Assembly: GCA_003141415.1 (NCBI GenBank)
Contig: PLLX01000181.1
Span: 3,034-44,885, forward strand
From: Bacteroidales bacterium
GTDB taxonomy: Bacteria > Bacteroidota > Bacteroidia > Bacteroidales > VadinHA17
Length of the DNA: 41,852 nucleotides
Reading direction: 5' to 3'
Shown here piece after piece: positions 1 through 41,852 of this stretch; within the stretch, counting starts at the first letter, position 1, and each line of letters begins with the position of its first letter. A program made the position numbers and the translations under genes. Under the pieces are notes generated by a model. It did not search any database and was not told where the DNA came from. It was given only the letters and a program-made list of their open reading frames with translations.

Positions 1-185
1 TGCGCTCGCGGGGATTCAATTTTCCGGGGGCCTTTGAAATCTAATATTTTACTGAAATTTTTCGCCCCCGGGGGGCCGAGCGTTAATAAACAGCCTGGCA
101 AGCTGTTTTAGCGAAGGAGCCTGCGTGGCGCGAGGGATGGCTAAGCGAGCCAGAGCCCGGCGAAGCCAAATGAACATTTAAATAT
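1..185. repeat. GC-rich intergenic palindromic element (partial at window edge)
   Basis: Nested inverted repeats: cgctcg (3-8)/cgagcg (77-82) and ccgggggc (24-31)/gcccccgg (64-71), followed by aacagc..gctgtt and tggct..agcca hairpins. No supported ORF. Confidence 0.6.
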
Positions 186-189
186 CAAA

Positions 190-1362
190 TCATAATTTAA
201 ATAACCACAAAATTTTCCCTAATCTGTGAGGATAATAAAACAACACCTTCCAGGTGCTGTTGCAATGGTACCGGTTCTTCATGAAACTGATAGTAGGGAA
301 AATATCTCCTAAAACATACAGAAACTTGCGATGGAATCCGGGCATATCGCCTAAAATATGATGATAGAACCCTGGTTTATCGACGGGAGGGTTATCCTTC
401 GGACTACTTAGGAAGAAAAAGAATTTATTAATAAAATCCTGATTATGCGATTTGTCAATAAAATCGTTAAGCCATCCGGGAAAGATAACTCCCCACACAT
501 CTCTCAACGGTTCCAGATACCAGGCAAGTATCTCAGACATACCAGCCTCCGATGCCAATTTAAGAAGAGTATCATTTAATATCTCATCATTATACTTTTC
601 TATCATAACAACAAGATCAGTATATAACCTGAGCTGTGATTCATTATTCATTTCATGCAGATAGAGATGCTTAACCAGATATAGAAAAAAGATCTGAGGC
701 TGAGGAAACCAGGCCTTTTCTCCTTTGATCTCTACCCCATAGCTGCTATCATAGAGCATTTTGGTCAGCACATTTTTTCTCCCCCCGAAAAGCTCATTGT
801 GAATCTCAACAGAAGTCCCCTTTTTAATGAGCGATGGAAGATGCTTGCCGGAATATGGCATAATTTGTTCATGAAAAAACGATTTTACTGGCAGCGATTC
901 ATATCCGTTGCTGATGAGAATCTTCCTGGCTTTAATGCACTCTTCCCTGTTTATTAAAATATCAACATCAGACATCTGCCGCAGTCCTGAATTGCCGTAA
1001 ACGGAATTTTCAAGTGCAAGTCCCTTCAGGATAACTGTTTTAATATTCTCATTATTCAGCAGCCGGAGAACCTCGCCCATTGATTCGGTATTGAAAGTAT
1101 TCCGGCTCAGACTTCTCATCAATGCACCCCTTAGGAAAAAAACGACTTCCTCCGGTATTCCGGAATGGAGCTGGTATTTTTCAAGATTATTCCAGACCAG
1201 AGCTGCAACACCATGTTCATTTGCAAGATTCCTGAAATAGTTCCAGTCAGTTATTAGAGTAATAAGTGACCTGATCTTGTTTATTTGTTCATTGCTGAAT
1301 TCAAGACGACATAATCCCAGCAGAAGATTCTCCTCATCCCTTATCCTGATTTCACTCTTCAT
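190..1362 (-). CDS. Nucleotidyltransferase family protein (NTP_transf_5-like)
   Basis: 390 aa; VILKGLALENSVYGNSGLRQMSDVDILI matches the KG..L/GLR..sDvDiL pattern of NTP_transf_5 proteins. Overlaps the upstream ABC gene by 4 bp. Confidence 0.85.
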   Translation of the reverse strand: MKSEIRIRDEENLLLGLCRLEFSNEQINKIRSLITLITDWNYFRNLANEHGVAALVWNNLEKYQLHSGIPEEVVFFLRGALMRSLSRNTFNTESMGEVLRLLNNENIKTVILKGLALENSVYGNSGLRQMSDVDILINREECIKARKILISNGYESLPVKSFFHEQIMPYSGKHLPSLIKKGTSVEIHNELFGGRKNVLTKMLYDSSYGVEIKGEKAWFPQPQIFFLYLVKHLYLHEMNNESQLRLYTDLVVMIEKYNDEILNDTLLKLASEAGMSEILAWYLEPLRDVWGVIFPGWLNDFIDKSHNQDFINKFFFFLSSPKDNPPVDKPGFYHHILGDMPGFHRKFLYVLGDIFPTISFMKNRYHCNSTWKVLFYYPHRLGKILWLFKL

Positions 1363-3146
1363 CTGGTAAACCTGCTGCTCTGTTTAGTAAACATTGTGAA
1401 ATATATCCCGCCTCTCTTCATCAGCTCATCGTGTGTACCGGCTTCAGCAATTGTACCTTTATCGAGCACAATTATCCTGTCGGCCAGACTAACATTTGTA
1501 AACCGGTGACTTATTAGAATCGAGGTACGGCCCCTGACTATCTCCCTGAAACGGCTGAAGATATCATATTCCGTGTCAGCATCCAGGGCGCTGGATGGTT
1601 CATCGAGAATAAGTATCGGAGCATCCCTGAAGAGTGCTCTTGCCAGTGCGATCTTCTGCCACTCTCCCCAACTTAGTTCACGACTGTCGTCAAACAGGTT
1701 ACCGATAACAGTTTCATAGCCATAAGGCAGATTATCGATTAATTCATGAACACCGGTGGTAGTAGCTGCGGCTTTTATTCTTCCTTCCGGACTTTTTTCA
1801 TCAATATTTCCCATCCGGATGTTCTCTCCGGCAGAAAGATTGTATAGCATAAAGTCCTGAAAAACTACTGAAAAATGTTTTCTATACTCTTCAGGGTCAA
1901 TATTCCTGATATCACTGCCATCATATTTTATGTTTCCCGAGTCGGGATCGTAAAACCTGCATAACAACCTCACAAGAGTGCTTTTCCCGGCACCGTTTGG
2001 TCCGACAAGAGCTATTATTTCTCCTTTTTTTATTTCAAATGACACATTACTGATAGTGCTGAAGTTATTGCCAGGATAGGTGAAGGACAGGTTGTCTAAC
2101 ACTATTTTTTTCTTTAATGGTAAAGACTCTGTAACCGGCTCTGCAGCTGTTACATTTTCTTTCAGATTCAGAAATTCAAATGTATCACCAATAAAGAGAT
2201 TATCCTCATAGAGCCCTGCCAGTGCACCGAACAGATCTTTAATGTATAACATTCCCTGTCGGAAAGCGAGCAGGAACATTGCCATCTGACCAAGGGAAAG
2301 TTTTCCCCTTATTGTTTGGTGTGCGATAAACAACAGGGTTATCAATAAGGCCGATGCTTTAAAAAGATTGGAAATTAATTCTATCAGGGTTCTTTTTCGG
2401 ATGATATTGATCTCTTCCTCTTTTTGCTTCAGGAAAGACTTCTTGAAAAGGCTTATGAAATAATTTCCCAGTCCGAAAAGCCTCAATTCTCTGGAGGGTC
2501 TGTCTCCTGTGAGCAGCCAGTTAAAATATGCCGATTTTCTTGCTTCGGGTGTCTGCTGCCTCTGAAAATTATATAGCATATCTGCATAATAGAGCCGTAA
2601 CCATATTCCCGGAATATTAGCTACAAGAAGGAGCACGGCAAGTGTCCAGTGAAGAGTTAGTATAAGTCCGGTCATAAGTAACAGAGAAAGAAGAGCTCTG
2701 AGCATTGAAACCAGGTTATTCAGGATGCTGTTCGGGCGCCACGGGGCTTCCCTTGCAGCACGTGACAAACAATCGAAATATTCGGGACGTTCAAAATTGA
2801 TGAGATCGAGTTTTATAGCTTTGGAGTGCAGTAGTCCATACATATAGACCTCAAGCTTCAGAGCTTGCTTTTTACGGACATAATTGCTGAAATCAGATGA
2901 GGCTTCATCAAGAAACCATATTATTACTACTGCTACAATCGGCAACAGCACATTTATGTTTGGAGTCGAGGGAAGCGCTGTGGCAGCTTTAGTGATATCA
3001 TCAACAACCACTTTCAGAAGCCAGATAAGAAGGAGAGGGAAAATACTCCGCAGAACTGACATCACAATATTTGCAAATGTCCATCCCGGAGTGCTGTTCC
3101 AGACTAGTCTTAAGGATTCCCTGAATAGATTTAATTTTTCTTTCAT
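1359..3146 (-). CDS. ABC transporter, fused permease/ATP-binding protein (exporter type)
   Basis: 595 aa; N-terminal TM domain, Walker A GPNGAGKST, Walker B ILILDEPSSALD, H-loop SHR; signature is LSWGEWQ. No N-terminal C39 peptidase domain. Confidence 0.93.
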   Translation of the reverse strand: MKEKLNLFRESLRLVWNSTPGWTFANIVMSVLRSIFPLLLIWLLKVVVDDITKAATALPSTPNINVLLPIVAVVIIWFLDEASSDFSNYVRKKQALKLEVYMYGLLHSKAIKLDLINFERPEYFDCLSRAAREAPWRPNSILNNLVSMLRALLSLLLMTGLILTLHWTLAVLLLVANIPGIWLRLYYADMLYNFQRQQTPEARKSAYFNWLLTGDRPSRELRLFGLGNYFISLFKKSFLKQKEEEINIIRKRTLIELISNLFKASALLITLLFIAHQTIRGKLSLGQMAMFLLAFRQGMLYIKDLFGALAGLYEDNLFIGDTFEFLNLKENVTAAEPVTESLPLKKKIVLDNLSFTYPGNNFSTISNVSFEIKKGEIIALVGPNGAGKSTLVRLLCRFYDPDSGNIKYDGSDIRNIDPEEYRKHFSVVFQDFMLYNLSAGENIRMGNIDEKSPEGRIKAAATTTGVHELIDNLPYGYETVIGNLFDDSRELSWGEWQKIALARALFRDAPILILDEPSSALDADTEYDIFSRFREIVRGRTSILISHRFTNVSLADRIIVLDKGTIAEAGTHDELMKRGGIYFTMFTKQSSRFTR

Positions 3147-3174
3147 TTACTGATTCTTGCAACTCTTTATCCCT

Positions 3175-3296
3175 GTCTTTTTACCCCTCCCAAATGGGGG
3201 CTTTTGGATCTTCTTTATTAGTTAACCCCCATTGGGGGAGTCTATTGGATCTTCTTTGTCAATTAACCCCCCCATATGGGGGGAAGGGGGGTTAAA
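3175..3296. repeat. GC-rich palindromic intergenic repeats
   Basis: Repeated units ttaacccccattgggggagtctattggatcttctttgtcaattaacccccccatatggggggaagggggg; gttaaccccc..ggatcttctttg occurs as tandem variants. Confidence 0.7.
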
Positions 3297-3762
3297 ATTT
3301 GATTTTCTTCCATAAAATTATCCCAATAACTCTTATCCTGTTAATGAAATAATTTGGTTTTGTGTTAATCCTGATATCAGCAGGAACCGGGTTTTCACCG
3401 GTTGATTCAGCACGTACTATCCTTCCGGCTATTTTATCTATTTTCAACGGATTATCTGCATAAGCATTACTATCTCCCCTTGCGATATAGCAGGTAATGC
3501 CATTTTTGGATATTATTTTAGAAAGGCGGTGGACAATAAGTCCGCTTTCTCTTCGAATTGCAATTATCTCTCCGGGTCGGGGCATCCCCTTGATACTTAA
3601 TGGTTCTATCAGTATCAGCGAACCTGGCTTGATACAGGGATACATGCTATACCCATGAGCTTTTATCCTGATGGATTTTCCTTCGGAGAGCAGAGTGAGA
3701 CCAATATCTTTTACAATTGAATGATTGTCAGACCGGGTATTCATTTTCGAGGATGAGGTCAA
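3292..3762 (-). CDS. S24/S26 family (signal peptidase-like) peptidase
   Basis: 156 aa; GYSMYPCIKPGSLILIEP (Ser box), PGEIIAIRRESGLIVHRLSKI (His at the general-base position), ARGDSNAYADNP. No clear N-terminal TM anchor. Confidence 0.85.
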   Translation of the reverse strand: MTSSSKMNTRSDNHSIVKDIGLTLLSEGKSIRIKAHGYSMYPCIKPGSLILIEPLSIKGMPRPGEIIAIRRESGLIVHRLSKIISKNGITCYIARGDSNAYADNPLKIDKIAGRIVRAESTGENPVPADIRINTKPNYFINRIRVIGIILWKKIKF

Positions 3763-4624
3763 TTACATTTTGGTCGGGTCTGAAGAATAACTTTGAGGTT
3801 GGGATCGTCCCGCACATAATAGAAATCGAACCCAGAAGACGTGCAATGATGTCAGCCCCCCAGTTATGCTGGATACAATTAGCCAGTACCTGTGTCACAG
3901 CGGTGGCTCCTTTTAACGGGATAAGCATATTCTCAGCTCCATGTTCAATAATAAAAATCTTGTTGAGGATTGATTCACGGGGTTCATCATCATTATAAAC
4001 AGGTGTATTAAACATCCTGTAACCACCTCCTGTATTTCGCAAGATAAGCCTGTCATCGTGGATTACTTTGGCTCCTGAATCGTCCCATAGCTTAGCCATT
4101 GTCGATTTCCCTTTTCCTGATACTCCGCTGAATATATAACCATGCCCGGCGTTGTTAACTCCCGATGCATGTATCATAATATCTCCATTTATAACCGTAA
4201 GGTAATATAGTATCAGTCCGTCAAGCGGATATTCGAAAGGATCGGTCTCATCCCGGGCACCATAAATCCAAAGGTCCCATTCCATAGATGTTAGTGAAAA
4301 TTTCAATACTGCATTTTTCTCTGCGGAAGAGAGTGGGAATATGGTCCAGATATAAAGCTCGGAATGATATTTCCAGACACTCCAGAAGTTTGTCTCATTA
4401 TTGAACTGGATGCCGTTGATCTCTTCAACGTATGGAGCGCGGAAAACCCTTTCGGCTCCCTTTGGAAGGTTAAAGGGCTCTGAATGAACGCGGATAAGTA
4501 TATCTGATCCGCTATTTTGGTTTATATTTCTGAGGAATCTCGTTGATGGTTTAAGTTCCGGCCCGTTTGCTGAAGTCTCAAACCCGATATTATATCCTGC
4601 AATATTTAAATTGTAATTCCTCAT
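3728..4624 (-). CDS. HPr kinase-like (HprK-related) protein
   Basis: 298 aa; P-loop FSGVSGKGKSTMAKLW and downstream VIHDDRLILR as in HprK/PEPCK-type kinases; sits next to a PqqD-like gene. Confidence 0.83.
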   Translation of the reverse strand: MRNYNLNIAGYNIGFETSANGPELKPSTRFLRNINQNSGSDILIRVHSEPFNLPKGAERVFRAPYVEEINGIQFNNETNFWSVWKYHSELYIWTIFPLSSAEKNAVLKFSLTSMEWDLWIYGARDETDPFEYPLDGLILYYLTVINGDIMIHASGVNNAGHGYIFSGVSGKGKSTMAKLWDDSGAKVIHDDRLILRNTGGGYRMFNTPVYNDDEPRESILNKIFIIEHGAENMLIPLKGATAVTQVLANCIQHNWGADIIARLLGSISIMCGTIPTSKLFFRPDQNVIDLILENEYPV

Positions 4625-4671
4625 ATAATTAAATGCCTTCTTTTTTTATGGCCTCACTTCCCCTTCTTTCT

Positions 4672-4745
4672 TACCCCCAATTCCCCAGATGAGGGCTTTA
4701 AAGTATTCTGCTATGGTTAACCCCCCAGCTGGGGAAAGAGGAGTA
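4672..4745. repeat. GC-rich palindromic intergenic repeat
   Basis: acccccaattccccagatgagggc ... ggttaaccccccagctggggaaag; same family as 3175-3296. Confidence 0.6.
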
Positions 4746-4764
4746 AAAATACAAAATTAGATAA

Positions 4765-5070
4765 TTAATGGATAATAAGATAATTACTCATGTTTTCAAT
4801 AAAAGTAAAAACATCTGATTCTGCATTTTTAAAATCAATATCATACTCACCCGTTAATTCATTTATAATATCTTCAATGTTTCTTTTCCCATCAATTTGT
4901 TCCCAAATGAATGCCCCAGTCTCATTCAGAGTATAAACGCTGTTCATATCTGCTATGTTGTTTGTAATAGGAACCAGCACATACTCATTTTCGGTTTTCC
5001 GGGTAACTACCGTAGTAGATTGGGAAAGTATCGATTTCAAACCAGCCATAACATTCCAATTATCGATCAA
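4765..5070 (-). CDS. PqqD family protein (RRE-like)
   Basis: 101 aa; YVLVPITNNIADMNSVYTLNETGAFIWEQIDGKRNIEDIINELTGEYDID is a typical PqqD pattern. Confidence 0.88.
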   Translation of the reverse strand: MIDNWNVMAGLKSILSQSTTVVTRKTENEYVLVPITNNIADMNSVYTLNETGAFIWEQIDGKRNIEDIINELTGEYDIDFKNAESDVFTFIENMSNYLIIH

Positions 5071-5119
5071 ATGTATTAAAATTTATGGTTCATTTTCGTA
5101 CCTTCGCAAAAACTGAAAT

Positions 5120-7249
5120 ATGAGTAAAAAGGGAATGGCCAAAAGTGATTCCGGAAATTCAAGGGAATCGCTTATCGGACAAATACTTGCAACATTAACC
5201 AAAACCCCCGAACAGGGGTTTAATTATAAGCAGATCGCTAAACGTCTTAATATTACTGATGCCCCCGGAAGGCAGATGATATCAGATATTTTGAAAGATC
5301 TTACAAAACAAGGAAGCGTACAGGAAATATTTCACGGTAAATACAAAGTAAAAGTAACCCGTGGCTATATCACCGGTACTGTAGACATGACAAGGATGGG
5401 CTATGGGTTCATATCAACCGACGATCTTGAAGACGACGTATTTGTCACTGCTAAAAACCTGAAAACGGCTCTTCACGGCGATAAAGTTAAAGTGTGGCTC
5501 TATGCAAAGAGGAAAGGAGCCAGACCTGAAGGAGAAGTTGTTGAGATCATTGAAAGATGGAGGACTTCATTTGTAGGCACAGTTGAAATCATGCCCAACT
5601 TTGCATTTCTTATTCCCGATAACAAGAACATGCCATTTGACCTGTTCATCCCTACATCAAAACTAAATGGAGCAAAACAGGGACAGAAAGCAGTTGCTAA
5701 AGTGGTTGACTGGGATCCAAAATCGAAAAACCCTGTAGCAGAGATCATTAATGTCCTTGGTTATCCTGGTCTGCATGAAACGGAGATGCATGCAATTCTT
5801 GCTGAGTTTGAGCTACCCTATAACTTTACTGAAGAGGTTGAGGCTGATGCTGAAAAAATTGATGGAGAGATCACAGAAAACGATATAAAGGTTCGACGCG
5901 ACTTTCGGGAAATACCCACATTTACAATCGATCCGTCTGATGCAAAGGATTTTGATGATGCGCTTTCTCTCAAACAGCTGGAAAATGGCAACTGGGAAGC
6001 AGGAATCCATATTGCTGATGTGACGCATTATGTGAAAATGGATTCCCTGGTGGAAGAAGAAGCCAGACAGAGAGCCACATCAATCTACCTGGTTGACAGG
6101 GTTGTTCCAATGCTCCCTGAAAGACTGTCAAATCATATCTGTTCCCTGAATCCTGCCGAAGATAAGCTTACATATTCAGCTGTATTTGAATTGAATGATA
6201 AATCTGAAGTGATTAATGAATGGTTTGGAAAAACAATTATCAATTCCGATAAAAGATTCTCATACAATGAAGCTCAGCAGGTGATTGATACCGGAGATGG
6301 GGATATGAAGGAACAGGTACTTGTGCTTCACCGGCTGGCTCAGCAACTGCGGGCTAAGAGATTTGCATCAGGGGCTTTTGCCTTTGAGAAGATTGAAGTG
6401 AAGTTTGATCTTGATGAAGCAGGTAAACCACTCGGGATAAAATTCCGCGAAATGGGTACAGCAAACCAGCTTATTGAGGAATTCATGCTACTCGCGAATA
6501 AGCGGGTTGCAGAATATGTCGGGAAAAAACTAAGAGGAAAAACTTTTGTCTACCGTATTCACGATAAACCTGATCCGGAGAAAATTAGCAATTTCAGCCA
6601 TTTCATTACCCGTTTCGGATATAAGCTGATTGAAGATGATAAGACCTCATTGCCAAAAGCAATGAATAAATTATTGCACTCTGTCGCCGGGAAAAAGGAA
6701 CAGAATATTATTGAAACACTAGCTCTCCGGTCGATGGCAAAAGCGATCTACTCAACAGACAATATAGGTCATTACGGACTTTCATTTAAATACTATACAC
6801 ATTTTACTTCACCAATACGACGTTATCCCGATATGATGGTTCATAGGTTAATGTCTGCATATCTTGCCGGAGAAAATCCGGGCGGCAAGGATAAATACGA
6901 AAAACTGTGTAATCACTCTTCAAAAATGGAAAGGCTGTCTGCTGAGGCAGAAAGAGCATCTGTTAAGTACAAGCAAGTTGAGTATATGAGTGATAAAACA
7001 GGGAATGTGTTTGAAGGAGTCATCTCAGGAGTTACAGAATGGGGAATATATGTGGAGATCATTGAGAATCAGTGTGAAGGGATGATCCATATCCGGGAGC
7101 TGGCAGATGATTTTTATGAATATGATGAGGAAAATTACTGTATAAAAGGACGGTCAACGGGTAAAATTTATACTCTTGGGGACCGTGTTAATATTGAGGT
7201 CGTTAAGGCTGATCTTCAGAAGAAGCAGCTCGATTACAGGCTGGCCTGA
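5120..7249 (+). CDS. rnr: Ribonuclease R
   Basis: 709 aa; RNB motif FTIDPSDAKDFDDALS, HYGLSFKYYTHFTSPIRRYPDMMVHR, C-terminal S1 domain. Confidence 0.97.
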   Translation: MSKKGMAKSDSGNSRESLIGQILATLTKTPEQGFNYKQIAKRLNITDAPGRQMISDILKDLTKQGSVQEIFHGKYKVKVTRGYITGTVDMTRMGYGFISTDDLEDDVFVTAKNLKTALHGDKVKVWLYAKRKGARPEGEVVEIIERWRTSFVGTVEIMPNFAFLIPDNKNMPFDLFIPTSKLNGAKQGQKAVAKVVDWDPKSKNPVAEIINVLGYPGLHETEMHAILAEFELPYNFTEEVEADAEKIDGEITENDIKVRRDFREIPTFTIDPSDAKDFDDALSLKQLENGNWEAGIHIADVTHYVKMDSLVEEEARQRATSIYLVDRVVPMLPERLSNHICSLNPAEDKLTYSAVFELNDKSEVINEWFGKTIINSDKRFSYNEAQQVIDTGDGDMKEQVLVLHRLAQQLRAKRFASGAFAFEKIEVKFDLDEAGKPLGIKFREMGTANQLIEEFMLLANKRVAEYVGKKLRGKTFVYRIHDKPDPEKISNFSHFITRFGYKLIEDDKTSLPKAMNKLLHSVAGKKEQNIIETLALRSMAKAIYSTDNIGHYGLSFKYYTHFTSPIRRYPDMMVHRLMSAYLAGENPGGKDKYEKLCNHSSKMERLSAEAERASVKYKQVEYMSDKTGNVFEGVISGVTEWGIYVEIIENQCEGMIHIRELADDFYEYDEENYCIKGRSTGKIYTLGDRVNIEVVKADLQKKQLDYRLA

Positions 7250-9141
7250 TCTTTCTCAATAACCTTTAATAACTTCATCACAGCATCCTTTTCAGGAATG
7301 TTTTTCAGGACCGGAACTGTTCCCCTGTAAATATGAACCTTGCCATTGGTTGCTCCGACATATCCATAGTCGGCCCCTGCCATCTCGCCCGGACCATTTA
7401 CGATGCATCCCATTATTGCTATCTTAAGGCCTTTCATATGCCCGGTGGCCTCTTTTACCTTTTTAACAGATTCCCGGAGATCGAACTTTGTGCGTCCGCA
7501 AGTCGGGCATGAGAGATATATTGTACGGGTGATGCGTGTTTCGGTACACTGAAGAATGGAAAAAGCAAGTGAAGTGATGTCAATGAAATCAACATCCCCT
7601 GTATTAGTGATTGAAATCCCTGTAACTCTTCTGTCAAGAATGTAACGACCTAAAAGTGAAGAAGCTTTTATTTGAAGGTCTTCCAGATTTTTTTCCCGGA
7701 AAACCGGATTCAGCACTATATTATAGCTCAGGTTGTTTTCTTCAAGAGCATTGAGAAAATAATCGGCAGCGTACAACTCTTTTTCAGGATTAAAAGTGAA
7801 TATAACCAGAGTAGTATCAGGAGCAGGATCTTTAAGATATTCAATATTGAAATTAGAACCGGTCAGCAAGACATTTAATTTCTCAGATCTGTATGCACTT
7901 TCATGAAATGTCTCAGGAGAGAATAATGGGTATATTCTGTCCTTTCCCCTGTTTTCATGCCAAATCCTGTAGGGGAGTATAAGGGAAACGTTTTCAGGGA
8001 TATTTTCAGGACAATTCTTAACAATTATCAGATCGACTGAACTGTCAGTTTTTTTAATCTCACCGGTTTTTGCATCAGTGCTATAACCGGTATTCTTATA
8101 TATGACTGCATTTATTTCAGGAAAGGAGGTCATATTTGAGACTACTAATGGACCAATTATCCGCTTAAGAATTTCCGGTTTGGATGAAGGGACTTTATAA
8201 TTTAACGGTTTATCAGGGGCTTTTTGAGATATTCCCCTGGGGTAGTAGCCGGCAAGTTTTCCTGCAACAGGAATCTCTTTTTCAGGATCTTCTGATAAAG
8301 AGACTCTTATGGTATCGCCTATCCCCTCTGCCAGAAGGGCTCCGATTCCTGCAGCTGATCTGATCCTCCCGTCTTCACCTTCCCCTGCTTCAGTCACACC
8401 AAGATGAAGGGGATATGATAATTCTTCGGTTTGCATCATACTTACCAGCATCCGGGTAGCTTCAATCATTATTACTGTGTCGGATGATTTCAGTGAAAGA
8501 ACAAGATCACTGAAATTTTCTGCTTTGAATATCCTGATAAACTCCAGAGCAGAAAAAACCATTCCTTTCGGAGTATTTCCGAACCGGGTCATAATACGAT
8601 CAGAGAGGGAACCATGATTAATTCCGATACGTATCACTGTTTTATTTTCGCGGCATATATTTATCAGAGGGAGCAGTTTTGTGTGGATTCTCTCAAGTTC
8701 CTCGTTGTATTCTTTTTCAGTAAGCATATGTTTCTCAAAGGATGCTCTTTTATCAACGTAGTTCCCCGGATTGATCCTTACCTTTTCAACAAACCGGGCG
8801 GCAGTTTCTGCAACAACCGGATTAAAGTGAATATCAGCTATCAAAGGAGTTTCAAAACCGGCTCTTAGCAGCTCTTTTTTTATGACAGCAAGGTTCTCTG
8901 CCTCCCTGATGCCTTGTGCTGTCAGTCGCACATAATCAGCTCCGGCCTCAATGATCCTTATGCATTGTGCAACAGATGCTTTTGTGTCGAGTGTATCTGT
9001 ATTTGTCATTGACTGGATGCGGACAGGGTAGTCGCCGCCAAGGGGGGTGGAACCAATGAAGACAACTGAGGACTTGTATGAAGACCCCCTGTGGTCCACC
9101 TGGTAGGGGGACAAATCCGTCTTTTCTATGTTGTTTTTCAT
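7234..9141 (-). CDS. ispG: 4-hydroxy-3-methylbut-2-enyl diphosphate synthase, long form with insert domain
   Basis: IQSMTNTDT, ADIHFNP, Fe-S motifs SCPTCGRTKFDL and GCIVNGPGEMAGADYGYVG. ORF opens at 9174, but the Met at 9141 avoids overlap with cysS. Confidence 0.96.
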   Translation of the reverse strand: MKNNIEKTDLSPYQVDHRGSSYKSSVVFIGSTPLGGDYPVRIQSMTNTDTLDTKASVAQCIRIIEAGADYVRLTAQGIREAENLAVIKKELLRAGFETPLIADIHFNPVVAETAARFVEKVRINPGNYVDKRASFEKHMLTEKEYNEELERIHTKLLPLINICRENKTVIRIGINHGSLSDRIMTRFGNTPKGMVFSALEFIRIFKAENFSDLVLSLKSSDTVIMIEATRMLVSMMQTEELSYPLHLGVTEAGEGEDGRIRSAAGIGALLAEGIGDTIRVSLSEDPEKEIPVAGKLAGYYPRGISQKAPDKPLNYKVPSSKPEILKRIIGPLVVSNMTSFPEINAVIYKNTGYSTDAKTGEIKKTDSSVDLIIVKNCPENIPENVSLILPYRIWHENRGKDRIYPLFSPETFHESAYRSEKLNVLLTGSNFNIEYLKDPAPDTTLVIFTFNPEKELYAADYFLNALEENNLSYNIVLNPVFREKNLEDLQIKASSLLGRYILDRRVTGISITNTGDVDFIDITSLAFSILQCTETRITRTIYLSCPTCGRTKFDLRESVKKVKEATGHMKGLKIAIMGCIVNGPGEMAGADYGYVGATNGKVHIYRGTVPVLKNIPEKDAVMKLLKVIEKDQASL

Positions 9142-9158
9142 ATGTTTGACTCCCCTCT

Positions 9159-10631
9159 TCATTCCCGTTCCCACTCTGCCCCCTCTTTCAGATCCTTTAA
9201 TACTACCCCTGCACTTTTCAATTCAGTTCGTATTTTATCTGAGGTGGGCCAGTCTTTATTATTTTTTGCTGCCTGTCTTAAATCAATAATAATCTTCATC
9301 AGGTCACCTGTCAGCTTTTCATTACCTATCGAGGCAGATTCATCTTTTAATCCAAGAATCTCAAACACAAATGTGCTGAAAAGCGCTTTTAATGATTCAT
9401 GACCTGGAACATCAATTTTTTCTGTTCCGTCAATAACTGAATTGACAATTCTCACTCCTTCAAAAAGATGAGACAATAACATAGGGCTATTAAGATCATC
9501 ATCGAGTGCCTCATAGCATTTTTCTTTCAGTTTGATGACATCAATTGTTGAATTATCTGATGGCTTTAGTTTGTCAAGAGACTCTACAGCTTTCATCAGT
9601 TTCTGGAAACCTTTTTCAGCTGCCTGAAGAGCCTCATTGGAGAAATCAATGGTGCTGCGATAATGAGCCTGCAGGATGAAAAACCTGATGGTCATTGGCG
9701 AATAGGCCTGAACTAATAAAGGATGATCACCTGTGAAAAGCTGATCGAGCGTAATAAAATTGCCAAGTGAGCGGGCCATCTTCTGACCATTGATGGTGAT
9801 CATATTATTATGCATCCAGTAATGAACTGTTTCTTTACCGAGTGCAGCAGTTGACTGGGCTATCTCGCATTCATGATGAGGAAACATAAGATCCATTCCA
9901 CCTCCGTGAATATCAAACTCTTCACCAAGATATTTGATACTCATGGCAGAACATTCCAGGTGCCATCCGGGGAAACCATCACTCCATGGAGATGGCCATC
10001 TCATAAGGTGTTCAGGGCTGGCCTTTTTCCAGACAGCAAAATCGAATGGATTTCGTTTTTCATCACGGCCTTCGATATCACGGGTGTTACTGATGAGGTC
10101 ATCTAAAACTCTTCCTGAAAGTTTACCATATTGATATTTCTGATTATATTTTAATATATCAAAATATACGGAGCCGTTTGATTCGTAAGCATATCCGCTC
10201 TTAATCAGCACTTTAATGAGTTCAATCTGTTCGATTATATGTCCGCTTGCTCTTGGTTCAATTGAAGGGGACAGCGTATTAAGCTGATCCATGTTTTTAT
10301 GGTATGTATTCACATATTTCTGCACAACCTCCATGGGTTCTATCTGTTCCTGTCTCGCTTTCTTTTCAATACGATCTTCTCCTTCTCCAAGGGTCTCATT
10401 TTCAAGATGTCCAACATCTGTTATGTTTCTGACATATCGTACTTTATACCCAAGATGTGTCAGATAGCGGAACAGCAAATCGAATGTTATTGCAGGGCGT
10501 GCATGCCCCAGATGGGCATGACTGTAGACGGTAGGACCGCATACATAGATACCAACAAATGGCAGGTGAATCGGGATGAAAAGTTCTTTCTTCTTCGAAA
10601 GGGTGTTATAGATGAAAAGGTTGTTCTGCAT
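9159..10631 (-). CDS. cysS: Cysteinyl-tRNA synthetase
   Basis: 490 aa; [63 protein letters not shown] (KMSKS-like). Confidence 0.98.
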
Positions 10632-10727
10632 TATGTAACTGTTTGGTAAGACAAAAATAAGGTAAATTTTTATTTAATCGGGGCGCTGCCCCAAACTCTA
10701 TTCATTAGTGAATTTGAAATTGATCTC

Positions 10728-11134
10728 GTTCATTTCTTTTGCTCCTCCAAAAGAAATGAACCAAAGAAAAGGAGTCCGGGAATGCCAACTTCAGATAAAA
10801 CGGGCGCCTGCTACACAAGCCTTGATGGCGCAACCGTTTTATCTGAAGTTCACACCATTTCCGGTTTCCCCTCGCGCCGTAATTTAGAATACTTTGTAAC
10901 ATTATGTTTGTTGGTTGGATTTTCAAATGGCCTCAGAGAATTTTGGGATTAAGCTACTGTTTTGAGGCTTGCTGTGATGGCTTTAAGTAAGCAATACTGT
11001 TTGAGGAGGATCCGCCAGCTGGCGGAGACGACGAGTTGTATTGCTTGGGCAAGCTGAAAAACAGGAGCCCCAAAATTCTCTGCAGCCTTGATTTTTCTTT
11101 GGTTACTTTCTTTTTATCAAGAAAAAGAAAGTAA
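10728..11134. repeat. Large multi-hairpin intergenic element (dispersed repeat or structured RNA candidate)
   Basis: Exact inverted repeats: 10728-10740/10749-10761; 10759-10770/11093-11104; 10787-10803/10834-10850; 10934-10947/11069-11082; 10989-10997/11038-11046; palindrome tccgccagctggcgga 11011-11026; 11103-11115/11122-11134. Confidence 0.8.
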
Positions 11135-11144
11135 TATATTAAAT

Positions 11145-11175
11145 TTTGTATTTTAAAAAATACTTTTTACCTTTG
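11145..11175 (+). promoter_or_regulatory. Bacteroidota-type promoter (-33 TTTG / -7 TACCTTTG)
   Basis: TTTG at 11145-11148, 19-bp spacer, TACCTTTG at 11168-11175; lies just upstream of the riboswitch. Confidence 0.6.
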
Positions 11176-11218
11176 ACCCCACAAATCAAATATTCCTTCC
11201 TTTAAAGGGTGTTTGGTT

Positions 11219-11328
11219 TTTATTAAGAAGGGTGAAGAGATTAGGCTCTGCGAAACCCTGGCAACCAATCCTGAAGTTTAGGAGAACGGTGCCAAAACCT
11301 AATCCCGGAAAGACGGGAGATGATAAAA
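11219..11328 (+). ncRNA. SAM riboswitch (SAM-I type)
   Basis: Core pattern aagaAGGGTGAAGAGAttaggctctgcGAAACCCTGGCAACC...ACGGTGCCAAAACC..CCCGgaaagaCGGG..GATGATAA, upstream of a Met biosynthesis operon. Confidence 0.93.
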
Positions 11329-11344
11329 ATTTAACACGGAAACC

Positions 11345-11413
11345 ATGAATTCAATTCATTTAACACACAACAACTTTATCATGCCGCTCATGCCTATGTG
11401 CATGTGCCGGTAA
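11345..11413 (+). CDS. Putative Met/Cys-rich leader peptide (uORF)
   Basis: ATG..TAA encodes MNSIHLTHNNFIMPLMPMCMCR (22 aa, 5 Met and 2 Cys, 4 of the Met in the last 10 residues) between riboswitch and metY. Confidence 0.5.
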   Translation: MNSIHLTHNNFIMPLMPMCMCR

Positions 11414-11512
11414 TAGCTTTGATTTGCAATCAGTCATTTTCTCAGTTAACAACCGGAAATCCTTGAGAGATACCTGTATCTGTCTGTCCGGTATTGATAA
11501 AATTTAAAATAA

Positions 11513-12823
<1,311 letters not shown>

Positions 12824-12825
12824 AA

Positions 12826-14079
12826 ATGACACAGGAAAAATTAAGAATTGGTTTATTCGGCTACGGCTGCGTTGGTCAGGGACTACACGATGTGCTGAAC
12901 AGCAGTAAAGGGTTCAAAGCCGATATTGTGAAGATTTGTGTTAAAGATCGCACAAAAATGAGAAGGATCCCAATGACAAACTTTACATTCGATAAAAATG
13001 ATATCCTGAATGATTCTTCAATCAATCTTGTTGTTGAGTTAATTGATGACGCAGATGAAGCATTCAATATAGTTACAACTGCGATGAGAAGCGGGAAAAA
13101 TGTTGTGACTGCCAATAAGATGATGGTGGCCAAACATTTTAAGGAGCTGGTTGAGATGCAGTCAAAGTATAAAGTATCCCTACTCTATGAGGCCTCGGCA
13201 GGAGCAAGTATTCCAATTATACGGAATCTCGAGGAATATTACGATAATGAACTTCTGTACTCTTTGCGTGGAATTCTTAACGGAACCACAAATTATATCC
13301 TCACAAAAATGCATAATGAGGGATTACCCTATGCGGAAGCATTGAAAGAAGCACAGGAAAAAGGTTTTGCAGAATCCGATCCGACTCTTGATGTTGAAGG
13401 CTGGGATGCAAAATACAAACTTTGTATAATTACCGGTCATGCATACGGGCTGTTTCTTGAACCGGAACAAGTCTTTCATTATGGGATCAATACAATTTCA
13501 AAATTTGATATCCAGTATGCAAAAGAAAAAGGCTTTAAGATTAAGCTGGTACCATTTGTCGGCAAGACAAATGAGAACACAATAACCAGTTTCGTTCTTC
13601 CGCGGTTTATTTCTTCCGATAAATATCTCTATAATGTAGATAATGAATATAATGGAGTAATTACAGAGGCAGCGTTTGCTGATAAACAATTTTTCAGTGG
13701 AAAAGGAGCGGGTGGTCATGCAACGGGTAGCGCAGTATTGTCGGACATATCCGCGAACTCATATGGTTACAGGTATGAATATAAAAAGTTTCAGCAGGGA
13801 ACAGTATCTAAATACACCCGCGACTTTAAACTGGAGGTATACTTAAGGTATAATGATGAAAAGGATAAGGAATTATTTGGATTTGAAGAAGTGTCGGAAT
13901 ACTTTAGCGGGAGATTTTATAAGTATGTCATCGGAGTGGTGAATCTTGAAAGACTTTACAGTTTAAGGGAACAACTTCGAAATCTGGATGTTTTTATAGT
14001 GAATACCGGAAGAAAAATCAACCCCCCAACTCTCCAAATGGGGGTAGAACATAAGGAAAGAGATCAAAATTTAGGATAA
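12826..14079 (+). CDS. hom: Homoserine dehydrogenase
   Basis: 417 aa; GLFGYGCVGQGL, VVTANKMMVAKH, YEASAGASIPIIR, GILNGTTNYILTKM, EAQEKGFAESDPTLDVEGWDAKYKL. Confidence 0.95.
   Translation: MTQEKLRIGLFGYGCVGQGLHDVLNSSKGFKADIVKICVKDRTKMRRIPMTNFTFDKNDILNDSSINLVVELIDDADEAFNIVTTAMRSGKNVVTANKMMVAKHFKELVEMQSKYKVSLLYEASAGASIPIIRNLEEYYDNELLYSLRGILNGTTNYILTKMHNEGLPYAEALKEAQEKGFAESDPTLDVEGWDAKYKLCIITGHAYGLFLEPEQVFHYGINTISKFDIQYAKEKGFKIKLVPFVGKTNENTITSFVLPRFISSDKYLYNVDNEYNGVITEAAFADKQFFSGKGAGGHATGSAVLSDISANSYGYRYEYKKFQQGTVSKYTRDFKLEVYLRYNDEKDKELFGFEEVSEYFSGRFYKYVIGVVNLERLYSLREQLRNLDVFIVNTGRKINPPTLQMGVEHKERDQNLG
14020..14047. repeat. GC-rich palindromic repeat overlapping the hom 3' end
   Basis: aaccccccaactctccaaatgggggtagaa resembles the intergenic repeats at 20621-20650 (aaccccccaacctctcatatggggggtag). 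Confidence 0.65.
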
Positions 14080-14084
14080 AAAGA

Positions 14085-14092
14085 TAACTTTG
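14085..14092 (+). promoter_or_regulatory. Possible internal promoter -7 element (TAACTTTG) before metH
   Basis: TAACTTTG just after the hom stop and ~38 bp before the TTG start of metH; no convincing -33 partner seen. Confidence 0.35.
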
Positions 14093-14129
14093 TGCCATAA
14101 AATGCCTTGTACACTAATATCATAGCAAA

Positions 14130-17100
14130 TTGAAACAAAAACTTGAAGATATAATTCAGCAAAAGATCCTCATCCTCGATGGAGCGATGGGTACCATGAT
14201 CCAGAAGCACAGACTTCTGGAAAATGATTACCGTGGTAATGAGTTCAGAGATCATCCAAAGCTCCAGAAAGGGAATAACGATCTTCTGTCTATCACGAAA
14301 CCAGAAATAATTAAAGGAATACACCGGCAATATCTTGAAGCAGGTGCAGATATAATTACAACAAACACATTCAATTCAAACAGGATCTCCATGTCGGATT
14401 ATGGAATGGAGGACCAGGTTTATAATTTTAACCTTCAGTCGGCTCATCTGGCTGCTGAAGCAATTACTGAATTTGAAAATTCCAATGAACCGGAAGAGCA
14501 TTTTATAGCAGGAACCCTGGGCCCAACAAACCGCACTGCTTCAATGTCTTCAGATGTCAATGATCCGGGTGCCAGAGCTATATCTTTTGATGAACTGGTT
14601 TATGCTTATTCTGAGCAAGCCCGCGGGCTCATTGATGGCGGTGTAAATATCCTTCTTGTTGAGACAATATTTGATGTTCTGAACTGCAAGGCTGCTTTAT
14701 TCGCAATTGATTCGGTGTTTGAGGAAAAAGGGATAACCCTTCCTGTTATGGTATCAGGTACAATTACTGATGCAAGCGGGAGGACATTAACGGGTCAGAC
14801 TCTCGAAGCATTCATGGTATCTGTTTCACATTTTCCTCTCTTCAGCATAGGACTGAACTGCGCCCTTGGCGCTGAACAGCTGCGCCCATTTGTTGAAGAA
14901 TTATCACTGAAGTCGGAGTTTTATGTTTCGGTCCATCCAAATGCCGGCCTTCCAAACCAGTTTGGCGAATATGATCAGACAGCATCATTTATGTCCTTAA
15001 TTGCAGAGGATTTTATGAAAGAGGGATGGGTTAACATTATCGGAGGCTGTTGCGGTACAACTCCTCAGCATATCCGGAAAATTGCGGAGGCATCAGTACA
15101 CTATAAACCAAGAGTAAAGCCTGAAATTAAGAAATATACCAGGCTCAGTGGTCTTGAGGTTCTGACAATTACACCTGAGACCAACTTTGTGAATATAGGT
15201 GAACGGACCAATGTATCAGGATCAATAAAATTTGCAAGACTTATAAGGGAAGAAAAATATGATGAGGCACTCGCAATTGCACGGAACCAGGTTGAAGGAG
15301 GAGCGCAGATAATTGATATTTGCATGGATGAAGCTATGCTTGATTCGGAAAAAGCAATGGTGAGGTTTGTTAATCTTATCATGGCAGAGCCTGATATCTC
15401 AAAGCTTCCGCTGATGATTGATTCTTCGCGCTGGAATACGATCGAATCAGCACTTAAATGTATACAGGGGAAATCAATTGTAAATTCTATCAGCCTGAAG
15501 GAAGGTGAAAAGGTCTTTCTTGAACATGCCCGCACACTAAGGAAATATGGGGCTGCTGCCGTAGTCATGTTATTTGACGAATCCGGTCAGGCTGACACAT
15601 TGGCAAAAAGAATCAGTGTTGCTGAAAGATGTTATCGCCTTCTTGTTGACAAACTGGCATTCCCGCCTGAAGATATAATATTCGATCCTAATGTACTGGC
15701 TATAGCAACCGGGATTGAAGAACATAATAACTATGCAATAGATTTCATTAAAACGACAGAATGGATTAAGCAGAACCTTCCTTATGCCAGAGTGAGCGGT
15801 GGAATAAGCAATCTCTCATTTTCATTCCGTGGTACTGACAAAGTTCGCGAAGCAATACATTCAGTCTTTCTGTTTTATGCCATTAAAGCCGGACTGGATA
15901 TGGGTATTGTTAATCCTGGTATGTTGCAGGTTTACACTGAAATACAGCCTGACCTTCTTCACCTTATTGAAGATGTTGTGCTTAACAGGAGAAAAGATTC
16001 CACTGAAAGACTTGTGAAGTTTGCTGAAGGTATAAAGAACGAAGGAAAGAAAGAGGAGAAGGAGGATGCCTGGCGTCAGCTCGGGGTTATTGATCGTATT
16101 AAGCATTCTCTGATCAGGGGTCTCGATGAATTTATTGAAAAAGATGTTGAGGAGGCCAGGCCTCTTTTCAGCCGGTCAATTGAGCTGATTGAAGGGCCCT
16201 TAATGGGAGGGATGAATGAAGTAGGAGATCTTTTCGGATCAGGTAAGATGTTCCTTCCGCAGGTTGTAAAGAGCGCCAGGGTGATGAAAAAGGCAGTTTC
16301 AAAGCTTGCTCCATATATTGAAAAAGAGAGTGAAGGACAGGCGAAAAAAATTGCAGGGAAAGTTCTTCTTGCGACTGTCAAAGGAGATGTTCATGATATC
16401 GGAAAGAATATCGTTGGTGTTGTATTGTCATGTAACAACTATGAGATAATTGATCTTGGAGTTATGGTACCGGCTGAAAAGATCATTGATATCGCTATTA
16501 ACGAAAAAGTTGATATTATAGGTCTAAGCGGATTGATAACCCCGTCTCTCGAGGAGATGGTTCATGTTGCTTCAGAAATGGAACGGAGAAAAATCACACT
16601 CCCCCTGCTTATTGGAGGGGCTACAACTTCCGAGATCCATGCCGCTGTAAAAGTCGCACCGGCATATTCAAATAGCGTTATTCATGTTAAAGATGCTTCA
16701 AAGGCAGCAGGAGTTCTCTCATCACTGCTTCAGAAAGACAACAGTACTTATGTTGCGTCAGTAAAAGCAAAGTATAAAAAGATGCGGGAGGATCATAGTT
16801 CGCGTCAGACAATAAGGAATCTTCTTTCATTAAAAGAAGCCAGGGGGAACAAATACTTTACTGACTGGCAAACTATTAAGCTTTTTGAACCGGAAAAACC
16901 AGGGCTTCATATTTTCCACGATATTGATCTTAATGTACTTAAGAGTTATATCGATTGGACATACTTTTTCTTTGCGTGGAAGTTATCGGGTAAATACCCT
17001 GGAATTTTCAGTGATCCGGTAAAAGGTGCTGAGGCAAAGAAGTTGTTTGATGATGCACAAATGTATCTGAAGAAAGTTATTGATCAAAAGCTTCTTACAG

Positions 17101-17780
17101 CTAAAGCTGTTTTTGGATTATTCCCCGCGGTTTCTGATGGTGATGATGTTAAGGTCTTTTCGGATAAAAGTAAAAAGAAGTTAAAATTTGTTTTCAGGTT
17201 TTTAAGGAACCAGGAGCCAAAAGAAAAAGGTGTTCCCAATCTCTCTCTGTCCGATTATGTTGCTCCGGAAGGAGCCGGACCGGATGATTGGATAGGGGCT
17301 TTTGTAGTCACAGCAGATATTGATAATGATGCGTTTAGAAAGTATAAAGAAGATGATTATGCTACAATTATGATCAGGATACTCAGTGATCGTCTTGCTG
17401 AGGCTGCAGCTGAATGGCTTCATGAAAAGATACGGAGAGAATACTGGGGTTATGCAAAACATGAGAATCTTACTATTGATGAGATGCTTAAACTGAAGTA
17501 CAAGGGTATAAGACCGGCTCCGGGTTACCCTGCCTGTCCCGATCATACGGAAAAACAGGTTATTTTTGATCTTCTGGGAGCAGAAAAAGCGATAGGTGCC
17601 GCACTCACCGAAAACTTTGCTATGATGCCACCGGCATCAGTAAGCGGGTATATTTTTTCACATCCCGGATCGACATATTTTAATTTAGGAAAGATAAACT
17701 CTGATCAGTTGAAAGATTATGCAAAAAGGAAGAATTTTACAAACGATGAAGCTGCAAAATGGCTCTCTCCAAATTTATGA
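14130..17780 (+). CDS. metH: Cobalamin-dependent methionine synthase
   Basis: 1216 aa; [32 protein letters not shown], cobalamin motif [18 protein letters not shown]-terminal AdoMet-binding activation domain. TTG start. Confidence 0.98.
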
Positions 17781-17792
17781 TATCACTCTGAA

Positions 17793-18746
17793 ATGACTGT
17801 AATAGAAAAGATTAACAACGCAAAAGGACCATTATTCACATTTGAACTCCTTCCTCCCCTGAAAGGCCATAGCATCGAGAGAACTTATGCAGCCATTGAC
17901 AGGTTAATTGAGTATCAACCAGCTTATATTAACTTCACGTCTCACCGGAATGAAACCATTTTGAGGGAAAGGCCCGATGGCCTTCTTGAGAAGAGAGTGG
18001 TTCGTCTGCGTCCCGGAACATTTGCCCTTGCAGCCGCTGTCAAATATAAGTACAACATACTTGTGGTCCCTCATGTTCTATGTGGGGGCTTTACTAAGGA
18101 GGAGACAGAGAACGTACTTATTGAGATGAGATTCCTGGGCATAGATGATGTTCTCGCATTAAGGGGTGATCCACAGAAAGGAAGCCGGGCATTTATTCCT
18201 GAGAAGAATGGTCATACTCATACATATGAACTTGTTCAGCAGATTGTTGACATGAACAAAGGTAAGTATCTTGAGGATAATCTTGAAAATGCTGATCCTA
18301 CAAATTTTTGCATTGGAGTGGCAGGTTATCCCGAGAAACATTTTGAAGCTGCTAACAGGCTGGTAGATATGGAGAACCTGAAACGGAAGGTTGATGAAGG
18401 GGCGAGTTATATTGTAACCCAAATGTTTTTTGATAATAACAGATTTTGCAGATTCAGGGACGAGTGCAGAAAGATAGGTATTGCAGTTCCGATAATACCG
18501 GGTATTAAACCCATCTCAGCGTTGAATGATATTAAGCTGCTTCCTCAGACATTTCATATAGATCTGCCAAATGATCTCTTTACTGCTGTAAAAAAATGTA
18601 AAAATGACTGTGAGGCAAGAGAGGCTGGAATAGAATGGGCCGTGGCGCAATCCAGGGAATTAATTAAGATGGGGGTTCCGGGTATCCATTATTACACCTT
18701 AGGGAGGTCTGATAATATCGCAAGGATAGTGAAATCGTCTTTCTAG
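17793..18746 (+). CDS. metF: Methylenetetrahydrofolate reductase
   Basis: 317 aa; FELLPPLKG, VLALRGDPQKG, IGVAGYPEKH, GASYIVTQMFFDNNRF, PIIPGIKPI. Confidence 0.96.
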   Translation: MTVIEKINNAKGPLFTFELLPPLKGHSIERTYAAIDRLIEYQPAYINFTSHRNETILRERPDGLLEKRVVRLRPGTFALAAAVKYKYNILVVPHVLCGGFTKEETENVLIEMRFLGIDDVLALRGDPQKGSRAFIPEKNGHTHTYELVQQIVDMNKGKYLEDNLENADPTNFCIGVAGYPEKHFEAANRLVDMENLKRKVDEGASYIVTQMFFDNNRFCRFRDECRKIGIAVPIIPGIKPISALNDIKLLPQTFHIDLPNDLFTAVKKCKNDCEAREAGIEWAVAQSRELIKMGVPGIHYYTLGRSDNIARIVKSSF

Positions 18747-18759
18747 AACAAGCTGATGA

Positions 18760-18866
18760 ACTCACCCCCGTCCCGCTCTCTAATCCTTGGAGAGTGGCGT
18801 AATATATTGAATATTAGTAATTTCCCTCTCTTTACGAAGTAGAGAGTTGGATCAAGGGGGGTGAGT
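18760..18866. repeat. Palindromic GC-rich element between convergent metF and metK
   Basis: Exact outer inverted repeat actcaccccc (18760-18769)/gggggtgagt (18857-18866) enclosing ctctc..gagag hairpins. Confidence 0.65.
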
Positions 18867-19046
18867 ACGTTTGAATATGGTGGTTACGGGCAAATTATCT
18901 CTCCAATGCTTTTGCCATCTCCCTGAGAAGAATCTTATTCTGTTTCAATTCGTCGAGAATGTTCATAGTCGAAAATGGCCTGCGGTTTGCGGTGCGCGGC
19001 TTTTAAAAAATCACCGCATACCGTACGCCACATACCGGTAACCGGT

Positions 19047-20390
19047 TTATAATTTAAATGCCTTTTTAATTTTGTCTACATAATCCAGTTTTTCCCAGGC
19101 AAAGAATTCGACTTTTTTCTGGTAGACTTTTTTCCCGTTTCCGTTAAGAGCTTTTGGCTTACTTCCGGGAACCTCATAATAAACATTAACAGTTTTGGAA
19201 TAACTATCACGGCCAAAATGGCCATATGATGCCGTAGGAAGGAATATAGGGTTTTTCAGGCCAAAACGCTGAACAATTGAGTATGGCCGCATATCGAAAA
19301 GCTTATTTATAGTCTGTGCAATCTCTCCATCGTGAAGAATCTTTCCTTTTTTGTCTTTTACCTTTGCGGTGCCATTAGTATTTACATACAGACCAACAGG
19401 TTGAGCAACTCCAATAGCATATGCTACCTGGATCAGCGCCTGGTCGCAAACTCCTGCAGCCACCAGGTTCTTTGCAATATGACGGGCCGCATAGGCAGCT
19501 GATCTGTCAACTTTAGATGAATCCTTTCCCGAAAATGCGCCTCCTCCGTGAGCACCATGACCACCATAAGTATCAACTATGATCTTACGGCCGGTAAGTC
19601 CGGTATCCCCGTGAGGACCTCCTATTACAAATTTGCCAGTGGGATTAACCAGAAGTTTAAAATCGCTGGTAAACAATTTCTGAATTCTTGCAGGCAGTGT
19701 TTTTTTAACTCTTGGTATGAGGATTTTCTCAAGATCTTCGCCTATCTTCTGTTGCATTGCTTTTTCAGCAACCTGTTCAGCTTTGTGCGATTTGTCTTTT
19801 GGCAGTACAAATTCATCATGCTGTGTGCTTATAACTATAGTATCGATACGGAGAGGTTTGTTATTATCATCATATTCAACAGTAACCTGTGATTTACTGT
19901 CGGGTCTGAGATATTTCATCTGTTTGCCTTCATGCCGTATAGCTGCCAGTTCCTGAAGAAGCCTGTGGGCCAGCTCAATTGTTAATGGCATATAATTATC
20001 CATTTCACGGCATGCATATCCAAACATCATACCCTGGTCACCTGCTCCCTGTTCCTCAGGTTTATCGCGAACAACACCCTGATTTATGTCGTTTGATTGT
20101 TCATGTATCGTTGAGATAACACCACATGAGTCGCAATCGAAACGGTATTCGGCTTTTGTGTATCCGATATTACGGATCACACCTCTTGCGCTCTCCTGGT
20201 GATCAACCCATCCTGTAGTGCGGACTTCTCCGCCACAGACAACGAGCCCGGTTGTTACAAATGTTTCGCAGGCAACTTTTGATTCCGGATCCCATCGCAG
20301 GAATTCGTCAAGTAAAGAATCTGAGATCTGATCGGCTACCTTATCGGGGTGACCTTCTGAAACTGATTCGGAAGTAAATAAATATCCCAT
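19047..20390 (-). CDS. metK: S-adenosylmethionine synthetase
   Basis: 447 aa; [61 protein letters not shown]. Confidence 0.98.
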
Positions 20391-20620
20391 ATTAATATTA
20401 TTAATTCATTATTAAAAAAAAGATTAAGATTGGTTGATTGTAAATAAGGAATTATCCGCGGTTTAGCATTTTTTTTCCTGTGGTTGCAATCAGCACAAAT
20501 CTTTCCACTAATTTATTACGGTACAAAGCTACAAAAAAAAAGAGTATAAGGAAATTTATATACAAAAATGTTGATTTTCTTCGTTCCGCCTTTGTTTAAT
20601 CCCTCTGACTCTCCCTCTTT

Positions 20621-20650
20621 TCAACCCCCCAACCTCTCATATGGGGGGTA
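20621..20650. repeat. GC-rich palindromic intergenic repeat
   Basis: aaccccccaacctctcatatggggggta. Confidence 0.6.
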
Positions 20651-20696
20651 GATCTTGGGAGATTTAGGGGTAAAACATGGAATTGCAAACAAAATT

Positions 20697-21611
20697 CTAT
20701 CCATTAGTCAGATGTCTGAAGACCTCTTCAAGACTACTTTCCTGTTTCTGTAATGAAAGAACAGTAAGATTATTTTTTACCGCGAAGTTGAACAGGTAGG
20801 GGCGGATATCCACATCTCCTTCAGCTTCAATTACCCATACATAGTCCCGGATTTTCTTTACGCTGCTCACATTTGCAATATCTGCCAGTGATGAATCCGT
20901 GACATCTTTATCGAATTCAACCTGAATAACTTGTTTAGGTCGTTTAATTATAGAATATATATTGCTCTTTTCCTCATCAGCGACAATTATCCCTTTATCA
21001 ATAATTATTACTCGGTCGCATATCGCTTCAACCTCCTGCATTATATGTGTTGAAAGCATCACTGTCTTTTCCTTTCCGGCCTCTTTTATGAGATTTCGTA
21101 TCTCAACGATCTGATTCGGGTCAAGACCGGTGGTAGCCTCATCAAGTATCAGTACGGCAGGATTATGAATAAGGGCCTGCGCCAGTCCGACCCTTTGTCT
21201 GTATCCTTTTGAGAGTGAGCCAATTTTTTTATTCTGTTCAGGTGCGAGTCCTGTTAATTCAATTATATTATCTATCTGCTTTTTTTCTGATATGCCTGAT
21301 TTATAGATAGAAGCCACAAAACCCAGGTATTCCCTTACATACATTTCAGGGTAAAGAGGATTGTTCTCAGGAAGATATCCTATCTGCTTTTTGACTTCGG
21401 AACTATCAGCTTCAACAGCAAGACCATTAACCGTTACTTTGCCCGATGATGCAGGAATAAAACCGGTAATAATCTTCATCATTGTGGACTTACCGGCGCC
21501 ATTAGGTCCAAGAAACCCGACTATTTCGCCGGTCCCGACTTCAAACGAGATATTATCGAGTGCTTTCTGATCACCATAAAATTTTGAAACACCCGTTACT
21601 AGAATGGACAT
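20697..21611 (-). CDS. gldA: ABC transporter ATP-binding protein, GldA-like
   Basis: 304 aa; MSILVTGVSKFYGDQKALDNISFEV, GPNGAGKST, LSKGYRQRVGLAQAL, LILDEATTGLDPNQ, LQKQESSLEEVFRHLT. Confidence 0.8.
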   Translation of the reverse strand: MSILVTGVSKFYGDQKALDNISFEVGTGEIVGFLGPNGAGKSTMMKIITGFIPASSGKVTVNGLAVEADSSEVKKQIGYLPENNPLYPEMYVREYLGFVASIYKSGISEKKQIDNIIELTGLAPEQNKKIGSLSKGYRQRVGLAQALIHNPAVLILDEATTGLDPNQIVEIRNLIKEAGKEKTVMLSTHIMQEVEAICDRVIIIDKGIIVADEEKSNIYSIIKRPKQVIQVEFDKDVTDSSLADIANVSSVKKIRDYVWVIEAEGDVDIRPYLFNFAVKNNLTVLSLQKQESSLEEVFRHLTNG

Positions 21612-21666
21612 AATCTGGATATTATTTTTTCATTACCTGTTGTGAAGATAATGTATGGGGATTTTA

Positions 21667-22518
21667 TTATGACCCCCAGCCACCCATAAATTGTCCCACA
21701 CTGGCAAAAGAGGCTATTGGATTTACGCAGCAGACAGGAATCCTGGAACTGTTTGCAATAATTTGTTGTTCTGAAGCTCCAACCATATAGTCAGCAAAAG
21801 TAATATTCTTTGTAGTTACAATCAGGATCAGGTCGGCATTAATCTTCTGTGCAAAATCAATTGTCTTTTCAGCTATCTTGCCTTTTGGCATATCGTGGAT
21901 CTCGTAATCTATATTATTTTGAATCAGGTATTTGATAGCAAAATTTAAATTGATTTTTGTCTTTTTTAATATACTTTTATCGGTGCTTCTTGAAACAAGC
22001 ATATGAATTTTGGATTCAAAGTATTTCCCCATAAAAATTGCCATTTTTATCTTCTCCTTATTCTCACCACGGAAATCAACAGGGAAGACAATATTATGAT
22101 ACCGCTCCTGGTCCGCAGGAGGATCCTGTACAACAATAAATGGAATTTTTGATTTTACTATAACTTTTAAAGCCCAGCTGCCCATAAGCTTTTGCATCCC
22201 TTTCATACCATGTGTACCCATAACCACCAGACTGGCTTCCTTCTCATTTACAAAATCGGCTATTGCCGAAAATATACTTCCTTTGGAAATATGGTAAAGA
22301 ATCGGGATACCGTATTTTTGATTGTTTTCTTCAACCAGGCGTTTTAGAAGCGTGGTTTTTCCTGCATATGCTTTAGGACTGACACCTGTATCCACGATAT
22401 GCAGAAGACAGATATCATTTCCTACCATGCGGCTTATCTTAACTGCATGCGCTAATGCGTTTTCAGCAACATGAGAAAAATCCCATGGTACAACTATAAG
22501 TTTTTTAATCTCTTCCAT
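21667..22518 (-). CDS. Universal stress protein, tandem-domain
   Basis: 283 aa; VPWDFSHVAENALAHAVKI, LVVMGTHGMKGMQKLMGSWALKVIVKSKIPFIVV; second degenerate UspA domain. Confidence 0.92.
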   Translation of the reverse strand: MEEIKKLIVVPWDFSHVAENALAHAVKISRMVGNDICLLHIVDTGVSPKAYAGKTTLLKRLVEENNQKYGIPILYHISKGSIFSAIADFVNEKEASLVVMGTHGMKGMQKLMGSWALKVIVKSKIPFIVVQDPPADQERYHNIVFPVDFRGENKEKIKMAIFMGKYFESKIHMLVSRSTDKSILKKTKINLNFAIKYLIQNNIDYEIHDMPKGKIAEKTIDFAQKINADLILIVTTKNITFADYMVGASEQQIIANSSRIPVCCVNPIASFASVGQFMGGWGS

Positions 22519-22881
22519 AGCTCCTGGTTATTTACATTTTTATATCCAAAGTTATTCAGATTTTACCAATTTTCAAACCAATATGCGAGTGCAGGGTCTT
22601 TCTTTTAACTTCTGATATTGAATAATTTGAAACCCCTGCTAAAAAATTATTGATTTTCAAGCGACTTCTAACGAGTTTTTAAATTTAATCCTTTTTTAGT
22701 TATAAGAACTTCTTTAAGTAATTAACTCTGATCCAGGGTAATTATTATTGTTCCCGGTCAAATAATCTGAATAAGAAGACTCTAACGTACAAAAATAGTG
22801 CCATAAAGAAATAAATGCGACCCAATCTGCCTTAGCGGCTAACATTTTATTATTTTTGCAAATCTGTTTTTTTGAATTTAA

Positions 22882-24279
22882 ATGCTCATGATGAAAAGAA
22901 TTAAGGTAAAAAACCTGTTATCCAACCCGGAGTTGGGATCAGATGTACTGGTAAAAGGATGGGTAAGAACAAAGAGGGGAAACAAAAACATTATTTTTGT
23001 TGCTCTGAATGACGGATCGACGATTAACAATATTCAGGTTGTTGTGGAAGTGGCATCGTTTGACGAGAATCTTCTTAAAGAGATTTCAACAGGAGCTTGT
23101 ATAGGTGTTACGGGTAAGCTGATTGAGTCTCAGGGACAGGGACAACACATCGAAATAAGTGCTGCAACCATTGAAATTTATGGTAAAAGCGATGCTGAAA
23201 CATACCCTCTGCAAAAGAAGGGACATTCTATGGAATTCCTCAGAGAGAATGCCCATCTGCGCTTCAGAACCAATACATTCGGTGCTGTCTTCAGAATAAG
23301 ACATGCAATGGCTTTCGCAATTCACAAATACTTTAATGATAAAGGATTCATCTATCTTCATACTCCTATTATCACAGGAAGCGACTGTGAAGGGGCCGGG
23401 GAGATGTTCCATGTTACAACAATGGATCTGAAGAACATGCCACGTACGGCGGATGGTTCAGTGGATTACAATAATGATTTTTTTGGAAAAGAAACAAATC
23501 TGACAGTTTCCGGCCAGCTCGAAGGTGAACTTGGCGCTCTTTCGTTAGGTGATATCTACACCTTCGGACCAACATTCAGGGCGGAAAACTCAAACACGCC
23601 CAGGCACCTCGCTGAGTTTTGGATGATAGAGCCTGAGATGGCATTTTATGACCTGACTGATAATATGGATCTTGCGGAAGATTTTGTTAAATACCTGATC
23701 AGATACGCCCTCGATAACTGCATCGAAGATCTTGAGTTTCTAAATAATATGATTGATAAAGCTCTTCTTGAAAGACTTAAATTTGTTGTTGATAATGAAT
23801 TTGTAAGAATAACATATACAGAGGCAGTTTCAATTCTCACATCTTCAGGGAAACAATGGGAATACCAGGTTGACTGGGGTCGCGATCTTCAGGCTGAACA
23901 TGAAAGGTATCTGGTTGAAGAGCATTTCAAAAGGCCTGTAATCCTTACTGATTATCCTAAAGAAATCAAGGCGTTTTATATGAAACAGAATGACGATGGC
24001 AAAACTGTAAGAGCCATGGATGTCCTGTTTCCCGGGATCGGTGAAATAATAGGCGGATCACAGCGAGAAGAGCAATATGATAGATTGCTTTCACGTATTA
24101 AAGAGTTGAAGTTGCAGGAAAAGGATTTCTGGTGGTACCTCGATACAAGAAGATTCGGCTCTGCACCTCATAGTGGATTTGGTCTTGGGTTTGAAAGGTT
24201 AATATTGTTTGTTACAGGAATGGCAAATATACGGGATGTGATACCATTTCCAAGAACTCCAAAGAATGCTGAATTTTAA
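22882..24279 (+). CDS. asnS: Asparaginyl-tRNA synthetase
   Basis: 465 aa; [65 protein letters not shown]. Confidence 0.97.
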
Positions 24280-24317
24280 AATTCTGATTCAGGGTTAAAT
24301 AATTTGAGGAGAGAAGT

Positions 24318-25772
24318 ATGTTAAAGCAAAGGTTACAGCAGAAGTTGCTTCAGAAACTTTCACCACAACAGATCCAGATGATCAAACTGCTGGAAGTTCC
24401 TACTTTGCAGATAGAACAGCGTATTAAAAAGGAACTCGAGGAAAACCCTGCTCTTGAGGAAGGCGCCGAGGGGGAAGAGATTCCCACAGAACCGGAAGAA
24501 GATCAGTTCGAGGAGAAAGATAAAGATCAGGACGAATTCACACTTGATGATTATATCGAAGAGGACGATATTCCGGATTACCGCCTTCAGGCAAAAAACT
24601 ACAGCAAGGATGAAGATAAAAGGACAGAGATACCCTTTTCTGTCGGATTCTCATTTCATGAAAATCTAGAATCACAACTCGGTCTAAGGGATCTTACTGA
24701 TAAACAGAAGATTCTGGGAGAATACATAATCGGTAATATCGATGAAGATGGATACCTGAGAAGAGAACTGATAAACATTGTTGACGATCTTGCTTTCCTT
24801 CAGAATGTTGAAACTACCGAAAATGAACTTGAAGAGGTTCTCCAAATAATTCAGGATCTTGAACCGGCAGGTGTCGGTGCAAGAACCCTCAGGGAATGCC
24901 TTTTGCTGCAGATTGAAAAACGCGGCAATTCGCAACATTCCATGAAGCTTGCCCATACAATACTCGATCTGCATTTTGAAGAATTCACAAAAAGACATTA
25001 CGACAAAATCATTTCAAGGCTTGGTATCACAGAAGATGAACTTAAAGCTGCCATCGATGAGATTTTAAGACTTAACCCTAAACCGGGAGGCGTTTACAGC
25101 GATCCATTTAATAAAACCTCACAACCGATAATCCCTGATTTCATCCTGGAGCTTTCTGAAGACGGTTTCGACCTTCATTTAAATTCAAAAAATCTTCCTG
25201 AACTAAGATTAAGTTCCGCCTATAGCGAGATGCTTCATTCTTACAGTAAAGATAAAAGCCAGAAAAAAGAGATGAAAGATGCTGTACTTTTTGTTAAGCA
25301 GAAAATCGATTCTGCCAAATGGTTTATAGACGCAATAAAACAGCGACAAAACACTCTTCTTCTTACAATGAATGCTATTCTCGAATATCAGCAGGAATAT
25401 TTTATTGATGGCGATGAGACAAAATTAAAACCAATGATCCTGAAGGATGTTGCTGAAATGACAGGTCTCGATATTTCAACTGTATCCAGGGTAGCTAACA
25501 GTAAATTTGTTCAAACTCATTTTGGAATATTTTCCCTGAAGTTTTTCTTTTCGGAGGGACTTCAGACAGATAGCGGAGAAGAGGTATCAACCCGGGAGAT
25601 AAAACGGATATTGCAGGATTGTATTGAAAATGAACAAAAACGCAGACCATTAACCGATGAGAGCCTCACGGATATCCTCCAGGAAAAAGGGTATCAGATA
25701 GCACGCCGTACTGTAGCGAAATACCGTGAACAACTTAATATTCCTGTTGCAAGACTGAGGAGGGAGATTTAA
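24318..25772 (+). CDS. rpoN: RNA polymerase sigma-54 factor
   Basis: 484 aa; LSPQQIQMIKLLEVPTLQIEQRIKKELEENPALEE, C-terminal RpoN box ARRTVAKYREQLNIP. Confidence 0.97.
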   Translation: MLKQRLQQKLLQKLSPQQIQMIKLLEVPTLQIEQRIKKELEENPALEEGAEGEEIPTEPEEDQFEEKDKDQDEFTLDDYIEEDDIPDYRLQAKNYSKDEDKRTEIPFSVGFSFHENLESQLGLRDLTDKQKILGEYIIGNIDEDGYLRRELINIVDDLAFLQNVETTENELEEVLQIIQDLEPAGVGARTLRECLLLQIEKRGNSQHSMKLAHTILDLHFEEFTKRHYDKIISRLGITEDELKAAIDEILRLNPKPGGVYSDPFNKTSQPIIPDFILELSEDGFDLHLNSKNLPELRLSSAYSEMLHSYSKDKSQKKEMKDAVLFVKQKIDSAKWFIDAIKQRQNTLLLTMNAILEYQQEYFIDGDETKLKPMILKDVAEMTGLDISTVSRVANSKFVQTHFGIFSLKFFFSEGLQTDSGEEVSTREIKRILQDCIENEQKRRPLTDESLTDILQEKGYQIARRTVAKYREQLNIPVARLRREI

Positions 25773-25827
25773 TGAACTCGCCCCTTTAATTATTGATTGT
25801 TATTATAAAAGATTATTATACGCTCCC

Positions 25828-26460
25828 ATGAAAGCTGAAGAATCAAACAATATCCTCGATAAACTGGCAAAAATAATCACCATAATTTTTCATCCGCTGC
25901 TGATGCCAGTCTATGGAATGGCAATTATTTTTTCAGCGCCAACCCTGTTAGGATACCTTCCTTTTACCGTGAAGAAACTGTTACTTCTTATAATGCTTGT
26001 AAATAATATATTGTTACCCCTTTCATTGTTGCCTTTTCTTATTCACAGGAATATTATCACCTCGTGGACCATAAGTGAAAGAAGAGAACGGAATATTCCA
26101 CTGATAATTACAACTCTCCTTTATTGTGCTACATCATATATTATTTCCAGGTTCCCCATTCCTGTGTTTTTGAAATCATTCATTTTTGCTGCAACACTTC
26201 TCTCATTAATGGTAACAGTTATTAATTTCTGGTGGAAGATATCTCTTCATGCTGTTGGTTCAGGTGCCCTTATTGGTCTGGTGTTGATCCTTTCTTTAAA
26301 GATGTTAACCCCATTGGAATGGTATCTGATTTCAGCAATTATTGCAGGAGGCCTGGTTCTTTCCTCAAGATTGAAACTTAATCTCCATAGCCCTGTGGAG
26401 GTGTGGGTCGGATTGTTTGCAGGATTCTTTGTATTAACACTCTTTATGACACTTTTCTAG
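25828..26460 (+). CDS. Membrane protein, PAP2-phosphatase-like
   Basis: 210 aa, multiple TM segments; SLHAVGSGALIGL and SRLKLNLHSPVEVWVGLFAGF resemble a degenerate PAP2 signature. Confidence 0.6.
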   Translation: MKAEESNNILDKLAKIITIIFHPLLMPVYGMAIIFSAPTLLGYLPFTVKKLLLLIMLVNNILLPLSLLPFLIHRNIITSWTISERRERNIPLIITTLLYCATSYIISRFPIPVFLKSFIFAATLLSLMVTVINFWWKISLHAVGSGALIGLVLILSLKMLTPLEWYLISAIIAGGLVLSSRLKLNLHSPVEVWVGLFAGFFVLTLFMTLF

Positions 26461-27543
26461 CAGCTCATTCAGCGCTTCAGTTAAAAGGATGCTGCTTTGC
26501 CTGTTTATTTCACCCTGCCATACAGTTTTACCCTGTCTGATAGTAATTCCGGCTTTAATTTCACTCTGAGAGACAGTATAAAACCAACCCTTTTCCGAGA
26601 GGTAATCTGCCAGGTATTCCTGTTCTGTCTGGCCCGGTGTAGGAATAATCAAAGCAGTGCAATTCAGACTCGTAAGCTCCATAATTGTAGTATAGCCCGA
26701 CCTTGTGATAATGCTATCACTGTCTTCTATTATCTCTTTCATCCTGAATGCAGAAAGGTGATTATAAAAGGTAATGTTCCCATTACTTGCAATTTCACCT
26801 CTCTTCCCGGGCCTTCCTTCAAAAATAACAGTTTGGGGTTCTTTGTCTTTCAGAAGTGTCACAAGTTTCTTTTTAAAAATTTCCCTTTGTGGCTCCGGCC
26901 CTGAAAGAATAACTGTGTTATGATGAAATTTTACCGGATTCTCATTCAGAGATTGCTCACAAGCTATAAACCTTGATAGAATCCCTATATACCTCACATT
27001 ATCAGGTAGTTTCATTCCATGTGACAGCCTGCCTGAAAGGTTCAGATCGCCGGGCAGATCGGGAATAAAACAAAGAGAATACTTATTAATGATTTTCCTG
27101 TGTAATAATACTCCTACTGGCTCCAGGAACTTCAGGTGCTTTGGAAAAGGGATGAGAGGCATATGGGTTACATACACTGAAGTGATCTTCATGTTCCATA
27201 GTCCGAACCGGTTATCGCTGATAATTATATCAACCTCATGTTCCGCGATAAGTTTTTTTAACCTGTGGTGTTCCATGATTATATAATACAGAAGCACAGG
27301 TATTTTGAACAGCAGGAAAAGATATTGAGGAAGGAATCGTGAATAACCGGGTTTGAAGCCCGGGAAATTGATATAAGATAGTCCGGGTAATTCATTCCTG
27401 AAGAGTGATAAATGTTCTTCTCCCGAGGCAATTATGACATTATTGTTCATTTCCCGAAGCTTCCTTGCGAGAGGGATCATTCGGGCGGCATGACCCAATC
27501 CCCATTCCAGGGGACAGATAAGTATGTTGTAACTTTTATTCAA
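26434..27543 (-). CDS. Glycosyltransferase-like protein (GT-B/MurG-like fold)
   Basis: 369 aa; CPLEWGLGHAARMIPLARKLREMNNNVIIASG, C-terminal DSIITRSGYTTIMELTSLNCTALIIPTPGQTEQEYLADYL. Confidence 0.82.
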   Translation of the reverse strand: MNKSYNILICPLEWGLGHAARMIPLARKLREMNNNVIIASGEEHLSLFRNELPGLSYINFPGFKPGYSRFLPQYLFLLFKIPVLLYYIIMEHHRLKKLIAEHEVDIIISDNRFGLWNMKITSVYVTHMPLIPFPKHLKFLEPVGVLLHRKIINKYSLCFIPDLPGDLNLSGRLSHGMKLPDNVRYIGILSRFIACEQSLNENPVKFHHNTVILSGPEPQREIFKKKLVTLLKDKEPQTVIFEGRPGKRGEIASNGNITFYNHLSAFRMKEIIEDSDSIITRSGYTTIMELTSLNCTALIIPTPGQTEQEYLADYLSEKGWFYTVSQSEIKAGITIRQGKTVWQGEINRQSSILLTEALNELLEKCHKEC

Positions 27544-27544
27544 T

Positions 27545-28327
27545 TTAACCGGAAACCTGTGTTTTGAAACCCATCGATTCTACCAGTGCAGCTATTCCCT
27601 TTAGTTCAATAAGTGGTACTTTATTTAAGCTGGTACCTTCGGGAGTATCTCTGGATATCGTATAGATCATAACTTGAGAGGGTTTTATTCTTTCAATTGC
27701 CTTAAGCCATGCATTAATTTCAACTGGAGTTGTGTTATCGATAACTTTTCCGTTATGTGTCCCCCGAAGAAAGAGTGTCTGAACAGTAACTTTTCCATTG
27801 AATCCGCGAAGATTTTCTATAAGCTCTTCAGCGCTGATATCAACTCGTGGCTGGTTGTGTATTTTAATCGTGGAATCAAATGCAGAATCAAGTTTAAGAA
27901 TGTTCTGATCAACTTTTAACAAAGCTGCTTTTATTAAGGGATTTGAAATTGTTGTTGCATTTGATAACACTGCGATTCTGGCATCAGGGAAGTACTTATC
28001 TCTCAATGTTATACTGTCATCTATAATACCCGGGAATTCAGGATGAAGAGTGGGTTCTCCGTTACCGGCATAAGTTATTACATCGGGGGCAAGGCCCTTT
28101 TTTTTCAGCTCTGATAATTTCAGTTCAAGAGCACTATAAACCTCTTCACGACGGGGAAGACGGCTGATAGCTTTTTCAATATCCCTTGTCCATCCGCATT
28201 CGCAGTAGATGCAATTAAAATTGCAGATCTTTTTCTTAGTGGGCAATAAATTTATTCCAAGAGAGACTCCCAACCTTCTGCTTTTAACAGGTCCGAATAT
28301 AATTTGATCAAAAAGAAATGTGGCCAT
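27545..28327 (-). CDS. Radical SAM protein (COG0731-like)
   Basis: 260 aa; CNFNCIYCECG (CX3CX2C), VITYAGNGEPTLHPEFPGI. Confidence 0.9.
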   Translation of the reverse strand: MATFLFDQIIFGPVKSRRLGVSLGINLLPTKKKICNFNCIYCECGWTRDIEKAISRLPRREEVYSALELKLSELKKKGLAPDVITYAGNGEPTLHPEFPGIIDDSITLRDKYFPDARIAVLSNATTISNPLIKAALLKVDQNILKLDSAFDSTIKIHNQPRVDISAEELIENLRGFNGKVTVQTLFLRGTHNGKVIDNTTPVEINAWLKAIERIKPSQVMIYTISRDTPEGTSLNKVPLIELKGIAALVESMGFKTQVSG

Positions 28328-28369
28328 TTATGTTTTCTGTTACCGGGGTCAAAATTAACATAAATATTG

Positions 28370-28442
28370 TTGCCCCCCAACCTCGAACGATGGGACTAAT
28401 TCTTTCACTCGTCGGTCCCCCAACCGGGCTAAAGGGGGGCAA
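28370..28442. repeat. GC-rich palindromic intergenic repeat
   Basis: ttgcccccc (28370-28378)/ggggggcaa (28434-28442), exact. Confidence 0.65.
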
Positions 28443-28464
28443 AACCAAGAAAGGTGAAAATGAA

Positions 28465-29640
28465 CTAAATGAGTCTTGTCACAAAGCTCTCAGGAAGTAA
28501 TTTCATATTCTGAAGATCCACATTTTCAAGAACCAGAAGTCCGGGTCTTTTACCAGCTTCAATACTTCCAAACCGTTCTTCTTCTCCCAGTGCCTTGGAG
28601 CCATTCATTGTAGCCCACAACACAAGATCCTCAATTAGGATATCCGGAAAATTAAACTGAAGTGTTTTAAGTTCTTCAAGAATGCTGAGAGTCATATTAG
28701 AAGCAAGACTATCAGTTCCTATGACAATTTCACAACCCTCCTCAATAAGCAGATTTAATTGTGGTATTTGATTTTCGATGTAAATATTTGAATTGGGGCA
28801 TAGGCACCAGAATAAATTCCCTCTCTCTTTAATCATTCTGATGGTCTTTCTGTCAGCAAAAGTATTGTGAACAAGAATAAGATTTCCTGACTTAGTTATC
28901 TCATTAAGAATTACATCAACATGATTTTTAGCTGTTTCCAACCTTGGAGGCATCAATCCTGATCGTTTGTAAGAGGACATCAGGGGCCCGGTTTGGTTAC
29001 TAAGAAATATTTCTTCTCCGGCTGTTTCCATAAAATGAACGGAAGTTACCTTATTATTTAAACTTTCATTTTTGAGAAGTCGGAAAAGAGTCAGAGACAT
29101 CGAATATGCAGAGTGGGGAACCAGTGAAAATTGAAGGTCCATTTCCTTAGCTGTTCCGGCAACATTTGTTATGTCCTCCATTCGTCTTTCTGCTTTATCC
29201 GGATTAAGACCAAAAACTTCAAGAAGGTTAATATACCTGATCCTGCTCTCTTTTTTTATTTTGAAGGAATCAGAAGTGTTACAGACATCTGCGCATAGAA
29301 CTATTCCTTCCTTAAACATATGATTATCAGCAGAACATACGGAAGCAAATATGCTCTCCTTAGTGGAATCCCTGGTACTCCTGACCTGTTCGATAAAACC
29401 TCCAAGACCCATTCCTCTTGAGGTATATCCTTTCATGTGAGATAGCTCCAAATGACAATGACAATTGACGAACCCCGGAATTATAATTCCATTGTAAAAT
29501 TCGATAGAATGTTCTTCTTTAAGATTGCCGTTTGTATTTTCAATACTGATTATTGTCCCATCATCTTCAGTGGTTATTACTCCTCTCTTAAGCGGGGGAC
29601 CGGAATTCGTAATAACATATTGAGCAGTGAAACGTTTCAT
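28465..29640 (-). CDS. Amidohydrolase family protein (COG0402-like)
   Basis: 391 aa; GFVNCHCHLELSHMKG, LVHNTFAD, EIVIGTDSLASNMTLSILEEL. Confidence 0.88.
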   Translation of the reverse strand: MKRFTAQYVITNSGPPLKRGVITTEDDGTIISIENTNGNLKEEHSIEFYNGIIIPGFVNCHCHLELSHMKGYTSRGMGLGGFIEQVRSTRDSTKESIFASVCSADNHMFKEGIVLCADVCNTSDSFKIKKESRIRYINLLEVFGLNPDKAERRMEDITNVAGTAKEMDLQFSLVPHSAYSMSLTLFRLLKNESLNNKVTSVHFMETAGEEIFLSNQTGPLMSSYKRSGLMPPRLETAKNHVDVILNEITKSGNLILVHNTFADRKTIRMIKERGNLFWCLCPNSNIYIENQIPQLNLLIEEGCEIVIGTDSLASNMTLSILEELKTLQFNFPDILIEDLVLWATMNGSKALGEEERFGSIEAGKRPGLLVLENVDLQNMKLLPESFVTRLI

Positions 29641-30419
29641 ACTGCCAATGAACTATAAGTACTATAAGTAAGTGAGAGATTCTCTATATTAATATGTTTC
29701 TCAATACCATAAGGACGATTATCAAAATCATAGAGGATGCCTCTTAAACGACGAATTATATTCCCTGAAACGGTTATGAAGAGATTGTAAGTATGTGGTC
29801 GGCCATCTTTAATGTATTTAATTGATTTAATGTATTGCCTTTTTCCTGTTTCTATACTGTCGGCAGATGTTGAATATGCGATAGGTCTTGGATTAATCGA
29901 CTGGTCATCAGGGAAGAGAGTAGCAGAAAATGAAAGTGTATAATAGCCGGGTCTGTAAAGTGATATATCAAACATAGTCGAGTCGTTGCCTGAAATAGAG
30001 GGGATTGAATAAAAACCCTTGCCACGCCATAAGTTCGAAATACGAGCCTGTTCTATAATAGATTCTTTTTCAATACGGGATTCCATCTTACTTAATATCC
30101 CAAGAACCTGATCATATATCTTATTTAGTCTTTTTGGATTTTTAAAAAAATAATACTTCATCGTTCTGTCCATCATTTCTTTAGTATAACCATGTTTTTC
30201 AATAACCTGGTAATAGGATGCGATGGAGTCAAGGTAAGAATACCATGAATTAATCTTTGGAAGTGAAAGAAGTCCGTCCGCTATATGGATATCGGTCAAT
30301 AATGAAACCAGTTCTTTTTCCGGGATCAGATTCTTATTGTCCAGTTTATTTTTTCTGCCGGAACAAGATCCCATAATTATTGAAAACATGATCAATATGA
30401 GAAAAGCAAACCTGATCAT
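29637..30419 (-). CDS. DUF4296 domain-containing lipoprotein
   Basis: 260 aa; lipobox-like MFSIIMGSCSG, then LIPEKELVSLLTDIHIADGLLSL. Confidence 0.8.
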   Translation of the reverse strand: MIRFAFLILIMFSIIMGSCSGRKNKLDNKNLIPEKELVSLLTDIHIADGLLSLPKINSWYSYLDSIASYYQVIEKHGYTKEMMDRTMKYYFFKNPKRLNKIYDQVLGILSKMESRIEKESIIEQARISNLWRGKGFYSIPSISGNDSTMFDISLYRPGYYTLSFSATLFPDDQSINPRPIAYSTSADSIETGKRQYIKSIKYIKDGRPHTYNLFITVSGNIIRRLRGILYDFDNRPYGIEKHINIENLSLTYSTYSSLAV

Positions 30420-30494
30420 AGTATTTTAGTATTAAGGGTTTTTCTCATTTGTTTTTCGTAAAGCAGTATATACAGCAAATATAATATTTGATTA

Positions 30495-31721
30495 TCAAAC
30501 GTCTTTGTTCAGGTATTTTTTTGTCAGAAACCTGACGGGGTACCAGGCTGCCCAGTATCCGATTAAAAGGACTGTTCCCGGAACAATTATAAAATCCTTT
30601 ATCTTCATTACTACCGGGTATGAATCCATAATAAGTGACTGACTATGAAGTTTTACCAGCCCGTAAGTCTGCTGGAGCCAACAGACGGTAAAACCCAGAA
30701 TAATTCCTGAAAATGCACCAATTATTGAGATCAGCCATCCTTCAAATATAAAAATCTTTCTGATAAGGTTGTTATTGGCTCCCAGACTCTTAAGTATTTC
30801 AATATCCCGCTCTTTCTCTATTATAAGCATCGTAAGGGAGCCAATGATATTGAACGAAGCAATAATAAGTATAAGTGTAAGAATGAAGAAAATGGCAAGC
30901 CTTTCGGATTGCATTACCTTATAAAAAATGGCTTGCTGTTCATATCTGTTCTGAACTGTGAAGCCCTTCCCGAAGATTTTAATAATGTCCTTTTGTACGG
31001 CACGCGGATCGGCATGTTCACTGAATTTGATTTCAACAGTAGTGACTCCCTTATCAGTTTCGGTCAGTTCGCGTGCAAAATCTATTGGGATATAAACATA
31101 CTTTGAATCATATTCTTTTTCAACTTCAAAAATCCCGGAGGGGAATATAAACTTATGATTTAATGAGTTTTCAGCATTGAAGTTGGTATTACTCCCTGTC
31201 TTTCTTGGGAAAATTATTTCCAGGGGAGTTATGAAGTTGACCCCGATTCCAAGATATTGGGCAACCCCGATACCCGGGATAGCATATGGACGACCTTTAT
31301 CGTTTCTAAGAGTAAATTCACCCTCCCACATTGAGCTATCGATATTTGAAACCCTGGCATAGTTGTCATCAATACCCTTAATGGTTGCAATATACTGGCG
31401 TGAACCATATTTCAGAAGGGCATTGTCTTCAATTGTAAGGGAATAACATGATAGTCCTTCAACTTTTGCCAGAAGTTTCAGACGAGTAGTATCGGCAATA
31501 AATGTTTTACCTTCAGCAGCCGTTATTTTAATATCCGGATCAAATGTGTTGAAAATGGCACTTACCATTGTTTCAAGTCCGTTAAATACGGAAAGAATTA
31601 TAATCAGGGCCATAGTGCCAACTGCCACTCCTGCCACGGAAACTGCAGATATAATGTTTATGGCATTCCGCGATTTCTTTGCGAACAGGTACCTTTTTGC
31701 TATGTATAATGAGAGCTTCAC
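30495..31721 (-). CDS. FtsX/LolE-family ABC transporter permease
   Basis: 408 aa; RYLFAKKSRNAINIISAVSVAGVAVGTMALIIILSVFNG, LTMLIIEKERDIEILKSLGANNNLIRKIFIFEG. Confidence 0.9.
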   Translation of the reverse strand: MKLSLYIAKRYLFAKKSRNAINIISAVSVAGVAVGTMALIIILSVFNGLETMVSAIFNTFDPDIKITAAEGKTFIADTTRLKLLAKVEGLSCYSLTIEDNALLKYGSRQYIATIKGIDDNYARVSNIDSSMWEGEFTLRNDKGRPYAIPGIGVAQYLGIGVNFITPLEIIFPRKTGSNTNFNAENSLNHKFIFPSGIFEVEKEYDSKYVYIPIDFARELTETDKGVTTVEIKFSEHADPRAVQKDIIKIFGKGFTVQNRYEQQAIFYKVMQSERLAIFFILTLILIIASFNIIGSLTMLIIEKERDIEILKSLGANNNLIRKIFIFEGWLISIIGAFSGIILGFTVCWLQQTYGLVKLHSQSLIMDSYPVVMKIKDFIIVPGTVLLIGYWAAWYPVRFLTKKYLNKDV

Positions 31722-32536
31722 TATTCTTGCTTTATGGCGGAGACCAACAGGCCGGTTCCGGTTTTATGAGTTAAAGAGAGATCAAAAATGTTAAGGATGA
31801 TTGAAACAGGGAAAAAAATCAAATAATAAAAGGGGAGAAGCAGAAAAAAGAGATATGAAACATTCAGCATCTTTATCGGATATTTCATTGACAATCTCCA
31901 GGAAATATTTCCGGGTTTTCCGTATGTATAACCTGCCTCAATCTTTTTGAAACCAGCCAGCGAAAGCTTCCCGGTTATATCTTTAATACTGTACCCGTCT
32001 CTTACATGTTCATCAATAAACGATTCTTCCTCTTCTCCATGTACATCTGAGCCACCTTTATCTGACGGTGTGGATATAAGTAATATACCATTGTTTTTAA
32101 GCGATTTGTAGAAATTTCTAAATACCAGGACATCTTCTTCAATGTGCTCCATAACATCTACCGAAAGAATGATGTCAAAACAATCGATGTCATTCAGAGT
32201 CGTGAGATCACAGGTATAAAAACAAACCCGGTCAGACAAACCTGTTTTTTCGAAAAAAATATTACAGTCATCTATCTGTTCTGTGTTGATATCAATAGCT
32301 TTAATCTTCCACCGGCTGTTCATCCTGCTCATGCGCCAGGTATATTGTCCGAATCCTGAACCGGCATCAAGAACAGATGCTTCTCCGGAAAATTGCCAGG
32401 CAATCTTCCGTAATGCTTTTTTAACATGCCACGTGCGGAGTAACAGGAGATCGAGAAGAAAATAGAGGGTCTTTCTTAAGAACAGAGATCCTGCGAAGAA
32501 CCTGCCGAGTGATCTTTTTATTGGCTCGTACTTCAT
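31721..32536 (-). CDS. Class I SAM-dependent methyltransferase
   Basis: 271 aa; ASVLDAGSGFGQYTWRM, FDIILSVDVMEHIEED; C-terminal hydrophobic segment. Confidence 0.87.
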   Translation of the reverse strand: MKYEPIKRSLGRFFAGSLFLRKTLYFLLDLLLLRTWHVKKALRKIAWQFSGEASVLDAGSGFGQYTWRMSRMNSRWKIKAIDINTEQIDDCNIFFEKTGLSDRVCFYTCDLTTLNDIDCFDIILSVDVMEHIEEDVLVFRNFYKSLKNNGILLISTPSDKGGSDVHGEEEESFIDEHVRDGYSIKDITGKLSLAGFKKIEAGYTYGKPGNISWRLSMKYPIKMLNVSYLFFLLLPFYYLIFFPVSIILNIFDLSLTHKTGTGLLVSAIKQE

Positions 32537-32551
32537 ATGTATGTATATATA

Positions 32552-32890
32552 TCAGGATTTCAGCAACTTGTCTATTTTATCGATATAGTCAAGACTGTCA
32601 TCAATATGGAAGGCAATATCAGGTACTATCCGAAGTTGCGACCTGACTTTCTGTCCCAGGTCAAATCTGATTTTAGAGCTGTGTTCTTCAATTGTCTTGA
32701 GAACTTCATCCTGGTTTGTCGTCGGGAAGATACTTAAATAGACTTTAGCAAATGATAGATCAGGACTAACACGTACCCTTGTGATTGAGACTAGTTTCCC
32801 GTGAGCGAATTCATTTCCCCTTTTAAGAAAGATATCGGCCAGTTCTTTCTGAATTAATCGCGATACTTTTTTCTGTCTTGTCGATTCCAT
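32552..32890 (-). CDS. rbfA: Ribosome-binding factor A
   Basis: MESTRQKKVSRLIQKELADIFLKRG...VSITRVRVSPDLSFAKVYLSIFP. ORF opens at 32956 but the first 22 codons look non-native; MESTRQ (32890) is the likely start. Confidence 0.92.
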   Translation of the reverse strand: MESTRQKKVSRLIQKELADIFLKRGNEFAHGKLVSITRVRVSPDLSFAKVYLSIFPTTNQDEVLKTIEEHSSKIRFDLGQKVRSQLRIVPDIAFHIDDSLDYIDKIDKLLKS

Positions 32891-32971
32891 GACCAGTTTT
32901 ATTTTAAGTGGCAAAGGTAATAAAAAAGGCACAATGGCGCAAAGGCATAAAGGCACAAAAGCGGATCAGCG

Positions 32972-33056
32972 CCTCTCCCCAACCCCTCCCCCAGGGGAGA
33001 GGGGTTATGTAAATAACAAACAGCATGTTACCCCCTTCTCTCCTGGGAGAAGGGGG
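32972..33056. repeat. Tandem GC-rich hairpins between divergent rbfA and trpS
   Basis: cctctcccc (32972-32980)/ggggagagg (32994-33002) and cccccttctc (33031-33040)/gagaaggggg (33047-33056). Confidence 0.7.
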
Positions 33057-33126
33057 CAAGGGAATTGAGGTAATAAAAATTAGTTGAAAGGACTCTGAGC
33101 TAAATTCACCTATTCGAAAAATTAGC

Positions 33127-33134
33127 TAGCTTTG
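33127..33134 (+). promoter_or_regulatory. Bacteroidota-type -7 element TAGCTTTG upstream of trpS
   Basis: TAGCTTTGC ~14 bp before the ORF start; no clear -33 seen. Confidence 0.45.
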
Positions 33135-33147
33135 CGGTGAATTTTTA

Positions 33148-34149
33148 TTGAAGAATACAATGGACACAGTTGTTAGCGGTATCAGATCGACAGGAAACCT
33201 GCATCTCGGAAATTATTTCGGCGCTTTAAAGAACTTTCTAAAAATGCAGAAAGAGAACAACTGTTATTTCTTTATTGCTGATTATCATGCGCTTACAACG
33301 CATCCTAAACCCGAAGATCTTCACGGAAATATCAAACAGGTTCTGGCAGAATATCTTGCCTGCGGTATTGACCCTGAAGTTGCAACTGTTTTCATTCAGA
33401 GCGATGTTCCGGAAGTTTCTGAGCTATATCTTTTGTTGAATATGAATGCCTATGTAGGTGAACTTGAAAGGACCACTTCTTTCAAGGAGAAAATCAGAAA
33501 ACAACCAGATAATATTAATGCGGCATTATTAACATATCCGGTACTAATGGCGGCCGACATAATAATTCATAAAGCTAATAAAGTGCCCGTAGGGAAGGAC
33601 CAGGAGCAGCACCTTGAAATGACACGCAGGTTTGCCAGGAGATTTAATATGATGTATGAGGTAAACTATTTTCCGGAGCCGAATGCATATAATTTTGGCC
33701 AGCAGCTTGTTAAAATACCTGGACTGGATGGTACCGGGAAAATGGGCAAAAGTGAAGGAAACGGTGTTTTTCTTGTCGATTCTCCTCAGGAGATAAAGAA
33801 GAAAGTGATGAGAGCGGTTACCGATACAGGTCCGACAGCGCCCGGTCAGGAGCCATCGGAGCCGGTGATGAACCTGTTTACTATAATGAATGTTGTTTCA
33901 GATCAGGATACTGTTAAATATTTCAAAGATAAATATGCCTCATGCGAAATCCGTTATGGAGATATGAAAAAGCAACTTGCCGAGGATATTATAAAGTTTA
34001 CAAACCCAATACGGCTCAGGATCAATGATATACTATCTGATGAAAAATATCTTTCAAAGGTTGTTTCTGAAGGTGCGGAAAAGGCCAGGGCCAGTGCTTC
34101 AAAAACTTTGAGAGAAGTGAGAGAAATAATTGGTTACCGGCCGTTTTAA
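33148..34149 (+). CDS. trpS: Tryptophanyl-tRNA synthetase
   Basis: 333 aa; SGIRSTGNLHLGNYFGAL, KIPGLDGTGKMGKSEGN. Confidence 0.97.
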   Translation: MKNTMDTVVSGIRSTGNLHLGNYFGALKNFLKMQKENNCYFFIADYHALTTHPKPEDLHGNIKQVLAEYLACGIDPEVATVFIQSDVPEVSELYLLLNMNAYVGELERTTSFKEKIRKQPDNINAALLTYPVLMAADIIIHKANKVPVGKDQEQHLEMTRRFARRFNMMYEVNYFPEPNAYNFGQQLVKIPGLDGTGKMGKSEGNGVFLVDSPQEIKKKVMRAVTDTGPTAPGQEPSEPVMNLFTIMNVVSDQDTVKYFKDKYASCEIRYGDMKKQLAEDIIKFTNPIRLRINDILSDEKYLSKVVSEGAEKARASASKTLREVREIIGYRPF

Positions 34150-34161
34150 GTTAAAAAAGAA

Positions 34162-34199
34162 AGCCAGGTTTTTTGCCTGGCTGCCCTGATTGGTCAGGG
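34162..34199 (+). terminator. Hairpin pair downstream of trpS (terminator-like)
   Basis: agccagg/cctggct (34162-34168/34176-34182) followed by ccctga/tcaggg (34184-34189/34194-34199); no long U-tract after either stem. Confidence 0.4.
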
Positions 34200-34357
34200 T
34201 TATGATTGAGATTGTCTGTGTAATAATCATAATTCAAATTGCGTGCCAAATGGATCAGGTTCCTAAGGAATCTTGATGCATCATTGTTAATTCACCGTCT
34301 GCAACAGGTATAAACTTTTATTTGTTAATTTTGGATGGAACTATTAATAATCCTCGG

Positions 34358-37036
34358 ATGGGAAAAAGGATCGCAATTATTTCCGTCATAATCCTGATTT
34401 CAGGTCTTGCCATATTGGGATACTTTCTCCAGCAGGGCAGGAAAAATCTATTTACAGATCCTTACAAAGCAATCCCTCCGGATGCCTGTGTTGTTATTGA
34501 AACCGTTGACCTTAAGAGTTTCCTGAATTCGCTCACAACCGGAAGAGGATTATTTGGAGAAGCAGGGAAGGTAAAGGAATTAGACAGGTTTAACCAGGAG
34601 CTGAAATATCTTGCCGACCTGTTAAATAAACAGAATTTTAAAAAACTATTTAATGAGGGTGCTGCAATCATTTCATTTCACATAGATAAGAAAGGAAGAA
34701 TCGTTCCAATGGTTTCTATGCAGGTCCCTGCCGACATAAGAACACGGAATATTAAAGAGATGTTGAGTTCATCAGGAATTAAAGAGGTAATAGATACCAG
34801 ATTAAATGGGAATTCAGTTATTGAGGTTTCTTTTGCTATTGACAACCGGAAAGATACTGCCTATATTTCATTGATTTCAGGTTTAATGGTATGCTCAAAT
34901 TCAAAAGGATTGGTTGAAGCAGCGGTTATGCAGGCAGGCAAGGGGAATGATATCAGAAATGCACACGGTTTCACGAGAGTATTACTGGCATCAGGGAAAA
35001 ATGTGGATAAAATATTCGTAGTTTTTCCTAATCTGCAGGGTCTTTTGAAACCTCTTTTAGTTGCTGGAAGAAAAGATTTTTCAGATAAGGTTGGCAGGCT
35101 TGCCGGAACCGGGGGAGGAGATATTTATATCAGTGAAGATGGCCTGGTTCTGAGCGGTTATACTGAAAGTACCGATTCATCTGAATTACTTTATAAGTAC
35201 AAATTACTTCCTTCCAGGGATTTTCATACTTATAAGATTCTACCGTCGTCAACGGTGCTTTTTGAAACACTGGTTCTACCTTCTTTAAATCTTCATATTG
35301 TGTCTGACAGCTCCATATCACAGGAAGCATCAGATCTTGCCGTTAAGATTAAACCATATACTGGTGAGGAAATAACAAGGGCAATAATTGATATCAAAGG
35401 AAGACCGGTTATGGATAATACCTTGATTATTTATGAATTAACCAATCCTGTTCAGGCAGAACAACTTTTTCTTGAAGAACCCGGAGCAAAAAATGATATA
35501 CTCTATTTTGAACCCGACGATCAGGTTAAAATCCCTGTATACAGGACCTCTTTCAAGGGTCTGATCAGGGTTCTGCTGCCGGGATTCGCCCCGGATTTTA
35601 ATGAAACCTATTTTGCATTTTATGACAATTTTATGATTGCAGGAAACTCTTATGCCACTATATCAAAATTACTGTACGACAATATCCTCAACAAAACACT
35701 GGCAAATGACCTGACATATCGTGATTTCCAAAATACCCTGCCTAGTCGTGCCGGGTATTACTTTTTTTGTATTCCATCGCGGATTATTGATTACCTGTCA
35801 GGATACCTGACTGAAGATATTATTACTGCTCTTAAATCGAATAAAAGCTCACTTAATAAGATTCAGGCTGCAGGATACCAGTTCGCATCGAGTAATGGTA
35901 TGATATATAACAGTCTGTCAATCAAATTCAAGGAAGTGGCGCAGGAAGAATCGACTACCGAATGGGAAACTTTGCTTGACACTGTAGCAAGTATAAAACC
36001 ATTCTTTTTCACAAATCATATTACAGGTGCGAAAGAGATTTTCATTCAGGATATGAAGAACAATACATACCTGATAAATGCAGCCGGTCGTGTTCTCTGG
36101 AAAGTTCCACTGAATGAGAGGATTATGAGTACAATTTATATGATCGATTATTTCCGGAACGGAAAGTATCAGTTACTTTTTTCCGGGAAGAATTTTATTC
36201 ATGTCATTGATAGAAATGGTAATTATGTTGAGAGATATCCTGTTAAACTCAGATCCCCTGCAACAAACTCAATGGTGATGTTCGATTATGATAATAACCT
36301 GAATTACCGGCTATTCATTGCAGGAGAAGATAAAATGATATATTCTTACGACAAAAAAGGTAATGTTGTAAAAGGATGGACTCCATTCAGGACCACCGGT
36401 TATGTAAAAGCAGAGATAAATTATTTCAAAGTTTCAGGGAAAGATTATATTGTAGCCGCAGATGAAAACGCTGTCTATTTTCTTGACCGGGCAGGTAATA
36501 AAAGGATCAACCTGAAGGAACCGGTTACAAAAGCTGTCGGGTCAGCAATGCGTCTGAACATGGCGTCAGATCCATCTGTTGTTTGTTCAGCTCCCGATGG
36601 AACAATACAGCATATATACTTCGATGGCAGCGTTAAAAAGTTCAGTATTAAGAAATTTTCAGACGAACATTCATTCGATATTTTCGATGTGGACGGGGAT
36701 GGTTTTAGTGAATATGTTTTTATTGATAAAGGTATATTGTATCTTTATAACCATAACCGATCGGAGATTTTTACAAGGCAATTTGGCTCAGATGAACTTA
36801 GTGGACCTATTAATTTTATCTTTTCATCTACCGATAGAAAAATTGGTGTATTTGATGTGAAAAAGAATCTGATCTATCTTATCGGAAAGAATGGTAAAAC
36901 AATGAATGGGTTCCCTCTCAGGGGGGCATCAATGTTCTCAATCGGGAAGTTATCGGATAAAAGCGGTTGGCACCTTATTGTTGGCGGAACAGACAGGTTT
37001 CTGTATAATTATAAAATAGACACAGAAATTAAATGA
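34358..37036 (+). CDS. DUF3352-like membrane-anchored protein with C-terminal beta-propeller-like repeats
   Basis: N-terminal TM helix (IAIISVIILISGLAILGYFL), DUF3352-like start, C-terminal repeats of Y-D-x-x-G type (VIDRNGNYVERYPVKL, YSYDKKGNVVKGWTPF, FLDRAGNKRINL, YLIGKNGKTMNGFPLRG). ORF opens at a TTG at 34322. Confidence 0.65.
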   Translation: MGKRIAIISVIILISGLAILGYFLQQGRKNLFTDPYKAIPPDACVVIETVDLKSFLNSLTTGRGLFGEAGKVKELDRFNQELKYLADLLNKQNFKKLFNEGAAIISFHIDKKGRIVPMVSMQVPADIRTRNIKEMLSSSGIKEVIDTRLNGNSVIEVSFAIDNRKDTAYISLISGLMVCSNSKGLVEAAVMQAGKGNDIRNAHGFTRVLLASGKNVDKIFVVFPNLQGLLKPLLVAGRKDFSDKVGRLAGTGGGDIYISEDGLVLSGYTESTDSSELLYKYKLLPSRDFHTYKILPSSTVLFETLVLPSLNLHIVSDSSISQEASDLAVKIKPYTGEEITRAIIDIKGRPVMDNTLIIYELTNPVQAEQLFLEEPGAKNDILYFEPDDQVKIPVYRTSFKGLIRVLLPGFAPDFNETYFAFYDNFMIAGNSYATISKLLYDNILNKTLANDLTYRDFQNTLPSRAGYYFFCIPSRIIDYLSGYLTEDIITALKSNKSSLNKIQAAGYQFASSNGMIYNSLSIKFKEVAQEESTTEWETLLDTVASIKPFFFTNHITGAKEIFIQDMKNNTYLINAAGRVLWKVPLNERIMSTIYMIDYFRNGKYQLLFSGKNFIHVIDRNGNYVERYPVKLRSPATNSMVMFDYDNNLNYRLFIAGEDKMIYSYDKKGNVVKGWTPFRTTGYVKAEINYFKVSGKDYIVAADENAVYFLDRAGNKRINLKEPVTKAVGSAMRLNMASDPSVVCSAPDGTIQHIYFDGSVKKFSIKKFSDEHSFDIFDVDGDGFSEYVFIDKGILYLYNHNRSEIFTRQFGSDELSGPINFIFSSTDRKIGVFDVKKNLIYLIGKNGKTMNGFPLRGASMFSIGKLSDKSGWHLIVGGTDRFLYNYKIDTEIK

Positions 37037-37245
37037 GAAAGATTATGTTAAAGCAATCATTCCTGTTTATTTCAACGATATTGGCTCTCTTAATAACCGG
37101 TTGCATTAAAGAAACCTACAACATGAAGATGCTCTCGAAGGAGGCGCATCTTTCACCAGCTTTAGCAATATCTGCGGTAAAAGGTGATATTTCATTTAGT
37201 GATGTTGTAAAGACTAATGATACCGTGGTATTCGATCAGAATTAA
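37033..37245 (+). CDS. Short lipoprotein, possibly a truncated gene remnant
   Basis: 70 aa; lipobox LLITGCIKE; ends abruptly after VVFDQN. Confidence 0.55.
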   Translation: MRKIMLKQSFLFISTILALLITGCIKETYNMKMLSKEAHLSPALAISAVKGDISFSDVVKTNDTVVFDQN

Positions 37246-37308
37246 TTTCAATGCCCCCCTGGTGGTTAAACCAGATAAACCTGAATTGAACATTTATAAC
37301 CAAGTTAT

Positions 37309-38781
37309 ATGATCGGGAAAGTAAAATATATACTGATATTAGTCTTGACAATTATTCTCGCCGATGCATCAGCTCAGAACAGCCAGGTAATGTACTTTAT
37401 GAACCTGCCTCAGAATCATCTGATAAATCCTGCATTAAGACCATCCAACTCAGTGTATATCGGATTACCGATAATGTCTGGTATTAATCTGAATATGAAC
37501 AATAATTATATAAATTTTTCGGATGTACTAATTAAGGGCCAGCCTAAAGATTCAATAATATCATTTCTTCATCCCGATTATAATGTAGATAAGTTCCTTG
37601 CTAAAATACGGGATAAGAACTCAATGGAGTCTGAATTTATGGTTCAGCTGCTGGGAGTTGGATTTTCAGTTGGGAAAGACAGTTACTTTTTTCTTGATAT
37701 AAATGAACGGATTGAGAGTAATCTTGTTCTGCCGGGCGATCTTTTTAAGCTTGCTTTAAAAGGAAATGAAGGATTCGTTGGAAGCAAAATAGATCTTTCT
37801 TCCTTAAGAGCCGATATGAAATACTACCGGGAGTTTGGCGCAGGCTTTTCAAGGAATTTTACGGATAAACTCAGGATTGGAATAGAGGGAAAACTGTTAT
37901 TCGGTATAACCAGCGCCTCGATTGATAATAAATCATTAGGGATAACTGTAAATGAGGATTATAGTCATACTCTTGATGCCAACCTTTCTGTTAATATGAG
38001 TGGTCCGGTCAATGTTAAGATGGATTCAAACCATGATATAACAAGTATTGTGTTTGACGATAATACGTTTAAAACATCAAGTGGTATAGCTGACTTTTTT
38101 TCAGGGAAAAAGAACCTGGGTATTGGTATGGATATCGGCGCTACATATGATCTTACTGACAGGATTATTGTTTCGGCTTCGATCACTGATCTGGGATTTA
38201 TAAGATGGACAAAAGATGTTACCAACTTAAAGGCCAATAACAAATTCGAATTTAGTGGCTTAAATATGCTGGATGTGTTAAATGGTACAAAAACCATAGA
38301 TGAACTTGGAAAAGATATGCTGGACTCTCTTAAGAACGCATTCGTTGTTTCCAACACTAAAGCGCCTTATACCACTTATCTTCCATTTGGCATTTCATTT
38401 GGAGGGAGCTATAGTGTTACGAAGCAATTCTCTGTAGGTTTGTTGTCGTACAGCAGGATAATAGGTACACAGGTACGTGAGGCACTGACATTATCGGCAA
38501 ATATCAACCTCGGTAATTCTTTGTCTACAACTCTTAGTTATACAGCTGAAAATCACCAATATGATAATCTTGGTGCAGGTCTGGCCTTCAGAGCCGGAAC
38601 AGTTCAGTTTTATCTGGTTACCGACAGAATTCCTGTAATGTGGAATAGAATTAAGGATGATAATACTAATATTATTCTTCCAGCAAACTGGAATACATTT
38701 AATTTAAGATTAGGGATGAACCTTGTTTTCGGGAACAGACCAAAGGAAAAGATTGATAAGCCAATGATTCTCATCGAATAA
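37309..38781 (+). CDS. DUF5723 family outer-membrane-like protein
   Basis: 490 aa; signal peptide, NSQVMYFMNLPQNHLINPALRPSNSVYIGLP, beta-rich sequence. Confidence 0.78.
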   Translation: MIGKVKYILILVLTIILADASAQNSQVMYFMNLPQNHLINPALRPSNSVYIGLPIMSGINLNMNNNYINFSDVLIKGQPKDSIISFLHPDYNVDKFLAKIRDKNSMESEFMVQLLGVGFSVGKDSYFFLDINERIESNLVLPGDLFKLALKGNEGFVGSKIDLSSLRADMKYYREFGAGFSRNFTDKLRIGIEGKLLFGITSASIDNKSLGITVNEDYSHTLDANLSVNMSGPVNVKMDSNHDITSIVFDDNTFKTSSGIADFFSGKKNLGIGMDIGATYDLTDRIIVSASITDLGFIRWTKDVTNLKANNKFEFSGLNMLDVLNGTKTIDELGKDMLDSLKNAFVVSNTKAPYTTYLPFGISFGGSYSVTKQFSVGLLSYSRIIGTQVREALTLSANINLGNSLSTTLSYTAENHQYDNLGAGLAFRAGTVQFYLVTDRIPVMWNRIKDDNTNIILPANWNTFNLRLGMNLVFGNRPKEKIDKPMILIE

Positions 38782-38795
38782 TTATTTAAGCAGGT

Positions 38796-38990
38796 ATGAT
38801 TCTGATTCGTTATTTATTAATCATCATAATTGGTTATCTGATAGTCAGATCTTTCATAAATTATGGAAAAGAGAGGTTTTCAGTTTCTGACAGACACAAA
38901 ACGGAGAAAAAGAATAATATGCATTCTAAAAAAGTTTCAAAAGTAACAGGTGAATATATAGACTACGAGGAGATTAAAAAAAGCAGTTAA
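38796..38990 (+). CDS. DUF4834-like small membrane protein
   Basis: 64 aa; N-terminal TM helix, charged middle, C-terminal GEYIDYEEIK. Confidence 0.65.
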   Translation: MILIRYLLIIIIGYLIVRSFINYGKERFSVSDRHKTEKKNNMHSKKVSKVTGEYIDYEEIKKSS

Positions 38991-38993
38991 TGT

Positions 38994-39749
38994 TTATTTG
39001 TTTGCGGTCCTAAGCTTTTTAGCCAGAGAATTTGCGAACACAAAATCATTGAGCGTTTCACAATCGGAATTTAGAATATCGTTTTTGTTCCCTTCCCAAC
39101 ATTTAATCCCATCGCTTATAAAAATGATTTTTTCTCCGATCTCCATTACGGAATTCATGTCGTGAGTATTAACAATAGTTGTCATTGAATACTCTTCTGT
39201 CAGTTCTTTGATGAGTGCATCAATCAGGATCGCAGTAATCGGGTCGAGACCGGAATTGGGTTCATCACAAAAGAGATACTTTGGATTTAATGCTATTGCT
39301 CTTGCGATCGCCACTCTTTTCTTCATACCCCCCGATAATTCCGAAGGGAATAGATTGTTAGCATTGATAATGTCGACCCTCTTGAGACAAAAATTAACTC
39401 TTTCAATTTTTTCTTCCGTTGAACTATAAGTGAACATATCAAGAGGAAACAGGACATTCTGTTCTACTGTCAGTGAATCGAAGAGTGCACTTCCCTGGAA
39501 AAGCATACCCATCTCGCTCCTTATCTTTTTTTTCCCGGCAAAATCGAGTTTATTAAACAATATATCTTCATACCAAATCTCACCGCTTTCTATCTCATGG
39601 AGTCCTACAATCGATTTAAGCAGTACTGTTTTGCCCGACCCGCTTCTGCCTATTATCAGGTTAGTTTTGCCAGTTTCGAATGTTACTGAGATGTTTTCCA
39701 GTACCGGTTTCCCATTGAAAGATTTATAAAGATTCAGAACTCTTATCAT
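38994..39749 (-). CDS. mlaF: MlaF-like ABC transporter ATP-binding protein
   Basis: 251 aa; GRSGSGKTVLLKSIVGL, ELSGGMKKRVAIARAIALNPKYLFCDEPNSGLDPI. Confidence 0.9.
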   Translation of the reverse strand: MIRVLNLYKSFNGKPVLENISVTFETGKTNLIIGRSGSGKTVLLKSIVGLHEIESGEIWYEDILFNKLDFAGKKKIRSEMGMLFQGSALFDSLTVEQNVLFPLDMFTYSSTEEKIERVNFCLKRVDIINANNLFPSELSGGMKKRVAIARAIALNPKYLFCDEPNSGLDPITAILIDALIKELTEEYSMTTIVNTHDMNSVMEIGEKIIFISDGIKCWEGNKNDILNSDCETLNDFVFANSLAKKLRTANK

Positions 39750-40489
39750 GACAGCAGAAGTTGGGTCAGAATTACATTGAAAAGCAATATTAATACACTG
39801 CTGTAGACAACAGCCTTAGTGCTGGCCCGTCCTACTTCAAGGGATCCACCGTTGACGAAATATCCCTGAAAGGCTGAAACGCTGGTTATTATGAAGGCAA
39901 AAACTACTGTTTTTATCAATGAATATACAATATAATAGGGTATGAATGCATATTGAATTCCATAAATAAAATTCTCTGAAGTAATAACGCCGGCAAGAGT
40001 GCCGGCAATCCACCCTCCGAAAATTCCGATAATTATAGCTATCAGTGTCAGTATCGGGTTAAAAAGAAGAGTTGCAATCATTTTTGGGAGTATAAGGTAA
40101 GAAGCAGAATTGACTCCCATGATCTCAAGGGCGTCTATTTGTTCTGTAACCCTCATTGTTCCAATTTCAGATGCGATACTGGAACCGACTTTTCCGGCAA
40201 GTATGAGTGCAGCAATTGTGGAAGAAAACTCAAGGATCATGGAATCGCGGCAACCCAGGCCAATAAGATACTTGGGATAAATTGGATTTTCAGTATTATA
40301 AGCTGTCTGCAATGTTATAACTGCTCCCATAAAGAAGGAAATAATAGCAATGATGCCAACTGAATTCAAACCCAGATATACAAACTCCTTTAAAGTTTGT
40401 TTGTAATAAATAACTGGTTTTTCAGGTTTTGAAAATACCTTCTTCAGAAGCAGAAAGTAACGCCCGAACTGTGTAAAGAACTTCATCAT
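39746..40489 (-). CDS. mlaE: MlaE-like ABC transporter permease
   Basis: 247 aa; SFFMGAVITLQTAYN, GKVGSSIASEIGTMRVTEQIDALEIMGVN. Confidence 0.92.
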   Translation of the reverse strand: MMKFFTQFGRYFLLLKKVFSKPEKPVIYYKQTLKEFVYLGLNSVGIIAIISFFMGAVITLQTAYNTENPIYPKYLIGLGCRDSMILEFSSTIAALILAGKVGSSIASEIGTMRVTEQIDALEIMGVNSASYLILPKMIATLLFNPILTLIAIIIGIFGGWIAGTLAGVITSENFIYGIQYAFIPYYIVYSLIKTVVFAFIITSVSAFQGYFVNGGSLEVGRASTKAVVYSSVLILLFNVILTQLLLS

Positions 40490-40574
40490 TCTTTTATATT
40501 TAGCACTTCAAAATTACTAATATTTATGGTATTTCCTTAATAAGGTTTTTGAAACCTGTCTGCATAATTAATTA

Positions 40575-40582
40575 TATATTTG
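40575..40582 (+). promoter_or_regulatory. Bacteroidota-type -7 element TATATTTG upstream of manC
   Basis: TATATTTGC 29 bp before the ATG; possible -33 TTTG at 40548-40551 (spacing 23). Confidence 0.45.
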
Positions 40583-40610
40583 CATTAATATATTGTAATA
40601 AATATTTCTT

Positions 40611-41696
40611 ATGGATAACAGATATGTTATTATAATGGCAGGAGGGGTAGGTAGTCGTTTCTGGCCTCTTAGCCGTCGTGAAAGACCAAAACAATTTCTT
40701 GATATTGTAGGAAATGGAGAGACCCTGATACAACAGACTTACAGGAGGTTTAAAAAAAGTTGCCCCGAGAAAAATATTTTTGTAGTTACAAACGCTGAAC
40801 ATAAAGATATAGTTACTGAGCAACTGGGTATAGAACCATCACGTGTACTTGGAGAGCCTTTTCGCCGAAATACCGCACCTTGCCTGGCCTATGGAACATT
40901 CAGGATTTTAAAGGAAAATCCGGATGCAGTAATAGCAGTAACCCCCGCTGATCATCTTATTGTTAAAGAAGAAGAATTTTGTGATGTGATACAAAGGTGC
41001 TATGACTTTGCAGAAGGGAATGATGCACTTATAACTCTCGGAATAAAACCCGACAGACCTGAAACAGGATATGGCTATATACAGGCTGATCAGAAGAAAC
41101 CCGTTAAAGATTATGGGAATCTGCTTAAGGTCAAGACATTTACAGAAAAACCGGATATTGACCTTGCAAAAGTCTTTATTGAAAGTGGTGATTTTTACTG
41201 GAATTCAGGGATCTTCATCTGGAATATTAAGTCAATTCTTGCCGCATTTGAGAAGCATATGCCGGACATGTATACAGTATTCGATGAAGGCAGAGATATA
41301 TTCGGCACAAATGAGGAAAAGAGCTTTATAGGAAATATCTACGCTGAATGCAGAAGCATTTCAATTGATTACGGGATCATGGAAAAAGCAGATAATGTAT
41401 ATGTTATGTGTACAGATATAGGTTGGTCCGATCTTGGAACCTGGAGTTCGCTTTACGAGCATTCAGCTGCCGATAAAGAAGGAAACATATTAATCAGGGG
41501 TGATATTTTTTCATATGAAAATGAAAGGAACATTTTTAATATTTTCCCTGGGAAAATAGCTGTTATCCAGGGACTTAAAGACTATATAGTTGTTGATTCA
41601 GATGATGTACTTCTGATCGTTAAGAAGGAGGAAGAACAGAATATCAAGCAATATCTTGAGGATGTAAAGAACGCGACTAAAGAAAAGTTCTTATAG
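40611..41696 (+). CDS. manC: Mannose-1-phosphate guanylyltransferase
   Basis: 361 aa; IMAGGVGSRFWPLSRRERPKQFLDI, VTPADHLI, TFTEKPD, WNSGIFIWN. Confidence 0.95.
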   Translation: MDNRYVIIMAGGVGSRFWPLSRRERPKQFLDIVGNGETLIQQTYRRFKKSCPEKNIFVVTNAEHKDIVTEQLGIEPSRVLGEPFRRNTAPCLAYGTFRILKENPDAVIAVTPADHLIVKEEEFCDVIQRCYDFAEGNDALITLGIKPDRPETGYGYIQADQKKPVKDYGNLLKVKTFTEKPDIDLAKVFIESGDFYWNSGIFIWNIKSILAAFEKHMPDMYTVFDEGRDIFGTNEEKSFIGNIYAECRSISIDYGIMEKADNVYVMCTDIGWSDLGTWSSLYEHSAADKEGNILIRGDIFSYENERNIFNIFPGKIAVIQGLKDYIVVDSDDVLLIVKKEEEQNIKQYLEDVKNATKEKFL

Positions 41697-41731
41697 AAGA
41701 GCCCACACCCCCCAAACTACCCTTTATACAC

Positions 41732-41750
41732 ATCTCGTTATTATCGAGAT
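41732..41750 (+). terminator. Hairpin downstream of manC
   Basis: atctcg (41732-41737)/cgagat (41745-41750) followed by AT-rich sequence. Confidence 0.35.
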
Positions 41751-41852
41751 ATACAAATTATTAATTTTATATTAAACTTGAAATAAAGAAGTATATTTTA
41801 TAGTTGTTACATATTTTAATGATGAAATCAGGTGTTTTCGGTGGAAGAAGAT

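Follow-up and report, generated by a model that had tools for sequence, protein, structure and literature searches.

A leader peptide with a Met/Cys-rich tail between a SAM-I riboswitch and metY in Bacteroidota, a candidate sensor of charged tRNA in series with SAM

Leader peptides that are rich in the product or a precursor of a pathway sense charged tRNA. A SAM-I riboswitch and a T-box for tRNA-Met stand in tandem upstream of metX and metY in two examples, and this arrangement is predicted to allow expression only if low SAM coincides with uncharged tRNA-Met (PMC9481103). Polycysteine short open reading frames (ORFs) of mycobacteria were predicted in PMC1262725 and, according to the passage of PMC13236596 that cites Canestrari et al. 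2020, are cysteine-responsive attenuators. The uORFC-8-2 motif, found before cysS in Rhodobacterales, carries tandem Cys codons within a stem, and ribosome-mediated attenuation was proposed for it (PMC8632094). Leader peptides were also suggested before amino-acid biosynthesis operons of Flavobacterium psychrophilum, a member of the Bacteroidota (PMC9723704).

The leader ORF and its surroundings

The locus described here lies in a stretch of 41,852 nucleotides of Bacteroidales DNA that was analysed as a whole and is referred to as the window. It includes the following features.

11168..11175, forward strand: candidate Bacteroidota sigma-A -7 box, TACCTTTG, by comparison with the consensus TAnnTTTG as quoted in PMC9723704
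11217..11329, forward strand: SAM-I riboswitch aptamer (RF00162, 71.6 bits, E 5.8e-15)
11345..11413, forward strand: leader peptide ORF, ATG to TAA, 22 codons, encoding MNSIHLTHNNFIMPLMPMCMCR followed by the stop, with the Met/Cys codons at its 3' end
11382..11412, forward strand: predicted hairpin built from the Met/Cys codons, UGCCGCUCAUGC/GCAUGUGCCGGUA (consensus of 13 relatives by RNAalifold; MFE)
11452..11492, forward strand: second predicted hairpin, ACCGGA...UCCGGU, between leader and metY, with no U-tract after it (MFE)
11519..12823, forward strand: metY, O-acetylhomoserine sulfhydrylase, the first structural gene (TIGR01326, 635 bits; PF01053)
12826..14079, forward strand: homoserine dehydrogenase, the second gene (PF00742; PRK06349)
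14130..17780, forward strand: metH, B12-dependent methionine synthase (TIGR02082; PRK09490)
17793..18746, forward strand: probable metF, methylenetetrahydrofolate reductase, the last ORF of the run, named from its sequence

The aptamer is full length and has the sequence and structure of a SAM-I riboswitch, with 71.6 bits against a gathering score of 44.4 for RF00162; no other SAM-I was found in the assembly, whose completeness is 82%. The original prediction for this locus placed an ORF from ATG to TAA, with Met/Cys codons clustered at its end, at 11345-11413, and the ORF is there exactly as claimed. The predicted distance to metY also holds, with 105 nt from the leader stop to the metY ATG at 11519. 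The gap to the riboswitch, given as about 20 bp, had to be revised to 15 nt when the end of the Rfam aptamer is used.

Six of the last ten residues of the leader are Met or Cys (start Met excluded). No other of the 493 ATG ORFs of 10-60 amino acids in the window reaches this number, the runner-up having four, and none of 26,673 ORFs from 40 shuffled windows does so, which argues that the tail did not arise by chance. The peptide had no match at E <= 10 to Pfam and NCBIfam models, and the leaders described below would represent a recurrent small-ORF family that these models miss. The sequence that separates the -7 box from the aptamer (about 11182-11216, ACAAATCAAATATTCCTTCCTTTAAAGGGTGTTTGG) is near-identical among close relatives and might fold into a stem or act as an anti-P1 element. 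The divergent neighbour of the operon is cysS, encoding cysteinyl-tRNA synthetase (9159-10631, reverse strand).

The locus resembles the SAM-I/T-box-Met tandem in its predicted logic, in its target genes and in the pairing of SAM-I with tRNA sensing. It differs in that tRNA would be sensed by a translated leader peptide and not by T-box RNA, that Cys would be sensed as well, and that the leader seems to be the expression platform of the riboswitch; when the window was scanned against the whole of Rfam, SAM and SAM-II were the only families detected, with no T-box RNA behind the aptamer. The mycobacterial uORFs, as the cited passages present them, are likewise short ORFs that precede sulfur genes and have no obvious terminator, and they carry a Cys run close to the stop. 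However, they are leaderless, use Cys and not Met codons, precede cys genes, belong to another phylum, and are reported in those passages without a riboswitch. The window ORF does not look leaderless, as a 113-nt aptamer stands before it within that leader, and its tail contains C-M-C only and no longer Cys run, whereas Sphingobacteriaceae have CCCC near the stop. The uORFC-8-2 motif shares the uORF Cys codons within a stem and the proposed attenuation, but has a terminator U-run, no riboswitch and cysS as its target. In the ppe2 B12 riboswitch/uPPE2 system of Mycobacterium tuberculosis, as would be the case here, the riboswitch acts first on a translated uORF, through which the gene behind it is controlled; that system differs in its B12 ligand and in its termination-reinitiation at an AUGA overlap, and no amino-acid-specific codons are described for it (PMC11260477). 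F. psychrophilum is comparable in its phylum and its suggested leader peptides, but metY and riboswitches are not named in that connection in the main text of PMC9723704. Poly-Cys uORFs, SAM-I/T-box-Met tandems and riboswitch-controlled uORFs are thus known parts, and we found no description of their combination here in the openly licensed literature, neither of a Met/Cys leader behind SAM-I nor of a methionine-codon attenuator.

Coding selection and composition of the tail

A search for metY provided 80 loci from Bacteroidota genomes, and the closest of these retain the leader at the same position. The original prediction had proposed a comparison of synonymous and nonsynonymous changes, and this was carried out on 16 leaders of 22 codons each. 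The pN/pS ratio was 0.167 in the leader frame, compared with 0.67 and 3.25 in the other two frames, and none of 400 column shuffles gave a ratio as low as that of the leader frame. Judged by these substitutions, the leader ORF is under purifying selection. The expectation that frame and Met/Cys codons are conserved was borne out for the frame, in the relatives that share the leader, and for the tail Met codons, which are invariant in close relatives except for an ATG-to-ATT change at the first one in L027. It needs a correction for the Cys codons, one or both of which are often replaced by Arg and also by Trp or Tyr, as in the tails MRMCR (L034), MCMRR (L037), MCMRW (L035, L040), MRMWR (L038) and MRMYR (L027). 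In L035 the stop codon of the leader is lost and the reading frame extends three more codons.

A strict DNA pattern for MCMCR followed by a stop was searched in 395 genomes of the class, and the window was the only meaningful match. Other matches were rejected because they lie antisense to a long reading frame (L003), lack a stop after Arg and read on with TGG (L004), or stand upstream of an unrelated PhoH/PIN-like protein (L005).

Leaders were also found in Mucilaginibacter, Pedobacter, scattered Sphingobacteriaceae, Cytophagales and other Bacteroidota, where the ORF starts at a near-constant distance behind the aptamer. The N-terminal parts of these distant leaders are unrelated, and their tails are rich in Met and Cys, for example CICMCCCC, CCCMCMCCC, CMCICICC, MAMSMPGC and DCCC; tails over all leaders also include MRMQ and MSMPGC, next to MPMCMCR in the window. 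The last ten residues of 38 leaders consist of 18% Met and 30% Cys, compared with 1% and 2% in the remainder (p 4.5e-30 for Met and 1.7e-46 for Cys, the loci not being independent). Both Cys codons are used alike (TGT 54, TGC 45), which suggests that what is conserved is the amino acid, whichever triplet encodes it. The tails show a mild enrichment of Arg (p 0.004), and Arg beside Met recurs in Bacteroidales tails (MRM, RMR, MFMR), for example in L251, L252, L267, L269, L273 and L274. On this comparative evidence the leader peptide is real, selected and widespread, and a sensor built on it would read mainly Met in Bacteroidales, where the Cys codons are replaceable, and mainly Cys in Sphingobacteriaceae.

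A scan for the pattern MCCCC followed by a stop gave 13 matches, compared with one in the reversed control. Two of them are upstream of metY and one, in L238 (1304-1500 and downstream), belongs to a leader ending SICCCMCCCC that follows SAM-I and precedes an OsmC-like gene in place of metY; the remaining matches are without such context and may be due to chance. A poly-Leu reading of the Cys runs in the +2 frame was rejected, since the start codon next to the aptamer opens the Cys/Met frame. Five Algoriphagus loci (L064, L066, L067, L075 and L084) have an ORF start equally far behind the aptamer and a tail without Met/Cys; the sensor may have been lost there, or the ORF may have another role. 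An ORF in this position that lacks the Met/Cys tail is also kept in some other loci.

Association with metY and with the aptamer

A total of 130 SAM-I loci from a scan of the 395 genomes (30 fetched by search and 100 by place) were combined with the Rfam-positive metY loci and the window. Sixty-three loci with metY within 520 nt of SAM-I were termed metY-near and compared with 97 that have no metY so close, which are mostly followed by metH and also by sufS-, ahpC- and methyltransferase-like genes. The leader ORF was taken from the first ATG at +2 to +21 nt after the aptamer. Such an ORF is present in 40 of the 63 metY-near loci. At least three Met/Cys in the last ten residues were counted in 28 metY-near loci and at least four in 22, compared with means of 0.35 and 0.05 loci in dinucleotide shuffles (maximum one at the higher threshold); as many loci are related, these counts are not independent events. 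Not one of the 97 SAM-I loci without metY close behind has a Met/Cys-tailed leader. A further locus, L044, was placed in neither group; there SAM-I is followed by a leader ending MPMCMR, an aspartokinase-like gene and, further downstream, metY.

The metY search was then extended to 98 Bacteroidales genomes, one per family, from families not sampled before. Eleven of 12 SAM-I metY loci in these families have an ORF start 9-14 nt behind the aptamer. Seven of the 11 ORFs include at least two Met/Cys in the last eight residues and the other four include one, in a check that was not blind, since the Met pattern was known beforehand and the threshold of two in eight residues was set afterwards. Tails from the new families include FMDMRGMRM, MRMRPCAQ, YMRMQ, SMFMR and MPRMR.

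Two loci of the new families are without SAM-I and carry leaders ending MPMCMCCCGNHS and RMCCCKH. At a relaxed threshold, no SAM-I match was found in L036, L039, L043, L061, L093, L258 and L270, in all of which a leader is present; L039 and L036 indicate that the leader can stand without the riboswitch. The short ORFs of L043, L061 and L093 (about 400-545) are Met-rich, ending MSMYMIMR or MSMSMSCAVMCMR before the stop, and lie about 1.5 kb upstream of metY. The end of an aspartokinase-like frame immediately precedes metY in L043 and L044, and the leader may therefore head an aspartokinase-metY operon.

Terminators, hairpins and a proposed two-input gate

A canonical terminator before the gene was found in only three of 28 Met/Cys-tailed loci, all three weak, compared with 19 of 35 other metY loci and 55 of 94 other SAM-I loci. 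Terminators are thus rare with Met/Cys leaders and common without them, so that the leader seems to occupy the place of the usual terminator behind the aptamer and to be more than a mere neighbour of the riboswitch, a refinement of the original prediction. Among the marks of a leader attenuator, the window leader has coding selection and enrichment of the tail codons; no canonical intrinsic terminator was found behind it.

The hairpins vary between groups. The window region with the second hairpin is not significant alone (z -0.86), and the strands of this hairpin differ among relatives, being ACCGG/CCGGT in most and CCTG/CAGG in L026, L027 and L033. RNAalifold gave 28 pairs in the window clade, one with a double change, in sequences too similar for covariation to decide on the hairpins. 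Five Mucilaginibacter-type loci carry two hairpins directly after the stop that fold far better than shuffles (z -2.6 to -5.2), two Sphingobacterium-type loci carry one hairpin at the stop codon (z -3.9), and in Pontibacter the fold is hardly better than shuffles (z -0.55). None of the window, Mucilaginibacter-type, Sphingobacterium-type and Pontibacter loci has a U-tract after the hairpins. A clear pair of mutually exclusive terminator and antiterminator was not found, and alternative pairing is only suggestive.

According to a survey of riboswitch mechanisms, the 3' strand of P1 in SAM-I riboswitches can contain the ribosome binding site (PMC2258182). Here the leader has the nearest start codon, which suggests that P1 gates translation of the leader. 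With SAM bound, the P1 helix would be closed beside the leader start codon (15 nt away here, 2-21 nt elsewhere), ribosomes would not initiate on the leader and the operon would be off. With SAM low, P1 would open and the leader would be translated. If Met-tRNA (and Cys-tRNA) were well charged, the ribosome would reach the stop codon and downstream expression would still be attenuated; if charged tRNA were scarce, it would stall on the terminal Met/Cys codons. The stalled ribosome would alter the folding of the following hairpins or block Rho, and metY-hom-metH would be expressed. For the output step, presumably at the level of transcription, our first guess is Rho-dependent termination and our second a non-canonical terminator.

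In this gate for low SAM and uncharged Met/Cys-tRNA, the leader ORF would replace the terminator as expression platform, a reading to which we assign a probability of about two in three. The original prediction, that the operon may combine SAM sensing by RNA with Met/Cys-tRNA sensing by a ribosome, is supported by the comparative evidence: such a sensor predicts a leader that is translated, selected, Met/Cys-tailed, tied to metY and mostly right behind SAM-I. Such a control by Met/Cys-tRNA, acting in series with the sensing of SAM, would be the best explanation. The arrangement recurs in many Bacteroidota, which therefore probably gauge both SAM and charged Met/Cys tRNA. Whether there is a Bacteroidota-wide class of SAM-I without a terminator of its own, in which the translated Met/Cys leader is the platform and the aptamer decides whether the tRNA-charging sensor is read, we regard as an even bet. 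It might explain the working of those SAM-I riboswitches of Bacteroidota that lack a terminator. If the gate is true, two inputs are read within one leader, and Bacteroidota join a metabolite riboswitch to ribosome-based tRNA sensing, another route to the logic predicted for the SAM-I/T-box-Met tandems. It would be, to our knowledge, the first leader-peptide attenuator on methionine codons.

The leader could instead be translated and selected as a mere relay of the riboswitch, in which SAM blocks initiation, translation keeps Rho off or couples to metY, and the Met/Cys codons are no tRNA sensor. The tight spacing between aptamer and ATG and the missing terminator would fit such a relay, and the B12 riboswitch of M. 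tuberculosis ppe2 does control a translated uORF that is required for PPE2 expression (PMC11260477). However, a relay explains neither the Met/Cys-rich tails nor the leaders without a riboswitch, and we consider it unlikely.

Classical translational attenuation, in which stalling exposes a sequestered metY start site, has a parallel in the mycobacterial cysteine-responsive attenuators, which are so described in the passage of PMC13236596 that cites them. It is distinctly improbable at these loci, since the predicted accessibility of metY from -20 to +10 is 0.5-0.83 and nearly constant over ribosome positions in 13 loci. Sequestration of the metY start was accordingly rejected, the start being predicted open wherever the ribosome sits.

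A slightly less probable alternative is arrest of the ribosome by the nascent peptide, whose Met and Cys residues would bind an oxidant, Cu(I) or some other thiophilic metal; the signal would then be metal or thiol stress and not tRNA charging. Runs of the kinds M-x-M, C-x-C and CCCC are able to bind such metals, and the leader before the OsmC-like gene would suit this explanation. It is opposed by the association with metY and methionine genes, by the replacement of Cys by Arg in Bacteroidales, and by the position of the runs at the extreme C-terminus, where they would still sit inside the exit tunnel. The tail codons of the window clade do form a stable, conserved predicted hairpin and part of their conservation may be at the RNA level, but a conserved hairpin with an incidental ORF is hardly credible given the in-frame pN/pS, the unrelated sequences that encode the same composition elsewhere and the free third positions of the Cys codons.

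In the window, a SAM-II riboswitch (20453-20514, reverse strand; RF01726, 53 bits) also lies directly upstream of a gene (19047-20390, reverse strand) that reads from its sequence as metK, SAM synthetase. A survey in 2007 reported no single species with both SAM-I and SAM-II (PMC2258182). The two riboswitches of the window are 9 kb apart.
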